Shown piece by piece: positions 1-64,000 of a stretch of DNA of 64,000 nt (its first letter is position 1; every line of letters begins with the position of its first letter). The DNA comes from Brevundimonas sp. NIBR10 (GTDB lineage: Bacteria; Pseudomonadota; Alphaproteobacteria; Caulobacterales; Caulobacteraceae): assembly GCF_027912515.1 (NCBI RefSeq), contig NZ_CP115464.1:2852001-2916000 (forward strand), in the 5' to 3' direction. Made by a program: the position numbers and the translations under genes. The notes beneath the pieces are model-generated. The model worked only from the letters and a program-made list of their open reading frames with translations, was not told the DNA's origin and searched no databases.

Positions 1-789
1 GGTCTCGGCCCGCTTGCGCGACACGCCCGGCAGCCGGTCCAGCGAGGCCCGGGACTGCTGCGCCACCAGCCGCGCCACGTCGCGGGCATCGTCGGCGGTC
101 ATCGCATACTGGTGGACGATCTTCAGCGGATAGTCGCTGATCGCCATGTGCAGCTGGGCCAGCGAGCGCCAGCCGCCACCGACGGCATGCAGATGATCGG
201 CCGCGAACGGCTTGGCTACGGGCTTCAGGATGAGACCGACCCGGGCCCTCAGGCGATCGACGTCGAACCCTTCGGCGTCCGCCAGGCTGAAGGGGCCGAG
301 CGGAAGGGTGACGCCGGCCTCCAGCGCCCCTTCGCCGATCCGGATCAGCTCCAGGCTGGACCCGCCCATGTCGGCCACGACCCCTGCCGCCGACGGGTCC
401 CCTGCGATCACGCCCAGCGCCGAATAGTGCGCCTCCTCCTCGCCCGACAGGACGCGGACCTGCAGCCCGGTCTGGGCCGCCACCTGACCGCAGAAGTCGG
501 GGCCGTCGATGGCCTCGCGCACCGCCGCCGTCGCCGCGACGAAGGTATAGGCCGGCTTGACCCCCTCCAGCACCGCCGCGAACCGGCGCAGGGTGGTCAG
601 GGCCATGGTCACGCCCGCCGGCGACAGTCGACCCGTGGCAGGCAGGTCGCGGCCCAGACCCGCCAGGACCTTCTCGTTGAACACGGTCCAGATGGCCCGG
701 CCTTCCAGTCGGTACAGCACCATCCGCACCGAGTTCGACCCGATGTCGATCACGGCCGCCTCGCGGGGCGGCGCATAGATCACGTTCAT
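1..789 (-). CDS. ppx: Exopolyphosphatase / Ppx-GppA family phosphatase (C-terminus beyond window)
   Basis: Ppx/GppA enzymes are ASKHA-fold phosphatases that hydrolyse polyphosphate or pppGpp in the cytoplasm. The 263 visible codons start at ATG 789 and run off the left edge without a stop. The N-terminus shows the phosphate-1 motif ([14 protein letters not shown], about residues 13-26) and a second glycine loop ([13 protein letters not shown], about 137-149). The start overlaps the ppk stop as ATGA, so the two genes are translationally coupled and pair polyphosphate synthesis with breakdown. Ppx versus GppA cannot be separated from this fragment; the ppk linkage favours Ppx. Confidence 0.9.
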
Positions 790-2999
790 CGACCCTGCCG
801 AACGTAGCGAAGCGCTTGCGGCTTGTTTTTCACCTTGCGGCCTCGCCCCGACAGGCTGGGATTGGTCATGAAATACTGGTGCGCAGAGAAGGGCCGATCA
901 GGGTCGGCGGTGACGCGGACATAGTCGCCGGCGGCGTTCAGCGACCAGCTCTGCATATCGTCCTTCAGATTGGCGACCATGATCTGGTCCAGGATCTGGT
1001 CATGGACCGTGGCGTTCCTGATCGGCGTCATCAGCTCGACCCGCCGGTTCAGATTGCGCTCCATCCAGTCGGCCGAAGAGATGAAGACCTTGGCCTTGTC
1101 GTGCGGCAGGTCGCGGCCGTTGGCGAAACAGATGATCCGGCTGTGCTCCAGGAACCGTCCGACGATCGACTTGACCCGGATGTTCTCCGACAGGCCGGGT
1201 ACTCCCGGTCTCAGGCAGCAGATGCCCCGCACCACCAGCTCGATCCGCACGCCCCACTGGCTGGCGCGGTACAGGGCGTCGATGATCTCGGGATCGACCA
1301 GGGCGTTCAGCTTGACCCAGATCGCCGCCGGCTTGCCCTTGGCCGCCGCCGCCATCTCCTGACCGATCAGTTCGATCAGCGTCGACTTCATGTTCAGCGG
1401 CGAGACGACCAGGGCTTCCAGGTCGTCGGGCTCGGCATAGCCGGTGATGTAGTTGAACACCCGCCCCGCATCGCGGGCCAGCACGGGGTCCGAGCTGAAC
1501 AGGCTGAGGTCGGTATAAACCTTGGCCGTCACCGGGTGATAGTTGCCGGTGCCGAAGTGGCAGTAGGTCTTCAGCGCCTCGCCCTCGCGCCGGACCACGA
1601 TGCTGAGCTTGGCGTGGGTCTTGTATTCGACGAAGCCGAAGACGACGTGAACCCCGGCCCGCTCCATCGCCCGGGCCCAGCGCAGATTGGCCTCCTCGTC
1701 GAACCGGGCCTTGATCTCGACCAGGGCGACGACGTTTTTCCCGTTCTCGGCCGCCTCGATCAGGGCGGCGACGATGGGGCTGTCCTTGGAGGTGCGGTAC
1801 AGGGTCTGTTTGATCGCGATGACGTTCGGGTCCCGCGCCGCCTGACGCAGGAACTGCACCACCACGTCGAAGCTCTCGAACGGGTGGTGGATCAGGATGT
1901 CCTTCTCGCGAACCGAGGCGAAGACGTCGCCGCCCTGGTCGCGGACCCGCTCGGGATAGCGGGGTTCATAGCCGGGGAATTTCAGCTCAGGATGGCCGTT
2001 CGGGATCAGCTCGGATAGCTGGGCCAGGCCCAGCATCCCGTTGACCATGACCACGTCCTGAGGCGCGGCCTCCAGTTCGCCGACGATGAAATCGCGCAGG
2101 TCGTCCGGCGTCGAGGCCTCGATCTTGATCCGCACGACCTCGCCCAGGCGGCGCTGCTTCAGCGCCTCCTCGTATTCCAGAACCAGATCCTCGGCCTCTT
2201 CCTCGATCTCGATGTCGCTGTCGCGGATCAGCCGGATCAGGCCCTTTTCCAGAACGTCGCAGCCGGGGAACAGGTGGTCGATGAACAGCAGGAGCAGGGT
2301 CTCGAGCGCCACGAACCGCCGCCGACCCGGCTTGGACCGGCCATCGGTCGGCAGCTCCCAGAACCTGCGCACCTGGGTCGGCACGGGCACCAGGGCATAG
2401 AGGGTCCGGCTGTCCGCCCGTCGCTTCAGCTTGAGCACCAGCGAGAAGCCCAGGTTGGGCAGGAACGGAAACGGGTGGGCCGGGTCGATGGCCAGCGGCG
2501 TCAGCACGGCGAACAGCTGGTTGAGGAACTCGGGTTCGAGCCGGTCCTTTTCGGTGCGGGTGATCCTGGCCGAATGGATGACCTCGATCCCGGCCTCCGT
2601 CAGCTCCTTGCGCAACTGGCCCCAGCGCAGCTGCTGCTCGGCCATCAGCTCGCCGGCCTGGACGTTGATCCGTTCCAGCTGTTCGGCCGGGGTCAGGCCG
2701 TCGGCGGAAAGCACACGCACCCGCTCGCGAACCTGGCCCTTCAGACCGGCGACCCGGGTCATGAAGAACTCGTCCAGATTGTTGGCCGAAATGGACAGGA
2801 ACCTCAGCCGTTCCAGCAGCGGATGGACGGGGTTGGCGGCCTCTTCCAGCACCCGGGTGTTGAACTTCAGCCAGCTGATCTCGCGGTTGAAGAACCGCTC
2901 GGGCGAGGTCATCAGGGCTTCGTCGAGCGCCAGCTGCGGCGCGCGGGAATCGGGGACCTCGGTCCCGGTCGTCGTGTCTGAGATGGCGGCGTCGGACAT
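786..2999 (-). CDS. ppk: Polyphosphate kinase 1
   Basis: PPK1 reversibly transfers the ATP gamma-phosphate to polyphosphate. The 737-residue product has normal family length. After a non-conserved 30-residue leader comes the N domain ([19 protein letters not shown]), then the phospholipase-D-like catalytic domains with the phosphohistidine segment [12 protein letters not shown], the GTGNYHP motif, and the second histidine in [10 protein letters not shown]. ppx overlaps downstream by four bases (ATGA) and hdaA lies 45 bases upstream, so the three may be one transcript. ATG 2999 is the annotated start; M30 before [10 protein letters not shown] is an alternative. Confidence 0.96.
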
Positions 3000-3044
3000 G
3001 ACGAGCGTTCTGGGGTCAGTTTGTTACGGCTGCAACCGCCAAAG

Positions 3045-3704
3045 TCACTCGAACAGGTCGCCGCTGTCGGGATTGGCCTCGATCACCTGACGCGCCAGCA
3101 CCCGGGTCACGGGCCGGTGCTCGGCGTCGAGCCGCGCCACGATGTCCGCCGCCGCCTGGGCCGAGCGGTCGATGCGACGGACCAGATAGTCGATGACGTC
3201 CTCGGCCGGGGTGATGCTTCGCTCGGCAAACCGGGCCCGCAGGATGGCGGATAGCACCGCGTCGTCGGGCGCCTCCATCGCTACGACCCTCAAGGCATCG
3301 AGCCGGGACCTGAGATCGGGCACGCTGACGTCCCAGCGGCGCGGGGAGGGGCGTGAGACCAGCAACAGGGCCCCGCCATCCGCCTGGGCCAGGTTGATCA
3401 GGTGGAACAGGGTCTCGTCGTCGGCGTCCTGGGCGATGTCCAGTAGCACGGGCCGGCCTTCCAGCTCGATCGGATCGGCCGTCGCCGCCTCGGCGCCGAC
3501 GAGGGCCAGGGCGCCGACACGTTCCGCCCACAGCCGGGCCAGATGGCTCTTGCCGCAACCGGCGGGTCCGCACAGGGCCATGACCCGCCCGGCGTCGTCG
3601 GGCCAGCGGTCCAGGATGGCGGCGGCCTCGGCGTTGCAGTTCGACCGGACGAACGCCGGATCGACCCCGTCACTTTGCAGCGGGAGGCGAAGCTGATCGG
3701 TCAT
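3045..3704 (-). CDS. hdaA: HdaA, DnaA-related regulator of replication initiation
   Basis: Hda/HdaA proteins are DnaA-AAA homologues that, with the DNA-loaded sliding clamp, stimulate ATP hydrolysis by DnaA and limit re-initiation. The 219-residue product begins with the clamp-binding motif QLRLPL (residues 4-9), has a P-loop (GPAGCGKS, 46-53), a Walker B-like strand (PVLLDIAQDAD), and lacks the DnaA DNA-binding domain IV. ATG 3704 is chosen because it puts the clamp motif at the extreme N-terminus, as in known Hda proteins; a longer start at 3722 adds six unlikely residues. The Caulobacter name hdaA is inferred from taxon. Confidence 0.85.
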   Translation of the reverse strand: MTDQLRLPLQSDGVDPAFVRSNCNAEAAAILDRWPDDAGRVMALCGPAGCGKSHLARLWAERVGALALVGAEAATADPIELEGRPVLLDIAQDADDETLFHLINLAQADGGALLLVSRPSPRRWDVSVPDLRSRLDALRVVAMEAPDDAVLSAILRARFAERSITPAEDVIDYLVRRIDRSAQAAADIVARLDAEHRPVTRVLARQVIEANPDSGDLFE

Positions 3705-3807
3705 GGTTCGACGCGCGAGCATGCCGCCACCCTAGCCTCGATCGGCCGGATGTCGGTTAACGGCGATGACGGTGAGGTGGACAAGCGCCTGGCCCTGTGG
3801 ATCGCCT

Positions 3808-4095
3808 TCAGACGAGGGCCGCCAGCGCCGGATTGACCTTGGTCGCCTCGAACTCGACGATCGCATAATCCGCCACGCCATGGATCTTGAACGGGTCTTC
3901 CTCCAGCACGGCCGTCAGAGCCTCCCGGTCCAGCTTGCTGCTGACGATGAAGACGCCGCCGGTGCGCGGAACCTGAGGCCCGGCGACCAGCAACAGGCCA
4001 CTGGCGACATGCTGATCCAGCCAGTCACGATGCTCGGCACGCACCGCGTCCACGCGTTCGGCCGGAGCGGTATAGGTCAGGGTGACGACGAACAT
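3808..4095 (-). CDS. YciI-like domain protein
   Basis: A 95-residue protein of the YciI/YCII family, small ferredoxin-like alpha-beta barrels of mostly unknown function. It shows the usual pattern: an N-terminal strand ([11 protein letters not shown]), the R-x-x-H-R-D-W-L helix (about residues 19-26), a central 'GLLLVAGPQ' and the C-terminal '[18 protein letters not shown]', with the histidine and aspartate proposed as a catalytic pair in this family. It lies between hdaA (same strand, about 100 bases downstream) and divergent aspS. A specific reaction cannot be assigned. Confidence 0.8.
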
Positions 4096-4274
4096 GCGCT
4101 TCCTCGTGGGCTTCGATCTCGCTGATATGTGGATTCGGCCGAAGGTTCACAATGCGATGTGGGGCAGGAGAGGCGGCGCGCACCCGTCCGACCTTGACTT
4201 TCGGGGGCGATGATGCGCCCTTCCGCGCCTTCCAATTCCCGCCGTTTCGCGGCCCGATACAGACGAAATCCCTC

Positions 4275-6053
4275 ATGCACGCCTATCGCTCCCACACCTG
4301 CGGCGCCCTCCGAATCGCGGATGCGGGGGCCAATGTCCGCCTGTCCGGCTGGGTCCACAGGAAGCGTGACCACGGTGGCCTGCTGTTCATCGACCTGCGC
4401 GACCACTATGGCCTGACCCAGCTGGTGCTGCACCCCGAGACGCCGGGCTTCGAGGCCGTCGAGCGGCTGCGAGCCGAGAGCGTGATCCGGGTGGACGGCG
4501 AGGTCGTGGCCCGCGACGCCTCGGTCATCAACGCCACCCTGCCGACCGGCGAGATCGAGCTGAAGGTCACCGGCGTCGAGGTCCTGTCCGAAGCCGCCGA
4601 ACTGCCGCTGCCGGTCTTCGGCGAGCCGGAATACCCCGAGGAACTGCGCCTCAAGCACCGCTACCTCGATCTGCGCCGCGAGACACTGCACAAGAACATC
4701 GTGCTGCGCAGCCGCGTGATCTCGTCGATCCGCCAGCGCATGGTCAACCAGGGGTTCCTAGAATACCAGACGCCGATCCTGACGGCGTCGAGCCCTGAAG
4801 GTGCCCGCGACTTCCTGGTGCCGTCGCGCCTGCATCCCGGCAAATTCTACGCCCTTCCGCAGGCCCCCCAGCAGTTCAAGCAACTGCTGATGGTCTCGGG
4901 CTTCGATCGCTATTTCCAGATCGCGCCCTGCTTCCGCGACGAGGACCTGCGCGCCGACCGTTCGCTGGAGTTCTATCAGCTCGACGTCGAGATGAGCTTC
5001 GTTACCCAAGAGGATGTTTTTGCTGCGATCGAGCCCGTCATGCACGGGGTGTTCGAGGAGTTCGCCGACGGCAAGTCGGTCACCCCCTATCCCTTCCCGC
5101 GCATCCCCTACCGAGACTCCATCGCCTGGTACGGCACCGACAAGCCGGACACCCGCAACCCGATCAAGATGGCGGACGTCTCGGAGCAGTTCCGCGACGG
5201 CGGGTTCGGCCTGTTCGCGAAGATCCTCGGCGCGGATGCGAAGAACGCCGTCTGGGCGATCCCGGCAGCCGGCGGCGGATCGCGCGCCTTCTGCGACCGG
5301 ATGAACTCCTGGGCCCAGGGCGAGGGCCAGCCGGGCCTCGGCTATATCTTCTGGTCGGACGACAACAACGCCTGGGGCGGGCCGATCGCCAAAAACCTCG
5401 GTGCCGAGGCGACCGATGCCCTGATGGCGGGTCTGGGACTCGGCAAGGGCGACGCGGCCTTCTTCGTCGCCGGTGACCCGTCCGTCTTCTACAAGTTCGC
5501 CGGTTCGGCCCGGACCCGGCTGGGCACGGAGCTGAAGTTGATCGACGAGGGTCGGTTCGAGTTCTGCTGGATCGTCGACTTCCCCATGTTCGAATGGTCG
5601 GACGAGGAGAAGAAGGTCGACTTCAGCCACAACCCCTTCTCGATGCCCCAGGGCGAGCTTGAGGCGCTTACGACCAAGGATCCGCTCGATATCCTGGCCT
5701 ATCAGTACGACATCGTCTGCAACGGCTATGAACTGTGCTCGGGTGCGATCCGGAACCACAAGGCCGAGATCATGCTGAAGGCCTTCGAGATCGCGGGCTA
5801 TGACGCCTCGGTGGTCGAGGATCAGTTCGGCGGCATGTTGAACGCCTTCCGCTACGGCGCACCACCGCACGGCGGTCTGGCCCCCGGCATCGACCGTATC
5901 GTCATGCTGCTGGCCAACCAGGTCGCGATCCGCGAGGTCATCGCCTTCCCGCTGAACCAGCAGGGCGAGGATCTGCTGATGAACGCCCCGACCGAGGCCG
6001 GCGAACGTCAGCTGAAGGACGTCCACATCCGCACGGCCCTGCCGCTCAAATAG
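4275..6053 (+). CDS. aspS: Aspartyl-tRNA synthetase
   Basis: A class II synthetase that charges tRNA-Asp. The 592-residue length is that of the bacterial type. The OB-fold anticodon domain comes first ([20 protein letters not shown], about residues 24-43), then motif 2 ([18 protein letters not shown]), the bacterial GAD insertion, and motif 3 ([14 protein letters not shown]) near the end. ATG 4275 ([10 protein letters not shown]) is preferred because it matches the family N-terminus; the frame is open upstream to 4152 but that leader is not family-like. Whether it is discriminating, or also charges tRNA-Asn, cannot be decided without checking gatCAB elsewhere. Confidence 0.97.
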
Positions 6054-6358
6054 GCCGGCGAGGCGGCGATGGTAGGAGTATAGGAAAAAAGACCTATTCA
6101 TCCCTTGCTCATCGCTGTATCCGTTCCCATCTCGTCGCCGGGTCTTTGACAAGGCGATGAGACGAACTTCTGCGAAGCTACGTCGTGCAGGCAGAGTAGA
6201 GCTTGACGCGATCTCCGAGCTTGGCCACCCAAGCCATTGAATTCAGGTGCGTGACCAGGCCAATGTCACCCTATGTCACCCAGGGATTTGGCACGGTGAC
6301 AAAAGCAACGCCGCAGGCCATGCGCCGCGCGTGAACCCCGGCTCGGACGCCGATCGGT
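6054..6358. other. Intergenic stretch between aspS and pentapeptide gene
   Basis: About 305 bases without a convincing gene, less GC-rich than its surroundings. It contains a short direct repeat (ATGTCACCC, twice around 6264-6281). No tRNA fold, strong hairpin terminator or insertion-sequence end was seen. It separates two convergent genes, so no promoter is required here. Confidence 0.5.
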
Positions 6359-7252
6359 TCAGTCAGCTGCCGCGTAGTGCCGCACGATCGAGGGCGGGGC
6401 CGGCGGTGCGGGTGGCCTCGGCACCGCCGGCCGGACGACCATCATCCGGCTCCGGCAAGGCGTGGCGCGCAGCGACCCGGGCAGGCGGGTATTGTCGTCG
6501 CCACAGGCCTCCGACACCTGGCTCTGGGTCAGGCCGCGGGCGCGCGACAGGTCCACGCCCCGGATATCGACGCGGCGCAGCGAGGCCCCGGCGAAGTTGG
6601 CGCGACCGAAGACGGCGCCGGTGAAGCGGGCGTTGTCCATCTCGGCGTTCTGAAAGTTCGCGCCCGAGAAGTCGCCGCCGCCCATGTTGGACGCCTGCAT
6701 CTCCGCCCCCACGAAGGAAGCGTTGCGCGCGCTGACATTGGCCAGGGTCGCGCCCATCAGCTCGGCGTCGTTCAGGTTGGCGTCGGCCAGGACCGCCCCG
6801 TTCATGTTCACGCCCATCAACTCGGCACCCGACAGGTTGGCCCGGCTGAGGTTGGCCCGCGAGAAGACGGCTCCGGCCGACGAGGCTCCGCTCAGCGACG
6901 TGTCCACGAACACCGAGGCGGTGAAGTTGGCCCCGTTGATCTCCGCGCCGCGCATGTCGGCGTGGGTGAAGTCGCTGGACGAGAAGTTGGAGCCGACCAT
7001 CTCTGCCCCGCGCAGGTTCGAGCCGACCAGGGTCGCCGAAATGAAGGTCGCACCGTTGAAGGTGGCCCCCGACAGGTTCCGGCCCGACAGCTCACACCGG
7101 TTGCACGACCCGCCCAGCGAGATGGTCCGGGCCACGTCGCGGTCCTGAACGCTCAGCCGGACCTCGGCGAGCGCGGACGTTCCGGCCAGGACGGCGGACG
7201 CGCCGAGAGCCGTGGCGAGGAGGCGATGGAGAGGGCGAGCGATCTGTTTCAC
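6359..7252 (-). CDS. Secreted pentapeptide-repeat protein (larger paralogue)
   Basis: A 297-residue protein with a Sec-type signal peptide (about 1-29, ending TSALAE) followed by a right-handed quadrilateral beta-helix of about 35 A(D/N)LXX repeats (for example LSGATFNGATFISATLVGSNL) from about residue 50 to 240. Just before the helix is a CNRC pair (C-x-x-C). The repeats stop before 'GVDLSRARGLTQSQVSEACGD', and the tail is proline-rich. The smaller paralogue at 7315-7806 is upstream on the same strand, 62 bases away. Function is unknown; pentapeptide proteins include DNA-gyrase mimics, but a periplasmic location argues against that. Confidence 0.85.
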   Translation of the reverse strand: MKQIARPLHRLLATALGASAVLAGTSALAEVRLSVQDRDVARTISLGGSCNRCELSGRNLSGATFNGATFISATLVGSNLRGAEMVGSNFSSSDFTHADMRGAEINGANFTASVFVDTSLSGASSAGAVFSRANLSRANLSGAELMGVNMNGAVLADANLNDAELMGATLANVSARNASFVGAEMQASNMGGGDFSGANFQNAEMDNARFTGAVFGRANFAGASLRRVDIRGVDLSRARGLTQSQVSEACGDDNTRLPGSLRATPCRSRMMVVRPAVPRPPAPPAPPSIVRHYAAAD

Positions 7253-7314
7253 GAGCTCTCAATGCCCCCGAACGCCCACGGGGCCTACTTAAATCGCGGT
7301 AAGAATGGAGGTCT

Positions 7315-7806
7315 TCAGCAGGCGGGAATGTGCAGGCTGCCAGGCAGGACGGTCGCTTCGTCGCCGCACGCGCGGTTCAACTGGGCCTGCGTCAGACCCG
7401 TTGCCCGCGCCATCTCGGCGCCGGAGAAGTTGGTCCCGACCAGGGTCGCGCCTGCGAAATTGGCCCCCTCCAGATAGGTCCCGACGAAGCTGGCGTTGGT
7501 CAGATCGGCCCGCGAGAAGTTCGACGACGAGAACACTGCGCCGTAGGCTTCGACATCCCTCATGTCGGCACCGGAAAACCGGGTGCGGTTCATGACGCTG
7601 AGGCTCAGGTCCGACTGGCGCAGCCGCGATCCCGACAGGTTCAGGCCGTTCGCCTCCAGCCCGGAGAAGTCGCCCTGGAACAGGTTGCAGCCCGAACAAC
7701 TGGCCCCGCCACGCACTCGCGCGATCTGGCCCGCGTTCTGTGCCGAGGCGGGCAGGGCAGCCGCAAAGATGGCGGCGGCGAGTGTGGAAATCAGGATCGG
7801 CTTCAT
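7315..7806 (-). CDS. Secreted pentapeptide-repeat protein (smaller paralogue)
   Basis: A 163-residue protein with a signal peptide ([23 protein letters not shown]), a C-S-G-C pair just before the repeat region, and about 18 pentapeptide repeats ([21 protein letters not shown]). It ends with '[30 protein letters not shown]', closely parallel to the end of the repeat region in the neighbour (6359-7252), so the two arose by duplication. ATG 7806 is preferred over 7833 because it gives a clean signal peptide. Likely periplasmic or exported; role unknown. Confidence 0.85.
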
Positions 7807-7958
7807 CGACAGGCTCCGGCTGTGGCGCACCACGGATCGATCCTGAACCGAAAAGGTTTCAATCCTCCTTTCAGACGGTTGGTCGGGCCGGGCGGCTTGA
7901 CTCGAACGCGACCCGGGGCGAGTCGGGCATCTGGAAACGATCTCGAAAAGGAGACGCC

Positions 7959-9263
7959 GTGAGCGAGGACGCCCGCCTTCGATACCTGACCGGTTTCGGC
8001 AACCACTTCGCCACCGAGGCGGTCGAAGGCGCTCTGCCGGTCGGCAAGAACTCGCCCCAGCGCACCCCGTTCGGACTCTATGCGGAACAGCTGTCAGGCA
8101 CCGCCTTTACCGCGCCTCGGGTCGAGAACCGCCGCAGCTGGCTGTACCGCCTGCGCCCCGCCGCCAACCACGCCGCCTTCAGGCCCTGGGCCGGCGCATC
8201 GCTGCTGAAGTCCGCGCCGTTCGACCGACCGGCCGACCCCAACCGCCTGCGCTGGGATCCTCTGCCGATGCCGGAGGCGTCGCAGGATTTCGTCGAGGGG
8301 CTGGTGACCTACGGCGGCAACGGCGATGTGGCGACCGGGGCCGGCATCGGTATCCACCTCTATGCCTGCGACCGGTCCATGCAGGACCGGGCCTTCTTCA
8401 ACGCCGACGGCGAGATGCTGATCGTACCTCAAGAGGGCCGGCTGACCATCACGACGGAGTTCGGCGTGATGGCGGTGGAACCGCAGGAGATGGCCCTGAT
8501 CCCGCGCGGCGTCCGTTTCCGGGTCGCCGTCGAGGGACCATCCCGCGGCTATGTCTGCGAGAATTACGGGGGCTTGTTCCGCCTGCCCGACCTCGGCCCC
8601 ATCGGCTCCAACGGTCTGGCCAACCCGCGCGATTTCGAGACGCCGGTCGCCGCCTATGAGGACATCGACGAACCCTGCGAACTGATCCAGAAATTCCAGG
8701 GCGGTCTGTGGGCGACGATCCTGGACCACTCGCCGTTCGACGTCGTCGCCTGGCACGGCAACCTGGCCCCGTGCCGCTATGATCTGCGACGGTTCAACAC
8801 GATCAATACGGTCAGCTACGACCATCCCGACCCCTCGATCTTCACCGTCCTGACCAGCCCGTCAGAGGTGCCGGGCACGGCCAACTGCGACTTCGTGATC
8901 TTCCCGCCGCGCTGGATGGTGGCCGAACACACCTTCCGTCCGCCCTGGTTCCACAGGAACGTCATGAGCGAGTTCATGGGGCTGGTGACAGGGGTCTATG
9001 ATGCCAAGGCCGGCGGCTTCGCGCCCGGTGGGGCCTCGCTGCACAACCAGATGAGCGGTCACGGCCCGGATCAGGCCAGCTACGGCGGGGCCATCCAGGC
9101 CGACCTCAAGCCGCACAAGATCGCCGATACCCTGGCATTCATGTTCGAGAGCCGCTGGGTGATCCGCCCGACCGACTTCGCGATGGAGGCTCCTACGATG
9201 CAGCTCGACTACGACGACGTCTGGGCCGGGTTCGACAAGGGGCGGGTTCCTCCGAACGCATAG
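7959..9263 (+). CDS. hmgA: Homogentisate 1,2-dioxygenase
   Basis: This non-haem Fe(II) enzyme opens homogentisate to maleylacetoacetate in tyrosine/phenylalanine catabolism. The 434-residue product has the family N-terminus ([34 protein letters not shown]) and the cupin core with iron-ligand regions around '[27 protein letters not shown]' and 'NQMSGHGPD'. The start is GTG 7959, directly after AAAAGGAGA; the frame is open further upstream but lacks family similarity there. No maleylacetoacetate isomerase or dedicated fumarylacetoacetase is adjacent, so the rest of the pathway must lie elsewhere, unless the FAH-family gene at 50086 contributes. Confidence 0.96.
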
Positions 9264-9277
9264 CGACCACAAAGATG

Positions 9278-9306
9278 GTGTCGTGAAACTGACAAGGCTC
9301 TGACAT
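9278..9306 (+). promoter_or_regulatory. Candidate Pho box upstream of the phytase gene
   Basis: Three 7-mers with an 11-base period: GTGTCGT, CTGACAA (9289-9295) and CTGACAT (9300-9306), separated by four-base spacers. The PhoB box is built from CTGTCAT-like 7-mers with exactly this spacing; the last two each differ from it by one or two bases and the first by two. It lies 73 bases upstream of the phytase ATG. PhoB control of a phytase would be expected; this is a motif match only. Confidence 0.5.
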
Positions 9307-9378
9307 CAACCGCCCCTAAGGCGGCGGCGCGGGGGCCGGGCGGCCTTTCGTGACGAACGGATGAGATTGGGACGGGCC

Positions 9379-10485
9379 ATGAATCGCTTGAAAACCCTGG
9401 CGCTGGTCGCCGCCGGCGCGAGTGCCCTCATGCTCGCCTCCTGCGCCACCACGGCCCCAACCGGTGAAGAAACCGGCGCGTCAGACTCGGCCGGGATGAC
9501 GGTCGGCGTCGGCACGCCGGTTCTCGCGTCGGCCGAGACGGTCGCGGTCGGCACGGCCAACGCCGACGCCGCCGACGATCCGGCGATCTGGGTCGATCGG
9601 GCGGACCCGAACCGGGCCGTGATCTTCGGCACCGACAAGAAGGCCGGCCTCTACGCCTATCGGCTCGACGGATCGGTCTTGCAGAACCTGGCTGGCGGAC
9701 AGCCGAACAACGTCGACCTGCGCGAAGGCTTCGTGATCGACGGCCGGGCGCAGGTTCTGGTCGCGACCAGCGACCGCAGTCTCGACCGGTTCGGCATCGT
9801 CCTGTTCATCATGGATCCCGCGACGCTCCAGACCCGCCAATGGGGATTGATCCCCGTCGACCTCGACGAGCCCTACGGCCTGTGTGTCGGCAAGCGCGGC
9901 GATGGTTTCATCGTGATCATCAACGGGACGGACGGTCAGGTCCGCCAGGTTGCCGTATCCGTCGGCCCCGACGGCAATCCCGTCGGCATGGTCGAGAAGC
10001 GATACGACGTCGGCAGCCAGACCGAGGGCTGCGTCATCGATGAAGAGGCGGGCGTTGTCTACATCGGCGAAGAGGCCCGGGGCGTCTGGCGCTATTCGCT
10101 GGATCCGGCGCGGGGCTCGCGTCGTGAGTCCATTGCCCGTGCGCCGAGCGACGTCCTGGCTCCCGATGTCGAGGGCCTGGCCCTGCTGAAGGAGAACGGC
10201 GCGACCTGGCTCATGGCGTCCAGCCAGGGCGATTCCGCCTTCTCGATCTGGCGCGTCGATGGGTCCACCACCTATCGCGGCCGGTTCTCGGTCGTGGCCG
10301 GCGGCGGAATCGACGCCGTGACCGGGACGGACGGCATTGCCGCCATCGCCGGCCCGATCGGCGGCTATGCCCAAGGCCTGATCGTGGTCCAGGACGACGT
10401 CGATGAAATCCCCGGTTCGACCGGCGAGCGCCAGAACTTCAAACTGGTGGACTGGGCCGCGATCAAGGCGGCGCTCGGCCTCTGA
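9379..10485 (+). CDS. Beta-propeller 3-phytase, predicted lipoprotein
   Basis: Beta-propeller phytases release phosphate from phytate using calcium. The 368-residue product has a lipoprotein signal (lipobox LASC, about residues 17-20). The propeller follows, with family motifs DDPAIWV, FGTDKKAGLYAYRLDG, NNVDLR, 'EGCVIDEEAGVVYIGEEARGVWRY' and 'DVEGLAL'. The start at ATG 9379 gives the cleanest lipoprotein signal; an ATG six codons upstream is possible. A candidate Pho box precedes it. It is the last gene before the type II secretion locus, making it a plausible export substrate; Caulobacter type II secretion is known to export a phosphatase lipoprotein (ElpS). Confidence 0.88.
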   Translation: MNRLKTLALVAAGASALMLASCATTAPTGEETGASDSAGMTVGVGTPVLASAETVAVGTANADAADDPAIWVDRADPNRAVIFGTDKKAGLYAYRLDGSVLQNLAGGQPNNVDLREGFVIDGRAQVLVATSDRSLDRFGIVLFIMDPATLQTRQWGLIPVDLDEPYGLCVGKRGDGFIVIINGTDGQVRQVAVSVGPDGNPVGMVEKRYDVGSQTEGCVIDEEAGVVYIGEEARGVWRYSLDPARGSRRESIARAPSDVLAPDVEGLALLKENGATWLMASSQGDSAFSIWRVDGSTTYRGRFSVVAGGGIDAVTGTDGIAAIAGPIGGYAQGLIVVQDDVDEIPGSTGERQNFKLVDWAAIKAALGL

Positions 10486-10576
10486 TCGGGGCTCGTCTGG
10501 ACAATCTGACCGTCCTGCCCGATGGAGAGCCCATGCTGGCTTTCCGCCCTGCAAGTCAGCCGCCGTCGGTGCGGAC

Positions 10577-11773
10577 ATGATCGAACGGCTGAGGCGCGGT
10601 CGCCGGCTTCTGGCCGAGGTCGCTTCGTATGCCATGCCTCTTTGCATCGGCGCGGTGCTCCTCTTCGGCTCGGCCGGCGGGGCAGGAGCGGCACCGGGCC
10701 CGGATGCCCGATCCTTCTATCTGATCAGCCTGTCCCAGACGCCGCTGCCGGAGGCCGCTGACGCCGTCCTCGTCAAATCGCTGGCCTCCACCGTGCGGAT
10801 CGATCAGGGCGTGGACGCCGACATCACCCTGTCGATCGCCGAGCCGATGACGGTCGAGGACCTCGAGATCGCCTTCGCCGCCGAACTGTCCAACCACGGC
10901 ATCGCCCTGGTTCGGGATGGGGAGGGGTATCGTCTGGCGGATGTCTCTGTGGCAATGGTCGAGACGCCAAGGCCGCTGATCGTTGGCGCACCCTTGGCGA
11001 CCCCGAAGGCGACGATCGCCCAGCAACCTGCCTCAGACGACGGCCCGGCAGTTGTCTCCGACCCCCGGGGGAAAGCGTGGGGGCTGTATGCGGCCTTGAT
11101 ACTGGTCGCAGCGGTCGTCGCCGGTCTGGCTGTTCGCTTTGGCCAACCCCTGATCATGGGTCTGAGCCGCCGCTTCGCTCATACCTCCGCGCGTCCTGCT
11201 GCCGTGGCCAACTCCACCCAGCGCGACGCCGTTGTGGACTGGTTGCTGAGCCGGCACAGCGTTCCGCTGCCCCTGCTGGCGTCGGCCTGCGACCGGGCCG
11301 CGCGTCTCACCCGACCCGTCGAGCAGGCGCTTTGCGATGTCGGTGCGGTGACGGATGCGAATCTGGCGGATGCCTATTGTGCGATCACGGGCCTGTCGCG
11401 CTGGGATCCCGCGACGACACCGGCTCATACTTCAGGAGACATGGTTCTGGACGCCTTCATCCAGAAGCATCCGCTGCGTGTCGTGGAGTTGGATGACTGG
11501 TCCCTGGTCGTGGCCTGCGCCGACCCGCTCGATGATCGAACCTATGCGGCCCTGTCGCGGACAGCGCGGCGAATGGTGACCTTGCGCGTTGGGTGTCTGT
11601 CCGAGATCGCGACGGATGGCGGGGCCGCGTCCGATTCGGAGCATCATGCCCCGCTCGTGATCGTGCCCTGGTCGCGGCCGAGGCCTGACGGAGCGCACCT
11701 GCTCCAGGCCATTCTGGCCCGCCGGTCCACCGCAGAGGCGGGTCAGGCCTCCGGCGACGTCAACGGTCAATAG
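10577..11773 (+). CDS. Accessory T2SS protein: secretin-N0-like domain, membrane segment, GspE/MshE-N-like domain
   Basis: A 398-residue protein with no recognised standard name. Order: hydrophobic signal or anchor (about 17-38), a domain at about 46-122 that follows the secretin N0/STN pattern (DADITLSIAEPMTVEDLEIA, then 'GIALVRDGEGYRLA', as in GspD 'VTSAEPLSVNGVW...NAWRIVP'), a linker, a transmembrane helix (168-186), and a domain at about 215-345 like the MshEN/GspE N-terminal domain (ALCDVGAVTDANLADAYCAITGL; LVVACADPLDDRTY). Topology would put N0 in the periplasm and the MshEN part in the cytoplasm, bridging secretin and ATPase. It converges on gspD with a 7-base overlap. Domain calls are by eye and need profile searches. 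Confidence 0.7.
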   Translation: MIERLRRGRRLLAEVASYAMPLCIGAVLLFGSAGGAGAAPGPDARSFYLISLSQTPLPEAADAVLVKSLASTVRIDQGVDADITLSIAEPMTVEDLEIAFAAELSNHGIALVRDGEGYRLADVSVAMVETPRPLIVGAPLATPKATIAQQPASDDGPAVVSDPRGKAWGLYAALILVAAVVAGLAVRFGQPLIMGLSRRFAHTSARPAAVANSTQRDAVVDWLLSRHSVPLPLLASACDRAARLTRPVEQALCDVGAVTDANLADAYCAITGLSRWDPATTPAHTSGDMVLDAFIQKHPLRVVELDDWSLVVACADPLDDRTYAALSRTARRMVTLRVGCLSEIATDGGAASDSEHHAPLVIVPWSRPRPDGAHLLQAILARRSTAEAGQASGDVNGQ

Positions 11774-13887
11774 ACCCCGTCGATCTCGGCCGGCAGTCGG
11801 GGGCCCGGGGGATAGGCCAGCAGGCTCCAGCCGCGTGTGGGGACGGTCTCTTCGGTCCGCAGTCGATCGAACTGGGCCCGGGCCGCCGCAGCCGCATCGG
11901 CGGGATCGCGCAGGATGGTCGGGCGAAGGAAGATGAAAAGGGTGCGCCGCGAGGTGCTCTCGCGCGTGGTGCGGAACGCCCGGCCCAGGATCGGGATGTC
12001 GCCCAGGATCGGCACCTGGCTGTCGGCCGACAGCCTGTCGTCGCTGATCAATCCGCCCAGCACGATCGTCTGGCCGTTGTCGGCCAGGATGGTCGTCTCG
12101 ATGCTGCGCCGGTTGGTGATCAGGTCCGCCGCCCCGGCCAGGGTCGAGTTGACGAGGGAGGAAACCTCCTGCGCGACCTCGAGCCGGATCACGTCGCCGT
12201 CGTGGATACGCGGGATGACCTTGAGAGTGATGCCGACGTCCTGACGTTCGATCGTTGTGAAGGGGTTGATGGTGTTGCCGTCGGTGGCGAAACTGCCGGT
12301 GCGGAACGGGACGTTCTGGCCGACGACGATCTCGGCCGGTTCGTTGTCCAGGGTGGTGATGCTGGGGGTCGACAGCAGGTTGGCGCGGGCCGAGGTGCCC
12401 AGAGCCTGAACCAGCAGGCTGAAGTCGCTGCCACCCCGAATGACCGCTGACGCGCCCTCGGGTGCCAGGGCCGATGCGGCCGTCACGCCCAGTGCCAGCA
12501 GAACCTGACGCAGCGAGACGCCGGTCGAGGAGAAGGACGTCCCGCCCGACGATGCGGAGTCGATGGCCGCGCCGCCGAAACCGAGCTGCACGCCCAGCTG
12601 TTCGGCCTGTTCGCCGGTGATCTCTACGATGGCGGCCTCGATCGTGACCTGGGGCCGACGAATGTCGAGTTCACCGATCAGGGCCTCCATCTCGGCGACG
12701 GCGGCGGGTGAGCCGCGCAGGGCGATGGCGTTCAACTCGGGCGCGGGCTGGATCGTGATGTCGGTCAATCGAATGCCGCCGGCTCCGGTAACCTGAGGCG
12801 CGGCCACGACGACGGGAGCGGATGCCTGACCGGCCTGACCGGGTACCGCAGCGGTGCCACCCTGGGCGCGTGCCGCCATCTGCGCGACGGCGCTGAGCTG
12901 GGCCTGTTGCGAAGTCGATCCGAGAGCACGGGCCACGGGGTTGGTCGCTTCCTGCGGCGCACCCAGAAGACCGCGCATGACGTCGGTGACCGTCTCGGCG
13001 TCGCCGTGGCTCAGGCGGACGACCCGGGTGATCGGGGCCGATCCTCCGGGGATGTCGAGCGCCTCGGCGACCTTTCGGGCCTCGCGGATGCTGTTGGCGT
13101 CCCCGCGCACCAATACGATGTTACTGCGCTCGTCGACGGCGACACGGATGCCCGCGCCCTCGCCGACGGGGGCCAGCAGGCTGGTGATCGACTGGCCGAC
13201 GTCGGTCGCGCTAGCGTAGCGCAGGCTGATGCTCTCGAACGCCTGGCCGCTGCCGCTGTCTAGCGCCTGGGCCAGTTGTTCGATCCGACGGACGTTCTCG
13301 GCATAGTCGGTGACGATGATGGCGGGCGGCGAGTTGACCGATTCCAGACTGCCAAATGAGGCGACCAGCGGCCGCAACACTCGCACGGCCTGATCGGGGG
13401 CAAGGTTCCGCAGGCGGATCAGGCGGGTGACGATATCCTGGGTCCGGGCCCGGCGCAGATCGGTCGAGCCGTTCTGGATCAAAGCCGCCTGGGGGACGAT
13501 CCGCCATGCGTTGCCGCTGCGGACCGCGCCGTATCCCTGGACACGAAGGACGGACAGGAACAGGTCCCAGACGCCGTTGACGCTCAAGGGCTCGGCCGAG
13601 GTGACGTTGACGACGCCCGCCACGCTGGGATCCAGGATCAGGGTCCGGCCGGTGATGCGAGAGATCTGTTCAGCGACATCCTTGATGTCGGTGCCGCGAA
13701 TATTGACCACAACCCCGCCCGAGACGTCGGGGGCAGGCGTCTGGGCCAGACCGGGCGTGGCCAGCAACAGGCTTGCGCTCAGCGAGAGCGTCAGGACCTT
13801 ACGAAGGGGGGCCGTGCGGGTAAGGTGCAGCGGTTTGATCGCGGGTCTCCTAACGCAGCGGGAAGGACAGGGTGAGCGTCCTTCCAT
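11767..13887 (-). CDS. gspD: Type II secretion outer-membrane secretin GspD
   Basis: GspD forms the outer-membrane channel. The 706-residue product has a signal peptide (about residues 28-48), the N0 domain ('VNIRGTDIKDVAEQISRITGRTLILDP'), N1-N3 domains, and the C-terminal secretin core (for example 'LLSTPSITTLDNEPAEIVVGQNVPF' and 'GGLISDD'). It is the last gene of a minus-strand operon G-H-I-C-D and overlaps the end of gspC by 38 bases if ATG 13887 is used. A better-placed Shine-Dalgarno (TTAGGAGA) lies inside the overlap, followed by an ATC codon about 30 codons later in frame, so the true start is uncertain. Confidence 0.93.
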   Translation of the reverse strand: MEGRSPCPSRCVRRPAIKPLHLTRTAPLRKVLTLSLSASLLLATPGLAQTPAPDVSGGVVVNIRGTDIKDVAEQISRITGRTLILDPSVAGVVNVTSAEPLSVNGVWDLFLSVLRVQGYGAVRSGNAWRIVPQAALIQNGSTDLRRARTQDIVTRLIRLRNLAPDQAVRVLRPLVASFGSLESVNSPPAIIVTDYAENVRRIEQLAQALDSGSGQAFESISLRYASATDVGQSITSLLAPVGEGAGIRVAVDERSNIVLVRGDANSIREARKVAEALDIPGGSAPITRVVRLSHGDAETVTDVMRGLLGAPQEATNPVARALGSTSQQAQLSAVAQMAARAQGGTAAVPGQAGQASAPVVVAAPQVTGAGGIRLTDITIQPAPELNAIALRGSPAAVAEMEALIGELDIRRPQVTIEAAIVEITGEQAEQLGVQLGFGGAAIDSASSGGTSFSSTGVSLRQVLLALGVTAASALAPEGASAVIRGGSDFSLLVQALGTSARANLLSTPSITTLDNEPAEIVVGQNVPFRTGSFATDGNTINPFTTIERQDVGITLKVIPRIHDGDVIRLEVAQEVSSLVNSTLAGAADLITNRRSIETTILADNGQTIVLGGLISDDRLSADSQVPILGDIPILGRAFRTTRESTSRRTLFIFLRPTILRDPADAAAAARAQFDRLRTEETVPTRGWSLLAYPPGPRLPAEIDGVY

Positions 13888-14659
13888 TTCTGATGACGTC
13901 GACCCGGGCCCCGCCAGACTGGACGGCCTGGTTCAGGATCGCCTGGGGGTCGGTGTTGCCGGCGACGGTCTGATTGTTGACGCGGGTGATGATGTCGCCG
14001 GGCTGCAGACCCGCCGCGAGGAGGGGGGGCGGAACGGCGTCGCCGATGCGGTAGCCCTGATCGGTCGTAGCGACGCCCGCGCCCTGGAGCGCGCTTGCGG
14101 CGGTGCCGGCGACCACCGGCGACGGGGCCGGGGTCGCGGGCGTGATGATGGTCAGACCGGTCGCCGGTGGTGCCGCAGCGTCGATCAGGGCGGGCGGTGC
14201 AGGAAAATCCAGCCGCTCGGTCTGGGCCCCGACCTGCAGGATCACGTGATCGACGTGGATGGACTGGACGACGGCACCGGTCGCCAGGGTCTGTCCGGGG
14301 CTGACGGAGACGGCGGGGGCTTCGCCGACGGCGATCACGGCGCTGGACGCCTCGGCCGGAATCGCGAGGAAGATCGCCTTCAGGATCAGGCCACCGCCTG
14401 CTGCCTGGGTCGTGGCTGCGGCTCCTCCGAACGGCGACCAGGCGAGAATGGCGGGCAGGTCGGCCGATACCGCCGACGAAGGGGGCGGGGGTGCGACAGC
14501 GATCCTGTCACGCCCGTCGTCCAGTCCGGACACGCGCCAGAACACACCTGCGGCCGCCGCCCCGACCGAGATCACCACCAGCAGGATCAAGACCTTCAGC
14601 GCCAATGGCCCATGCCGGGCGTCGAACAGCCGGTCGAAAATGACGATGTGACGGATCAT
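13850..14659 (-). CDS. gspC: Type II secretion inner-membrane linker GspC
   Basis: GspC connects the inner-membrane platform to the secretin. The 269-residue product has a short cytoplasmic N-terminus, one transmembrane helix (about 20-40, ALKVLILLVVISVGAAAAGVF), a proline-rich linker, the homology region (WSPFGG..LILKAIFLAIPAEASSAVIAVG) and a C-terminal PDZ-like domain ('GYRIGDAVPPPLLAAGLQPGDIITRVNNQTV'). The start is ATG 14659, overlapping the gspI stop by four bases; the frame is open further upstream but that part is antisense to gspI. gspD follows. Confidence 0.9.
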   Translation of the reverse strand: MIRHIVIFDRLFDARHGPLALKVLILLVVISVGAAAAGVFWRVSGLDDGRDRIAVAPPPPSSAVSADLPAILAWSPFGGAAATTQAAGGGLILKAIFLAIPAEASSAVIAVGEAPAVSVSPGQTLATGAVVQSIHVDHVILQVGAQTERLDFPAPPALIDAAAPPATGLTIITPATPAPSPVVAGTAASALQGAGVATTDQGYRIGDAVPPPLLAAGLQPGDIITRVNNQTVAGNTDPQAILNQAVQSGGARVDVIRNGRTLTLSFPLR

Positions 14660-15039
14660 GCCGATCCACCCTGACGATCGACGAACCCCGTCAGCTTCGC
14701 CGCCGCGCCGCGAGCGCCGACGGGGGTCACGCCGATGTTGACCATCGACAGGTCCGGATCGTCGCTCGGCCTGACCTCGACCTCGACCCGCCATGAGCGG
14801 CCAAGCATATCGACCCGGTCGGTGCCGTCGGTCGGCGTTCCACCCTGAAGACTCAGCTCTGCCATCCGGTTCTCGGCGACCCACTGGGCGACGACCCGGT
14901 TCTGGAGCCCTCGCACCTGATCGATATGGGCCTCGGTCGCCCCGATCAGGCCAGCGCCTGCGATCGCGAGGATGGCAAGAGCGACGAGGGCCTCCATCAG
15001 GGTGAAGCCGTCGCGATGGCGCGCGGAGAGCGATGTCAT
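14656..15039 (-). CDS. gspI: Type II secretion minor pseudopilin GspI
   Basis: A 127-residue type IV-pilin-like protein with a prepilin leader and cleavage site G-FTLMEALVALAIL (glycine at residue 11, glutamate at +5), then a hydrophobic helix and a small C-terminal domain. Minor pseudopilins GspH-I-J-K prime and cap the pseudopilus. The start overlaps the gspH stop as ATGA and the stop overlaps the gspC start, so G-H-I-C-D are translationally coupled. A prepilin peptidase would be needed and is not in the window. Confidence 0.85.
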   Translation of the reverse strand: MTSLSARHRDGFTLMEALVALAILAIAGAGLIGATEAHIDQVRGLQNRVVAQWVAENRMAELSLQGGTPTDGTDRVDMLGRSWRVEVEVRPSDDPDLSMVNIGVTPVGARGAAAKLTGFVDRQGGSA

Positions 15040-15503
15040 GTGGACCCCGCCCGCGTCGTCGCCGTCAGACCGTCGAAATCGACGGTCCAGCCGCCCCGCT
15101 CGTCGCCGATGGACAGGGCGATGGCGTTTCCGCCTCCATCGCCGTCCACGATCACCATGTTCGGGGCGTTGCCGCCCAGGGTCAGCCCAGCGGGGAGGCG
15201 GTGTCGGCCTTCACCGGTCGCCGTCCAGCGCCCGGCATCATCCGTCGTCATCAGCCCATAGCCTTCGGCGTCCCAGGACAGGGAGACCGGCCGCCGGGAC
15301 ACCAGCGCTTCGTCCACGGCCCCACCCAGCCGTGCAGCCAGCAGGTTCGCCTCGGTTCGCGCGTCGGAACCGCTTCGCGTCAGCCCCATCCCGAGGACCA
15401 CCATCGTCGTCAGCACGCCCACGATCGCCAGGGTCACGAGCACCTCCACCAGCGTCATGCCGGCGCGTGGGTCGTGGATCCGTGCTGCCGCGGGCTGGCC
15501 CAT
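15036..15503 (-). CDS. gspH: Type II secretion minor pseudopilin GspH
   Basis: A 155-residue pseudopilin. The leader ends in G-MTLVEVLVTLAIV (cleavage about residue 15, glutamate at +5; methionine instead of phenylalanine at +1). The C-terminal part matches GspH by order and by 'SLSWDAEGYGL' and 'GGWTVDFDG'. It lies three bases from gspG and overlaps gspI by four bases. GspH forms part of the pseudopilus tip complex. Confidence 0.8.
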   Translation of the reverse strand: MGQPAAARIHDPRAGMTLVEVLVTLAIVGVLTTMVVLGMGLTRSGSDARTEANLLAARLGGAVDEALVSRRPVSLSWDAEGYGLMTTDDAGRWTATGEGRHRLPAGLTLGGNAPNMVIVDGDGGGNAIALSIGDERGGWTVDFDGLTATTRAGST

Positions 15504-15506
15504 GCC

Positions 15507-15995
15507 TCAGCGATCCGCCAGGAGGTCCGCGGCAAGGCCTTCGCCACCGGCCTTGCCGTCCTTGCCCAGGCTCATCAGATCGAACGGCCGGCCGGTGCCC
15601 GGGCTTCTGTAGACATAGGCCGTCCCCCAGGGATCGACCGGAACCTCGGACAGATATCCCTCTTCGGACCAGTTGCTTGCCACTGGCGGCGTGGTCGGTC
15701 GATCGACCAGGGCGGCCAGTCCTTGTCCCGTCGTCGGATAGTCGCCGTTGTCGAGGCGATAGACCTTCAGGGCCGCGGAGATGGCGCGCAGATCGGTCTT
15801 GGCCACGGTCACCCGCGCCTGATCCGGACGACCGATGATATTGGGCAGGATCATGAGCGCGACCACGGCGATGATCGCCAGCACCACGATCATCTCGATC
15901 AGAGTAAAGCCTGACCTCGACGCAGATTCTCGGCTATGGACCGTCCAGGAATTGTCTCGCCGACGCTTTGGCGTTCGTAACATCATGACCACCAT
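15507..15995 (-). CDS. gspG: Type II secretion major pseudopilin GspG
   Basis: GspG polymerises into the pseudopilus. The 162-residue product has the prepilin signature SGFTLIEMIVVLAIIAV (cleavage after the glycine at about residue 29, glutamate +5) and the GspG C-terminal pattern: 'DLRAISAALKVYRLDNGDYPTTGQGLAALV', then 'GYLSEVPVDPWGTAYVYRSPG' with the calcium-site region. The leader is long (about 28 residues); internal ATGs at 15986 or 15983 are possible. It heads the minus-strand operon and is divergent from gspL. Confidence 0.94.
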   Translation of the reverse strand: MVVMMLRTPKRRRDNSWTVHSRESASRSGFTLIEMIVVLAIIAVVALMILPNIIGRPDQARVTVAKTDLRAISAALKVYRLDNGDYPTTGQGLAALVDRPTTPPVASNWSEEGYLSEVPVDPWGTAYVYRSPGTGRPFDLMSLGKDGKAGGEGLAADLLADR

Positions 15996-16014
15996 CTACC
16001 CAGCCTCGGGGGCT

Positions 16015-17145
16015 ATGATGCCTGACCTGAAAAGTCCAGATGGGCCAAAAAACCTTCACAATAGCGGGTCTATCAAGGGCGTCTGGCAGTTTAGCCATGA
16101 AGGTCTGGCTCTGGTGAATGTAAGTTGGGCGGGTGCGCCCGTTATCCTGGTCCCGACCGAAGACGTCCGGGTGCTTGTGCTCGACCTTCCGATGCCGGGG
16201 CGTGCCCAGAGGGCCGCTGCCTTGCCCTTCGTTATCGAGGACAGGATCGCGGAGTCGCCGGAACTGTCGCACACTGCCTTGGGCGAAGCCGTGGCGCCGG
16301 GGCGCTATCTTGCTGGCGTCGTGCGTCACGATCGCATGGCGGCATGGTGCGCCTCCGCCGAGGCTGACCTCAGCCAGGCTGCCATGGTTCCGGACGCCCT
16401 GGCCTTGCCGATCCCGGCTGCCGACGCCTGGTCGATCGCCTTGCTGGGCGCGCGCGCTCTCGTCCGCACGGGGGACGGATCGGCTTTTGCGATCCCGGTC
16501 AGCGCGCTGGAAATGATCTGGCACCAGGCGGGTCGTCCGCTACTGTCTTCCTATGGTGAGCCGTTGCCGGCCGGGATTGCCCACGACCGGATGGACGACG
16601 GGCTTATGGTCTGGCCCGTAATGGCCGGGACCGTGCCTTTGAACCTGCGTCAGGGGGCCTATGCGACCGTTTCGACCAACCGGTCCTGGTTGCGTCAGGC
16701 GGCACTCGTCGTGGTTCTGGGTCTGATCGCGCACGCGGGCCTGCTGACCATCGACACCCTGGGCCTGATGCGGTCGGCCGATGAGAAGAGGGCGTCCGTG
16801 GCCACCCTGGTGACGCAGGCCGGAGGGCCGCCCGGCGGCGACCTGGCGGTGACGGCTGAGGCGATGTTGCCACGCCCGCCCGTGGCTCCGTCGGGTCTGA
16901 CCCCTCTGCTGGGCCGAGCCGCACGGGCGTTGCAACCCCTGGGTCCTTCGGTGACCCTGACCTCCGTGGGCTATGCTGGCGAAGCCGGTCTGACCCTGGC
17001 ACTGGAGGCTGCCGATCCGGCGGCCCTGCAACAGGCCCACAGCGCGCTGGCCGGTGCCGGGCTCAGCCCGGTGTCCGGCGGGGCGACCGTCGAGGGCGGC
17101 AAGGCTCGCGACCGGATCGTGATTTCCGCCGGAGCGCCAGCGTGA
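16015..17145 (+). CDS. gspL: Type II secretion inner-membrane platform protein GspL
   Basis: GspL recruits the GspE ATPase to the membrane. The 376-residue product has an N-terminal cytoplasmic actin-like domain ('VLVLDLPMPGRAQRAAALPFVIEDRI' is a GspL hallmark), one transmembrane helix (about 222-242, QAALVVVLGLIAHAGLLTIDT) and a periplasmic ferredoxin-like domain. The start is uncertain: ATG 16015 and ATG 16018 avoid overlap with the divergent gspG start, whereas an in-frame ATG at 15985 would overlap it. The stop overlaps the gspM GTG start (GTGA). Confidence 0.88.
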   Translation: MMPDLKSPDGPKNLHNSGSIKGVWQFSHEGLALVNVSWAGAPVILVPTEDVRVLVLDLPMPGRAQRAAALPFVIEDRIAESPELSHTALGEAVAPGRYLAGVVRHDRMAAWCASAEADLSQAAMVPDALALPIPAADAWSIALLGARALVRTGDGSAFAIPVSALEMIWHQAGRPLLSSYGEPLPAGIAHDRMDDGLMVWPVMAGTVPLNLRQGAYATVSTNRSWLRQAALVVVLGLIAHAGLLTIDTLGLMRSADEKRASVATLVTQAGGPPGGDLAVTAEAMLPRPPVAPSGLTPLLGRAARALQPLGPSVTLTSVGYAGEAGLTLALEAADPAALQQAHSALAGAGLSPVSGGATVEGGKARDRIVISAGAPA

Positions 17146-17647
17146 CCGTGGCCTTCTTGAACGCCGGTCGTGGTGTCGATGTCTGGATTGTGCGAGGCCG
17201 GTCCTGGTGGAGCGAACGCCAGCCGCGCGAGCGCCTGCTGCTCTGCGGCCTCGCCGTCCTCCTCGCGCTCGCTGTCATCATCAACGGCATCGCCAGGCCA
17301 TTGATCGAGGTTCGGCGCGAAGCGAGGGCCGAGATTGCCCTTTTCGACGCGCTGGAGGTCCGGCTCCGCGCTGCCGGTCCCAATCTGAGGCCAACGACGG
17401 GCAAGATCGCCGGCGGATCGCTCCAAACCGTGGCGACGATGACCGCCGCAGAAGCGGCCCTGCCGATCCGCGAGATCGCCGAGCAGGGCGAGACGACGGT
17501 CGTCGCCCTCGAAAGTGTGAACTTCGTCGCCCTCATGACCTGGATCGATCGACTGGAACGTGAGCAGGGCGTGATGGCGCAGAGCGCGGAAATCGAACGG
17601 CAGACCTCGCCCGGGGTCGTGAATGCCCGCCTGACCCTGACCCGCCC

Positions 17648-17651
<4 letters not shown>
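17142..17651 (+). CDS. gspM: Type II secretion inner-membrane protein GspM
   Basis: A 169-residue bitopic protein: a short cytoplasmic N-terminus containing WWSERQPRERLLLCG, one transmembrane helix (about 32-50) and a periplasmic ferredoxin-like domain. The family motif 'W...R.PRERLLL' is seen. GspM stabilises GspL. It starts at GTG 17142 overlapping gspL by four bases, and its stop overlaps gspE by four bases, so L-M-E are coupled. Confidence 0.85.
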
Positions 17652-19153
<1,502 letters not shown>

Positions 19154-19157
19154 CCCC

Positions 19158-20393
19158 ATGCCGGCCTACAGCTTCAAGGCCTTCGACGGCGGCGGCAAGG
19201 CGCAACGCGGCGTGATCGAAGCGGCCAGCCTGGCCGGTGCCCGACGTGCATTGCGCGAGCGGAGCCTTATTCCGACAGAGGTGATCCCAACCGCTTCAGC
19301 GACCGACGCCGGGCGGTCGAGCGGAGCCTCATTCCTGACCGATCTGTTCCGTCCGCGCGTCGGCGCCCGCGCCCTGGCCGCCCTGACGCGTCAGCTATCG
19401 ACCATGATCGGCAGCGGCATCCGCATCGAGGAGGCGCTGCGTATCCTCGGGGTCCAGAACGCGAACCGTCCCGAGGGCCCGGTGTTGAACGGGGTCCGCA
19501 GTGCGGTGCTGGAGGGTCGCAGCTTTGCCTCAGCCCTCGGCGAACACCCCCGGGTCTTCCCCGCCTTCTATCGCGCCTCCGTCGCCGCAGGTGAGCAGTC
19601 GGGGCGACTGGAGGAGGTGCTGTCGCATCTGACCGACTTCGTCGAACGTCGCGAGCGATCGCAGAAGAAGGTCCAGCTGGCCTTGATCTATCCGGCATTG
19701 CTGGCCCTGGTGTCGGTCCTGATCATCGGTCTGATGCTGGTCTTCGTGGTGCCCGACATCACCCGGGTGTTCGTTTCACGCGGGGTCCAGCTGCCGTTGC
19801 TGACCCGTCTGCTGATCGGGCTGAGCGCCGGGATTCAGAGCTTTGGCTGGATAGCAGGGCTGCTGGCCTTGGTCGGAGCGGTCGCAGCCCAGCGCTGGCT
19901 GGCCGTAGAGGCAAACAGCATACGGCTCGCCCGCTTCATCGCCCGCCGCCCCCCGACCTCACGGTTCAGCCTTCAGCTGAACGCCGCGCGGTTTGCCGGC
20001 AGTCTGGCGACCCTGATCGGCAGCGGTGTTCCCTTGGTGGATGCCGTCAACTCCGCTGCCGCCGTGACACCCAACGCCTGGCTGCGGGAGCGAGCCAGGC
20101 TGGTCGGCGCGAGGGTTCGCGAGGGGGCCAGTCTGCAACGCGCCATGACCGAGGCCGACTGTTTCCCTCCCATGCTGATCGCCGTCGTCGCCAGCGGAGA
20201 GGCCAGCGGCCGCCTCGGCGACGCCCTGGGCCGTGCCGCCCGTGATCTGGACGCCGACACCGAAGCGCTCAGCGCCACACTGGTCGCCCTGGTCGAGCCG
20301 GCCATCCTGCTGTTCATGGGCGGCGTGGTGCTGCTGCTGGTGCTGGCGATCCTGATGCCGATCGTCAATCTGAACAATCTGGCGGGGATGTAG
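19158..20393 (+). CDS. gspF: Type II secretion inner-membrane platform protein GspF
   Basis: The polytopic platform protein. Two tandem T2SSF domains are visible in 411 residues: the first around 'ALTRQLSTMIGSGIRIEEALRIL' and the second around 'RFAGSLATLIGSGVPLVDAVNSAAAV', each followed by hydrophobic helices ('YPALLALVSVLIIGLMLVFVVPDI', 'PAILLFMGGVVLLLVLAILMPIVNLNNL'). The N-terminal 'YSFKAFDGGGKAQRGVIEAAS' is also family-typical. It closes the L-M-E-F block and converges on gspN six bases away. Confidence 0.95.
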   Translation: MPAYSFKAFDGGGKAQRGVIEAASLAGARRALRERSLIPTEVIPTASATDAGRSSGASFLTDLFRPRVGARALAALTRQLSTMIGSGIRIEEALRILGVQNANRPEGPVLNGVRSAVLEGRSFASALGEHPRVFPAFYRASVAAGEQSGRLEEVLSHLTDFVERRERSQKKVQLALIYPALLALVSVLIIGLMLVFVVPDITRVFVSRGVQLPLLTRLLIGLSAGIQSFGWIAGLLALVGAVAAQRWLAVEANSIRLARFIARRPPTSRFSLQLNAARFAGSLATLIGSGVPLVDAVNSAAAVTPNAWLRERARLVGARVREGASLQRAMTEADCFPPMLIAVVASGEASGRLGDALGRAARDLDADTEALSATLVALVEPAILLFMGGVVLLLVLAILMPIVNLNNLAGM

Positions 20394-20399
20394 GGTGGG

Positions 20400-21080
20400 T
20401 CAGAGCTGGCTTTCCATGACCGGCCGCCCGATCAGTGCCGGCAGGATCGCGGCACCGGCGTCCAGCACAGTGACTTTCAGCCGGCCTTGCCGATCGATCG
20501 TCAACTGGGCGAGGCGGCCCTGTGCGCTGCTTGACGAAAGCCAGGCCGATGTGCCGTTGACGTCCATGGTTGATTGCCCAGTCATTGCGGGGACCGGCAG
20601 CGAGCCCGCCCCGACAAGATCGCGCGCCGAACACGACCCAGGTCCGCTGCGGACGCGGCCCTCGGCACCGGATCGGCGACCGGCCAGGACGATCCGGTCC
20701 ATATCGACGACGAAGGTCAGATCGCACCGGATGGGCAGGTCCCCGGTCAGGGTGTCGGTCAGGCCCGGCCCGGCCAGCCCCGACATCTCCTCAAGCCTCA
20801 CAGCGCCCGGACGCCACAGGCCGGTCGCGACCAGATCCGTCGTGCCGCCCCGCATCTGCACGTCACTGACGATCCCGAATCGCAGAAGAGAACTGACCGG
20901 GCGCACGCGCCAGGACACGGCGGTCTGGTCTCCTATGGCGGCCTCGCCTTTCCAGATCGTGCCCACCGCGTCTGGTGCATTCATACCGGCGAGCTTGAAA
21001 AGCATGGCGGCAGGCATGGTGACGACAAGCGCCAGCAGGAACGTGACCAGGCCGATGATCGTGAACGTCATCGGCCCCAT
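20400..21080 (-). CDS. gspN: Type II secretion protein GspN
   Basis: A 226-residue protein: N-terminal membrane helix ('MTFTIIGLVTFLLALVVTMPAAMLFKLAG'), then a periplasmic beta-rich domain with 'GTIWKGEA' and a late 'QGRLAQLTIDRQGRLKVTVLDAGAAILP' typical of GspN. GspN is accessory and missing from many T2SS. The start is placed at ATG 21080; ATG 21071 and an upstream GTG at 21119 (overlapping the divergent gene) are alternatives. It is the only minus-strand gene between two plus-strand T2SS blocks. Confidence 0.8.
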   Translation of the reverse strand: MGPMTFTIIGLVTFLLALVVTMPAAMLFKLAGMNAPDAVGTIWKGEAAIGDQTAVSWRVRPVSSLLRFGIVSDVQMRGGTTDLVATGLWRPGAVRLEEMSGLAGPGLTDTLTGDLPIRCDLTFVVDMDRIVLAGRRSGAEGRVRSGPGSCSARDLVGAGSLPVPAMTGQSTMDVNGTSAWLSSSSAQGRLAQLTIDRQGRLKVTVLDAGAAILPALIGRPVMESQL

Positions 21081-21112
21081 GCGACGCAGCCGATCGGCGA
21101 GGACGGACTGAA

Positions 21113-22183
21113 ATGACACTCGATCGACGTCGCTGGCTCGGCCTCTCGACAGCAGCAGGGTTGGCATCTCTGGTGTCTCCAATGTCGGCCTGGGCGGCGG
21201 AAACTCCGCCCCGGACGGCTTTGCTGTTGCCTCTGACCGGCGCATCCGCCGACCTTGCGGTCAGCATGACACGGGCGGCCGCCCTGGCGCAGCCCGCAGA
21301 TCGAAAACAGCCCGAATTTCTCGTGCTGGACACGGGTGGTACGGCCGAGGGTGCAGCTCTGGCAACCGGCCGCGCCGTCGCTGCCGGCATCGGCCTGATC
21401 ATGGGCCCCGTCTTTGCGGCGGAGGTCGACTCCGTCACAGCGGCTGCTGCGGGTCGGCCGGTCCTGGCTTTTTCCAACGATGCTGCGGTTCGCGCGACGG
21501 GTGCCTTCAGCATGGGCATAACGGCATCCCAGGGTGTGTCGGCAATCTTGGCCTATGCCCGCAGTCGTGGCGTTCGCCGCATCGCCATCCTGACCGACGC
21601 TGAGACATGGTCTGTTCAGTCCCTCACAGCCGCCCGCGCCCATGCGTCCAGGCTCGGCGTGGAAGTCTTCGAGGCGGATATCGCCGGCCTCCTAGGTGCA
21701 GGCGAGGGGCTGGCCGGCCTGCTGAGCACGGCGTCGGGCGGGAGTTTGCCGGACGCGGTGCTGGCCTGCCGTTCCGATCCGGCAACGATCGAGGTGTGCG
21801 GGCGGATCGTGGAACTGGGTATCCAGTTGTTGGGCCCGTCGTCCTGGTCGGAGGGAACAGGGGCTGTCCTCGGCACCGTCGAGGGGGCATGGTTCGCCGC
21901 ACCCGATCCCGCCGCCTTCGCCAGCTTCGCCCAGACCTATGAGGCCAGGCACAGCAGTGCGCCGGGCCTGCTCGCGGCCCTGGCGTTCGATGCCGCGGGC
22001 GTCGTTCGACGTCTGGATGCGGCGGGACGAGTGAGCCGCGACGGATTGCTGGCACCCGAAGGATTCCAGGGCGCACTCGGCGCCGTGCGCTTCACCGCAG
22101 ACGGCGGCTGCGCCCGTGAACTGGCGATCCAGGTGGTTTCGCAGGGAGCAACGCGCGTGGTCGCACGCGCGACCGGACAATGA
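21113..22183 (+). CDS. Periplasmic ligand-binding protein in the T2SS locus (type 1 PBP fold, LpoA/LivJ-like)
   Basis: A 356-residue exported protein: signal peptide about 1-28 with a twin arginine pair (DRRRWLGLS), then a type 1 periplasmic-binding fold ('RTALLLPLTGASADLAVSMTRAA', 'IGLIMGPVFAAEVDSVTAAAAGRPVLAFSND', 'RRIAILTDAETWSVQSLTAARAHA', 'GLLAALAFDAAGVV'). Such folds occur in branched-chain amino-acid binding proteins and in the LpoA peptidoglycan-synthase activator. No ABC permease or ATPase is adjacent, and its stop overlaps gspJ by four bases, so it belongs to the gspJ-K transcript. A role in secretion or in opening the peptidoglycan is inference. Confidence 0.75.
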   Translation: MTLDRRRWLGLSTAAGLASLVSPMSAWAAETPPRTALLLPLTGASADLAVSMTRAAALAQPADRKQPEFLVLDTGGTAEGAALATGRAVAAGIGLIMGPVFAAEVDSVTAAAAGRPVLAFSNDAAVRATGAFSMGITASQGVSAILAYARSRGVRRIAILTDAETWSVQSLTAARAHASRLGVEVFEADIAGLLGAGEGLAGLLSTASGGSLPDAVLACRSDPATIEVCGRIVELGIQLLGPSSWSEGTGAVLGTVEGAWFAAPDPAAFASFAQTYEARHSSAPGLLAALAFDAAGVVRRLDAAGRVSRDGLLAPEGFQGALGAVRFTADGGCARELAIQVVSQGATRVVARATGQ

Positions 22184-22743
22184 CCCAGGGGCATGCCCGA
22201 AAGCGAGCGGTCGCCAACGGGTTCACCCTGATCGAACTGCTGGTCGCCATGGCCCTGTTCGCGTTGATCTCGCTGGCCGGATTCGCGATGCTGAGCGGGA
22301 TCATCCGGACACAGGAGAGGCTGGACGGCCGGCTGGAGCAGTTGGCTCAACTCCAGCGGGCCATGTACCTGATGACCTTGGACTTCGAGTCGATGACGCC
22401 GGCCCCGGTCGTCATCACTGCGGACTCCATCGCGTTCCAGCGCGCGCCCGCTGCGGCTGCGGGCGGTACGATGGCGGTGCGATATGGCGTGAAAGGTCGC
22501 GATCTGGTCCGTCAGGCCGGGGCAGGCGGCGAGCAGGTGCTGATCCGCGGAGTATCGGGGATCAGCCTGCGCTTTCTGGACCCGGCCGGTGCCTGGGTGG
22601 TGCCAACGCCAGCCTTGGCTCTGGCTGCAGGCCTGTCGCCTGAACGGCCGGGCGCCATCGAGGCGACCCTGATCCTGGCCCCCGACGGCGGGGGGCTGAG
22701 CGGGCCCCTGCGTCGCGTCGTGGAACTGCCGAGGCTGCCCTGA
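22180..22743 (+). CDS. gspJ: Type II secretion minor pseudopilin GspJ
   Basis: A 187-residue pseudopilin with leader and cleavage site NG-FTLIELLVAMALFALISLAGF (glutamate +5) and the GspJ body ('LDGRLEQLAQLQRAMYLMTLDFESM'). The stop overlaps the gspK start by one base (TGATG). GspI-J-K form the quasihelical tip of the pseudopilus. Confidence 0.9.
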   Translation: MTQGHARKRAVANGFTLIELLVAMALFALISLAGFAMLSGIIRTQERLDGRLEQLAQLQRAMYLMTLDFESMTPAPVVITADSIAFQRAPAAAAGGTMAVRYGVKGRDLVRQAGAGGEQVLIRGVSGISLRFLDPAGAWVVPTPALALAAGLSPERPGAIEATLILAPDGGGLSGPLRRVVELPRLP

Positions 22744-23600
22744 TGTCGCGTCCACAATCACGCGAGGCGCGGTCGGGGCTGATCCTGGTCAATGTGCTCT
22801 TCATCGTCGCCCTGTCCGCCCTGGTCGTGCTGCTGATGGTCTCGTCCCAGTCGGATGCCATCGACCGAACGGTGCGGCTGCGCGAGGCGTCACAGGCGGG
22901 GGTGATCGCGCGATCGGGCGAGCTTTCTGCGGTCACGGCACTGCGCCGCGACGCCGCGACCGCGCCCGAGACGGACAACTCGGCCGAACCCTGGGCCGCG
23001 ATTCGGGAGCAGGACATCGCCATCGAGGGCGGGACCTTCAGCCTGACCATCACCGACGACCAGGCCCGGTTCAATCTGAATACCGTGGCGAACGGTGGAC
23101 TGGTGACCGAAGAGCGACTGGGCAAGATTCTGGCCGCCGTCGGTCTGCGTCCGGCCCTGCGTACGCCGATCATCGCCCTCGTGAGGGCCAGCGGTCCTCT
23201 GGCCAATCTGGATCAACTAAGCACCGTCGGCCTCACGGTGGCCGAGATCGCGGCGCTGCGACCCTTAATCACCGTTCTGCCTCTGGATACCAGCATCAAC
23301 CTGAATACTGCGGACGAGCGGATGATAGCCGTGTTGTTCGATAGCCCCATGACCGCGGGTCTGCTGGTTCGCACGCGGCAAAGGAACCGGGGGGTGCTGA
23401 CGCCCCAGGATCTGGCACGCAGGGACATCTACGCCCCGCCCGGCGTCGGCTTCACCTCGAACTTCTTTCGGGTGACCTCAGAGGTCCAGGTCGGTGACAC
23501 GCGTCAAAGGATCGTAAGCTCGCTGATCAGGCAATCCGGACGCCGTGGACCCGAAGTTCTGGTCTACGCCCGACGCAGGACCGCAGCTGCCTCGAAGTAA
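22743..23600 (+). CDS. gspK: Type II secretion minor pseudopilin GspK
   Basis: A 285-residue pseudopilin, larger than the others because of its inserted helical domain. The hydrophobic segment SGLILVNVLFIVALSALVVLLMV follows the leader; position +5 is not glutamate, as is usual in GspK. The body shows 'DDQARFNLN', two helix-hairpin-helix-like segments ('LANLDQLSTVGLTVAEIAAL') and 'DTSINLNTAD'. It ends the locus and converges on hutD. Confidence 0.9.
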   Translation: MSRPQSREARSGLILVNVLFIVALSALVVLLMVSSQSDAIDRTVRLREASQAGVIARSGELSAVTALRRDAATAPETDNSAEPWAAIREQDIAIEGGTFSLTITDDQARFNLNTVANGGLVTEERLGKILAAVGLRPALRTPIIALVRASGPLANLDQLSTVGLTVAEIAALRPLITVLPLDTSINLNTADERMIAVLFDSPMTAGLLVRTRQRNRGVLTPQDLARRDIYAPPGVGFTSNFFRVTSEVQVGDTRQRIVSSLIRQSGRRGPEVLVYARRRTAAASK

Positions 23601-23638
23601 CGCGCCGGCCTATTCGAGATGAGCAGGCTGAGGTGTGG

Positions 23639-24208
23639 TCACAAGGCCTGGATCTCGATGGCGAGCGCCGGGCCGTCGATTACCAAATCGATGGGCGTGG
23701 AAGGGTCGTGGCAAAGCCATGCATCCATCGGCCCAAGCCTTGTCCCGGCCGAGACACGGTCGTCGGCGATTGTCAGTGGTGCAAAGGCAATCAGGAGTGA
23801 GGCGACACCTGTCGGGCGCCACGTCATGTCCAACACCCGCTTGACCTGGGATCGAAACCGACCGCGTCGCCACATGACATTGAGGTCCAGCACCGGTCCA
23901 CCTATGGGCTGGCCGTGACAGGCCCGGTCACCTGGAAAGTCCCAGGGCTCCGACTGCGCATCTAGCGGAACGGAGGTCTCGTCGTCGAACGTCAGGTGCA
24001 GGCATCCCTCGATCACGGTCAGGCAGCGGTCCACGTCGGGGAACAGAGAAAATGCGCCGGGTTCACCGACCTCCGCCATGCTGATGCGCCAGTCGAAATC
24101 ATCGAGTCCCGCCTCTGGAGGCCAGACGGCGACCTCGCGAGTGACGCCTCCGCCGTTCTTCCACGGCATGGCGATACGGTCGGCGGCCCGCAGTATGGTT
24201 GTGGTCAT
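23639..24208 (-). CDS. hutD: HutD family protein
   Basis: A 189-residue bicupin-like protein. HutD is conserved with hut operons and thought to set an upper limit on pathway activity, possibly by binding formylglutamate; no enzymatic reaction is established. Family motifs are present: '[17 protein letters not shown]', '[30 protein letters not shown]' and 'DLNVMWRRG'. The start overlaps the hutU stop as ATGA. Last gene of the minus-strand hut operon. Confidence 0.9.
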
Positions 24209-25872
24209 CCCAGGATGCCGGGCAGGTCCAGTCCTTGCTCGCGTGCCGTGTTCAAGGCGATGTCATAGCCCGCGTCGGCGTGGCGCATCACGCCCGTCGC
24301 CGGGTCATTCCAGAGGACACGCGCAATCCGCTTCGCAGCCGCCTCCGTCCCGTCGCAGACGATGACCAGACCGGCATGCTGGGAAAAGCCCATGCCGACC
24401 CCGCCGCCGTGGTGGAGCGACACCCAGGTCGCGCCCGATGCCGTCGAGAGCAGGGCGTTCAGCAGGGGCCAATCGGAGACCGCATCCGAACCGTCGCGCA
24501 TGGCCTCGGTCTCGCGGTTGGGCGAGGCGACGGAGCCTGAATCCAGATGGTCGCGGCCAATGACGATAGGACCCTTCAGCTCGCCCGACGCCACCATCTC
24601 GTTGAAGGCAAGGCCCAGCCGGTCGCGGTCGCCCAGACCGACCCAGCAGATTCGGGCGGGCAGGCCCTGGAACTTGATCTTGGCGGCGGCCATGTCGAGC
24701 CAGTTGTGGAGGTGCGGATTGTCGGGGATCAGTTCCTTCACCTTGGCGTCGGTCCTGGCGATATCCTCGGGATCGCCGGACAGGGCCACCCAGCGGAACG
24801 GACCGATGCCTCGACAGAACAGGGGGCGGATATAGGCCGGGACGAAGCCGGGGAAGTCGAAGGCATTCGTGACGCCCGCCTCTTTGGCCATCTGGCGGAT
24901 GTTGTTGCCGTAATCGACCGTGGGGACGCCCGCCGCCTGAAAATCAAGCATGGACTGGACGTGTTCGGCCATCGATGCGCGGGCGGCCGCCTCGACCTGA
25001 TCCGGGGCCTGGGCGCGCATGGCCGTCCATCGGTCCAGCGTCCAGCCCCTGGGCAGATAGCCGTTGATCGGATCGTGGGCCGAGGTCTGATCGGTCAACA
25101 GGTCAGGCCGAACGCCGCTCCGGAACAACTCGGGCAGGAGTTCGGCGGCATTGCCCAGCAGTCCGACAGAGATCGGCGTGTTTGCTTCGCAGGCCGCTCG
25201 GATCAGGGCCAGGGCCTCGTCGAGGTTCTCGGTCGCCCGATCCAGATAGCCGGTGCGCAGCCGCATGGCGATGCGGGAGGGATCGCACTCGACGGCCAGG
25301 CATGATGCCCCCGCCATGACCGCGGCGAGGGGCTGGGCACCGCCCATGCCGCCGAGACCCGCCGTCAGCAGCCAGCGGCCCGACAGGTCTCCGCCGTAAT
25401 GCTGGCGACCCATCTCGACGAAGGTTTCATAGGTGCCCTGAACGATGCCCTGGGCACCGATGTAGATCCAGGACCCGGCCGTCATCTGGCCGTACATGGC
25501 CAGGCCCTTGCGATCGAGCTCGTTGAAATGCTCCCACGTCGCCCAGTGCGGCACGAGGTTGGAGTTGGCCAGCAGGACGCGTGGTGCATCCGCGTGGGTG
25601 CGGAAGACCCCGACCGGCTTGCCCGACTGGATCAGCAGAGTCTCGTCGTCCTCAAGCCGGCGCAGGGTCTCGACGATGGTGTCGAAGCTCTTCCAGTCGC
25701 GGGCCGCACGGCCGATGCCGCCATAGACGACGAGTTCCTCAGGCCGTTCTGCGACGTCGGGATCGAGGTTGTTCATCAGCATCCGCAGCGCGGCCTCGGT
25801 CAGCCAGCTCTTGCAGGTGCGGTCGGGACCGGTGGCGGCGCGGATGACGCGGGTGGGGTCGTTGCGGTTCAT
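24205..25872 (-). CDS. hutU: Urocanate hydratase
   Basis: Urocanase converts urocanate to imidazolonepropionate with tightly bound NAD+. The 555-residue length is standard. Visible signatures: '[35 protein letters not shown]', the glycine-rich '[15 protein letters not shown]' for NAD, and the active-site cysteine region '[17 protein letters not shown]', then '[17 protein letters not shown]'. Both ends overlap neighbours by four bases (hutG upstream, hutD downstream). Confidence 0.98.
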
Positions 25873-26690
25873 GACGGGCTCCCGGCGCGGGCGAAGGTCA
25901 GGCAGGCGGTGAGAACATCGGTCAGGACAGCCCGCATCGGTGCCGCCTGTTCGAGACGGTAGGGGGAGGGCCAGGTCGCGGACGTGGGGGCCTCGGCCGG
26001 GTCGTCCATATATCCGCGACAGGCCAGTTCCATCTGGATGGCGTGGACGCCCTCGTCAGGCTCGCCGTAGTGACGGGTGATCCAGCCGCCGCGGAACCGC
26101 CCGTTAGTGACGCGGCTGAAGGGACCGGCGTCGCAGGCGGCCTCGACTGCGCGGGTCAAGTCCGGGTCACAGGAGACGTCGCCATTCGTGCCGATGTTCA
26201 GATTGGGCAGCACGCCCTCGAACAGCGACGGCACAACCGAACGGATCGAGTGGGCGTCATAGAGAACGACGCGCTTGTGCTGGCCGCGCAGTCGGTCGAT
26301 CTCGTCGGTCAAGGCGGCGTGGTAGGGGTCGAACCAGACCGTTCGACGATGCGCAATTTCGGCCGCCGTCGGCGAAGCGCCAGCGTACAGGGCCTCTCCG
26401 TCGAACGTCTCGGTCGGGCAAAGGCCGGTCGTGAACTGGCCGGGATAGAGGGAGGCTCCGGATGGATCGCGGTTCACGTCGATGACGCTCCGGCTCAGGC
26501 GCGTGCGGATGGTGGTCGCGCCGAGATCTCTCGCGAAATCATAGAGCCTGTCGATCCACCAGTCGGCATCACGGGTCGCCAGCCACGGCGAGACGAAGGC
26601 GTCTGCCAGCTCAGGCGGAAGGTCGAAGCCCGTGTGGGGCAGGCTGACGATCAGGGGGGCGTCCCCGCGATGGACCTCCAGCCAGTCCAT
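25869..26690 (-). CDS. hutG: N-formylglutamate deformylase
   Basis: Hydrolyses N-formylglutamate to glutamate and formate, the last step of the five-step histidine pathway. 273 residues of the FGase/M14-like family: '[18 protein letters not shown]', '[36 protein letters not shown]', '[12 protein letters not shown]' and 'GGWITRHYG'. Its presence with hutF, and no hutE, shows the formimidoylglutamate branch. The start overlaps the hutH stop (TGATG). Confidence 0.95.
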
Positions 26691-28237
26691 CAGCAGACCC
26701 CCGGGAGGGCATGAGCCGCCGCCGCGACGACCTTGCCCGACCGCACGAGGCCGAGCGCTGCGTCTATGTCAGGATGGAAATGGCGATCCTCATCCAGATG
26801 GGGAACCTGATCTCGAAGAGTGCCCCGGACCGCTTCCAGCGCCGCGCTTGACGTCAGCGGGCGGTGGAAGTCGCATCCCTGGACGGCGGCCAGCAGTTCG
26901 ATGGCGACGACCGCGTTGGCGGACTCGACCATGGCCAGCAGGCGGCGCGCGCCGTGAGCGGCCATGGAAACGTGATCCTCCTGATTGGCCGAGGTCGGAA
27001 TGGAATCGACGCTGGCCGGATAGGCCTTCTGCTTGTTCTCTGACACCAGGGCGGCGGCGGTCACCTGCGGGATCATGAAGCCGGAGTTGAGGCCTGGTCG
27101 GGCGGTCAGGAAGGCGGGCAGACCCGACAGGGCAGGGTCCACCAGCATCGCGATACGGCGTTCCGACAGCGAACCGATCTCGCAGATGGTCAGGGCGATC
27201 ATGTCGGCGGCGAAGGCGACGGGCTCGGCGTGGAAATTGCCGCCGGACAGGGCCTCGTCGGTGTCCGGGAAGATCAGGGGGTTGTCGCTGACGCCGTTGG
27301 CCTCGATCGACAGCGTCGTCGCCGCCTGACGCAGGACGTCGAGCGCGGCCCCCATGACCTGAGGTTGGCAACGCAGGCAATAGGGATCCTGAACCCGCTC
27401 GTCGTCGATGGCATGGGAGGCGCGGATGGCCGAGCCGTTCATGAGTGTGCGCAGGGCAGCGGCGGTCTCGATCTGACCGACGTGGCGACGCAGGGTGTGG
27501 ATGCGCGGATCGAATGGCGTATCCGAACCCTTGGCCGCCTCGGTGGACAGGGCACCTGTGACCAGGGCGCTCTGGAACAGGGCCTCGGCACCGAACAGGG
27601 CCGCGAGCGCATTGGCCGTCGAAAACTGGGTGCCGTTCAACAACGCCAGTCCTTCCTTCGGACCCAGCGTCAATGGGGCCAGACCGGCTGCGGCTAGCGC
27701 GTCGGTGGCCGGCCTGCGGACGCCGTCGACCTCGATCTCCCCGACGCCGATCATCGCAGCCGCCATATGGGCGAGAGGGGCGAGGTCGCCTGACGCGCCG
27801 ACCGAGCCCTGGCAGGGAATGACGGGCGTCAGGCCCCGCACGATCAGGGCCTCCAGCAAGGCGATGGTCGCAGGCTGCACGCCCGACGCGCCCTGGGCCA
27901 GGCTGGCCAGTTTCAGCGCGAGCATCAGGCGGATGACCGGCGTCGGTGACGGCTCGCCGACGCCCGCCGCGTGGGACAGCACGATATTGCGTTGCAGGGT
28001 CGCCAGGTCGCCGGCCTCGATCCGGATCCCGGCCAGCTTTCCAAAGCCCGTGTTGATCCCATAGACCGGCTCACTACGCGCCAGGATGCGTTCGACGGCA
28101 GCGGCGCTGGCCCGGATCGGCTCGGCGGCGTCGCGGTGCAGGGTCGCGGATGCGCCGCGATAGATGGCGCGCCAGTCGGTCAGGCTGACCTCGCCGGGGC
28201 GCATCACGATGTGTTCGATGGCGGGCGCTGCGGTCAT
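26690..28237 (-). CDS. hutH: Histidine ammonia-lyase
   Basis: Deaminates histidine to urocanate, the entry step. The 515-residue product carries the MIO-forming triad Ala-Ser-Gly (residues 148-150, in [14 protein letters not shown]) and other lyase motifs ('[10 protein letters not shown]', '[11 protein letters not shown]', '[15 protein letters not shown]', '[15 protein letters not shown]'). The start is ATG 28237, overlapping hutI by four bases; the upstream extension of the frame is antisense-free leader without family similarity. Confidence 0.98.
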
Positions 28238-29439
28238 TGGCCTCTCCAGACGCGGGCATGGAGCGGGTTGAGGCCCATGCGATAGACCAGTTCGGCCGGT
28301 CGTTCGATATCCCAGATCGCGAGGTCGCACCGTTTTCCGACCTCCAGCGTGCCAACGTTGTCGATCTGGCCTAGCGCGCGGGCGGCTTCGCGGGTGACCC
28401 CGGCCAGGCATTCCTCGACCGTCATCCTGAACAGGGTCGCCGCCATGTTCATCGTCAGAAACAGCGACGTCAGGGGCGAGGTGCCGGGGTTGCAGTCGGT
28501 GGCGAGGGCCATCGGCACGCCCGCGGTCCTCAGGGCTGCGATCGGGGGCAGGTGTGTCTCGCGCATGAAGTAGTAAGCACCCGGCAGCAGGGTTGCGACG
28601 ACGCCCGACTTTGCCATGGCGGCGATCCCGGCATCGTCGAGATATTCGAGATGATCGGCGGACAGGGCTCCGAACTCGGCTGCCAGCGCAGCGCCATGCT
28701 GGTTCGACAACTGTTCGGCGTGCAGCTTGACGGGCAGGCCGTGGGCGCGTGCGGCGTCGAAAATCCGGCGGGTCTGGTCCAGGGTGAAGCCGATGCCTTC
28801 GCAGAACGCGTCCACTGCGTCGATCAGGCCCTCGGCCGCAAGGGTCGGGATCATCTCGCGACAGACCAGATCGATATAGCCATCGGCGTCGCCCGCGAAC
28901 TCGGGCGGCAGGGCATGGGCGCCGAGGAACGTCGTGCTGATCGACACGGGCCGGAGTTCGCCCAGGCGGCGGGCGGCCAGAAGCATACGTCGCTCATGCT
29001 CCAGCGACAGGCCGTATCCCGACTTGATCTCGACAGTCGTCGCACCCTCGGCGATCAGGGCATCGAGGCGGGGCAGGGCGGTGGCGATCAGACCCGCCTC
29101 GTCGAGCGCCCGCGTGGCCTTGACCGTAGAGGCGATGCCGCCGCCCGCGCGTGCGATCTCTTCATAGGTCGCACCGGCAAGACGCAGTTGGAACTCATGC
29201 GCACGGTCGCCGCCGTGGATCAGATGGGTGTGGGGGTCGATCAACCCCGGTGTGATCCAGCGACCGGCGCAATCGTCGATGTTGGCGGGGTTAAGGGCGG
29301 GGGCGTCCTGCGCCGGACCGGCATACAGGATGCGGCCGTCCCGCGATGCCACGAGGCCGTGGTCGACGACGCCGAGCCCCGGTCGCCCGGGAGCCAGGGA
29401 CGCGAGCCGGGCATTGGTCCAGACGCGATCGCAATCCAC
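28234..29439 (-). CDS. hutI: Imidazolonepropionase
   Basis: Opens the imidazolone ring to formimidoylglutamate. A 401-residue metal-dependent amidohydrolase: metal motif '[17 protein letters not shown]', '[17 protein letters not shown]', 'KLHAEQLSN', '[17 protein letters not shown]' and '[12 protein letters not shown]'. Start codon GTG 29439. It heads the minus-strand operon hutI-H-G-U-D, all genes overlapping, and is divergent from hutF across an 87-base region with a HutC-like site. Confidence 0.97.
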
Positions 29440-29490
29440 CCTCAGCCCTCCTGTTTCGAGACAGGAATCGCTAGGCGACCGGCTCGATAT

Positions 29491-29500
29491 TGTATAGACA
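29491..29500. promoter_or_regulatory. HutC-type operator between hutI and hutF
   Basis: TGTATAGACA within ATTGTATAGACATATTG, one base from the perfect palindrome TGTATATACA. HutC and related GntR regulators recognise TGTATA-TACA type sites. It lies 51 bases upstream of the hutI start and 26 upstream of the hutF start, positioned to control both promoters. Repression relieved by urocanate is the known HutC mode; binding here is inferred. Confidence 0.65.
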
Positions 29501-29526
29501 TATTGCAGAGCGATGAGGATTGTCCA

Positions 29527-30933
29527 GTGACAGTCGATACACCGATAGCCGGACCGGATACCGCCTCACCGCCGGCCTGGCTGTGGTTTGAACAGGCCCT
29601 GCTGGACACAGGATGGGCCCGGTCGGTCCGCATAGGCCTTCGCAACGGACTGATCGACAGTATCGTGACCGACGTCGCCGCCGCGCCCGATGACTCGGTC
29701 CATGCGACAGGGCTACCGGGGCTGGCCAATCTCCACAGCCATGCGTTTCAGCGCGGTATGGCGGGGCTGGCGGAAGTTCGCGGTTCGTCAAGGGACAGCT
29801 TCTGGACCTGGCGCGAGACCATGTACCGGTTCGTCGATCGGCTGAGACCCGATGAGGTCGCGGCCATCGCGGCCATGGCCTTTGCCGAGATGCTGGAGGG
29901 CGGGTTCACCCGCGTGGCGGAGTTCCACTATCTGCATCACAACATCGACGGCCGGCCCTTTGCCAATCCGGGCGAGATGGCTGAGGCCGTCGCGGCGGCT
30001 GCCGAGCAGACGGGGATCGCTCTGACCCTGCTGCCGGTCTTCTACGCCCACTCCGCGTTTGGCGGTGCGGCACCGGTCGAGGCACAACGCAGGTTCGTCA
30101 ATGACCTGGACGGCTTTCAGCGTCTGCTTCAGGAAAGCGGTCGCGCGACCTCAAACCTGCCTGACGCCGTTCTCGGCGTCGCCCCCCACAGTCTGCGCGC
30201 CGTGACGGGCGAAGAGTTGCGCGCTGTGTGCGGCATGTCTCGCGGGCCGATCCATATCCACATCGCCGAACAGGTTCGGGAGGTCGAGGATTGTCTGGCC
30301 TGGTCGGGCGTGCGGCCCGTGGACCTGTTGTTCGACACGGTCGAGGTCGATCGCCGCTGGTGCCTGGTCCACGCCACACACACTTCGCCCGGCGAACTCC
30401 AGCGCATGGCGGCCAGCGGTGTGGTCGCGGGCCTGTGTCCGATCACGGAGGCCAATCTGGGCGACGGGGTCTTCCCGGCGGCGGACTATCTGGCGGCGGG
30501 AGGTGTCTGGGGCGTGGGGTCGGATTCCAATGTGTCCATCAGCGCCGGCCAGGAACTGCGGATGCTCGAATATTCCCAGCGGCTGTTACAGCGGTCGCGC
30601 AACGTCATGGCCGACCCGGCAGGCGGCTCCACCGGCGGAGCGATGGTGCGGGACGCGCTGGCCGGCGGCGCACAGGCCACGGGAGCCGACGTCATCGCCG
30701 GCCTTGGCGAGGGTCAGGTCGCGGACATCATCGCCCTGGCCGCTCCGGACGGCAGCGCCGCCCCGCCTGGAGACCACGCTCTGGATCACTGGATATTCGT
30801 GACTGGCGACGGATCGATCGACGCCGTCTGGCGGCGGGGGCGGCAGGTCGTCAAGGAGGGGCGCCACGTCGCTCGCCCTGACATTGTCCGCGGCTACGCC
30901 AGAGCGCTGTCCCGGGTGCTGAGCGACGCATGA
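29527..30933 (+). CDS. hutF: Formimidoylglutamate deiminase
   Basis: Converts formimidoylglutamate to formylglutamate. A 468-residue amidohydrolase: '[22 protein letters not shown]', '[13 protein letters not shown]', '[28 protein letters not shown]' (metal and substrate ligands), 'WCLVHATHT' and '[25 protein letters not shown]'. The start is GTG 29527 just downstream of GAGGAT; the frame is open far upstream but that is antisense to hutI. The stop overlaps the hutC start by four bases. Confidence 0.96.
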
Positions 30934-31655
30934 CGCCGGCCGAGCCGACGTTGCACAGGCGGATCCGGTCCGAAATCGCGGAACGGATTCTGTCGGGTCA
31001 GTGGCCGCCTGGATATCGGATCCCGACCGAGCACGACCTGATGGTCCAGTACGGCTGTTCACGGATGACGGTCAGCAAGGCCTTGGGGCCACTGGTGGAT
31101 GAGGGCCTGATCGTGCGTCGTCGCCGTGCCGGAACCTTCGTCGCCCGGCCGCCCGTTCATTCGGCGGTTCTGGATATCCCGGACATCCAGACCGAGATCA
31201 TGAGCCGTGGCGACCCCTACGGCTATGAACTCCTGTCGCGAACGATCAGGGTCTCCAGTCAGGATGACGACGAGGCACTGGACCGGGCGGTGTCGGGGCC
31301 GGTGCTCGTGCTGGAATGTCTGCATCTGGCCAGCGGACGACCGTTTGCCCATGAAGCTCGCCTGATCAGTCTGGGCGCCGCGCCTGACGCGGAGCGGGTT
31401 GATTTCGGAATAACGCCTCCCGGTGCCTGGCTTCTGGGTGCGGTCCCGTGGACAGAGGCTGAGCACAGAATCAGCGCGGTCAATCCGTCCAGGGCGACGG
31501 CCAAACGGTTGTTGATCGAGACGTCGGTCGCCTGCCTTTGCCTGCAAAGGCGAACCTGGCGAGGCCATGACCCGGTTACCCACGTCCGTCTGACGTTTCC
31601 GGGTGAAGCCTATGATCTGGTCGCCCGGTTCACCCCGCGGGCCGATAAGGCTTGA
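30930..31655 (+). CDS. hutC: HutC, histidine-utilisation repressor (GntR family, UTRA domain)
   Basis: A 241-residue regulator: N-terminal GntR winged helix (about 5-75; 'GYRIPTEHDLMVQYGCSRMTVSKALGPLVDEGLIVRRRRAGTFVARP') and a C-terminal UTRA effector domain ('HEARLISLGAAPDAERVDFGITPPGAWL', 'AKRLLIETSVACLCLQRRTWRG'). Coupled to hutF (ATGA). By homology it represses hut genes and is released by urocanate. A suitable operator lies upstream of hutF. Confidence 0.93.
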   Translation: MTPAEPTLHRRIRSEIAERILSGQWPPGYRIPTEHDLMVQYGCSRMTVSKALGPLVDEGLIVRRRRAGTFVARPPVHSAVLDIPDIQTEIMSRGDPYGYELLSRTIRVSSQDDDEALDRAVSGPVLVLECLHLASGRPFAHEARLISLGAAPDAERVDFGITPPGAWLLGAVPWTEAEHRISAVNPSRATAKRLLIETSVACLCLQRRTWRGHDPVTHVRLTFPGEAYDLVARFTPRADKA

Positions 31656-31738
31656 CGTGCAACACCCGGCGATCCGTCGGACCTTCATGGTTCTGCCAGT
31701 GATTTGGAAGCGGCCGTCCGCCCGATGTCAGTCTGGCA

Positions 31739-32212
31739 CTAGGCAGCCTGAGCTATCGCCTGGGGCAACAGTGATTCGACCACCAATCGGGACAGCATTC
31801 GTCCTTCCATCGGAATGATGGCATCGACGAATTGCTCGTTGGCGTCGGAGCCCATCACGGGCGGGTCCTGGAGCAGGTTGGCGGCCAACTGGAAGGTTTC
31901 CTGCACGCCGTCCACAAGCATGCCGGCCATGCGCGTATCATGCTGGACCACCACGATGACGTGGCGCGATGTCGGCTCGGTCCGTCCGAGACCCAGGCGG
32001 CAACGCAGATCCAGCACAGGCATGACCGCCCCGCGCAGGTTGATGACGCCCAGAACATAGTCCGGCGTCTGAGGCATCGGCGTCGTGGGGGTCCAGCCCC
32101 TGATCTCCCGTACCGAACGGACGTCGATACAGTATTCCTGACCCCCGATCTCGAACGAGATCAACTCCAGCATGCCGCCGGAACCGGCAGCGTCGATAGA
32201 AAGCGGCGACAT
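31739..32212 (-). CDS. cheW: CheW chemotaxis coupling protein
   Basis: CheW couples chemoreceptors to CheA. The 157-residue product has the SH3-like double barrel: 'ELISFEIGGQEYCIDVRSVREIRGW', 'YVLGVINLRGAVMPVLDLRCRLG' and 'GMLVDGVQETFQL'. ATG 32212 follows the chemoreceptor stop with no gap (TAGATG), so it was probably co-translated with that gene, now interrupted by an IS. Its expression could be reduced by the insertion, or driven from the IS. Confidence 0.9.
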   Translation of the reverse strand: MSPLSIDAAGSGGMLELISFEIGGQEYCIDVRSVREIRGWTPTTPMPQTPDYVLGVINLRGAVMPVLDLRCRLGLGRTEPTSRHVIVVVQHDTRMAGMLVDGVQETFQLAANLLQDPPVMGSDANEQFVDAIIPMEGRMLSRLVVESLLPQAIAQAA

Positions 32213-33190
32213 CTAGAACTGCTCCCATTCGGAAGCTTTCAGCGCGGTATTGCCGACCGATCGTGGCGCAGCTCGCCTTGCGGGAATGGAAGGTGCGCTC
32301 GCCCTTGCAAACGCCTCGATCCGGCCGCGCGCTTCCAGGACCGGGTTGTTGATGGAACCATGGCCCGCGAGGGCTGACCCGGTATTGAACCGTTTGACCA
32401 GTCCAGCCAGCTGGCCCGTTTCAGATTGCAGGATTCCAGCGGCGGCCGTCGTCTCTTCGACCATGGCCGCGTTCTGCTGGGTGACCTGATCCATCTGATT
32501 GATAGCCGAGTTGACCTGGGCGAGCGCCGTCGATTGCTCCTGCGCGGAAGCGGCAATCTCGGCAATCAGGCCGTCCATCTCGGCGACGCTGCCGGCGATC
32601 GTTGCCAGCGCCGCGCCGGTATCGTCCACCAGCTTCACGCCCTTGGAAACCTGTGACGTCGAGGCCGAAATCAATGCCTTGATCTCCTTGGCCGCGGTCG
32701 CGGATCGCTGGGCCAAAGCCCTGACTTCCTGGGCGACGACTGCAAAGCCACGACCGGCGTCCCCAGCCCGGGCAGCCTCGACCCCCGCATTCAGGGCCAG
32801 AAGGTTGGTCTGGAAGGCGATTTCGTCGATGACGCCGATGATTTGGCCGATCTCGTTGGAACTCTGCTGGATTTCGCCCATGGCGATCACCGCCTCCCGG
32901 ACCACCAGTCCGGACTTTTCAGCGTCCGAACGGGTGCCGCTTGCGACGTTCGCTGCCTGCATGGCTCCGGCGGCACTGCGTTTGACCGTGGCCGTAATCT
33001 GATCCAGCGCCGCCGCAGTCTCTTCCAGGCTGGCAGCCTGTTGCTCGGTGCGACGGGACAGGTCATCGGAGGCCCCGGCGATCTCGTCGGAACCGCTGCG
33101 GATCGAGCCCACGCTCTGCAACACTTCGTCGAGGGTGACGCGGAGGCTTTCGATGGCTGCGTTGAAATCATCCTGAACGGTCTTGTGCGT
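32213..33190 (-). pseudogene. 3' part of a methyl-accepting chemotaxis protein, split by IS21 element
   Basis: About 325 residues: the end of a HAMP-like segment ('[63 protein letters not shown]'), then the signalling hairpin tip '[43 protein letters not shown]', and a C-terminal EWEQF, which matches the xWxxF tether for CheR/CheB. The 5' part (PAS domain) is at 35704-36246. Removing the IS and one 7-base duplicate joins both in frame to a 506-residue soluble receptor (GDRTGTHKTV at the junction). A start inside the IS end at 33262 could give a PAS-less product. Confidence 0.9.
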
Positions 33191-33197
33191 GCCGGTC
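33191..33197. repeat. Target-site duplication, left copy (GCCGGTC)
   Basis: GCCGGTC immediately before the TGT end of the IS21 element; the same 7 bases follow the other end at 35704-35710. IS21-family elements make 4-8 base duplications. An intact duplication indicates a single, fairly recent transposition without later rearrangement. Confidence 0.93.
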
Positions 33198-33224
33198 TGT
33201 GGATCGGCGTGGAAAAGGGACCCC
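33198..33224 (+). repeat. IS21 left terminal inverted repeat
   Basis: Begins TGTGGATCGGCGT and ends AAAAGGGACCCC. It pairs with 35677-35703 with four mismatches in two dinucleotides. A second, inner copy of the ATCGGCGT...GGACCCC block follows at about 33229-33248. Confidence 0.92.
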
Positions 33225-33277
33225 GTTAGCGGTGTGATCGGCGTCGAATAAGGACCCCTCATCCCTGAGGTCTAACG

Positions 33278-34825
33278 GTGGCGGCTTGGCGGATGTCAGG
33301 CGGCGAGTTCGGGATGTTGGTGTTGGAGACGGTGTTGAGGATCCGGCGCGAGTTTGCGTCCGGGAAGGCGATCAAGGCGATCGCGCGTGACCTTCGATTG
33401 TCGCGCAAGGTGGTGCGCAAGGCGATCCGGGAGCCTGATGCGGAGTTCGCCTATCGGCGGGCGGTGCAGCCGTTGCCGAGGCTGGCGCCGTTCCAGGCCA
33501 GGCTCGATGAACTGCTGGAAGAGGACGAGGCGCGGCCGCGGCGCGAGAAGCTGCGGATGACGCGGGTCCATGACCTGCTGGTGCGCGAGGGGTTCGACGG
33601 GTCGTACGACGCGGTCCGGCGCTACGCGGCGGGGTGGCGGCTGAAGCGACGCCGGGGCGTAGCCGATGCGCCGACGTTCATCCCGCTGATGTTCCAGCCG
33701 GGCGAAGCCTACCAGTTCGACTGGAGCCACGAGGACGTGGAGATCGCGGGCAAGCCGATGCGGGTGAAGGTGGCGCACATGCGACTGTGCGCGTCACGCG
33801 CGATCTATGTTCGGGCCTACCCGCGCGAGACCCAGGAGATGCTGTTCGACGCGCATGCGCGGGCGTTCGCCTTCTTCGGCGGGGTGCCGACGCGCGGGAT
33901 CTACGACAACATGAAGACGGCGGTGACGACGGTGTTCACGGGCAAGGACCGGCTGTTCAACCGGCGCTTCCTGGTCATGGCGAGCCACTACATGGTCGAA
34001 CCGACGGCCTGTTCGCCAGCGGCCGGCTGGGAGAAGGGCCAGGTCGAGCACCAGGTCCAGACGGCGCGGGGACGGTTCTTCCAGCCGCGCCTGCGCTTCA
34101 CCAGCCTGGAGGAGCTGAACGGCTGGCTGGAGGCAGAATGCCGTCGCTGGGGCGAGCTGCGCCAGCATCCCGAGCAGAAGGACCTGACGGTCGCTCAGGC
34201 CCTGGCCGCCGAGCGTCCGGCGCTGCAGCCCATGCTGGGCCCGTTCGACGGCTTCCACGAGAGCGAACACGCGGTGACGGGGACCTGCCTGATCAGCTTC
34301 GACCGCAACCGCTACTCGGTGATGGCCAGAGCCGGGCGACGCACGGTGCAGGTCCGCGCCTATGCCGACCGGATCGTCGTGCGCTGCGAGGGAGAGGTCA
34401 TCGCCGACCATCGTCGGTTCTTCGGTCGCGACCGGACCCTCTACGATCCCTGGCATTACCTGCCGGTGCTGGCGACCAAGCCCGGGGCCCTGCGCAATGG
34501 CGCGCCGTTCCAGGACTGGGAGTTGCCGCCCGCGCTGGCGCGCCTGCGCCGCAAGCTGGGCTCAGGCGACGAGGCCGATCGCCGGTTCGTGCGGGTGCTG
34601 GCGGCGGTGCTGGAAGACGGCCTGGAGCCGGTCGAGGCTGCCGCGCGCGAGGCGCTCGCCGCCGGGACCGTCAGCGACGACGTCATCCTCAACATCCTGG
34701 CGCGCCGGCGCGAACCGCCCCGGCCGCTGAGCATCGTCACACCGGACGACCTGGCGCTGCGGCATCCGCCTCTGGCGGACTGCGACCGCTACGACAGCTT
34801 GCGAGGCCTGCATGCAGCGGCATGA
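33278..34825 (+). CDS. istA: IS21-family transposase IstA
   Basis: A 515-residue DDE transposase: N-terminal HTH ('[27 protein letters not shown]', about 29-54), the RNase H-like core with D in '[12 protein letters not shown]', D in '[11 protein letters not shown]' and E in '[12 protein letters not shown]', then the C-terminal beta-barrel ('[32 protein letters not shown]'). No truncation or frameshift is seen. The start may be later, at M7 or M13. It overlaps istB by 14 bases. Confidence 0.95.
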
Positions 34826-35540
34826 GATGATGGCGGCCCTGACCGGCCTGGGCCTCAAGGGCATGGCCGGCGCCTTCGACGAAGCGGTCACCACGGGCCT
34901 GCAGCGCAAGCGTACGACCATGGAGATCCTCGCCGACCTGCTCCGCGCCGAGACGACCCACCGGCATGCGGCTTCCATCCGGTACCGGATGGCGGCAGCC
35001 AAGCTGCCGGCCGTGAAGGACCTCGACGCCTTCGTGTTCGACGGCACGCCGATCAACGAGGGACTGGTGCGCTCGCTTCACAGCGGCTCCTTCCTGGCGA
35101 ACCGGCGCAACATCGTGCTGGTCGGCGGGACCGGCACGGGCAAGACCCACTTGGCCACGGCCATCATCGCCAACGTCGTGCGCGCCGGGGCGCGTGGCCG
35201 CTACTTCAACACCGTCGACCTGGTGAACCGCCTCGAGGAGGAGACCCGCCTGGGCAAGGCCGGTGCGCTGGCTGCTCACCTCTGCCGCCTCGACGTCGTG
35301 GTCCTCGACGAGCTCGGCTACCTGCCGTTCGCCCGCTCGGGCGGTCAGTTGCTGTTCCACCTGATCAGCAAGCTCTACGAGCGGACCTCGGTGATCGTCA
35401 CGACCAACCTCGCCTTCGGCGAATGGCCGACCGTGTTCGGCGATCCCAAGATGACCACGGCCCTGCTCGACCGCATCACCCACCACTGCGACATCGTCGA
35501 GACCGGCAACGACAGCTGGCGCTTCAAACACCGCAGCTGA
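34812..35540 (+). CDS. istB: IS21-family helper ATPase IstB
   Basis: A 242-residue AAA+ ATPase that assists IstA in target choice and strand transfer. Walker A '[14 protein letters not shown]' (about 108-121) and Walker B '[14 protein letters not shown]' are intact, and '[21 protein letters not shown]' is the family sensor region. It overlaps istA by 14 bases, usual for IS21. Confidence 0.95.
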
Positions 35541-35676
35541 CCCACCACGAAGAACGCCAAGCGAGGGTTGAGCCTCCGGTCGGGCTACGCCCTCCCTACG
35601 CCCCAACCCTCGCAAGCGGTGCGCTCGTGACGTCCATCACGAACCCCAAAAGGGGGTCCCTATTGCACGCCGATAA

Positions 35677-35703
35677 GGGGTCCCTTTTAGACGCCGATTG
35701 ACA
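35677..35703 (-). repeat. IS21 right terminal inverted repeat
   Basis: Reads GGGGTCCC on the plus strand and ends in GATTGACA; its reverse complement matches the left end in 23 of 27 bases. The inner copy (TGCAATAGGGACCCCC in reverse complement) precedes it. Confidence 0.92.
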
Positions 35704-35710
35704 GCCGGTC
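35704..35710. repeat. Target-site duplication, right copy (GCCGGTC)
   Basis: Exact copy of the 7 bases at 33191-33197, flanking the other end of the IS. It also belongs to the last codons of the 5' chemoreceptor fragment. Confidence 0.93.
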
Positions 35711-36246
35711 CGATCACCCTCGATCCTCACGGTCAGATCTCCATCGGACAGGCGACTGAGGCTGTCTGCCAGGGTGCGGACGAGATCCAGTTGGGTCTCC
35801 TCAGCGCTTTTGCGGGCAACCTCCCTGCGAGCGGCTTCCTGCTCCGCCTGGGTGATGTCCACGGCCACCTTCATGACCTTGTAGGCCTTGCCGTCGGCAT
35901 CAAGGACGGGATTGTAAGAGGCCTGTATCCATACCTCTCGGCCACCCTTCGCCAGGCGACGGAATTTTTGAGAGACGAACTGGCCGTCACGCAGTTTCTG
36001 CCAGAATTCTCGATAGCCGTCGGTCGCGGCCTCTACGGGATCTATGAAAATACTATGGTGGCGGCCGACGATCTCGGCCGCCGAGTATCCCATTGCTGAC
36101 AGAAAGTTCTCGTTTCCTGTCAGGATAGTTCCGTCGAGGCTGAACTCGATGATGGCCTGCGATCGGGAGATGGAATCCAGCTTGTTTTCAAGATCCCGTC
36201 TAGCCCGTGCTTCAGTTGTGTCCGATTTTCTGCTGCGTCCGAACAT
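35704..36246 (-). pseudogene. 5' part of PAS chemoreceptor gene, split by IS21 element
   Basis: 181 codons from ATG 36246 to the IS junction. A short charged N-terminus (MFGRSRKSDTTEARARRDLENKLDSI) has no membrane segment, so the receptor is cytoplasmic. It is followed by a PAS domain (about residues 30-150: 'IIEFSLDGTILTGNENFLSAMGYSAAEIVGRHHSIFI', 'AKGGREVWIQASYNPVLDADGKAYKVMKVAVDIT') and the start of a HAMP-like coil ('LADSLSRLSDGDLTVRIEGDRTG'). ATG 36246 is preceded by GGGGGAA. Translation now reads about 30 codons into the IS end before stopping. Confidence 0.88.
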
Positions 36247-36522
36247 TCTGGTTCCCCCGAATTCCGAGCCAAATGGCGACTTCCGTACCTGACGTAATGT
36301 AATACCCTTAACGACGATATAACTTTCGGTTGCTTGACCACGCAACGCTCATTGGATCGCGCAGGGGAGGCTTAACGTTGCTTTTATTGGAGATTAAAAT
36401 CTTGATATCTAACGGATATTGAATCAGATACGGTTCTGACTTCGCACACTTTCTAGTTGCTGGAGGGCCTGCTAACTGCACAGGTTGGCCTCTTGCCAAC
36501 AGCATCAACCCGAGTTTGACGT
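36247..36522. other. AT-rich intergenic region between chemoreceptor 5' end and uxuB 3' end
   Basis: About 276 bases, notably AT-richer than the rest of the window (for example around 36290-36440), suggesting a promoter region for the chemoreceptor. No gene was found. It contains an inverted repeat at 36484-36500 (GTTGGC-CTCTT-GCCAAC) just past the uxuB stop. Confidence 0.5.
36484..36500. repeat. Inverted repeat downstream of uxuB
   Basis: GTTGGC-N5-GCCAAC, perfect 6-base arms, 22 bases past the uxuB stop. It could be the stem of a weak terminator for the hexuronate operon, but no T-run follows on the minus strand. It also resembles, with wrong spacing, the TTGG...CCAA operator of the same operon. 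Confidence 0.35.
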
Positions 36523-37992
36523 CTAGTTGGACAACGTTCTCGCCGCCCCCAGCACCCCGTCCCGCCGCAAACCGGCATAGGCCGTGGACAAGGCGGAACT
36601 GAACCGCTCATCGGCCGCCAGCGTGGGCGAGAACACGGCCGACAGGCTGAGCAGCGCGTCAACCTTCGCCTCATCCGTATCCGCCCCGGCCAGCAATCGC
36701 GCCGTCTGTTCGGCCAGCGGGTCCTGCACGACATAGGGGTTGCCCGCCTCGTCCACCCCGTCCTGCCATCGCATCCAGGCCGCGACGCCGAGGGCCAGGG
36801 CGTCGATCGACTCTCCCGCCGCCAGCCGGGTCTCGATCGTGTGCAGCAGGCGCTGCGGCAGTTTCTGGGAGCCGTCCATGGCGATCTGATAGGTCCGGTG
36901 CATCAGGGCGGCGTTGTCGAACCGCGCCATCAGGGCCGTGCGATAGGCGGCGATGTCGAGGCCCGGCGGCGGGTTCAACGTCGTCTGCGCCTCGTCCCAC
37001 AGCCACAGCACCACGGCGCGCAGGGCTGGTTGCGCGACCGCCTCGTGCACATGGGCATGCCCGGACAGGGCCCCCAGATAGGCCACCGCCGAATGGGCCC
37101 CGTTCAGAAGACGCAGTTTGGCGTCCTCCCAAGGCTCGACCCGCTCGGTCAGTTGCACGCCGTAGGCGGCGAAGTCGGGCCGCTCGCCGGCGAACCGATC
37201 CTGCACCACCCACTGGGTAAAGGGCTCTGCCTTGACCATGCCCTCGTCGCGGACGCCGAGGCGGGCCTCCAGCCGGTCGATGTCGTCAGGCGTCGTCGCC
37301 GGCACGATCCGATCGATCATGGTCTGGGGGAAGGCCCCCTCGGCGGCGATCCAGTCGGCCAACTCCGGATCAATGCGCCGCGCCATCTCCAGCACCCCGG
37401 CGCGGATCCGCTTGCCGTTGTGGGGAAGGTTGTCGCAACTGATGACGGTGAAGGGTTTGAGCCCCGCAGCCTTCCTCGCCTTCAGGGCCGCAACGATGAA
37501 GCCGGGTGCCGTGATCGGCCTGGAGATGTCGATCAGATCGGCCGCGACCTCGGGGTCGTCCAGCATCAGGTCGCCCGTCGCCGGGTCGAGGCGATAGCCC
37601 TTCTCGGTCACCGTCAGGGTGACGATGTGGACGTCCGCATCGGCCATGGCGGCCACCAGCGCCGCCGGGTCCTGCGGCCCCACCATGACCTCCTTGCCGG
37701 CCCCGATGATCCTCAGCCGCTCCTCGGCCCCGTCGCGCACCACCAGGGTATAGAGGCCGTCCTGCGGGTTCAGCTGTTCGGCCACCGAGGGCGACCTCAG
37801 CGACGCGCCCAGCACCCCCCAGCGCAGGTCGCCTGACGCCAGGGCATCGTCGAACACCACCGCCTGGTGCGCCCGGTGGAAGGCCCCGATGCCCAGGTGG
37901 ACCACGCCGGTCCTGACCGCCGCCCGGTCGTAGCCGGGCCGGGCGACCTCGGCCGGCAGGCGCGACAGCGAAGCGTCCGACAGCCGGCTCAC
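36523..37992 (-). CDS. uxuB: Fructuronate reductase (mannitol dehydrogenase family)
   Basis: Reduces D-fructuronate to D-mannonate with NADH. 489 residues of the polyol dehydrogenase family: N-terminal Rossmann 'VVHLGIGAFHRAHQAVVFDD', 'VTEKGYRLDPATGDL', 'PFTVISCDNLPHNGKRIRAGVLEMA', then the C-terminal helical domain with the catalytic segment 'KLRLLNGAHSAVAYLGALSGHAHVHEAV'. The start overlaps the uxaC stop (ATGA). Mannitol or other polyol dehydrogenase is possible by sequence; the uxaC-manD neighbourhood decides for UxuB. Confidence 0.9.
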   Translation of the reverse strand: MSRLSDASLSRLPAEVARPGYDRAAVRTGVVHLGIGAFHRAHQAVVFDDALASGDLRWGVLGASLRSPSVAEQLNPQDGLYTLVVRDGAEERLRIIGAGKEVMVGPQDPAALVAAMADADVHIVTLTVTEKGYRLDPATGDLMLDDPEVAADLIDISRPITAPGFIVAALKARKAAGLKPFTVISCDNLPHNGKRIRAGVLEMARRIDPELADWIAAEGAFPQTMIDRIVPATTPDDIDRLEARLGVRDEGMVKAEPFTQWVVQDRFAGERPDFAAYGVQLTERVEPWEDAKLRLLNGAHSAVAYLGALSGHAHVHEAVAQPALRAVVLWLWDEAQTTLNPPPGLDIAAYRTALMARFDNAALMHRTYQIAMDGSQKLPQRLLHTIETRLAAGESIDALALGVAAWMRWQDGVDEAGNPYVVQDPLAEQTARLLAGADTDEAKVDALLSLSAVFSPTLAADERFSSALSTAYAGLRRDGVLGAARTLSN

Positions 37993-39404
37993 AGCCTGTA
38001 GGCCGCCTTGACCAGACCATAGGTCAGGGCATGGGCCAGCTCATGCGCCTCGTCCTCCTCCATCCGGTGTTCGACCACCAGTTTGGCCAGGAAGCCGCAG
38101 TCCATCCGCCGGGCCACGTCGTGACGGGCCGGGATCGACAGGAAGGCCCGGGTGTCGTCGTTGAAGCCGACGGTGTTGTAGAAGCCGGCCGTCTCGGTCG
38201 TCTGTTCGCGGAACCGGCGCATCCCCTCGGGACTGTCGTGGAACCACCAGCTTGGCCCCAGCTTCAGCGCCGGATAATGCCCGGCCAGCGGGGCCAGTTC
38301 GCGGCTGTAGGAGGTCTCGTCGAGGGTGAACAGGATCAGGGTCAGCCGGGTGTCCGACCCGAACCGGTCCAGCAGGGGTTTCAGCGCCCGCACATAGTCG
38401 GTCCGGGTCGGGATATCGCAGCCCTTGTCGCGACCGAAGCGCTCGAACACCGTCGCCGAGTGGTTGCGGAAGCTGCCCGGATGCAGTTGCATGACCAGCC
38501 CGTCCTCGACCGACATGGCCGCCATCTCGGTCAGCATCTGGCCCCGGAACAGTTCGGCGTCGGCAGGCGTCGCCGGGCCCGTCGAGACGCGGGCGAACAG
38601 GGCCTGCGCATCCGCCTTCGACAGGTCGGCGGTGAAGGCGGTCGGGTGGCCGTGGTCCGTCGAGGTGGCCCCCATGGACGCGAAAAACGCTCGCCGCGCC
38701 CGCAGCGAGTCCAGGTATCCGTCCCACGTCATCGTGTCGAAGCCGGTCTGGTCGGCCAGCACCTTCAGATTGTCGCGGAACCCCTCATAGTCGGGATCGA
38801 CCACCGGATCGGGGCGATAGGCGGTCAGGACCCGCCCCTTCCAGCCCGAGGCCGCAATGGCCTTGTGATGCTCGAGCGTGTCGATCGGCGACTCGGTCGT
38901 CGTGATCACCTCGATGTTGAACCGCTCGAACAGGGCGCGCGGCCGGAAGGCCTCGGTCTTCAGCGCCGCGTCGATGACGTCGTAATAGTGGTCCGCCGTC
39001 TCGGCTGACAGCCGCACATCAATGCCGAACGCCTCGGCATAGACCCAGTCGTGCCACATCCGCGACGGTGTCCCGCGGAACAGGTGATAGTTCTCGGCGA
39101 ACCTCCGCCAGATCGCCCTTGGATCGGTCTCGACCGGGCCGCCGTCGGCACGCGGAACGCCCAGATCCTCCATCGCCATCCCCTGGGAATGCAGCATGCG
39201 GAAGACATAATGGTCCGGCGTGATCAGCAGCTCGGCCGGATTGGCGAAGTTCTCGTTCAGCGCAAACCACGCCGGGTCCGTATGCCCGTGCGGGCTGATG
39301 ATCGGCAGGTCCCTGATCTGCGCATACAGACGCCGCGCCACACCGCGCGTGTCGGGATCGACAGGGAACAGGCGGTCGGGATGAAGGCGAAGGGACTGGG
39401 TCAC
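37989..39404 (-). CDS. uxaC: Glucuronate (uronate) isomerase
   Basis: Isomerises glucuronate to fructuronate (and galacturonate to tagaturonate). 471 residues; motifs 'DLPIISPHGHTDPAWFALNENFANPAELLITPDHYVFRMLHSQG', 'EVITTTESPIDTLEHHKAI', 'MQLHPGSFRNH' and 'WWFHDSPEGMRRFREQTTETAGFYNTVGFNDDTRAFLSIPARHDVARR'. The start is GTG 39404, overlapping the manD stop (TAGTG); a GTG four codons earlier (39416) is possible. Middle gene of manD-uxaC-uxuB. Confidence 0.95.
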   Translation of the reverse strand: MTQSLRLHPDRLFPVDPDTRGVARRLYAQIRDLPIISPHGHTDPAWFALNENFANPAELLITPDHYVFRMLHSQGMAMEDLGVPRADGGPVETDPRAIWRRFAENYHLFRGTPSRMWHDWVYAEAFGIDVRLSAETADHYYDVIDAALKTEAFRPRALFERFNIEVITTTESPIDTLEHHKAIAASGWKGRVLTAYRPDPVVDPDYEGFRDNLKVLADQTGFDTMTWDGYLDSLRARRAFFASMGATSTDHGHPTAFTADLSKADAQALFARVSTGPATPADAELFRGQMLTEMAAMSVEDGLVMQLHPGSFRNHSATVFERFGRDKGCDIPTRTDYVRALKPLLDRFGSDTRLTLILFTLDETSYSRELAPLAGHYPALKLGPSWWFHDSPEGMRRFREQTTETAGFYNTVGFNDDTRAFLSIPARHDVARRMDCGFLAKLVVEHRMEEDEAHELAHALTYGLVKAAYRL

Positions 39405-40612
39405 TACCAGTTCCACATACTGCCGTCTTCCAGCCGGGCGACGGGGAGGTAGGCGGGCTTGTAAGGGTATTTGGCCGCCTCGGCTTCGTCGATATCGACG
39501 CCGTGACCCGGCCTCTCGCCTGGATAGAGGAAGCCCTTGTCGAAGGTGTAGTCGTGGGGGAAGACCGCGTCGGTCTCGGGCGTATGGCGCATATATTCCT
39601 GAATGCCGAAGTTCGGGACCCAGACGTCGAAATGCAGAGCCGCCCCCATAGTGACGGGGGACAGGTCGGTGGCGCCATGGCTTCCGGTCCGGACCTGCCA
39701 GATCGCGGCAAAGTCTGCGATTCGACGCAGGTGGGTTATGCCCCCGGCCCTGACCACAGTCGTCCGGATATAGTCGATCAACTGGTTCTGGATCAGGTCC
39801 TTGGCGTCCCAGATCGTGTTGAAGATCTCACCGACGGCGAGTGGCGTCGTGGTGTGCTGACGGATCAGCTTGAACGCCTCCTGGTTTTCCGCCGGGGTCG
39901 CATCTTCCAGCCAGAACAGCTGATAGGGCTCGAGCCGGTGGCCGAGGGAGCCTGCCTCGATCGGGGTCAGCCTGTGGTGGGCGTCGTGCAGCAAATGGTG
40001 GTCGAACCCATAGGTGTCGCGCAGCTTGTCGAACAGCTTGGGTACGAAGTTCAGATATTTCCGGGTATCCCAGACCGTCTCGGAGGGCAGGGCGGCGTCT
40101 GCGGGTTCATAGTACATCTTGCCGCGGCCCACGCCGTAGGCGTCCTTGATGCCGGGAACACCGGACTGGGCCCGGATGGCGCGGTAGCCCATGTCGATAT
40201 ACCGACCGACCTCATCGACGGTCTCGGCCAGATCGATGCCGTTGGCGTGGCCATAGACCATGACGGCCTCACGGCTCTTGCCGCCCAACAGGTCATAGAG
40301 CGGCATTCCGGCCATCTTGGCCTTGATGTCCCACAGTGCGGTATCGACCGCAGCGATGGCGGACATGGTGACCGGACCGCGACGCCAGTAGCCGCCTCGA
40401 TACAGGTATTGCCAGATGTCCTCGATCCGCCGGGGATCCTTACCGATCAGGCAGGGAATGACGTGGTCTTCAAGGTAGGACACGACGGACAGCTCGCGGC
40501 CGTTCAGGGTCGCATCCCCGATGCCATAGACGCCTTGATCCGTCGTGATCTTGAGCGTCACAAAGTTTCGCCCGGGGCAGGTGACAATGACTTTAGCCGA
40601 CTCGATCTTCAT
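39404..40612 (-). CDS. manD: D-mannonate dehydratase, enolase-superfamily ManD
   Basis: Dehydrates D-mannonate to 2-keto-3-deoxygluconate (KDG). 402 residues, ManD (RspA-like) type rather than UxuA: '[66 protein letters not shown]', '[17 protein letters not shown]', '[37 protein letters not shown]' (metal ligands) and '[12 protein letters not shown]'. First gene of the minus-strand operon, divergent from a TonB receptor. KDG kinase and aldolase are not in the window. Confidence 0.95.
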
Positions 40613-40666
40613 CGCGTTTCCTCAATCTTTGATCGCCGTCTAGCAGTTTCATCGGACAAATCCAGA

Positions 40667-40679
40667 TTGGTAATGCCAA
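40667..40679. promoter_or_regulatory. Putative UxuR/FadR-type operator 1
   Basis: TTGGTAATGCCAA, a 13-base inverted repeat with half-site TTGGT/GCCAA, 55 bases upstream of manD. Known UxuR-type sites in enterobacteria have a TTGGT...ACCAA core. The same pattern occurs at 40784 and 50054. Confidence 0.6.
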
Positions 40680-40783
40680 ATATTTCCGTGAAGGAGCGCT
40701 CGATCGTGTCGGCGTGGGATGCATTCTAAACCTAATCAGTTGAATTTGAACAGGTAAGATGATTAAGCGCGGCAGAGCCGATT

Positions 40784-40796
40784 TTGGTACAGCCAA
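40784..40796. promoter_or_regulatory. Putative UxuR/FadR-type operator 2
   Basis: TTGGTACAGCCAA, second copy of the TTGGTNNNGCCAA pattern, 94 bases upstream of the TonB receptor ATG and 8 bases before its candidate -35 (TTGACA). It overlaps a perfect palindrome CCAATAATTGG. Confidence 0.6.
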
Positions 40797-40889
40797 TAAT
40801 TGGTTGACAGGTGATATTGGCTAGGTCAGTTCTGACCTCAACGACAAAAGCCGCCGGGCGAGGCCCAGGTGACATCAGGGGAGACCGAT

Positions 40890-43793
40890 ATGCGTTCAGC
40901 ACTCTACAGATTTGGCCTGACCGCCGTGAGCGCGCTTGCGCTGGCACCCGCGGCGATGGCGCAGGCTGTGCCTGCAGCCGAGGCTGTGCCTCAGGAGGCA
41001 TCGGTGGACGATGTCGTGGTGACCGGATCACGGATCGCACGAGACGGTTTTTCGGCACCGACACCGACCACGGTCGTCAGCGCCGAGGTCCTGCTGGAGC
41101 GGGCGACGGTCAACCTGGGTGACGCGCTGAACCGCATTCCCTCGTTCCGTGCCGGTGTCACCCCGGCCGCCGGAGGCATCGGCAATACGGGTGCCTTCCT
41201 TGTTGATCTGCGAGGTCTGGGGCCGGCGCGCACCCTGGTGCTGCTCGAAGGCGGACGACTGGCCCAGACCAACATCCCCGGCCAGGGCAATACGCCGGGT
41301 GCAACCGATCTGAGCGTCATCCCGACGGCCCTTATCCGCAACATCGATGTCGTGACCGGCGGCGCATCGGCCGCCTATGGGTCGGATGCCGTGGCAGGTG
41401 TCGTGAACATCATCCTGGATGACCGCATGGAAGGCGTTCGCGCGACGGTCCAGTACGGTCAGACCGAATACGGTGACGCCCAGAACTATTTCGCCAGTGT
41501 TGCGGGGGGCAGATCTTTCGCCGAGGGACGCGGACACCTCATCGCCGGCCTCGAGTACAATCAGGACGACGGCACCTCCCCCTACAATGACCGGGATTGG
41601 GGCCGCGAGGCGGTGGGCAACAACCCTTTCCCGGTCCGCCCCTCGGGAATTGCCGCCAACGTCGTCGCGCCGAACTCCAGTATTCTGTTCGGCAATGCGA
41701 CCTCAGGCGGTCTGATCGTCACGGCCGGGGGCCTGCGAGGCCTGGCCTTCGTACCGGGCGCCAACGGGGCGGTGACAACCGCAGTCTTCACGCCCGGGCT
41801 CTACGGCAATCTGGGCACGTCGCTGGATGTGTTCACGGACGCCGCCCTGGCCGCCAACGCCGCCGCAGGGATCAATCATCGAAACCTACAGCAACTGAGG
41901 CCCGAAATCGGCCGCGTCAACTTTCTGGCCAAGCTGACCTATGACCTGAATGACAACATCTCGGCCTACATCGAGCCGCTCGTCTCCCAGGCGACAGCCG
42001 ACGGTGTGATCCTGGTCCGCCGTGATGGCGCAGGGGCGGGGCCGGCATTGCCCATCGCCCGCGACAACATCTTCCTGCAACAGGCCCTGACCCCGGCCCA
42101 GTACGCGCTGGTCCCCGCCAACGGCATCTCGATCGGCTATATCGGCAGCGATTTCGGCCCGAACGTCAGCCATATCGTCAAGGATACGGTGCGGCTCCAG
42201 ACCGGTCTTCGTGGCCATTTCGGCGAGACATGGAAATGGGACGCGGCGTTCACCTATGCGTCGAACGTCAGTGACCGGACGATCACCAACAACTTTCTGA
42301 GCACAAATTTCCGCAACGCCATCGACGCAATCTCCGTCGGCGGCGTCACGGTCTGTCGCAATGTCGCGGCGCGCGCGGCGGGTTGCGTTCCTCTGAATAT
42401 CCTGGGGCGTGCCAATCCCTCGGCGGAGGCCCGGGCCTATGTGCTCGGCACGGCGTCGGGCACCAGCGAATCCGGTCTGCGTGAGGTCGTCGCCAACCTT
42501 CAGGGCGAACCCTTCTCGACCTGGGCGGGCCCAGTGTCGATCGGTGTGGGCGTGGAACACCGGATCGAGTCGCTCAAGGTCACGGCTGACCCGATCTCGT
42601 TGGCTGGCGGCTTTTTGACGTCGGGCGGCAGCGCCCTGCCAAGGGTCGAGCAGACTGTCTCGGAAGCCTATGTGGAAACGATCGTGCCCTTGCTCAGGGA
42701 CGTGCCGCTTGCCCAGTCGCTGGACTTCAACGGCGCGGTCCGCGTGACTGACTACAGCACCTCTGGCCAGGTCACGACCTGGAAGGCGGGCCTGACCTGG
42801 GAACCGACGTCGGAGATTACCGTGCGCACCACCCGGTCGCGCGATATCCGGGCCCCCAACCTGCTGGAACTGTTCACGCCCGTGACGTCATCGCTGCCGT
42901 TGCCGGCCGACCCACGGCCAGGCGTCCCTCCGATCACGAATGGGGCAGGCGTGACGGTGGGGGGCAACCCCAACCTGCTTCCCGAAGAATCGACGACCCA
43001 AACTTTTGGTGTGGTTTATCAGCCGCAGTTCATCCGGGGCCTGAAACTGTCGGCCGACTACTACGACATCGAGATTGCTGATGCGATCACCTCGACCTCT
43101 CCCCAGACCGTCATCAACAACTGCCTGCCGGGTGGCGTCTACAACAATGGGCCCTACTGTTCGCTGATCACGTTTGCAGGCAACAACTTCGCGACGGGTC
43201 AGATCACGGCCGTTGTCGGGACAACCGCGAACGTCGCGGCGTTCAAGACCACTGGCGTCGATATCCAGGCCAACTATCGTCGCGATCTCGGCGACTTCAG
43301 CGACCGGCTGGTGGGCCGTGTCGGTTTGAACCTTCAGGCGACCCGGACTTTCGAGTTCCGCACCTCGACGGATGTTTCAGCCCTGTTCCCGAACGGCATC
43401 AACCGTGCGGGCCAGACCGGAGCTCAATTCGGGGGCACCGCAGGTCTGCCGAAATGGCTGGTCAACACGTCGGTGTCCTACGAACTGGATCGCCTTTCCG
43501 TGAATGCGGCTGCGCGCTTCATCGCCGAAAGCCGTCAGAACAAGGGGCTGATCGGACCGGACTCGGACGCTTACAGTCCTGCCCTGGTCAATAGCATCAA
43601 CAACAACATGATCGCAGCCGTCACCTACGTCGATCTGGGCGTTCGCTACAATCTGGGCGACGAGAACAAGCGCGAAATCTTCTTCAACCTCGATAATGTC
43701 TTTGACAAGCAGCCGCCTCAACCGGCGTTTGGTACGGCCTACTATGACCTGCTTGGCCGCGCCTTCAAGGCCGGCATCCGGGTCAGCTTCTAA
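40890..43793 (+). CDS. TonB-dependent receptor, hexuronate locus
   Basis: A 967-residue outer-membrane receptor of the large oligosaccharide type: signal peptide about 1-24, a TonB-box-like segment 'DDVVVTGSRIARDG', a plug ('ATVNLGDALNRIPSFR', 'VDLRGLGPARTLVLLEGGRL', 'IRNIDVVTGGASAAYGSDAVAGVVNIILDD'), and a barrel ending in 'DLLGRAFKAGIRVSF' with C-terminal phenylalanine. ATG 40890 follows GGGGAGA. Divergent from manD and followed by ExuT and a GH2 enzyme, so it likely imports a glucuronate-containing oligosaccharide. The exact substrate is unknown. Confidence 0.9.
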   Translation: MRSALYRFGLTAVSALALAPAAMAQAVPAAEAVPQEASVDDVVVTGSRIARDGFSAPTPTTVVSAEVLLERATVNLGDALNRIPSFRAGVTPAAGGIGNTGAFLVDLRGLGPARTLVLLEGGRLAQTNIPGQGNTPGATDLSVIPTALIRNIDVVTGGASAAYGSDAVAGVVNIILDDRMEGVRATVQYGQTEYGDAQNYFASVAGGRSFAEGRGHLIAGLEYNQDDGTSPYNDRDWGREAVGNNPFPVRPSGIAANVVAPNSSILFGNATSGGLIVTAGGLRGLAFVPGANGAVTTAVFTPGLYGNLGTSLDVFTDAALAANAAAGINHRNLQQLRPEIGRVNFLAKLTYDLNDNISAYIEPLVSQATADGVILVRRDGAGAGPALPIARDNIFLQQALTPAQYALVPANGISIGYIGSDFGPNVSHIVKDTVRLQTGLRGHFGETWKWDAAFTYASNVSDRTITNNFLSTNFRNAIDAISVGGVTVCRNVAARAAGCVPLNILGRANPSAEARAYVLGTASGTSESGLREVVANLQGEPFSTWAGPVSIGVGVEHRIESLKVTADPISLAGGFLTSGGSALPRVEQTVSEAYVETIVPLLRDVPLAQSLDFNGAVRVTDYSTSGQVTTWKAGLTWEPTSEITVRTTRSRDIRAPNLLELFTPVTSSLPLPADPRPGVPPITNGAGVTVGGNPNLLPEESTTQTFGVVYQPQFIRGLKLSADYYDIEIADAITSTSPQTVINNCLPGGVYNNGPYCSLITFAGNNFATGQITAVVGTTANVAAFKTTGVDIQANYRRDLGDFSDRLVGRVGLNLQATRTFEFRTSTDVSALFPNGINRAGQTGAQFGGTAGLPKWLVNTSVSYELDRLSVNAAARFIAESRQNKGLIGPDSDAYSPALVNSINNNMIAAVTYVDLGVRYNLGDENKREIFFNLDNVFDKQPPQPAFGTAYYDLLGRAFKAGIRVSF

Positions 43794-43810
43794 GACGCGG
43801 CGTCGTAAGC

Positions 43811-43841
43811 GGCGGATCGGAACGGCGTGTTCCGGTCCGCC
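43811..43841. repeat. Strong stem-loop between TonB receptor and exuT
   Basis: Two 13-base arms (GGCGGATCGGAAC and GTTCCGGTCCGCC, one G-U/T-G wobble) with a 5-base loop, 17 bases after the receptor stop and 76 before exuT. No T-run follows, so it is more likely an mRNA-stabilising or attenuating stem inside the operon than a terminator. Confidence 0.55.
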
Positions 43842-43916
43842 TCCCGCACGACGCGGAAACTGGGGACATGACGGCCAATCGGCCGCGTCTCGCTGCGAAG
43901 GACGTCAGTACCCGGC

Positions 43917-45239
43917 ATGACTGCAGATTCCACGTCAGGTCCATCAGGCCCGATCTCGATCAAGGCGCCGTCGCCGGGCAAGTACCGGTGGCTGATCATG
44001 TGGCTGCTGTTCGCGGCCATGGTGATCAACTACGTCGACCGGCAGATGATCGGGGTGCTGAAGCCCACCCTGTCGACGGAGTTCGGCTGGTCCGAGACGG
44101 ACTATGCCGACATCGTCTTCTGGTTCCAGGCCTCCTACGCCCTGTTCTATGCGATCTGGGGCCGGTTGATGGACAAGATCGGGGCCCGGTTCGGCCTGGG
44201 CATCGCCTTCGCCATCTGGCAGGTCGGCCACATCCTGCACGGCGGGGCGCGCGACCTGACGCATTTCATCATGGCGCGGATGCTGCTGGGCGTCGGCGAG
44301 GCCGGCGGCTTTCCCGGCGGGATCAAGGCCGTGACCGAGTGGTTCCCGAAGAAGGAACGCGCCTTGGCCACCGGCCTGTTCAACGCCGGCACCAATATCG
44401 GCGCGATCGTCACGCCCCTGCTGGTGCCCGCCCTGGTGCTGGCCTTCGGCTGGCAGATGGCCTTTGTGATCACCGGCCTGATGGGGCTGATCTGGCTGCC
44501 GATCTGGCTGCTGGTCTATCGCAAGCCGCGTGACCAGAAGCGCCTGTCGGCCACCGAACTGGCCTATATCGAACAGGACCCGGCCGATCCGGCCGAGAAG
44601 GTGGGCTGGCTCAAGCTGCTGACCGTCAAGGAAACCTGGGCCTATGCCGGCGGCAAATTCCTGATCGACCCGGTCTGGTGGATGTTCCTGTTCTGGCTGC
44701 CGGACTTCCTGGGCAAGCGCTACGGACTGGACCTGAAAACCTTCGGCCCGCCGCTGGTGGCAATCTATCTGCTCAGCGACGTCGGCTCGGTCGGGGGTGG
44801 CTGGCTGTCGTCGCGGATGATGCACAAGGGGATCAGCCTGAACCGGGCGCGCAAGACCACCATGCTGATCTGCGCCCTGCTGGCCGTGCCCGTGATGTTC
44901 GCGGCCTATGCCTCCAACGTCTGGATCGCGGTCCTGATCATCGGCGTGGCGACGGCCGCTCACCAGGGCTTCTCGGCCAACCTCTATGCCATGCCCGGCG
45001 ACGTCTTCCCGCGCTCGGCCGTGGGGTCGGTCGTGGGCATCGGCGGGATGCTGGGCGGCATCGGCGGCATGGTCTTCTCCAAATACGTCGGCCAGGTGCT
45101 GGAGAAGATCGGCACCTATACCCCCATCTTTGTGGTCGCCGGCACGGTCTATCTGCTGGCCCTGCTGCTGATCCATGTGATCTCGCCGCGGTACGCACCG
45201 GCGCGCCTTGGCGACGGTGCCCAATCTCCACCTCCCTGA
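43917..45239 (+). CDS. exuT: MFS hexuronate transporter (ExuT-like, ACS family)
   Basis: A 440-residue 12-helix major facilitator transporter of the anion:cation symporter family. Signs: 'KYRWLIMWLLFAAMVINYVDRQMIGVLKPTL' as helix 1, 'YALFYAIWGRLMDKIGARFGLGIAFAIWQVGHILHG', 'ARMLLGVGEAGGFPGGIKAVTEWFPKKERALATGLFNAG' and a second half starting 'FLIDPVWWMFLFWLPDFLGKRYGLDL'. Expected to take hexuronate from periplasm to cytoplasm for UxaC. Follows the receptor; aldohexuronate specificity is inferred from context. Confidence 0.87.
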   Translation: MTADSTSGPSGPISIKAPSPGKYRWLIMWLLFAAMVINYVDRQMIGVLKPTLSTEFGWSETDYADIVFWFQASYALFYAIWGRLMDKIGARFGLGIAFAIWQVGHILHGGARDLTHFIMARMLLGVGEAGGFPGGIKAVTEWFPKKERALATGLFNAGTNIGAIVTPLLVPALVLAFGWQMAFVITGLMGLIWLPIWLLVYRKPRDQKRLSATELAYIEQDPADPAEKVGWLKLLTVKETWAYAGGKFLIDPVWWMFLFWLPDFLGKRYGLDLKTFGPPLVAIYLLSDVGSVGGGWLSSRMMHKGISLNRARKTTMLICALLAVPVMFAAYASNVWIAVLIIGVATAAHQGFSANLYAMPGDVFPRSAVGSVVGIGGMLGGIGGMVFSKYVGQVLEKIGTYTPIFVVAGTVYLLALLLIHVISPRYAPARLGDGAQSPPP

Positions 45240-45271
45240 CCTGTCCTGAGTAAGTCTTTTCGGAGTTGATG

Positions 45272-47989
45272 ATGAAAGCCCTCCTTCTGGTCACCGCAGC
45301 AGCGGGCGTACTTTCCGCCTGTGCGGGTCCCATAGCGCTCGGCGGGTCCGTCGCCCCGGCTTCAGCCAACCGCCCGGCCGAGGCTTCGACATTGCGGATA
45401 ACGCTGCCACTGGCGTCGGGATGGCGGTTCCGCCAGGACGACGGCCTTCAAGGTGCGGAACAGCCCGACTTTGCCGACCAGGCGTGGGAACGGGTTCAGG
45501 TGCCGCACACGTGGAACCGCGTCGGAAACTATCTCGATACGTCCAGACCGCATCCGAACACCGTCGATACGATCAACAAGACGCAAGGGATCGGCTGGTA
45601 CCGGCTGACTTTCACGCCGCCGTCGACATTGGAGGGAAAGAGGGCCTGGCTCCAGTTCGACGCGGCCAGCCGCACCGCCGAAGTCTGGCTGAACGGCGTC
45701 CGCCTGGGAGATCACCGGGGCGGGTTCTCCCGCTTTCGTCTTGATGCCACCGCCGCGATCAGGCCCGGCCAGGCGAACGTCCTGGTCGTGAAGACTGACA
45801 ACAGTGACCCGAACACCAGCCCTTCGACACGGGATGTCCTGCCTCTGAAGGGCGATTTCTTCGTTCACGGCGGCCTGTACAGGCCGGTCGCCCTGATCGG
45901 GACCAGCCCGATCCACATCGATATGGAAGATTTCGGCGGTCCTGGCGTCTACGCGACCACCACGAAGATCGAAGGAGACAGGGCCGAGATCGAGGTCCAG
46001 ACGCGGCTACGGAACGACGGTCCGAAGGCCGAAGCCGTGACGATCATGGCCCAACTCGTCGACGTGTCCGGTCGGGTGGCTGTGCAGGAATCCCAGGTCA
46101 TCCGCGTCGAAGCGGGGCAGGGGGGAACCTCGATTCAGACGCTCGTGCTCGATGACGCACGGCTGTGGCAGGGTGTCGAAGACCCGTACCTGTATCGGCT
46201 GGAGGTCGAGGTCCGGGACAGCAAAGGCACGCCGGTCGATGCCCATGATCAGCCGTTCGGTGTTCGCCAGATCCGGATTGATCCCGAAAAGGGGGTGTTC
46301 CTCAACGGTCGTCAAACGCCTCTTCGCGGTGTGGGATATCATCAGGACCGGGAAGGGGAGGGCTGGGCGGTCAGTCCGGAACAGGTCGAGGAGGACGTCA
46401 GGACGCTGCTGGAGATGGGCGCCAATACGATCCGTCTGACCCACTATCAGCATGGTCCGGTCATTCACGAACTGGCCGATCGCTACGGCCTGATCCTGTG
46501 GGACGAGATCCCGTTGGTGTCCGCCTGGACCAACGGCGGCGCGGCGGAGCCGTCAGAGGCTCTGCTGGCCGACGCCGACCGGCAGCTGGCCGAGTTGATC
46601 CGCCAGAACCAGAACCACGCCTCGGTCATGACCTGGGGCATCGCGAACGAAGTCGATTTCGGCAACTCCCTTCCCGGATTTCTGACCGGCGGTGTTTCGG
46701 TCGTCCCGCCCGACCCCATGCCGCTGCTGAACAGGCTCGACGATCTGGCAAAGACGCTCGATCCCTCGCGCCCGACGGCGCTGGCCAACTGCTGCGAGGG
46801 TCGGATTTTTGCCGCGGACGCCGCTGTGCCGACCACGGCGGTCGCTGCGGACCTGAACGGTGCCAATCGGTACTTCGGCTGGTATTATGGTCGCCCCGAG
46901 GAACTGGGCCCGCACCTGGACCGGTTCAGAAGTCTGAGGCCCGACCAGCCGATCTCGTTGAGTGAATACGGTGCCGGCGGTGCCGTCACCATGCATACCG
47001 ACAACCCGCTGGGCGGTCCCGTCGACATGCGTGGTCGCAGCCAGCCCGAGGAGTACCAGTCCTGGGTCCATGAGGAGAACTGGCGCCAGATCAAGGATCG
47101 ATCCTACCTGTGGGCGACCTGGCTTTGGGTCGGCTTCGACTTTGCCACGACCATTCGCCGCGAAGGGGATGCCGACGACATCAACACCAAGGGCCTGGTC
47201 ACCTATGACCGGGCTGTCCGCAAGGACGCCTTCTATTTCTACAAGGCCAACTGGAGCGGTTCGCCCACGGTCCATATCAACGGGAGGCGCTACACCGACC
47301 GGGCCTACCAATTCGTCGACATGAGCGTCTACAGCAACGCCGCGTCTACGGATCTGCTCGTAAATGGCGAGAGCGTCGGCGTCAGGACCGCCTGTCCCCA
47401 GTTCACCTGTAGCTGGCGAATCAAGCTGGCTCCCGGCCAGAACCGTGTCGTTGCACGAGGCGCTTTCGCCGATGGACCGGTGCAGGATGAGGTCGAATGG
47501 ACCTTGGATGAAGAAGCGGCCCGTGCGGTCCGGATTGACAGTGGGGCCTTGATGGCAGCCCGGTCACCAAGAGGTCGGTTCGGCTCGGACACCTTCTTCG
47601 AGGGAGGGACGGCGGGCACGACCGACATTCCGCCCGCCGGCTATGGCCGACCAGCCACGGCACGACCGATCGTCGGGTCCGATACGGACGTGGCCCGCAC
47701 CTTCCGGAGCGGCACCTTCACATATGCCGTACCGCTGGCCGACGGCGATTATACGGTCACCCTGACTTTCGTCGAACCCCAGGCCGATGTCGGAGAAAGG
47801 GTGTTCGATGTGCTGGCCGATGGTAAGACCGTTCTGACGGGACTCGATGTGCGCGTGCTGTCCGGCGGCCTCCTGACCGAACTCAAGCGGGAAGTTCGCG
47901 TGACGGTGCGCAACGGTATCCTGACGCTGCGGTTTGAGCCCAAAACGGGGGATGCGATCGTCTCCGGGATCGAAATCGTGCGGAACTGA
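45272..47989 (+). CDS. GH2-family glycosidase lipoprotein with C-terminal malectin-like domain
   Basis: A 905-residue exported lipoprotein (lipobox LSAC, about residues 13-16). GH2 domains in order: sugar-binding (about 45-215), immunoglobulin-like (215-325), TIM barrel (325-640). Acid/base glutamate E460 lies in 'MTWGIANEVDFG' and the nucleophile E565 in 'ISLSEYGAGG'. A malectin-like carbohydrate-binding domain follows near the end (about 760-905; 'ARTFRSGTFTYAVPLADGDYTVTLTFVEP'). GH2 includes beta-galactosidases and beta-glucuronidases; hexuronate neighbours suggest beta-glucuronidase. The start ATG 45272 is 6 bases after GGAG; TTG 45266 and ATG 45269 are possible. Confidence 0.88.
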   Translation: MKALLLVTAAAGVLSACAGPIALGGSVAPASANRPAEASTLRITLPLASGWRFRQDDGLQGAEQPDFADQAWERVQVPHTWNRVGNYLDTSRPHPNTVDTINKTQGIGWYRLTFTPPSTLEGKRAWLQFDAASRTAEVWLNGVRLGDHRGGFSRFRLDATAAIRPGQANVLVVKTDNSDPNTSPSTRDVLPLKGDFFVHGGLYRPVALIGTSPIHIDMEDFGGPGVYATTTKIEGDRAEIEVQTRLRNDGPKAEAVTIMAQLVDVSGRVAVQESQVIRVEAGQGGTSIQTLVLDDARLWQGVEDPYLYRLEVEVRDSKGTPVDAHDQPFGVRQIRIDPEKGVFLNGRQTPLRGVGYHQDREGEGWAVSPEQVEEDVRTLLEMGANTIRLTHYQHGPVIHELADRYGLILWDEIPLVSAWTNGGAAEPSEALLADADRQLAELIRQNQNHASVMTWGIANEVDFGNSLPGFLTGGVSVVPPDPMPLLNRLDDLAKTLDPSRPTALANCCEGRIFAADAAVPTTAVAADLNGANRYFGWYYGRPEELGPHLDRFRSLRPDQPISLSEYGAGGAVTMHTDNPLGGPVDMRGRSQPEEYQSWVHEENWRQIKDRSYLWATWLWVGFDFATTIRREGDADDINTKGLVTYDRAVRKDAFYFYKANWSGSPTVHINGRRYTDRAYQFVDMSVYSNAASTDLLVNGESVGVRTACPQFTCSWRIKLAPGQNRVVARGAFADGPVQDEVEWTLDEEAARAVRIDSGALMAARSPRGRFGSDTFFEGGTAGTTDIPPAGYGRPATARPIVGSDTDVARTFRSGTFTYAVPLADGDYTVTLTFVEPQADVGERVFDVLADGKTVLTGLDVRVLSGGLLTELKREVRVTVRNGILTLRFEPKTGDAIVSGIEIVRN

Positions 47990-48014
47990 AGCCGAGGCGG
48001 CCGATTGACGACGA

Positions 48015-48034
48015 CAGGGTGGCCTGTCACCCTG
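48015..48034. repeat. Stem-loop between GH2 gene and FadR-type regulator
   Basis: CAGGGTG-N6-CACCCTG, perfect 7-base arms, 26 bases past the GH2 stop and 29 before the regulator start. Immediately after it lies CTGGTAAGGCC, which partly resembles the TTGGTNNNGCCAA operator; autoregulation is possible but weakly supported. Confidence 0.4.
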
Positions 48035-48063
48035 AACTGGTAAGGCCTTTTATTGGAATCCTG

Positions 48064-48867
48064 ATGTCTGCACGCCCGATCGCGACCCGTCCGGCCGTCG
48101 ATGGTGAGCCTGACGAACAGTCCGTGCAGCCGGATCGGCTGTACCAGAAACTGGCGCGCAAGCTGTTCGACGAACTGGCCTCCGGCAAGTTCAAGGTCGG
48201 CGATCGCCTTCCGGCCGAGCGCGAGCTCGCCGCTGAGTATGGGGTCAGCCGTCCGGCAGTGCGCGAGGCGATCATCTCGCTCGAGGTTCAGGGGCTGATC
48301 GAGGTTCGGATCGGATCGGGTGCCTATGTGATGCGACTGCCCGGCGACCGGGATCAGCCCGGGTTCGGCGTGTCAGCCTTCGAACTGACCGAGGCTCGAT
48401 TGCTGGTCGAGGGCGAGGCTGCCGGTCTGGCTGCGACCTTCATCACCGACGAGGAGCTGGCGGAACTGGACGAACTCGTTCGCCAGATCGAGGATGAGAA
48501 CCGCCGGCCCGGCGTCAGCGAGACGGCCGACAGGGCTTTTCACATGGCCATCGCTGCCGCCAGCCGAAACGCCGCCGTCGTCCACATGGTCGCCGAGTTG
48601 TGGAGGCTGCGCTCCGAAGCCCCTGAGTGCGCCTTGCTTCACGCCAAGGCGCGAACCGCCAACGTTCGGCCCGTGGTCGAGGAACACCTGGCGATTGTCG
48701 AGGCCCTGAGGGCTCATGATCCGGCCCGGGCCAGGTTGGCCATGCGCGCGCATCTTGGGCAGGTGATCGAACACCTGCTGTTCGCGACGGAGGAAGAAGC
48801 GTTGGCTACGGCTCGCCTTGCGATCGCCTCGACCCGCGCCCGCTACGCACGTTCGCTCGCGCTTTAG
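48064..48867 (+). CDS. FadR-subfamily GntR regulator, probable UxuR-like hexuronate regulator
   Basis: A 267-residue regulator: N-terminal winged helix (about 20-90; 'GDRLPAERELAAEYGVSRPAVREAIISLEVQGLIEVRIGSGAYVM') and an FCD effector domain ('ELTEARLLVEGEAAGLAATFITDEELAELDELV', 'DRAFHMAIAAASRNAAVVHMV', 'EEHLAIVEALRAHDPARARLAMRAHLGQV'). ExuR/UxuR are members of this subfamily. Downstream of the GH2 gene on the same strand. Three TTGGTNNNGCCAA sites nearby are candidate targets. ATG 48064 is chosen; an earlier GTG at 48019 adds a non-conserved leader. Confidence 0.87.
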   Translation: MSARPIATRPAVDGEPDEQSVQPDRLYQKLARKLFDELASGKFKVGDRLPAERELAAEYGVSRPAVREAIISLEVQGLIEVRIGSGAYVMRLPGDRDQPGFGVSAFELTEARLLVEGEAAGLAATFITDEELAELDELVRQIEDENRRPGVSETADRAFHMAIAAASRNAAVVHMVAELWRLRSEAPECALLHAKARTANVRPVVEEHLAIVEALRAHDPARARLAMRAHLGQVIEHLLFATEEEALATARLAIASTRARYARSLAL

Positions 48868-48885
48868 GCAAGGCAGCCCGGATCG

Positions 48886-49935
48886 TCAGCCGAAGATTCC
48901 GGTTCTGCGGGCCCAGGTGTCGAAGGCGTCCGGCCAATGCGATGCAGGCCGGTCATCGGGGAGGGACAGCCCGAACCCGTGCCCACCCTCCTGATAGACG
49001 TGCATCTCGACCGGGACGCCAGCGGCCTTGCAGGCTGTGAACATGGCCAGGCTGTGGGAGACCGGCACGGTGTCGTCATCGGCCGCGTGCACGAGAAAGA
49101 CGGGCGGCAGTCCCGATCGGACGCGCTGGTCCAGCGGGCGCAGGTCGCCGGGGCTGGCGTCGCCCTGGGGACGGTTGCCCATGCTCATGGCGGCATAGCA
49201 AAGACAGGCGAAGTCTGGCCGCGCCGAAAGGCCATCCGCGGCGTCGATGGCCGCATAGATCTGATCGTCGAAACGCGTCACGGCGGCGGCGGCCAGGTTT
49301 CCACCGGCTGAAAATCCCATCACGCCGATGCGAGCGACGTCGAGGTTCCAGGTCGCGGCACGTGCGCGAACCAGCCGGATAGCACGCTGAATATCCTGGA
49401 CCGGTGCGTCGTATCCCGAGGCCCAGCCATCGGCGGGAAGTCGATAGTTCAGCACGAAGGCCGTGACGCCAGACTGGTTCAGCCGCCGTGCCGGGGCCGC
49501 GCCCTCCTTGTCGATTGCCAACCGGAAATAACCGCCGCCGGGCGCGATGATCACCGCAGCGCCGTTCGGCACCGCCGGGCGAAAGACTTCGAGAATGGGT
49601 TGGTTGACGTGCAGGATAGCCCGGTCATGGCCGCCGGGCGCGCCGCGCTCGAGAACCAGACGTGCGGCCTCGGTGTGGGCCGCGTCAGGCATTTTGGCTT
49701 CAGGCCAGAGGGGAAAGCTGGCGTCGGATATGATGCCCTGGGGTTCCGGTGCCGACGGTATGACGACCGGGGCGGCAGGGGTTCCCGCAAGGTCGGGGCC
49801 GGCGGCGGGCCAGGATGTCGGCCAGCTGCGGCCTTGTGGCGGACTGGTCTGGGCGAGTGCTGCAGTGCCGAGTGCGGCCGTGGACAGGCCTGCTGCGGAA
49901 AGGAGGGTCCGGCGGCTGAGCAGAACGGATGTCAT
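48886..49935 (-). CDS. Exported alpha/beta-hydrolase, probable acetyl-xylan-type esterase
   Basis: A 349-residue serine esterase of the BD-FAE/endo-xylanase-B-like group. Signal peptide about 1-29 with a twin-arginine pair (LSRRTLLSAAGL); oxyanion loop 'APGGGYF' (131-137); nucleophile S209 in 'GVMGFSAGGN'; acid in 'HAADDDTVPVSH'; histidine in 'EGGHGFGLSL'. A TTGGTNNNGCCAA site lies about 119 bases upstream, linking it to hexuronate control. It may remove acetyl or feruloyl groups from glucuronoxylan fragments. The regulator at 48064 converges on it. Confidence 0.85.
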   Translation of the reverse strand: MTSVLLSRRTLLSAAGLSTAALGTAALAQTSPPQGRSWPTSWPAAGPDLAGTPAAPVVIPSAPEPQGIISDASFPLWPEAKMPDAAHTEAARLVLERGAPGGHDRAILHVNQPILEVFRPAVPNGAAVIIAPGGGYFRLAIDKEGAAPARRLNQSGVTAFVLNYRLPADGWASGYDAPVQDIQRAIRLVRARAATWNLDVARIGVMGFSAGGNLAAAAVTRFDDQIYAAIDAADGLSARPDFACLCYAAMSMGNRPQGDASPGDLRPLDQRVRSGLPPVFLVHAADDDTVPVSHSLAMFTACKAAGVPVEMHVYQEGGHGFGLSLPDDRPASHWPDAFDTWARRTGIFG

Positions 49936-50053
49936 GGGCTTTCCAAACGAAAATGAGGATCAGCGGCCGTCTCGCAAACTTCGGAGACCGCGGGCGGGAG
50001 CCACTTCAGGCAGGCCACCCCAAAGGCTAGTCCAGATAGCACGGCTTCGGATA

Positions 50054-50066
50054 TTGGTCATGCCAA
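50054..50066. promoter_or_regulatory. Putative UxuR/FadR-type operator 3, upstream of the esterase
   Basis: TTGGTCATGCCAA, third copy of the TTGGTNNNGCCAA pattern, 119 bases upstream of the esterase start and just beyond the stop side of the FAH-family gene (50086). Its context suggests esterase control by the same regulator as manD and the receptor. Confidence 0.55.
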
Positions 50067-50085
50067 TTCTGTGCGGCGCGCGGGG

Positions 50086-51054
50086 TCACGTGTTTGGTGC
50101 GCGGACCACCTGATCGATCGGTCCGAACAGGGGCTTCCCGTCGGGAAAGGACGCCTCCATCCGGACCCGGTCGCCGGACTGCATATAGGCGGTTCGTGCC
50201 TGGCCCTCGTCCAGCATCTCGATGCCGCGCCGCTCGGCGATACAACTGGACCCAACCTCCCGAAAATCGGGATTTGAAACGGTGCCTGATCCGATGATGG
50301 TTCCGGCGCAAAGGTCACGGGTCCCGGCCGCGTGCGCGACCAGTTCATGAAAGCCGAAACCCATCAGCCCTCCAAGGGGGGCACCGAACCATGTGTCGTT
50401 CCAGTCCACGCGCAGCGGCAGGTGAACGCGCCCATCGCGCCAGTGCTCGCCAAGCGAATCCGGCGTGACGGCGAAGGGAGCGACCGAGCAAGCCGGTTTG
50501 GCCTGGACCCAACCGAACCCCGTCTTCATCTCGGGTTGGGCCAGGACACGCAGTGACCAGTCGTTGATCTGAACGATCAGCTTGATGTGAGCCATCGCCT
50601 GGTCGGCAGTGACGCCCATGGGGACGAAGTCGGTGATGACGCCGAACTCGCCCTCAAAGTCGATACCGTCCTCGGTCCGGGGCAGGATCACGTCTTCCGT
50701 CGCCGATAGAAACCGATGCGACATCCCCTGATACATCAGGGGCCGTTCAGGCGGCGGGGGCGGGGAGCCGAACAGCCGCTCCATCAACTCGCCGTGGCTT
50801 CGATACGCCGAGCCATCCAGCCATTGCCAGGCGCGGGGCAGGGGGGCCATCAATCGGTCACTTGCCAGCGGATCGCCGTCGCCGGCATCCAGCAGGCGCG
50901 CGAGGGCCGTCAGTTCCGGCTCGGCGCGCACCCAGTCGTCGAGCGCGGCCTGAAGCGTCGGCCATTCGGACGCGGTCAGGAAGCGGGTGCCGTCTTCGCA
51001 AACGACGATCAGGGTGCCGTCCGGACACCCGTTGGATACCGTCGCCAGCCTCAT
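50086..51054 (-). CDS. Fumarylacetoacetate-hydrolase family protein
   Basis: 322 residues with the FAH fold: 'LMYQGMSHRFLSATEDVILPR', metal-binding 'DFEGEFGVITDFVPMGVT', 'IVQINDWSLRVLA', 'GWVQAKPACSVAPFAVTPDSLG', 'GTIIGSGTVSNPD'. The family includes fumarylacetoacetases, acylpyruvate hydrolases and decarboxylating isomerases. Last gene of a minus-strand aromatic operon; it probably cleaves or isomerises the ring-opened product. The start overlaps the cyclase stop (ATGA). The exact reaction cannot be assigned. Confidence 0.88.
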   Translation of the reverse strand: MRLATVSNGCPDGTLIVVCEDGTRFLTASEWPTLQAALDDWVRAEPELTALARLLDAGDGDPLASDRLMAPLPRAWQWLDGSAYRSHGELMERLFGSPPPPPERPLMYQGMSHRFLSATEDVILPRTEDGIDFEGEFGVITDFVPMGVTADQAMAHIKLIVQINDWSLRVLAQPEMKTGFGWVQAKPACSVAPFAVTPDSLGEHWRDGRVHLPLRVDWNDTWFGAPLGGLMGFGFHELVAHAAGTRDLCAGTIIGSGTVSNPDFREVGSSCIAERRGIEMLDEGQARTAYMQSGDRVRMEASFPDGKPLFGPIDQVVRAPNT

Positions 51055-51839
51055 GCGGCGTCATCCTCGAAGATGGCGACGGCGCGGGTCCAGCCTGCCG
51101 AGGCACCTTTGATCTTGTGCGGAAAACAGGAGACTGTGAAGCCGAAGGGGGGGAGGGCCTCCAGATTGTGCATCTTCTCCAGGTGGCAATAACCGATGTC
51201 GCGGCCCGCCTTGTGCCCTTCCCAGATCAGGGAGGTGTCGCCGGTCTCGGCCACCCGCTGGGCCGTGTAGACAAACGGCGCGTCCCAGGACCAGGCGTCG
51301 GTGCCCGTCACCCGAACGCCGCGCTCCAGCAGATACATGGTCGCCTCATAGCCCATGCCGCAGCCGATGTTGACGAAGTCCGGATTGCCGATCGCTCCAC
51401 CGGCGGCCGTGTTGACCAGGACGATATCCAGCGGCCGCAACGTGTGACCGATCCGGGCCAGTTCTGCCTCGACGTCGGCGGCCGTCACGACGTAGCCGTT
51501 GTCGAAATGGCGGAAGTCCAGTTTGACCCCGGCCTGAAAGCACCATTCCAGCGGCACCTCGTCGATCGTGATGGCGCGCTGGCCGCCGTCCATCGTGGGA
51601 TGGAAATGCCAGGGCGCGTCCAGATGAGTGCCGTTGTGCGTGGTCAGGGTGACCCATTCCGCCGCCGCGAATCCCTGCCCGCCGGGAAGATCCTTGGCCT
51701 CGAGGTCCTTGAAGAAGAACTTCATCCCCTCGACGGTTTCGTCATGGGTCTCGTAGGTTATCTTGGGCCGCAGGAAGGGCGGATCGGTAATGACGTCGTT
51801 TTCCAGATAGATCGACAGATCGACGAAGCGACGAGGCAT
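51051..51839 (-). CDS. Cyclase-family (KynB-like) metal-dependent hydrolase
   Basis: 262 residues. The metal-binding signature HxGTHxDxPxH is present (H68, H72, D74, H78: 'THNGTHLDAPWHFH'). Other family elements: 'RRFVDLSIYLENDVITDP' and 'PLDIVLVNTA'. Members include kynurenine formamidase and other ring or amide hydrolases. ATG 51839 fits the family N-terminus. It lies between a membrane protein and the FAH-family gene; probably hydrolyses an intermediate of the same pathway. Confidence 0.87.
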   Translation of the reverse strand: MPRRFVDLSIYLENDVITDPPFLRPKITYETHDETVEGMKFFFKDLEAKDLPGGQGFAAAEWVTLTTHNGTHLDAPWHFHPTMDGGQRAITIDEVPLEWCFQAGVKLDFRHFDNGYVVTAADVEAELARIGHTLRPLDIVLVNTAAGGAIGNPDFVNIGCGMGYEATMYLLERGVRVTGTDAWSWDAPFVYTAQRVAETGDTSLIWEGHKAGRDIGYCHLEKMHNLEALPPFGFTVSCFPHKIKGASAGWTRAVAIFEDDAA

Positions 51840-51849
51840 GGGCCTCTCC

Positions 51850-52341
51850 TCAGCTTGAAATCGGCACGGGTGCGGCGCGCGGGGCCAGGGCAACCTTGAT
51901 CGCCGAGGGACAGACGATCCACGGGACCGCGATACCGGGCAGGGCCTTCAGGACGAACGCGGGCCAGAAGGGCAGGCTGTGAGCGCCCGTCGCCCAGGCG
52001 AGAGCAGCGGCGACCCCGACCAGGCAGACCATGCTGGCAAGGGCCACCAGGATTCCGCGCAGGAAGGGGTTGGACGGAAGGACGCTTCCCGTCTTTGAGG
52101 GGACCGGAAGCGACAGTCCCTTGGCCACGCGCATGCGCGTAATCAGCATGGCGGGGATGATGCTCATCAGTCCGATCATGAAGCCCTGGGGCACACAGTC
52201 CAGGATCAGGCCCCCGGGTCCCCAGACGGCAGGATCGCTCTGACCCCGAAAGACCACGAGGAAAAATGCTGAGCCGATCACCAGATTGATGACCGAGCCG
52301 ATGGCAGATTCGCGGGCGATGTAGGCGTTCAACGGGCTCAT
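51850..52341 (-). CDS. Small membrane protein in aromatic operon
   Basis: A 163-residue membrane protein with about four hydrophobic helices ('GSVINLVIGSAFFLVVF', 'GFMIGLMSIIPAMLIT', 'ILVALASMVCLVGVAAALAWA', 'FVLKALPGIAVPWIVCPSAIKVAL'). I do not recognise a named family. ATG 52341 is used; the frame is open farther upstream over the neighbouring hydrolase. It lies 4 bases from the upstream hydrolase and 11 bases from the cyclase. A transport or membrane-assembly role is possible; function is unknown. Confidence 0.7.
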   Translation of the reverse strand: MSPLNAYIARESAIGSVINLVIGSAFFLVVFRGQSDPAVWGPGGLILDCVPQGFMIGLMSIIPAMLITRMRVAKGLSLPVPSKTGSVLPSNPFLRGILVALASMVCLVGVAAALAWATGAHSLPFWPAFVLKALPGIAVPWIVCPSAIKVALAPRAAPVPISS

Positions 52342-52345
52342 CACC

Positions 52346-53506
52346 TCACGCTCCGGTCCGTCCGCCGAGCGTCTCGGCGAACCAGTCGGCAATAAAGTCG
52401 CGGCCAAAGGACATGTTGTCTGCCCCGACGTGCTCGACGCCACCTTCGCGGGCGGTGAAGATCTTCAGCTCGCGGCTGGGGCTGTTTGTCAGTTGGTCGT
52501 AGCTTTGATGGGCGTATTCGAGGCTGATCTGGCGGTCCTTTTCACCGTGGGTGACCAGGAAGGGGACGGTGATCTTTTCCATCACGCCGTTCAGGGTCAT
52601 GTCCTGGGTCCTGGCGTGGAAATCGTCCATGTCGGAGGCCCCGAACACCCACATGACGTGACCCCAGTAGTGGGGAACGGGATTCTCGCCCTCGCGACGC
52701 AGCCGCTTCTGCTGGACTTCGGCCCAGTTGTGGTTCGCGCCCCAGACGGCTCCGGCGGCAAAGCGGGGTTCGAAGGCCACGGCCCGCGGCGCATAGTGGC
52801 CACCCAGCGAGATGCCGGTCATGCCGATGCGGTCGGGATCGACGTCGGGTTGGGTCAGCAGCCACTCCAGCGCCGGCGTCGCCCAGCGTTCGGAATGCGC
52901 GGTCGCGGGCAAATTCTTCAGCCTCAGCGCCTCGCCGGTTCCGGGTTGGTCGACCAGCAGGGTGGAGATGCCGCGCCGGGCCAGCGCCTGATGCAGCTTG
53001 CTCCAGTAGAGCAGCTCCTTGGAGCTATCCAGGCCGTTGCAATAGACGACCACAGGCTTGGGCCCTTCGCCGGGCGCACGACAGAAGAGGGCCGGGAAGG
53101 TGGAGCCTTCATAGGCGATCTCGACGCGTTCGACGCCCGTATCGCCCAGGACCATGGCGCGTTTGAAGGCATCCTGCGCCTTGGCAAATGTCGCGTCTCG
53201 CCCGGGGTGGCCATGGCCCTGCATCCGCTCGGCACAGAGCAGATACAGCGACGCCCGCTCCAGCTTCGTTCCGGCCGAGAAGGACCGGCCACGCGCCACA
53301 TCCTCGTCGGCGAGCCCGATCAGGGTGTCGGCCTTTTTCGCCCATTGCTCGGCGAACTGGACCGTCCCCGCATCCTCGCCCTTGGCCGCCGCGTCCAGCA
53401 GCGGCTTGCACATATCGACGACCTCGCCGATCTGGCCACCGCTCTCGAGGGCGATGGCGACCGACAGGTTCCAGACGTAGTTGGGAAAGTATTCGAACAA
53501 GGCCAT
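52346..53506 (-). CDS. Alpha/beta hydrolase, FrsA/dihydroxypseudooxynicotine-hydrolase-like
   Basis: 386 residues with an N-terminal helical cap (about 1-125) and an alpha/beta-hydrolase core: 'PVVVYCNGLDSSKELLYW' (oxyanion loop), nucleophile S233 in 'GMTGISLGGHYAP', 'THGEKDRQIS' with the acid, and histidine in 'GGVEHVGADN'. Members of this group cleave carbon-carbon bonds of ring-fission products. Directly after the extradiol dioxygenase, so it may hydrolyse its product. Confidence 0.85.
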   Translation of the reverse strand: MALFEYFPNYVWNLSVAIALESGGQIGEVVDMCKPLLDAAAKGEDAGTVQFAEQWAKKADTLIGLADEDVARGRSFSAGTKLERASLYLLCAERMQGHGHPGRDATFAKAQDAFKRAMVLGDTGVERVEIAYEGSTFPALFCRAPGEGPKPVVVYCNGLDSSKELLYWSKLHQALARRGISTLLVDQPGTGEALRLKNLPATAHSERWATPALEWLLTQPDVDPDRIGMTGISLGGHYAPRAVAFEPRFAAGAVWGANHNWAEVQQKRLRREGENPVPHYWGHVMWVFGASDMDDFHARTQDMTLNGVMEKITVPFLVTHGEKDRQISLEYAHQSYDQLTNSPSRELKIFTAREGGVEHVGADNMSFGRDFIADWFAETLGGRTGA

Positions 53507-53509
53507 GCG

Positions 53510-54412
53510 TCAGACTCCGACGGGCTGGAACAGACCGGCGTCCGGCTCGGGGTGAGGCATGGTCTGTGGACCACCCACGCCGATACCCCATTGATCCATG
53601 GTCGTTGCGCTGGGGGTGTGGACCTGGGCGACCCAGGTCTCGTCATCGACCCTTTCGAGCTCGGACGTGTATTCGACGGTGAAGCCGCCGGGCGTCACGA
53701 AATAGCTGAAGGTGTTGTTGCCGGCGGTGTGGCGTCCCGGCCCCCACTGGATGTCGGTGCCCTGGGTCTTCAGGCGACTGATGCCACGCATCATGTCGTC
53801 GACGCTCAGCATGTCATAGGCGACGTGGTTCAGGCACGGCGGTCCGGGGAGGACGGCAAGCCGGTGATGCCATTCGTTGCAGCGCAGGAAACCCATGAAA
53901 TCGCCCAGCCAGTCGCTGACCTTGAAGCCCAGCACATCGACGAAGAATGCCGCGGCCGCCTTGTGATTGGGCGAATGCAGAACGATGTGGCTGATCTTCT
54001 GGGGAATGCCCTCCCAACGGACCAGTTCACGCGAGGGTCCGCGCGCAACATCGCTGGAAATCTCGTACGGCAAGCCGTCGGGGCTGAAGAAGCGAAAGCC
54101 ATAGCCGCCCCCCAGGGTGTCGAGATCACGGGGGGCGAAGACGATCTTGCACCCGGCATCGGTGACCTGCTGGTGCAGGGCATCCACATCGTCACGGCTG
54201 TCGGCAGCAAATGCGATGACGTCGATCTGTTTGCGATCCGAAGCGCGCAACCGAACCACAAACAATTCGTCGTCGCCCTGGGCTGCGAGGTGGACCATGC
54301 CGTCGCTTTCGCCCACCTCGGTCAGACCCCAGGTGTCGGCGTAGAATTTGCGCTCTGCCTCCAGATCGCTGACGCCGTAACCGACGTATCGAATATCGCT
54401 GACTCTCGCCAC
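53510..54412 (-). CDS. Two-domain VOC extradiol ring-cleavage dioxygenase
   Basis: A 300-residue type I extradiol dioxygenase of two vicinal-oxygen-chelate modules. The Fe(II)/Mn(II) ligands are visible: H142 ('KISHIVLHS'), H196 ('PCLNHVAYDM') and E247 ('GGFTVEYTSE'). Start GTG 54412 follows AGGAAG. Upstream is the FAD monooxygenase, which could make the catechol-type substrate; downstream is the alpha/beta hydrolase. A meta-cleavage activity is expected; the ring substrate is not determined. Confidence 0.9.
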   Translation of the reverse strand: MARVSDIRYVGYGVSDLEAERKFYADTWGLTEVGESDGMVHLAAQGDDELFVVRLRASDRKQIDVIAFAADSRDDVDALHQQVTDAGCKIVFAPRDLDTLGGGYGFRFFSPDGLPYEISSDVARGPSRELVRWEGIPQKISHIVLHSPNHKAAAAFFVDVLGFKVSDWLGDFMGFLRCNEWHHRLAVLPGPPCLNHVAYDMLSVDDMMRGISRLKTQGTDIQWGPGRHTAGNNTFSYFVTPGGFTVEYTSELERVDDETWVAQVHTPSATTMDQWGIGVGGPQTMPHPEPDAGLFQPVGV

Positions 54413-54429
54413 GGTATGCTTCCTTGAAC

Positions 54430-55548
54430 TCAGATGGGTTGGGCGACGACGCGGAACATGTCCTGGGTCGCCTTTGCGTTTTCGATGAGCGGCCCGGTCC
54501 CGATCTGGCCTTCGCAGATCGCGCGCGAGGCCTGGACGATGTAGCGGCACCGGTCATAGCGGCGCTCGCGATAGGCGCTGAAGGCGCTCTCAATGGTGTC
54601 TGCGCGGGCAAGTTCTTCGGCCAGGACGATGGAGTCCTCGATGGCCATCCCCGCCCCCTGTCCCAGATGCGGGGTCGTAGCGTGTACAGCATCCCCGAGG
54701 AGGACCACGCGACCCTTGTGCCAGTCACCCTCAAGAAAGACCCACTCCAGCGGCTTGTAGACGACCGCGTCATCAACGGTGATCTGGTCCTTGATCGAGA
54801 CGATCGCGGGCGAGATCGCGCGGTCCAGCTTCGCTCGCATCGCTGCGGCCAGGGTCTCGCGCGGGTACCAGGGATTCCCCGGCTCGGGCGTCGTCACATA
54901 GATGTACATGATGGCGTCGGACAACGGCACCAGGCCGATCCCGATCGGACCTTCGTAGGCGCACAGGCCCGTGACGTCGGGCGATCGCGGCAGGTTGTAG
55001 CGCCAGACCGACTGTCCGGTGAAGGCGGGCGACGGTGCGTCGGGGAAGATTTCGGCGCGCGTGGTGGAATACAGACCGTCGGCACCGATCACCAGGTCAT
55101 AGCCGCCCGTGGTTCCGTCGCTGAAAGTGACATCGACACCTTCGCCATCGTCGTCCAGGCCTATCGCCGTGAGCCCAAGACGGATATCCGCGCCGGCGGC
55201 CTTGGCACGATCCCCAAGCACCTTGTGCAGGGCCTTGCGTCCGATGCCGACGTTGGAGGGATAGCCCTCGACAAGCTTGGGAGTCGGGATGTGGGCGACC
55301 TGCTGGCCTGTCGGGATGAACACGTCGACGTGGTCGAACCCAAAGCCCGCCTCGATGTAGTCGTCGAGGATGCCGAGGTCCTTCATCGCGCGAATGACGT
55401 TGCCTTGCTGGATGATCCCGACGCCATAGACCGACCAGGTCGGGTCCTTCTCGATGACGTCGACGGCATAGCCTTCGCGACACAGCGCGATCGCGGAAGT
55501 CAGTCCGCCGATGCCGCCGCCGATAACCAGAATGTTGAGTGACTGCAC
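54430..55548 (-). CDS. FAD-dependent aromatic monooxygenase
   Basis: 372 residues of the class A flavoprotein hydroxylases (salicylate or 3-hydroxybenzoate hydroxylase-like). FAD GXGXXG 'LVIGGGIGGLTSAIAL' (about 7-22), 'GIGRKALHKVLGDRAKAAG', 'DLVIGADGLYSTTR' and the second FAD motif 'GRVVLLGDAVHATTPHLGQGAGMAIEDSIVLAEEL'. First gene of the minus-strand operon. It probably hydroxylates the aromatic ring ahead of extradiol cleavage. Confidence 0.92.
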   Translation of the reverse strand: MQSLNILVIGGGIGGLTSAIALCREGYAVDVIEKDPTWSVYGVGIIQQGNVIRAMKDLGILDDYIEAGFGFDHVDVFIPTGQQVAHIPTPKLVEGYPSNVGIGRKALHKVLGDRAKAAGADIRLGLTAIGLDDDGEGVDVTFSDGTTGGYDLVIGADGLYSTTRAEIFPDAPSPAFTGQSVWRYNLPRSPDVTGLCAYEGPIGIGLVPLSDAIMYIYVTTPEPGNPWYPRETLAAAMRAKLDRAISPAIVSIKDQITVDDAVVYKPLEWVFLEGDWHKGRVVLLGDAVHATTPHLGQGAGMAIEDSIVLAEELARADTIESAFSAYRERRYDRCRYIVQASRAICEGQIGTGPLIENAKATQDMFRVVAQPI

Positions 55549-55663
55549 CGCTTGATCCTCCCTCGCTCCTCTTCACGAGAGCCTGGTCTGACCAAAAGAC
55601 ATCCTGCAACGACATCTGTAAATGTTATTGTTTGGATCAAAATGTATCAGCACGACCGATGCA
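55549..55663 (-). promoter_or_regulatory. Promoter region of the aromatic operon
   Basis: About 115 bases between the LysR gene and the monooxygenase, AT-rich around 55610-55650, the only room for the operon promoter. It includes ATCAAAATGTATCA; a similar string (CCAATCAAAACAAATGATT) lies in the LysR/receptor divergent region at 56591, so both may hold a shared regulator site. No exact box was proven. Confidence 0.4.
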
Positions 55664-56563
55664 TCATGTCGTGATGTTGCGAAGCTCTTCTCTCAACCAG
55701 GCCAGACCCGCATCGCTGCGTCGGGTCGTATGGAACTGCATCATCTGGCGCATGAGCGGAATCTCGAACGGAAGGGGTGCATAGGCGATGGGAAACCAGG
55801 CACTCATGGTCTCGGCGAGCCGTTCGTGCATGACCGCAAGCCGCATCGTGTCCTTCAGCAACCAGGGCACGGTGGTGAAGGAGGCCGTCGTCACCTCGAC
55901 CCGTCGATCCCTGCCCAGCATCATGAAATGCTTGTCGCTGAAGACGCCGAGGCGGGCATTGCCCATGGCGACCCCGACATGACCGGCCGACATGACGTCT
56001 TCTTCGGTCAGGGGCCTCTTGAACACCGGGTTTTCGGACCAGCCAGCGACCACGTGACGCTCCTCGTAGAGAAGCTCGCTCGCGAGCTCTGGCGACGTGA
56101 AATCCTGCGGCGTCACCAGCAGGTCGGCCTTGCCCTGGGCGACATGCTCAATGCTCACCTCATTCGGCAAAACCATCTCCAGCCGAACAGCCGGAGCGAT
56201 TTCAACCAGTCTTGCGACAAGCGGAACGATGGCGGCCACGATCACATAGTCCGAAGCAATGATCCGGAACGTCCTCTGGCTCGTTAACGGGTCGAACACC
56301 GTCGAGGACGAGATCATGAGCTCGACACCCCTCAGGCAATCCCGCACCTGCGGCATCAGGGCTTCGGCGTAGGCCGTCGGATACATCCTTTTGCCGTGGG
56401 TCGTGAGCAGTTCGTCTCCAAAGAAGGTACGCAATCGACCCAGGGCGGCACTGACGGCCGGTTGGCTCAGGTTGAGCACATCCGCAGCACGTGACACGCT
56501 GCGGCACTCAAGAAGCACGTCGAGAGCGGCGAGCAGATTGAGATCAAGTCCTTTGAAGCGCAA
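55664..56563 (-). CDS. LysR-family regulator with NodD-like N-terminus
   Basis: A 299-residue LysR regulator. With start TTG 56563 its N-terminus reads MRFKGLDLNLLAALDVL, followed by the winged HTH 'SVSRAADVLNLSQPAVSAALGRLRTFFGDELL', which closely follows NodD proteins (MRFKGLDLNLLVALD type). The effector domain follows. Alternative starts upstream (to 56674) give a non-conserved leader. Located between a TonB receptor (divergent) and the aromatic operon (downstream, same strand), so likely their activator. The inducer may be a flavonoid-like or other aromatic, but this is inference. Confidence 0.85.
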   Translation of the reverse strand: MRFKGLDLNLLAALDVLLECRSVSRAADVLNLSQPAVSAALGRLRTFFGDELLTTHGKRMYPTAYAEALMPQVRDCLRGVELMISSSTVFDPLTSQRTFRIIASDYVIVAAIVPLVARLVEIAPAVRLEMVLPNEVSIEHVAQGKADLLVTPQDFTSPELASELLYEERHVVAGWSENPVFKRPLTEEDVMSAGHVGVAMGNARLGVFSDKHFMMLGRDRRVEVTTASFTTVPWLLKDTMRLAVMHERLAETMSAWFPIAYAPLPFEIPLMRQMMQFHTTRRSDAGLAWLREELRNITT

Positions 56564-56578
56564 CTCATGTATCCATGG

Positions 56579-56596
56579 GATTGGCCCATTCCAATC
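56579..56596. promoter_or_regulatory. Inverted repeat in LysR / TonB receptor divergent region
   Basis: GATTGG-N6-CCAATC, perfect 6-base arms, 16 bases upstream of the chosen LysR start and 93 upstream of the receptor GTG. A position suited to autoregulation or to a regulator of both genes. No known consensus was matched. Confidence 0.45.
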
Positions 56597-56688
56597 AAAA
56601 CAAATGATTTCACAAATGGATGCCAGGTGTCCACGGTCAAGTTCGATCTGCCGCAGAGCAGAGGCTCTAAACATCCGGGGAGAATGCC

Positions 56689-58965
56689 GTGAAGAAGTTC
56701 CTGCTGACAGGCGCAGCGATGGCCTGTGCGATCATGCCGTTTGCGGCCCATGCCCAAACCAACCCGCCTCAGTCCGACGAGCAGTACACCGGACTGGAAG
56801 ATATCGTCGTGACCGCACAACGGCGTGAGGAAAACCTCCAGCGCGCGGCCATCGCGGTGAGTGCCGTTGCCGGCGAAACCCTGACCGAACAGAGCATCAC
56901 CCAGGCCACCGATCTGACGCGCCTGGTTCCCGCGCTACAGGTGGCCCCTGCGGCGTCGTTCACCCAGATCTACCTGCGCGGCGTGGGCACGTTCGGTGCC
57001 AACGCCTTTGCCGAACAGGGCGTCGCGTTCAACCTGGACGGCGTTTATCTGTCTCGCCCCGCCGCTCCCGCCGGCCTCTTCTATGATCTGGAGCGTCTCG
57101 AGGTTCTGAAAGGGCCGCAAGGCACGCTGTACGGGCGCAACGCCACGGGCGGTGCGGTCAATGTGATCACAGCCAAGCCCCGTCTCGGCGAGACCAGCGG
57201 CAATCTGACGGCCGAGTATGGAAACTTCGACGCGATCAAGTCCTCGGGTGCGATCAACCTGCCGCTCGGCGATCGTTTCGCGTTCCGCCTGGCCGGGCAA
57301 GTGGCCCAGCACGACGGCTATTTCAGCGACGGCTACGACGATGAAGACACCTGGGCCGTTCGCGGCCAGCTACGCGGTGATTTCAACGATGCGGTGAACG
57401 CCACCCTGTCGATCGACTACGCGAACGTCGGAGGCATGGGTTCAGGCGGCACGATCATGCCCCTTCTCGATGGCGACAATCGCCTGGGACCGAGCGATCC
57501 CCGCGTCGTCGCTGCCTATGTTGCCCGTACCCCGACCGCGCCCGTGCCCCAGGTCATCGCCGACGGCAATGGCTATCAGGACAACACCTTCCTGGGGATC
57601 GCCACGACGATCAACGCGGACCTGGGGTTCGCGCGCCTCACGGTCATCCCGGCCTATCGCAAGACGGACCTCGACTTCCGAAGCTTCGCTTCCAGCTTCT
57701 TGATCGACGTCGAGGAAAACTCCGAACAGTCCTCGCTGGAGGCCCGGCTCGCCGGCGACGTCGGCAATCTCACCTGGGTCGTGGGCGCCTACGGCTTTTC
57801 TGAATCGGTCGATGCCAACCAGAATTTCGATCAGGGCAGCAACGGCACACGGATCTTTTCGGATCTGAAAACCGACAGCGTCGCCCTGTTCGGCCAGGGC
57901 ACATACAGTGTCACCGATCGGTTCCGGGTCACCGGCGGGCTGCGCTACACCAAGGATACCAAGGGCCAGGTCACCGAAGCTCACACCCTGCCTTTCGTTG
58001 GCTTTGTCGCCGGTGTCTTCCCGTTGCGCCCGATCATCCTCGACATTCGCAGCGACACGGACGCTGAGATCGAGTTCGAGAAGGTCACCTACAAAGCCGG
58101 GATCGAGTTCGACGCAGGCCAATCGTCGCTTCTGTACGCGTCGGTTGCGACGGGCTTCAAATCCGGGGTTCTGTTTCCCGCCCAAGTCAACGGGTTCTCC
58201 GCGCCCGAGAACATGACAGCGTTCACCCTGGGGTCGAAGAACCGCTTTCTGGACAATACGCTGCAGCTGAATGCAGAGGCCTTCTACTGGGACTACAAGG
58301 ACCAGCAGGTGTCGCACCTCGGGCCTGTCCAGGTCGCCTCGACCCCTGGTGGTCCGGTCTTTGGACCGATCTTCCTGACCGAGAACGCCGGGGCCGCGAC
58401 CATCGCGGGCGCTGAACTGGAAATGGTCTTCCAGCCCACCGGAACGGACCTGTTCTCGGCAAATCTTCAGTATCTGGACGCCCAGTATGACGAGTTGAAG
58501 TACCAGGCCTATTCCACGACCGGTGCTGCGCCGTCCATCGGTTGTACGGTTACCCCGACCACCCAGACCGGGGCCAGCGCTGCGGCCAGGATCTACAACG
58601 TCGATTGTTCCGGGCGTCCGCTGGTGAACGCGCCGAAATGGTCGCTGCAACTCGGATACGAAAAGACGCTCGAACTCGGGGACAGCGGCCGGCTGATCCT
58701 GTCGGCCGATACGCGCCTCGAATCCTCGCGGTACCTTTCGATCGATTACCTCGAACTCGGACGGCAGGACGCCTACATGATGTCGAATGCCCGTGTGACC
58801 TGGGAAGCACCGTCAGGCGGCGTGGCGGTCACCGGCTTCGTCAACAACATCGAAGACGAGCTGGTGTTTGCAAACTCGTTCCAGAGCCCGGCCAAGGCCG
58901 GCACCATCTACAATCAGCTTCGGCCGCCCCGGACGTTCGGCCTTCGCGTATCGTTCAAGATGTAG
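56689..58965 (+). CDS. TonB-dependent receptor, aromatic locus
   Basis: A 758-residue receptor: signal peptide about 1-22, TonB box-like 'LEDIVVTAQRREENLQ', plug ('TDLTRLVPALQVAP', 'IYLRGVGTFGANAF', 'LFYDLERLEVLKGPQGTLYGRNATGGAVNVIT'), and a barrel ending 'PPRTFGLRVSFKM'. GTG 56689 follows GGGGAGA. This size and layout occur in receptors for aromatic or polyphenolic compounds in Caulobacterales and sphingomonads. Divergent from the LysR regulator. Confidence 0.9.
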   Translation: MKKFLLTGAAMACAIMPFAAHAQTNPPQSDEQYTGLEDIVVTAQRREENLQRAAIAVSAVAGETLTEQSITQATDLTRLVPALQVAPAASFTQIYLRGVGTFGANAFAEQGVAFNLDGVYLSRPAAPAGLFYDLERLEVLKGPQGTLYGRNATGGAVNVITAKPRLGETSGNLTAEYGNFDAIKSSGAINLPLGDRFAFRLAGQVAQHDGYFSDGYDDEDTWAVRGQLRGDFNDAVNATLSIDYANVGGMGSGGTIMPLLDGDNRLGPSDPRVVAAYVARTPTAPVPQVIADGNGYQDNTFLGIATTINADLGFARLTVIPAYRKTDLDFRSFASSFLIDVEENSEQSSLEARLAGDVGNLTWVVGAYGFSESVDANQNFDQGSNGTRIFSDLKTDSVALFGQGTYSVTDRFRVTGGLRYTKDTKGQVTEAHTLPFVGFVAGVFPLRPIILDIRSDTDAEIEFEKVTYKAGIEFDAGQSSLLYASVATGFKSGVLFPAQVNGFSAPENMTAFTLGSKNRFLDNTLQLNAEAFYWDYKDQQVSHLGPVQVASTPGGPVFGPIFLTENAGAATIAGAELEMVFQPTGTDLFSANLQYLDAQYDELKYQAYSTTGAAPSIGCTVTPTTQTGASAAARIYNVDCSGRPLVNAPKWSLQLGYEKTLELGDSGRLILSADTRLESSRYLSIDYLELGRQDAYMMSNARVTWEAPSGGVAVTGFVNNIEDELVFANSFQSPAKAGTIYNQLRPPRTFGLRVSFKM

Positions 58966-58981
58966 GCGGCTGCATCGCAAG

Positions 58982-59002
58982 GCCAGACAACGAAGGTCTG
59001 GC
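58982..59002. repeat. Stem-loop downstream of the TonB receptor
   Basis: GCCAGAC-N7-GTCTGGC, perfect 7-base arms, 16 bases past the receptor stop and just ahead of a stronger hairpin. Probably part of the bidirectional terminator region. Confidence 0.5.
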
Positions 59003-59017
59003 GTGAGACAGGATCGG

Positions 59018-59047
59018 AGGCCGGAGCGCATCGCAGTGCTCCGGCCT
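59018..59047 (+). terminator. Hairpin terminator between convergent TonB receptor and alpha/beta hydrolase
   Basis: AGGCCGGAGC-N10-GCTCCGGCCT, perfect 10-base GC-rich arms followed by TTTGATGTTT. It sits between the receptor (+) and the alpha/beta hydrolase (-) and is the clearest intrinsic terminator seen in the window. Confidence 0.75.
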
Positions 59048-59055
59048 TTGATGTT

Positions 59056-59763
59056 TCAGTCTGCGGTCAACCAGGCCTTGAGGGCAGCATTGACCTGATC
59101 GGCCGCCTCGACCGGGGACATGTGGCCGCTATCCTCGAACACACACAGGGTGGCACCGGGGATACCGGCGGCGATGGCCTGGTGCTGGGCCAGCGGGCTC
59201 CAGACGTCCTGACGCCCAACTCCGACAAGCGTCGGCACCTCGATCGAGGACAGCAGAGGCGCTGCGTCCGGTCGCCCCAGCAGGGCTTCGATCTGGGCCT
59301 CGAACACCGACAGACCCATCGACGTCGCCATGGCGTGCAGTGGACCGATCAAGGTCGGGTCGGTCTGGCGATCGGGGTGAACCATGGGCGGAAGCCAGAC
59401 ATCGACCATCCGGTCCACGCCTTCTCGCTTCCCGAGATCGAGGAGGGCGTGACGCTTCTCGGCTTCACCGGGCTGTGGCGGGTGAACTCCCGTGTCGAGC
59501 ACCGCCAGCCGCTCGATCCGTTCCGGGGCTCGGCGATGGATTTCAAGGGCAACGCGGGCCCCCATGGAATGCCCGATCAGAGAAAAGCGGGGCGGCGCGG
59601 CGGCCAGGGCGACCTCGGCCATTTCCGTCAGCGAGCGGCTCAATCCATAGCGCGCCACGACCGGATTGAACGCAGCAAACGCTTCGAGCTGGCCCGCCCA
59701 GATACGCTCGTCGCAGAGCAGTCCCGGGAGAAAGAGCGGAGGAGCCGCTAAAGAGATGGGCAT
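59056..59763 (-). CDS. Alpha/beta hydrolase
   Basis: A 235-residue compact hydrolase: 'LFLPGLLCDERIW' oxyanion loop, nucleophile serine in 'SLIGHSMGARVALEI', acid in 'GVGRQDVWSP' and histidine in 'FEDSGHMSPVE'. Length and motifs fit small esterases or lactonases. It lies beside a GntR regulator on the same strand and could be a pathway esterase for methoxylated aromatics or 4,5-cleavage intermediates. No substrate can be assigned. Confidence 0.82.
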   Translation of the reverse strand: MPISLAAPPLFLPGLLCDERIWAGQLEAFAAFNPVVARYGLSRSLTEMAEVALAAAPPRFSLIGHSMGARVALEIHRRAPERIERLAVLDTGVHPPQPGEAEKRHALLDLGKREGVDRMVDVWLPPMVHPDRQTDPTLIGPLHAMATSMGLSVFEAQIEALLGRPDAAPLLSSIEVPTLVGVGRQDVWSPLAQHQAIAAGIPGATLCVFEDSGHMSPVEAADQVNAALKAWLTAD

Positions 59764-59780
59764 GATTTTCCTGCGAATAG

Positions 59781-60539
59781 TCAGGCAAGTGCAGTCAGCG
59801 GGCGGCGACCCTGGGCGATCGGCGCGCGCCGTCGTGGCGACACCGGGCGGACGGGCGACGGTTCCGAGGTCTTGCCTGCATCTCGCGCCGACAGGCTCTG
59901 GCGCTGGGCGAAGGCATGCTCGCGAAACAGGGTCTCGGCGCGGGTACCGTCTCGTTCGCGAATGGCCTCGACCAGGGCATGGTGTTGCCCGTGCGCCCGG
60001 AACAGCAGGGTGAACGTCGCTTCGCCCTCGGTGTCATTGAAGACCGGCACCGAGGGGGCCACGAACGGGGTGTGATTCAGCCGCTCGATCATGGACTCCA
60101 GCAGGGGTGATCCAGCCGCCTCCACGATCAAGGTGTGAAACCGTTCGTTCATCTCACCATAGGCGTCGCGGTCCACGCGGTCGGGTCGGCTATGGTCAAA
60201 CAGTGCATCCCCCTGCTTCAGGCAGAGTTCGAGCTGGGCCAGCAGGTCTGCTGACGGGCCGTTGCGGGCAACCATCCGCGCGGCCTGGCCTTCCAGCAGG
60301 GCACGCAGTTCGAGGGCCTCAAAGCTTTCACGGTCGCTGAACGCCGCAACGGCGTAGCCACGCCGACCCACGGGGACCAGAAACCCCTCGGCGGCGAGGG
60401 ACGGCAGGACCCCCCTTATCGGCGTGCGTGACACGCCCAGCCGCTCGGCAAGGCCGGTCTCCGTCAACCGCTCGCCGGGTTTGAGTTGACCCTGAAGGAT
60501 CATCTGCCGGATTCGCGTGGCAAGCGGCTTGTCTGACAT
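59781..60539 (-). CDS. FCD-domain GntR-family regulator (VanR-like)
   Basis: A 252-residue regulator: winged helix (about 1-70; 'GERLTETGLAERLGVSRTPIRGVLPSLAAEGFLVPVGRRGYAV') and FCD effector domain ('FEALELRALLEGQAARMVA', 'MNERFHTLIVEAAGSPLLESMI', 'HALVEAIRERDGTRAETLFREH'), with a basic proline-rich tail. ATG 60539 sits inside an inverted repeat at 60530-60550. A VanR role is suggested by vanA nearby, but its own promoter site differs from the VanR box at vanA, so another ligand is possible. Confidence 0.8.
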   Translation of the reverse strand: MSDKPLATRIRQMILQGQLKPGERLTETGLAERLGVSRTPIRGVLPSLAAEGFLVPVGRRGYAVAAFSDRESFEALELRALLEGQAARMVARNGPSADLLAQLELCLKQGDALFDHSRPDRVDRDAYGEMNERFHTLIVEAAGSPLLESMIERLNHTPFVAPSVPVFNDTEGEATFTLLFRAHGQHHALVEAIRERDGTRAETLFREHAFAQRQSLSARDAGKTSEPSPVRPVSPRRRAPIAQGRRPLTALA

Positions 60540-60550
60540 GCGATCAGACA
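60530..60550. promoter_or_regulatory. Inverted repeat over the GntR start codon (autoregulatory operator)
   Basis: TGTCTGA-N7-TCAGACA, perfect 7-base arms; the start codon of the regulator lies in the spacer. GntR-FCD proteins bind inverted repeats of this size, so a bound dimer would block translation start or transcription of its own gene. Confidence 0.6.
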
Positions 60551-60590
60551 CGCGCGAAGGCCGGTCGACTGTCAATGCTGAGCCGCTGAC

Positions 60591-60995
60591 TCATGGTCGG
60601 AAAATGAGCGCGCCTCTGCGCTCGCGAAATCGCCAGCCGGCCGTGACAAAGACGAGCCTGTCGTGGAACTCCCCGATCAGAGGGGGCTTCGCCTGACCAT
60701 TCTCGCCCTCCAGATACAGCTGGATCAGGCTGTGGGCATGTGCCTCGGTCTCGGACTCGGTCGTCACGATGACGTTGGAAACCAAGTGGCGTGTCAACCG
60801 AGGCGGCCTCGCCTGAAACGCGGCGAGGATCGCCGTCCGACCCACGACTGGCTGGTCGGGCGCGGTGGGCCGAGCGAACAGACCGTCCTCAACGAACAGG
60901 GCGGCAGCGTCTTCCCACCGCCCGGCATCGTTCGCAGCCGCAAACTGAAAGATCAGTCGGGTGCAAGCGGCTTCAGCCCCCAGTGTCTCAATCAT
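60591..60995 (-). CDS. SnoaL-like/NTF2-fold protein
   Basis: A 134-residue protein of the SnoaL-like (NTF2) fold: helix 'CTRLIFQFAAANDAGRWEDAAALFVEDGLFARP', strand-rich body and the C-terminal 'AGWRFRERRGAL'. Such proteins act as isomerases, small-subunit-like partners of ring hydroxylases, or have unknown roles. It lies downstream of vanA on the same strand and could be part of its transcript. Function unknown. Confidence 0.75.
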   Translation of the reverse strand: MIETLGAEAACTRLIFQFAAANDAGRWEDAAALFVEDGLFARPTAPDQPVVGRTAILAAFQARPPRLTRHLVSNVIVTTESETEAHAHSLIQLYLEGENGQAKPPLIGEFHDRLVFVTAGWRFRERRGALIFRP

Positions 60996-61052
60996 GGTGG
61001 TATCCGGAGGGCGCTAGCCGACCCGCCCCTGCGACACGCGCCCAAACCACCG

Positions 61053-62129
61053 TCAAACCACCGCCTCAGTCACGTCCGAAGACGTGGCCGCCTCCGCCGC
61101 GATTGCGCGCTGTATCAGCATCCTGGATCGCACTCCGCCCGCATCGATATTGAGCTTGAGCAGTCTGCGGTCCTTGTGACGGTCCAGATTGGCTTGCTGT
61201 TGTTCCAGCATCTGCAAATCTTCCGAGAAGATCGCTCCCTGGCCTTGCCGGATTTTCTCGGTCAGGGCTTCATCCTCGATCTTGAAGTTCCGGGCCATGC
61301 CCCAGAAATACCAGTGCGACGTCTCCGTCTCGGGCGTGATGAAATCGACCACGACACTTGAGGCCTTGACCGCTGCCGGTGCGTCCTTGCCACCCTGGCC
61401 CGCCAGGGCGACCCCGACCTCGATCATCACATGGCTGGGCAGGGAAAACCGGCAGACTTGCCAGCGATCCACCAGACTGTCCTCAGCCAGATCAGCCTCC
61501 CGCATCGCCATCGCCCAGAACGGTGGTGCCGTGATGTCCTCCATGTACCGGCTGGTGATGATCTCATCGTTCGACACCTCGGTATTCACGGGTGCCTCGT
61601 CGATCTCCTTCTGGCCGATGCTGGACGCATGGACATAGGTCTCGTGCGTCAGGTCCATCAGGTTGTCGATCATCAGACGATAATCGCATTTGATGTGAAA
61701 CAGACCGCCGCCATAGACCCAGTCAGGACTTTCGGCCCAGGGCAGGGGATGAAGCGCGCCGGCGTCGGCCTTGTCCTGATCTCCGGGCCAGACCCAGATG
61801 AATCCGTGGCGTTCGATCACGGCATAGCTGCGGATGGCGGGGAATGCGCTGACCCTCTGACCCGGCATGCTCACCGTGCGGCCGTCGCAGCCCATGGTCA
61901 GGCCGTGATAGCCGCACACAAGATGGCCCTCCCGAACGAAGCCCAGGGACAGCGGCGCACCCCGATGGGGGCAGAAGTCCTCAAGTGCCTGAACCTGACC
62001 TTCGGCACCTCGGAAGAACACCATCCGCTCTCCGCAGATCTGACGGCCCAGGGGCTTCTCCGCGATCTCGTCGGGAGTACAGGCCACGTACCAGGCATTT
62101 CGGGGCCAGGGGGCGGGCGGATGTTCCAT
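61053..62129 (-). CDS. vanA: VanA-like Rieske oxygenase (aromatic O-demethylase oxygenase subunit)
   Basis: A 358-residue Rieske non-haem iron oxygenase of the VanA type. Rieske motif CPHRG-X16-CGYHG (C53, H55, C72, H75); catalytic iron facial triad region 'DNLMDLTHETYVH' (H162, H167, plus a later acid). VanA with reductase VanB demethylates vanillate to protocatechuate. ATG 62129 follows GAGGAT; a GTG at 62144 is an alternative. VanB is not adjacent. VanR boxes upstream support the vanillate assignment; another methoxybenzoate is possible. Confidence 0.88.
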   Translation of the reverse strand: MEHPPAPWPRNAWYVACTPDEIAEKPLGRQICGERMVFFRGAEGQVQALEDFCPHRGAPLSLGFVREGHLVCGYHGLTMGCDGRTVSMPGQRVSAFPAIRSYAVIERHGFIWVWPGDQDKADAGALHPLPWAESPDWVYGGGLFHIKCDYRLMIDNLMDLTHETYVHASSIGQKEIDEAPVNTEVSNDEIITSRYMEDITAPPFWAMAMREADLAEDSLVDRWQVCRFSLPSHVMIEVGVALAGQGGKDAPAAVKASSVVVDFITPETETSHWYFWGMARNFKIEDEALTEKIRQGQGAIFSEDLQMLEQQQANLDRHKDRRLLKLNIDAGGVRSRMLIQRAIAAEAATSSDVTEAVV

Positions 62130-62159
62130 GGTGATCCTCGACACGGCCTTGAATGGCGC

Positions 62160-62175
62160 TTATTGTATCCAATAA
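62160..62175. promoter_or_regulatory. VanR-type operator, vanA-proximal
   Basis: TTATTGTATCCAATAA, perfect 6-base arms; its core ATTGTATCCAAT differs by one base from the Caulobacter VanR box ATTGGATCCAAT. 31 bases upstream of the vanA start. Confidence 0.65.
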
Positions 62176-62201
62176 GGGCATTTGTGCACGGACCAGTCAA
62201 G

Positions 62202-62215
62202 GATTGGATCCAATC
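62202..62215. promoter_or_regulatory. VanR-type operator, ligA-proximal
   Basis: GATTGGATCCAATC, a perfect 14-base palindrome containing ATTGGATCCAAT, the published Caulobacter VanR operator. Centre-to-centre about 41 bases (about four helical turns) from the other site, allowing cooperative or looped repression of divergent vanA and ligA. Confidence 0.75.
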
Positions 62216-62291
62216 TTGGAGATAGCAACATGATTGCGATGCACGGACGACCGACCCGGTTCGGCAGCATCCGAACGGACGGTGTCCTGTC

Positions 62292-62702
62292 ATGACGGTG
62301 TATCGGGATCGGCAGACCGACTTGGACGCCCTCGACGACATTCCCGGTACCCGCATCTTCACCGCGGCCCGGGCGCGACAGGGCTATCACCTCAACCAGT
62401 TCGCCATGAGCCTGATGGTGGCGACCAACCGTGACAGGTTCAGATCCGACGAGCGGGCCTATCTCGATCAATGGCCGATGACGGAGGCACAGAAGCAGGC
62501 TGTCCTGGTCAGGGACTTCAACCGCGCCATCGAGCTAGGCGGCAACATATACTTCTTGGCGAAACTCATCTTCGCCGACGGCATCAGCTTCGCACAAGGG
62601 GTGTCGACGATGACCGACATGAGCTTCGAGGACTATACCGCCATGATGATCGCCGGCGGGCGATCACCGGTGGGGCTGCGATCAATCAGGGACAACTACT
62701 GA
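62292..62702 (+). CDS. ligA: LigA-like protocatechuate 4,5-dioxygenase alpha subunit (orphan)
   Basis: A 136-residue LigA-family subunit: 'NQFAMSLMVATNRDRFRSDERAYLDQWPMTEAQKQAVLVRDFNRAIELGGNIYFLAKLIFADGISFAQGVSTMTDMSFEDYTAMMIAGGRSP', very close to LigA. In LigAB the alpha subunit closes the active site of the catalytic LigB. No ligB-like sequence follows it here, only a poorly coding stretch, so ligB must be elsewhere or lost. Divergent from vanA and next to a VanR box, consistent with vanillate-to-protocatechuate-to-4,5-cleavage. Confidence 0.85.
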   Translation: MTVYRDRQTDLDALDDIPGTRIFTAARARQGYHLNQFAMSLMVATNRDRFRSDERAYLDQWPMTEAQKQAVLVRDFNRAIELGGNIYFLAKLIFADGISFAQGVSTMTDMSFEDYTAMMIAGGRSPVGLRSIRDNY

Positions 62703-63084
62703 ACCGGGTTTTGTGCGGCCAGGTTGGCGGTGCTGTCAGCCCAATACAAATTCGTCTCCACTGAGCCGGAGCACATCGTGACGATGGATTGAAGGCTTCC
62801 GTCGAAGCGGTGGACGCCCTCGGCCCGAAGCATATCCATCATCCCCGGCGACTGCGTGAGAACAACCGGGTCGAGAACTCGCACCTGCCTGTTCGCAAGC
62901 GGGAGTGACACTGTCAGCCGTTCAGTCGCAGCCTCGGAGCAGCGGTTTCCGACCGGGCACGGCGTCGTGTACAAAACCTTCTACACAGCGACATCTGACC
63001 TCTCGCAAGACCATTAACGGCTTCGCGGAGCGCGCACCAGGCTTGGCGCGAGGCCGCCGCATGAGCAGACATGGGTGTCTCCTT
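62696..63084 (-). other. Unrecognised minus-strand coding remnants after ligA
   Basis: Two minus-strand frames. A 52-residue one (62914-63072) starts at an ATG with a strong AAGGAG seven bases before it. A second one downstream in another frame (62696-62974 or a little more) encodes about 92 residues ending 'NLAAQNPVQ'. Neither is recognised. One frameshift near 62985 would join them into about 125 residues, so this may be a broken gene or a sequencing error. A real function cannot be claimed. Confidence 0.35.
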
Positions 63085-63367
63085 CAGTTGCGCTAGGACT
63101 AAGTTCACAGCGCTTTCCGGCGATCTCCTATCCGGAGCAATTGTGCAGCAATGAATGCGAAAGGCGTGCCTCGACATTGGCTGAATTCGGTCGACTGGCC
63201 GTCGATCGTTCGCGCAAGTCCTACCTGTTTACCTCTGCTGCAACCGTGGTCTTTGCCTGACTCAGGCTTTGTCGAGCCGATCTTGACCTGAATCAAGGTG
63301 TCGTCGTGCGCTTGACCTAAGGTGCGCCTGGCTCGATCGGGGCTGCGACGGGTTTGATGATGTGGAC
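63085..63367. other. Non-coding stretch upstream of the P-type ATPase
   Basis: No convincing gene. It holds an Fnr/FixK-like site (63283-63296) and the presumed ATPase promoter. No tRNA or IS end was seen. Confidence 0.45.
63283..63296. promoter_or_regulatory. Fnr/FixK-like box upstream of the P-type ATPase
   Basis: TTGACCTGAATCAA matches the Fnr/FixK consensus TTGAT-N4-ATCAA with one mismatch (C for T at position 5). It lies 72 bases before the GTG 63368 start. Suggests induction under low oxygen; a motif match only. Confidence 0.55.
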
Positions 63368-64000
63368 GTGACATGGCCCGGTCTCGATAAAGATGAGGCC
63401 GACCGACGGCTCCTGGCCGCGGGTCCGAACATTCCTTCGCCTGTGCACGCCCGCAGCCTGGTCAGAATTCTGCTTTCGACCCTGAGAGAACCAATGTTCC
63501 TTCTGCTGGTCGTTGCGGCCGGGCTATATCTGGCTCTGGGCAGTCTCGCCGAGGGTCTCTTTCTGACGCTTGCCGCACTCGGAACGATCAGTCTGGTCGT
63601 GGTGCAGCAAGCCCGGAGCGAAAGCGCTCTGAAGGCGCTGCGCGACCTGTCCGAGCCGACCGCCCGGGTCATGAGATCCGGTGTCGCGTGCACGCTCGCC
63701 ATCGACCGGCTGGTTCAGGGCGACATCCTGCTGGTGAGCGAGGGCCAACGGCTGCCCGTCGATGGTCGTCTTGTCGATGGCGACGTGCTGAGCGTCGATG
63801 AGTCCACCCTGTCGGGAGAGTCCGCCCCGGTCATCAAGACCGTTTGGCAGGCGACCTCGGATCACGGCGGCAGCGGAGACAGCGCCGCCCACGCCGTCTT
63901 TTCCGGCACGCTCGTCGTGTCCGGCCAGGGCGTGGTCGAAGTGCTGGAGACCGGCGCCCGGACGAGATTGGGACAGATCGGAACCTCACTGGCCGCCATT
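63368..64000 (+). CDS. P-type cation-transporting ATPase (C-terminus beyond window)
   Basis: 211 codons, running off the right edge. N-terminal 'WPGLDKDEADRRLLAAGPNIPS' is the cation-ATPase N-domain; membrane helices follow (about 43-82, 'MFLLLVVAAGLYLALGSLAEGLFLTLAALGTISLVVV'), then the actuator domain with the dephosphorylation motif 'VDESTLSGESAPVIKT' (about 143-158). The DKTGT phosphorylation site lies beyond the window. No metal-binding HMA domain precedes it, so a P2 (Ca/Mg-like) type is more likely than heavy-metal P1B. The start is GTG 63368 or GTG 63362. The Fnr/FixK-like box suggests a low-oxygen ATPase. Confidence 0.85.
   Translation, partial: MTWPGLDKDEADRRLLAAGPNIPSPVHARSLVRILLSTLREPMFLLLVVAAGLYLALGSLAEGLFLTLAALGTISLVVVQQARSESALKALRDLSEPTARVMRSGVACTLAIDRLVQGDILLVSEGQRLPVDGRLVDGDVLSVDESTLSGESAPVIKTVWQATSDHGGSGDSAAHAVFSGTLVVSGQGVVEVLETGARTRLGQIGTSLAAI

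Follow-up and report, generated by a model that had tools for sequence, protein, structure and literature searches.

A protein joining a secretin N0 domain, a transmembrane helix and a MshEN domain looks like a new accessory part of one type II secretion system in Brevundimonas

The gsp locus and the N0-TM gene

The window analysed here, a stretch of 64,000 nucleotides from the 4.0 Mb, single-contig genome of Brevundimonas sp. NIBR10 (G000), holds a gsp locus of a type II secretion system (T2SS) with gspD, C, I, H and G on the minus strand and gspL, M, E, F, J and K on the plus strand (Table 1). Convergent with gspD and overlapping it by 7 bp lies a frame encoding protein P0001, in which a predicted signal peptide is followed by a periplasmic secretin N0 domain, a transmembrane (TM) helix, a cytoplasmic MshEN domain (the ND0+ND1 unit of GspE and PilB), a short conserved motif and a C-terminal helix that in the long forms of the family reads DGAxLLQAILxRR or a close variant. 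The frame, its tail-to-tail overlap with gspD and the domain order N0-TM-MshEN are as described in an earlier sequence-only reading of the window, with the domain bounds now placed as listed. Between the gspN-like gene and gspJ lies an LppC/Peripla_BP_6-type gene (window 21113-22183, plus strand; 29.5 and 48.1 bits, both above cut-off), which is also found in loci L085 (f2) and L087 (f17) and is absent from the f2 loci L083, L084 and L086 and from all eight short-form Brevundimonas loci mapped that far. Two adjacent pentapeptide-repeat proteins (window 6359-7252 and 7315-7833, minus strand) have N-termini that by eye resemble signal peptides.

Table 1. Features of the gsp locus and of the N0-TM-MshEN protein (positions in the window)
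Feature	Position	Strand	Basis
N0-TM-MshEN protein, long form (P0001), 398 aa	10577-11773	+	ORF; long-form relatives; coding-type divergence
Predicted signal peptide, aa 1-39 (cleavage site approximate)	10577-10693	+	hydrophobic stretch near aa 11-29; helix 12-27 in model
Periplasmic secretin N0 domain, aa 43-123	10703-10945	+	
Transmembrane helix, aa about 167-187	11075-11137	+	hydrophobicity; helix 167-201 in model
Cytoplasmic MshEN / GspE-PilB ND0+ND1 domain, aa 206-348	11192-11620	+	
C-terminal motif LVIVPW (LxIP-type motif of the family), aa 360-365	11654-11671	+	conservation
C-terminal helix, aa 372-390	11690-11746	+	alignment and model
gspD secretin	11767-13887	-	PF00263, PF03958, PF21305 above cut-offs; TIGR02517
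gspC	13850-14659	-	PF11356, 44.5 bits
gspI	14656-15039	-	T2SSI and N_methyl above cut-off
gspH	15036-15503	-	N_methyl above, GspH below cut-off
gspG	15507-15905	-	named from sequence and position
gspL	15985-17145	+	Pfam (PF05134, PF04612 given for the gspL/gspM pair)
gspM	17142-17651	+	Pfam (PF05134, PF04612 given for the gspL/gspM pair)
gspE, 501 aa, EpsE-like	17648-19153	+	N1E plus T2SSE
gspF	19158-20393	+	PF00482
gspN-like (sub-threshold)	20400-21173	-	PF01203, E 0.009, 16.5 bits, cut-off 29.6
gspJ	22180-22743	+	by position; Pfam: N_methyl only
gspK	22743-23600	+	by position; no Pfam match

By comparison of both sequence and structure, P0001 contains the N0 domain of secretins as well as the ND0+ND1 domain of GspE and PilB. 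At E up to 1, it has no match to PF03958 (Secretin_N, N1-N3), PF00263 (secretin barrel), PF00437 (T2SSE ATPase; the protein stops 50 aa after MshEN), PF11356 (T2SSC, HR) or PF16537 (T2SSB, HR-type), and by the features tested the protein is neither a secretin, an ATPase, GspC nor GspB. Searches of PDB sequences with the family gave no significant match, the best being LspD at E 0.34. The predicted structure of P0001 has a whole-model pTM of 0.43 and disordered linkers, so that the relative arrangement of the domains is not fixed by the model. The TM helix is followed by net positive charge, from which the C-terminus is predicted to be cytoplasmic; this supports, as a prediction, the topology proposed earlier, with N0 in the periplasm and MshEN in the cytoplasm, and the protein is best described as a presumed single-span protein of the inner membrane. 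P0001 differs from its orthologue in genome G282 at 24, 11 and 44 sites at codon positions 1, 2 and 3, respectively, a divergence of the coding type.

Distribution of the gene and its long and short forms

With E up to 1e-100 as the limit, 22 of the 131 Brevundimonas genomes have a window-type GspD, and all 22 hold the gene for an N0-TM protein. Two further carriers, G282 and G318, have the gene at a contig end and hold window-type GspE (96% and 77%), which brings the carriers to 24/131, with none among the other 107 genomes, whose T2SS status was judged by GspD. Co-occurrence of the gene with the T2SS gives a Fisher's exact P of 9e-27, not corrected for descent. Within Brevundimonas the gene is thus found with the system across genomes, and the tie to the gsp system put forward from the sequence stands on the 22 GspD-positive genomes and the two carriers with window-type GspE. 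The gene is tail to tail with gspD in 16 of the 24 genomes, six of these pairs overlapping by 4 bases and two by 7, while the rest lie 1 to about 590 bases apart; another six carriers (G216, G296, G251, G321, G269 and G298) have it on a contig other than that of gspD, with at least 2.6 kb past gspD covered, and the remaining two are undecidable in this respect. These six show that the gene is kept even where linkage to gspD has been lost.

A scan of 299 genomes of the order returned matches in 46, and only three of these (G000, G135 and G139, all Brevundimonas) belong to the N0-TM family; the other matches, with one exception, are frames of 568 aa or more, taken as secretins by their length. 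The exception, a 148-aa frame in G330, was read in sequence and resembles a piece of a secretin, with no TM segment in it. The scan of the Brevundimonas genomes matched six besides the 24 carriers, through frames of 691 aa or more; among these, the match in G274, next to a contig end, was read in sequence and belongs to the GspD of the second T2SS type described below. The short-form profile found no match below E 0.2 in any of the five non-Brevundimonas genomes with window-type GspD, so that the gene is not present wherever the window type of T2SS occurs. Restricted as it is to Brevundimonas within these 299 genomes, the gene is no general T2SS part, and the expectation that related gsp loci of the Caulobacterales would keep it holds inside the genus (22/22) and fails outside it (absent in 5/5). 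Three protein-database searches each scored the 8000 best candidates, and the named relatives from two of them are likewise mostly from Brevundimonas; the nearest named record, at 92% identity, is a Brevundimonas MAG. The long-form profile misses many short forms: one scan with it found 2 full-length family members in 249, and another missed G135, G139, G177, G216, G286, G288 and G296. Taken together, the N0-TM protein looks like a new accessory part of one kind of T2SS in Brevundimonas.

MshEN is missing from the proteins of 20 of the 24 carriers, 18 of these short forms having been read in sequence and the other two, in G216 and G296, assigned on the basis of a 260-aa frame. Short forms share the signal peptide, N0 domain and TM helix and, a few exceptions aside, the C-terminal LxIP-type motif: 118 of 120 listed short forms match [LF][VITS][IV]P.F, and on inspection 35 of the 36 long forms (P0001-P0012 and P0133-P0156) carry the LVIVPW type, P0156 lacking it. 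The N0 domain of the short forms is weak in Pfam, with 6/18 matching at E up to 0.1 and a best value of 0.01. In a midpoint-rooted GspD tree the long and short clades are sister groups, and the five outgroup genomes with window-type GspD are those in which the gene was not found. The constant part of the family is the membrane-anchored N0 domain plus the tail, and MshEN marks one clade.

Receptors of c-di-GMP among MshEN domains carry motifs of the form RLGxx...LxxxLxxQ (PMC5013675, accessible text). Scored at both motif places, with the first placed by fixed spacing, motif residues 1, 2, 3, 21 and 24 (R, L, G, L and Q) are replaced in 33/33 anchorable long forms (out of 36 in all), L17 at both places and G10 at the second being kept in 32/33. 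On this motif comparison a c-di-GMP receptor was rejected as the probable nature of the domain.

Relation of the two domains to a second T2SS

Some Brevundimonas and further genomes from the same family have a second type of T2SS, with a divergent GspD (L058, L060, L071 and others). Its GspE measures 556-565 aa, with MshEN above cut-off in both proteins scanned (L058 and L016). The N0 domain of all 24 N0-TM proteins scores best in BLAST against second-type GspD (reference set of 8 proteins) and not against the window type (24 proteins), and in an N0 tree window-type GspD is split off at 100/100 from a group of N0-TM proteins and second-type GspD, although the tree has 77 columns and flagged long branches, and the N0-TM proteins are not monophyletic in it. 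Descent of the N0 domain from the window's own gspD was rejected on these two results. Likewise, hhalign finds the MshEN domain of P0001 closely related to the N-terminus of second-type GspE and gives it no sequence relation to window GspE (probability 0.3), on which ground descent from the window's own gspE was rejected. From these sequence comparisons we infer that the N0-TM protein was built from parts of the second T2SS type, from which both domains seem to have come.

A possible role between secretin and inner-membrane platform

The HR domain of GspC binds strand β1 and helix α1 of the GspD N0 domain (PMC3169554, accessible text), and PulC HR and PulD N0 bind one to one, so that some of the N0 domains may stay unoccupied (PMC6882859, accessible text); inside the cell, EpsE/GspE uses its ND1 part to bind EpsL/GspL at the cytoplasmic domain of the latter (PMC8389850, accessible text). 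Our main reading, to which we give a probability of roughly one half, is that the N0-TM protein serves the T2SS as an accessory component, namely as a scaffold that spans the inner membrane once, with a periplasmic N0 domain and a cytoplasmic part docking on the platform. It draws on the computed architecture, the predicted folds, the association with the T2SS, the conserved tail, the absence of the c-di-GMP motif and the closeness of the domains to the second T2SS, and from these we infer localisation, partners and scaffold role. The periplasmic N0 would pair with the secretin side, most likely with GspC HR, as GspD's own N0 does, or else with the GspD N0 ring, while the cytoplasmic part would dock on the inner-membrane platform. 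Across the whole family, docking would rely on the tail and its LxIP-type motif, and in the long clade, to which P0001 belongs, the GspE-type ND0+ND1 domain may reinforce the docking, probably by binding a platform protein such as GspL and not c-di-GMP.

Two lines of evidence bear on the partners. Conservation of β1 is 0.35 bits in short and 0.79 bits in long forms and that of α1 is 0.61 bits in both, which places them among the better conserved parts and is suggestive only for HR pairing; β4, at 0.50 and 0.54 bits, is about as conserved as β1, so that the pattern may reflect the core only, and the value for β5 is unreliable, the short forms being gapped there. In a weak distance (mirror-tree) comparison, corrected for the shared tree and giving partial r without a significance level, the N0-TM protein correlates with GspF, GspI, GspM and GspL (partial r 0.30-0.38), with GspD at 0.22 (0.08 for short forms alone) and with GspC at -0.10. 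These correlations lean weakly to GspF, GspI, GspM and GspL and partly against the GspC idea.

A more ambitious version, which we hold tentatively, makes the protein a new class of T2SS component, a transmembrane adaptor, assembled from two recycled parts of the second T2SS (a secretin N0 and, in one clade, the GspE N-terminal domain), that would hold or read the secretin end and relay to the motor platform; besides GspC, this T2SS would then have another direct connection between outer membrane and motor. Rather less probable is a sensor or regulator, whose N0/STN-type domain would sense the status of secretin or GspC and whose TM helix would relay it to the cytoplasmic tail. Its precedent may be the TonB-dependent transducers, in which signalling domains of the N0 fold communicate with anti-sigma proteins of the FecR type.

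We consider it unlikely that the protein is an assembly chaperone, acting as a competitor or checkpoint on GspC HR until the secretin arrives or holding GspD N0 in transit. GspB/OutB, a one-TM inner-membrane protein, does bind secretin N0 and help targeting (PMC9239104, accessible text), and T2SSB is above cut-off in 0/131 Brevundimonas genomes (10/131 below it), but the T2SSB control was detected in 0/14 genomes, so that its absence is not validated, and OutB carries HR and not N0, which means that the pairing would have to be reversed.

Slightly more doubtful still is the proposal of the sequence-only reading that the protein provides the N-terminal domain of a GspE in trans, coupling the ATPase directly to the secretin. 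In its favor, the cytoplasmic domain has a genuine GspE/PilB ND0+ND1 fold, and ND0 is absent from the N-terminal region of both EpsE in V. cholerae and GspE in V. vulnificus (PMC8389850, accessible text), so that ND0 would count as an addition. The premise that GspE at this locus keeps only a short N-terminal region did not survive: at 501 aa window GspE is of the usual EpsE-like length and has N1E plus T2SSE (the N1E scan covering this protein), and MshEN gives no match in it at E up to 1. In 22 loci with a complete window-type gspE the longest frame is 493-530 aa, and all 22 proteins align to window GspE from residue 8-21 on, beginning with the N1E region, with or without MshEN in the N0-TM protein. 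A missing GspE N-terminus made good in trans was rejected on these grounds, since GspE is of ordinary length and the same GspE type, where mapped, accompanies short forms without MshEN, to which the hhalign result above adds that MshEN is unrelated in sequence to window GspE. With full-length GspE throughout and MshEN missing from most carriers, the core function cannot lie in an additional GspE N-terminal domain acting in trans; a transmembrane link that starts at the secretin side may exist. Finally, a non-functional relic of a lost second-type T2SS operon is very improbable, since the closeness of both domains to that type and the fastest evolution of all proteins compared (mean distance 1.31 against 0.22-0.99) are set against a gene that every one of the 24 T2SS-positive genomes holds, with its frame intact and its motifs conserved, and that differs between G000 and G282 disproportionately at third codon positions.

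Compared with known systems, P0001 shares N0 with the secretin GspD (ETEC GspD 4jtm/3oss, XcpQ 4e9j, LspD 7pmp) but has a TM helix and cytoplasmic part in place of N1-N3 or barrel, neither of which was detected, and it shares ND0+ND1 with the N-termini of GspE and PilB (XpsE 2d28, MshE 5htl, PilB 7lkm) but is membrane-anchored, without an ATPase domain and, in the anchored long forms, without the c-di-GMP motif residues. GspC, too, spans the inner membrane once and contributes a periplasmic domain to the HR-N0 interface, but it carries the HR side plus PDZ, and the window locus has a GspC of its own. The N-terminus of GspC is on the cytoplasmic side. Structure matches of N0-TM models include VirB7 and the Legionella protein DotD, an N0-fold accessory subunit and lipoprotein of a type IV system, and neither is known to have a TM helix or MshEN. 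Xanthomonas VirB7 likewise has an N0 fold without being a secretin and serves a secretion machine that spans the envelope, but is a lipoprotein of a type IV system (PMC3093366, accessible text). GspB/OutB is, like P0001, a one-TM inner-membrane T2SS accessory, and OutB joins secretin and inner membrane (PMC9239104), but it does so with an HR-type domain that binds N0, whereas P0001 itself bears N0 and differs in orientation and cytoplasmic part. In the mitochondrial T2SS (GspDN1-3, GspEN2A/B), secretin N and GspE N-terminal domains also occur outside the core proteins, as small proteins of their own; the domains split off there are of the Secretin_N (N1-N3 type) and N2E kinds and differ from N0 and MshEN, and the accessible text of PMC8134430 describes no fusion of the two domain kinds. 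In the literature searched, subscription papers aside, no description of an N0-TM-MshEN protein was found among the matches listed, and no paper among those listed for "N0 domain" and "MshEN" together (best 20 of 31) has both.

We therefore class the N0-TM protein as a T2SS accessory protein with a new architecture. GspC HR with GspD N0 is the known link, and the N0-TM protein, with its N0 in the inner membrane and, in one clade, a GspE-type domain on the cytoplasmic side, is a natural test object for that coupling; with the short form, which has the tail motif and no MshEN, simple deletions can tell the two functions apart. If its role is confirmed, it would be an extra component of a well-studied machine and would suggest that such parts arise by domain reuse from a second T2SS.

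Directly upstream of the N0-TM gene lies a phytase gene (window 9361-10485, plus strand; PF02333, 213 bits), which adjoins it in G282 too, and phytase is a candidate substrate of the window T2SS. Outside the window, the same genome has a mini-cluster (L059 3575-7237; G000:C1 about 2079574-2083236) of gspG (92% identical to that of the window), gspC (61%) and gspD (94%), with no other gsp genes found within 16 kb; a genome scan found no second N0-TM gene. The mini-cluster adjoins a gene for a DUF4331 protein and may provide a different substrate with a GspC/GspD set of its own.
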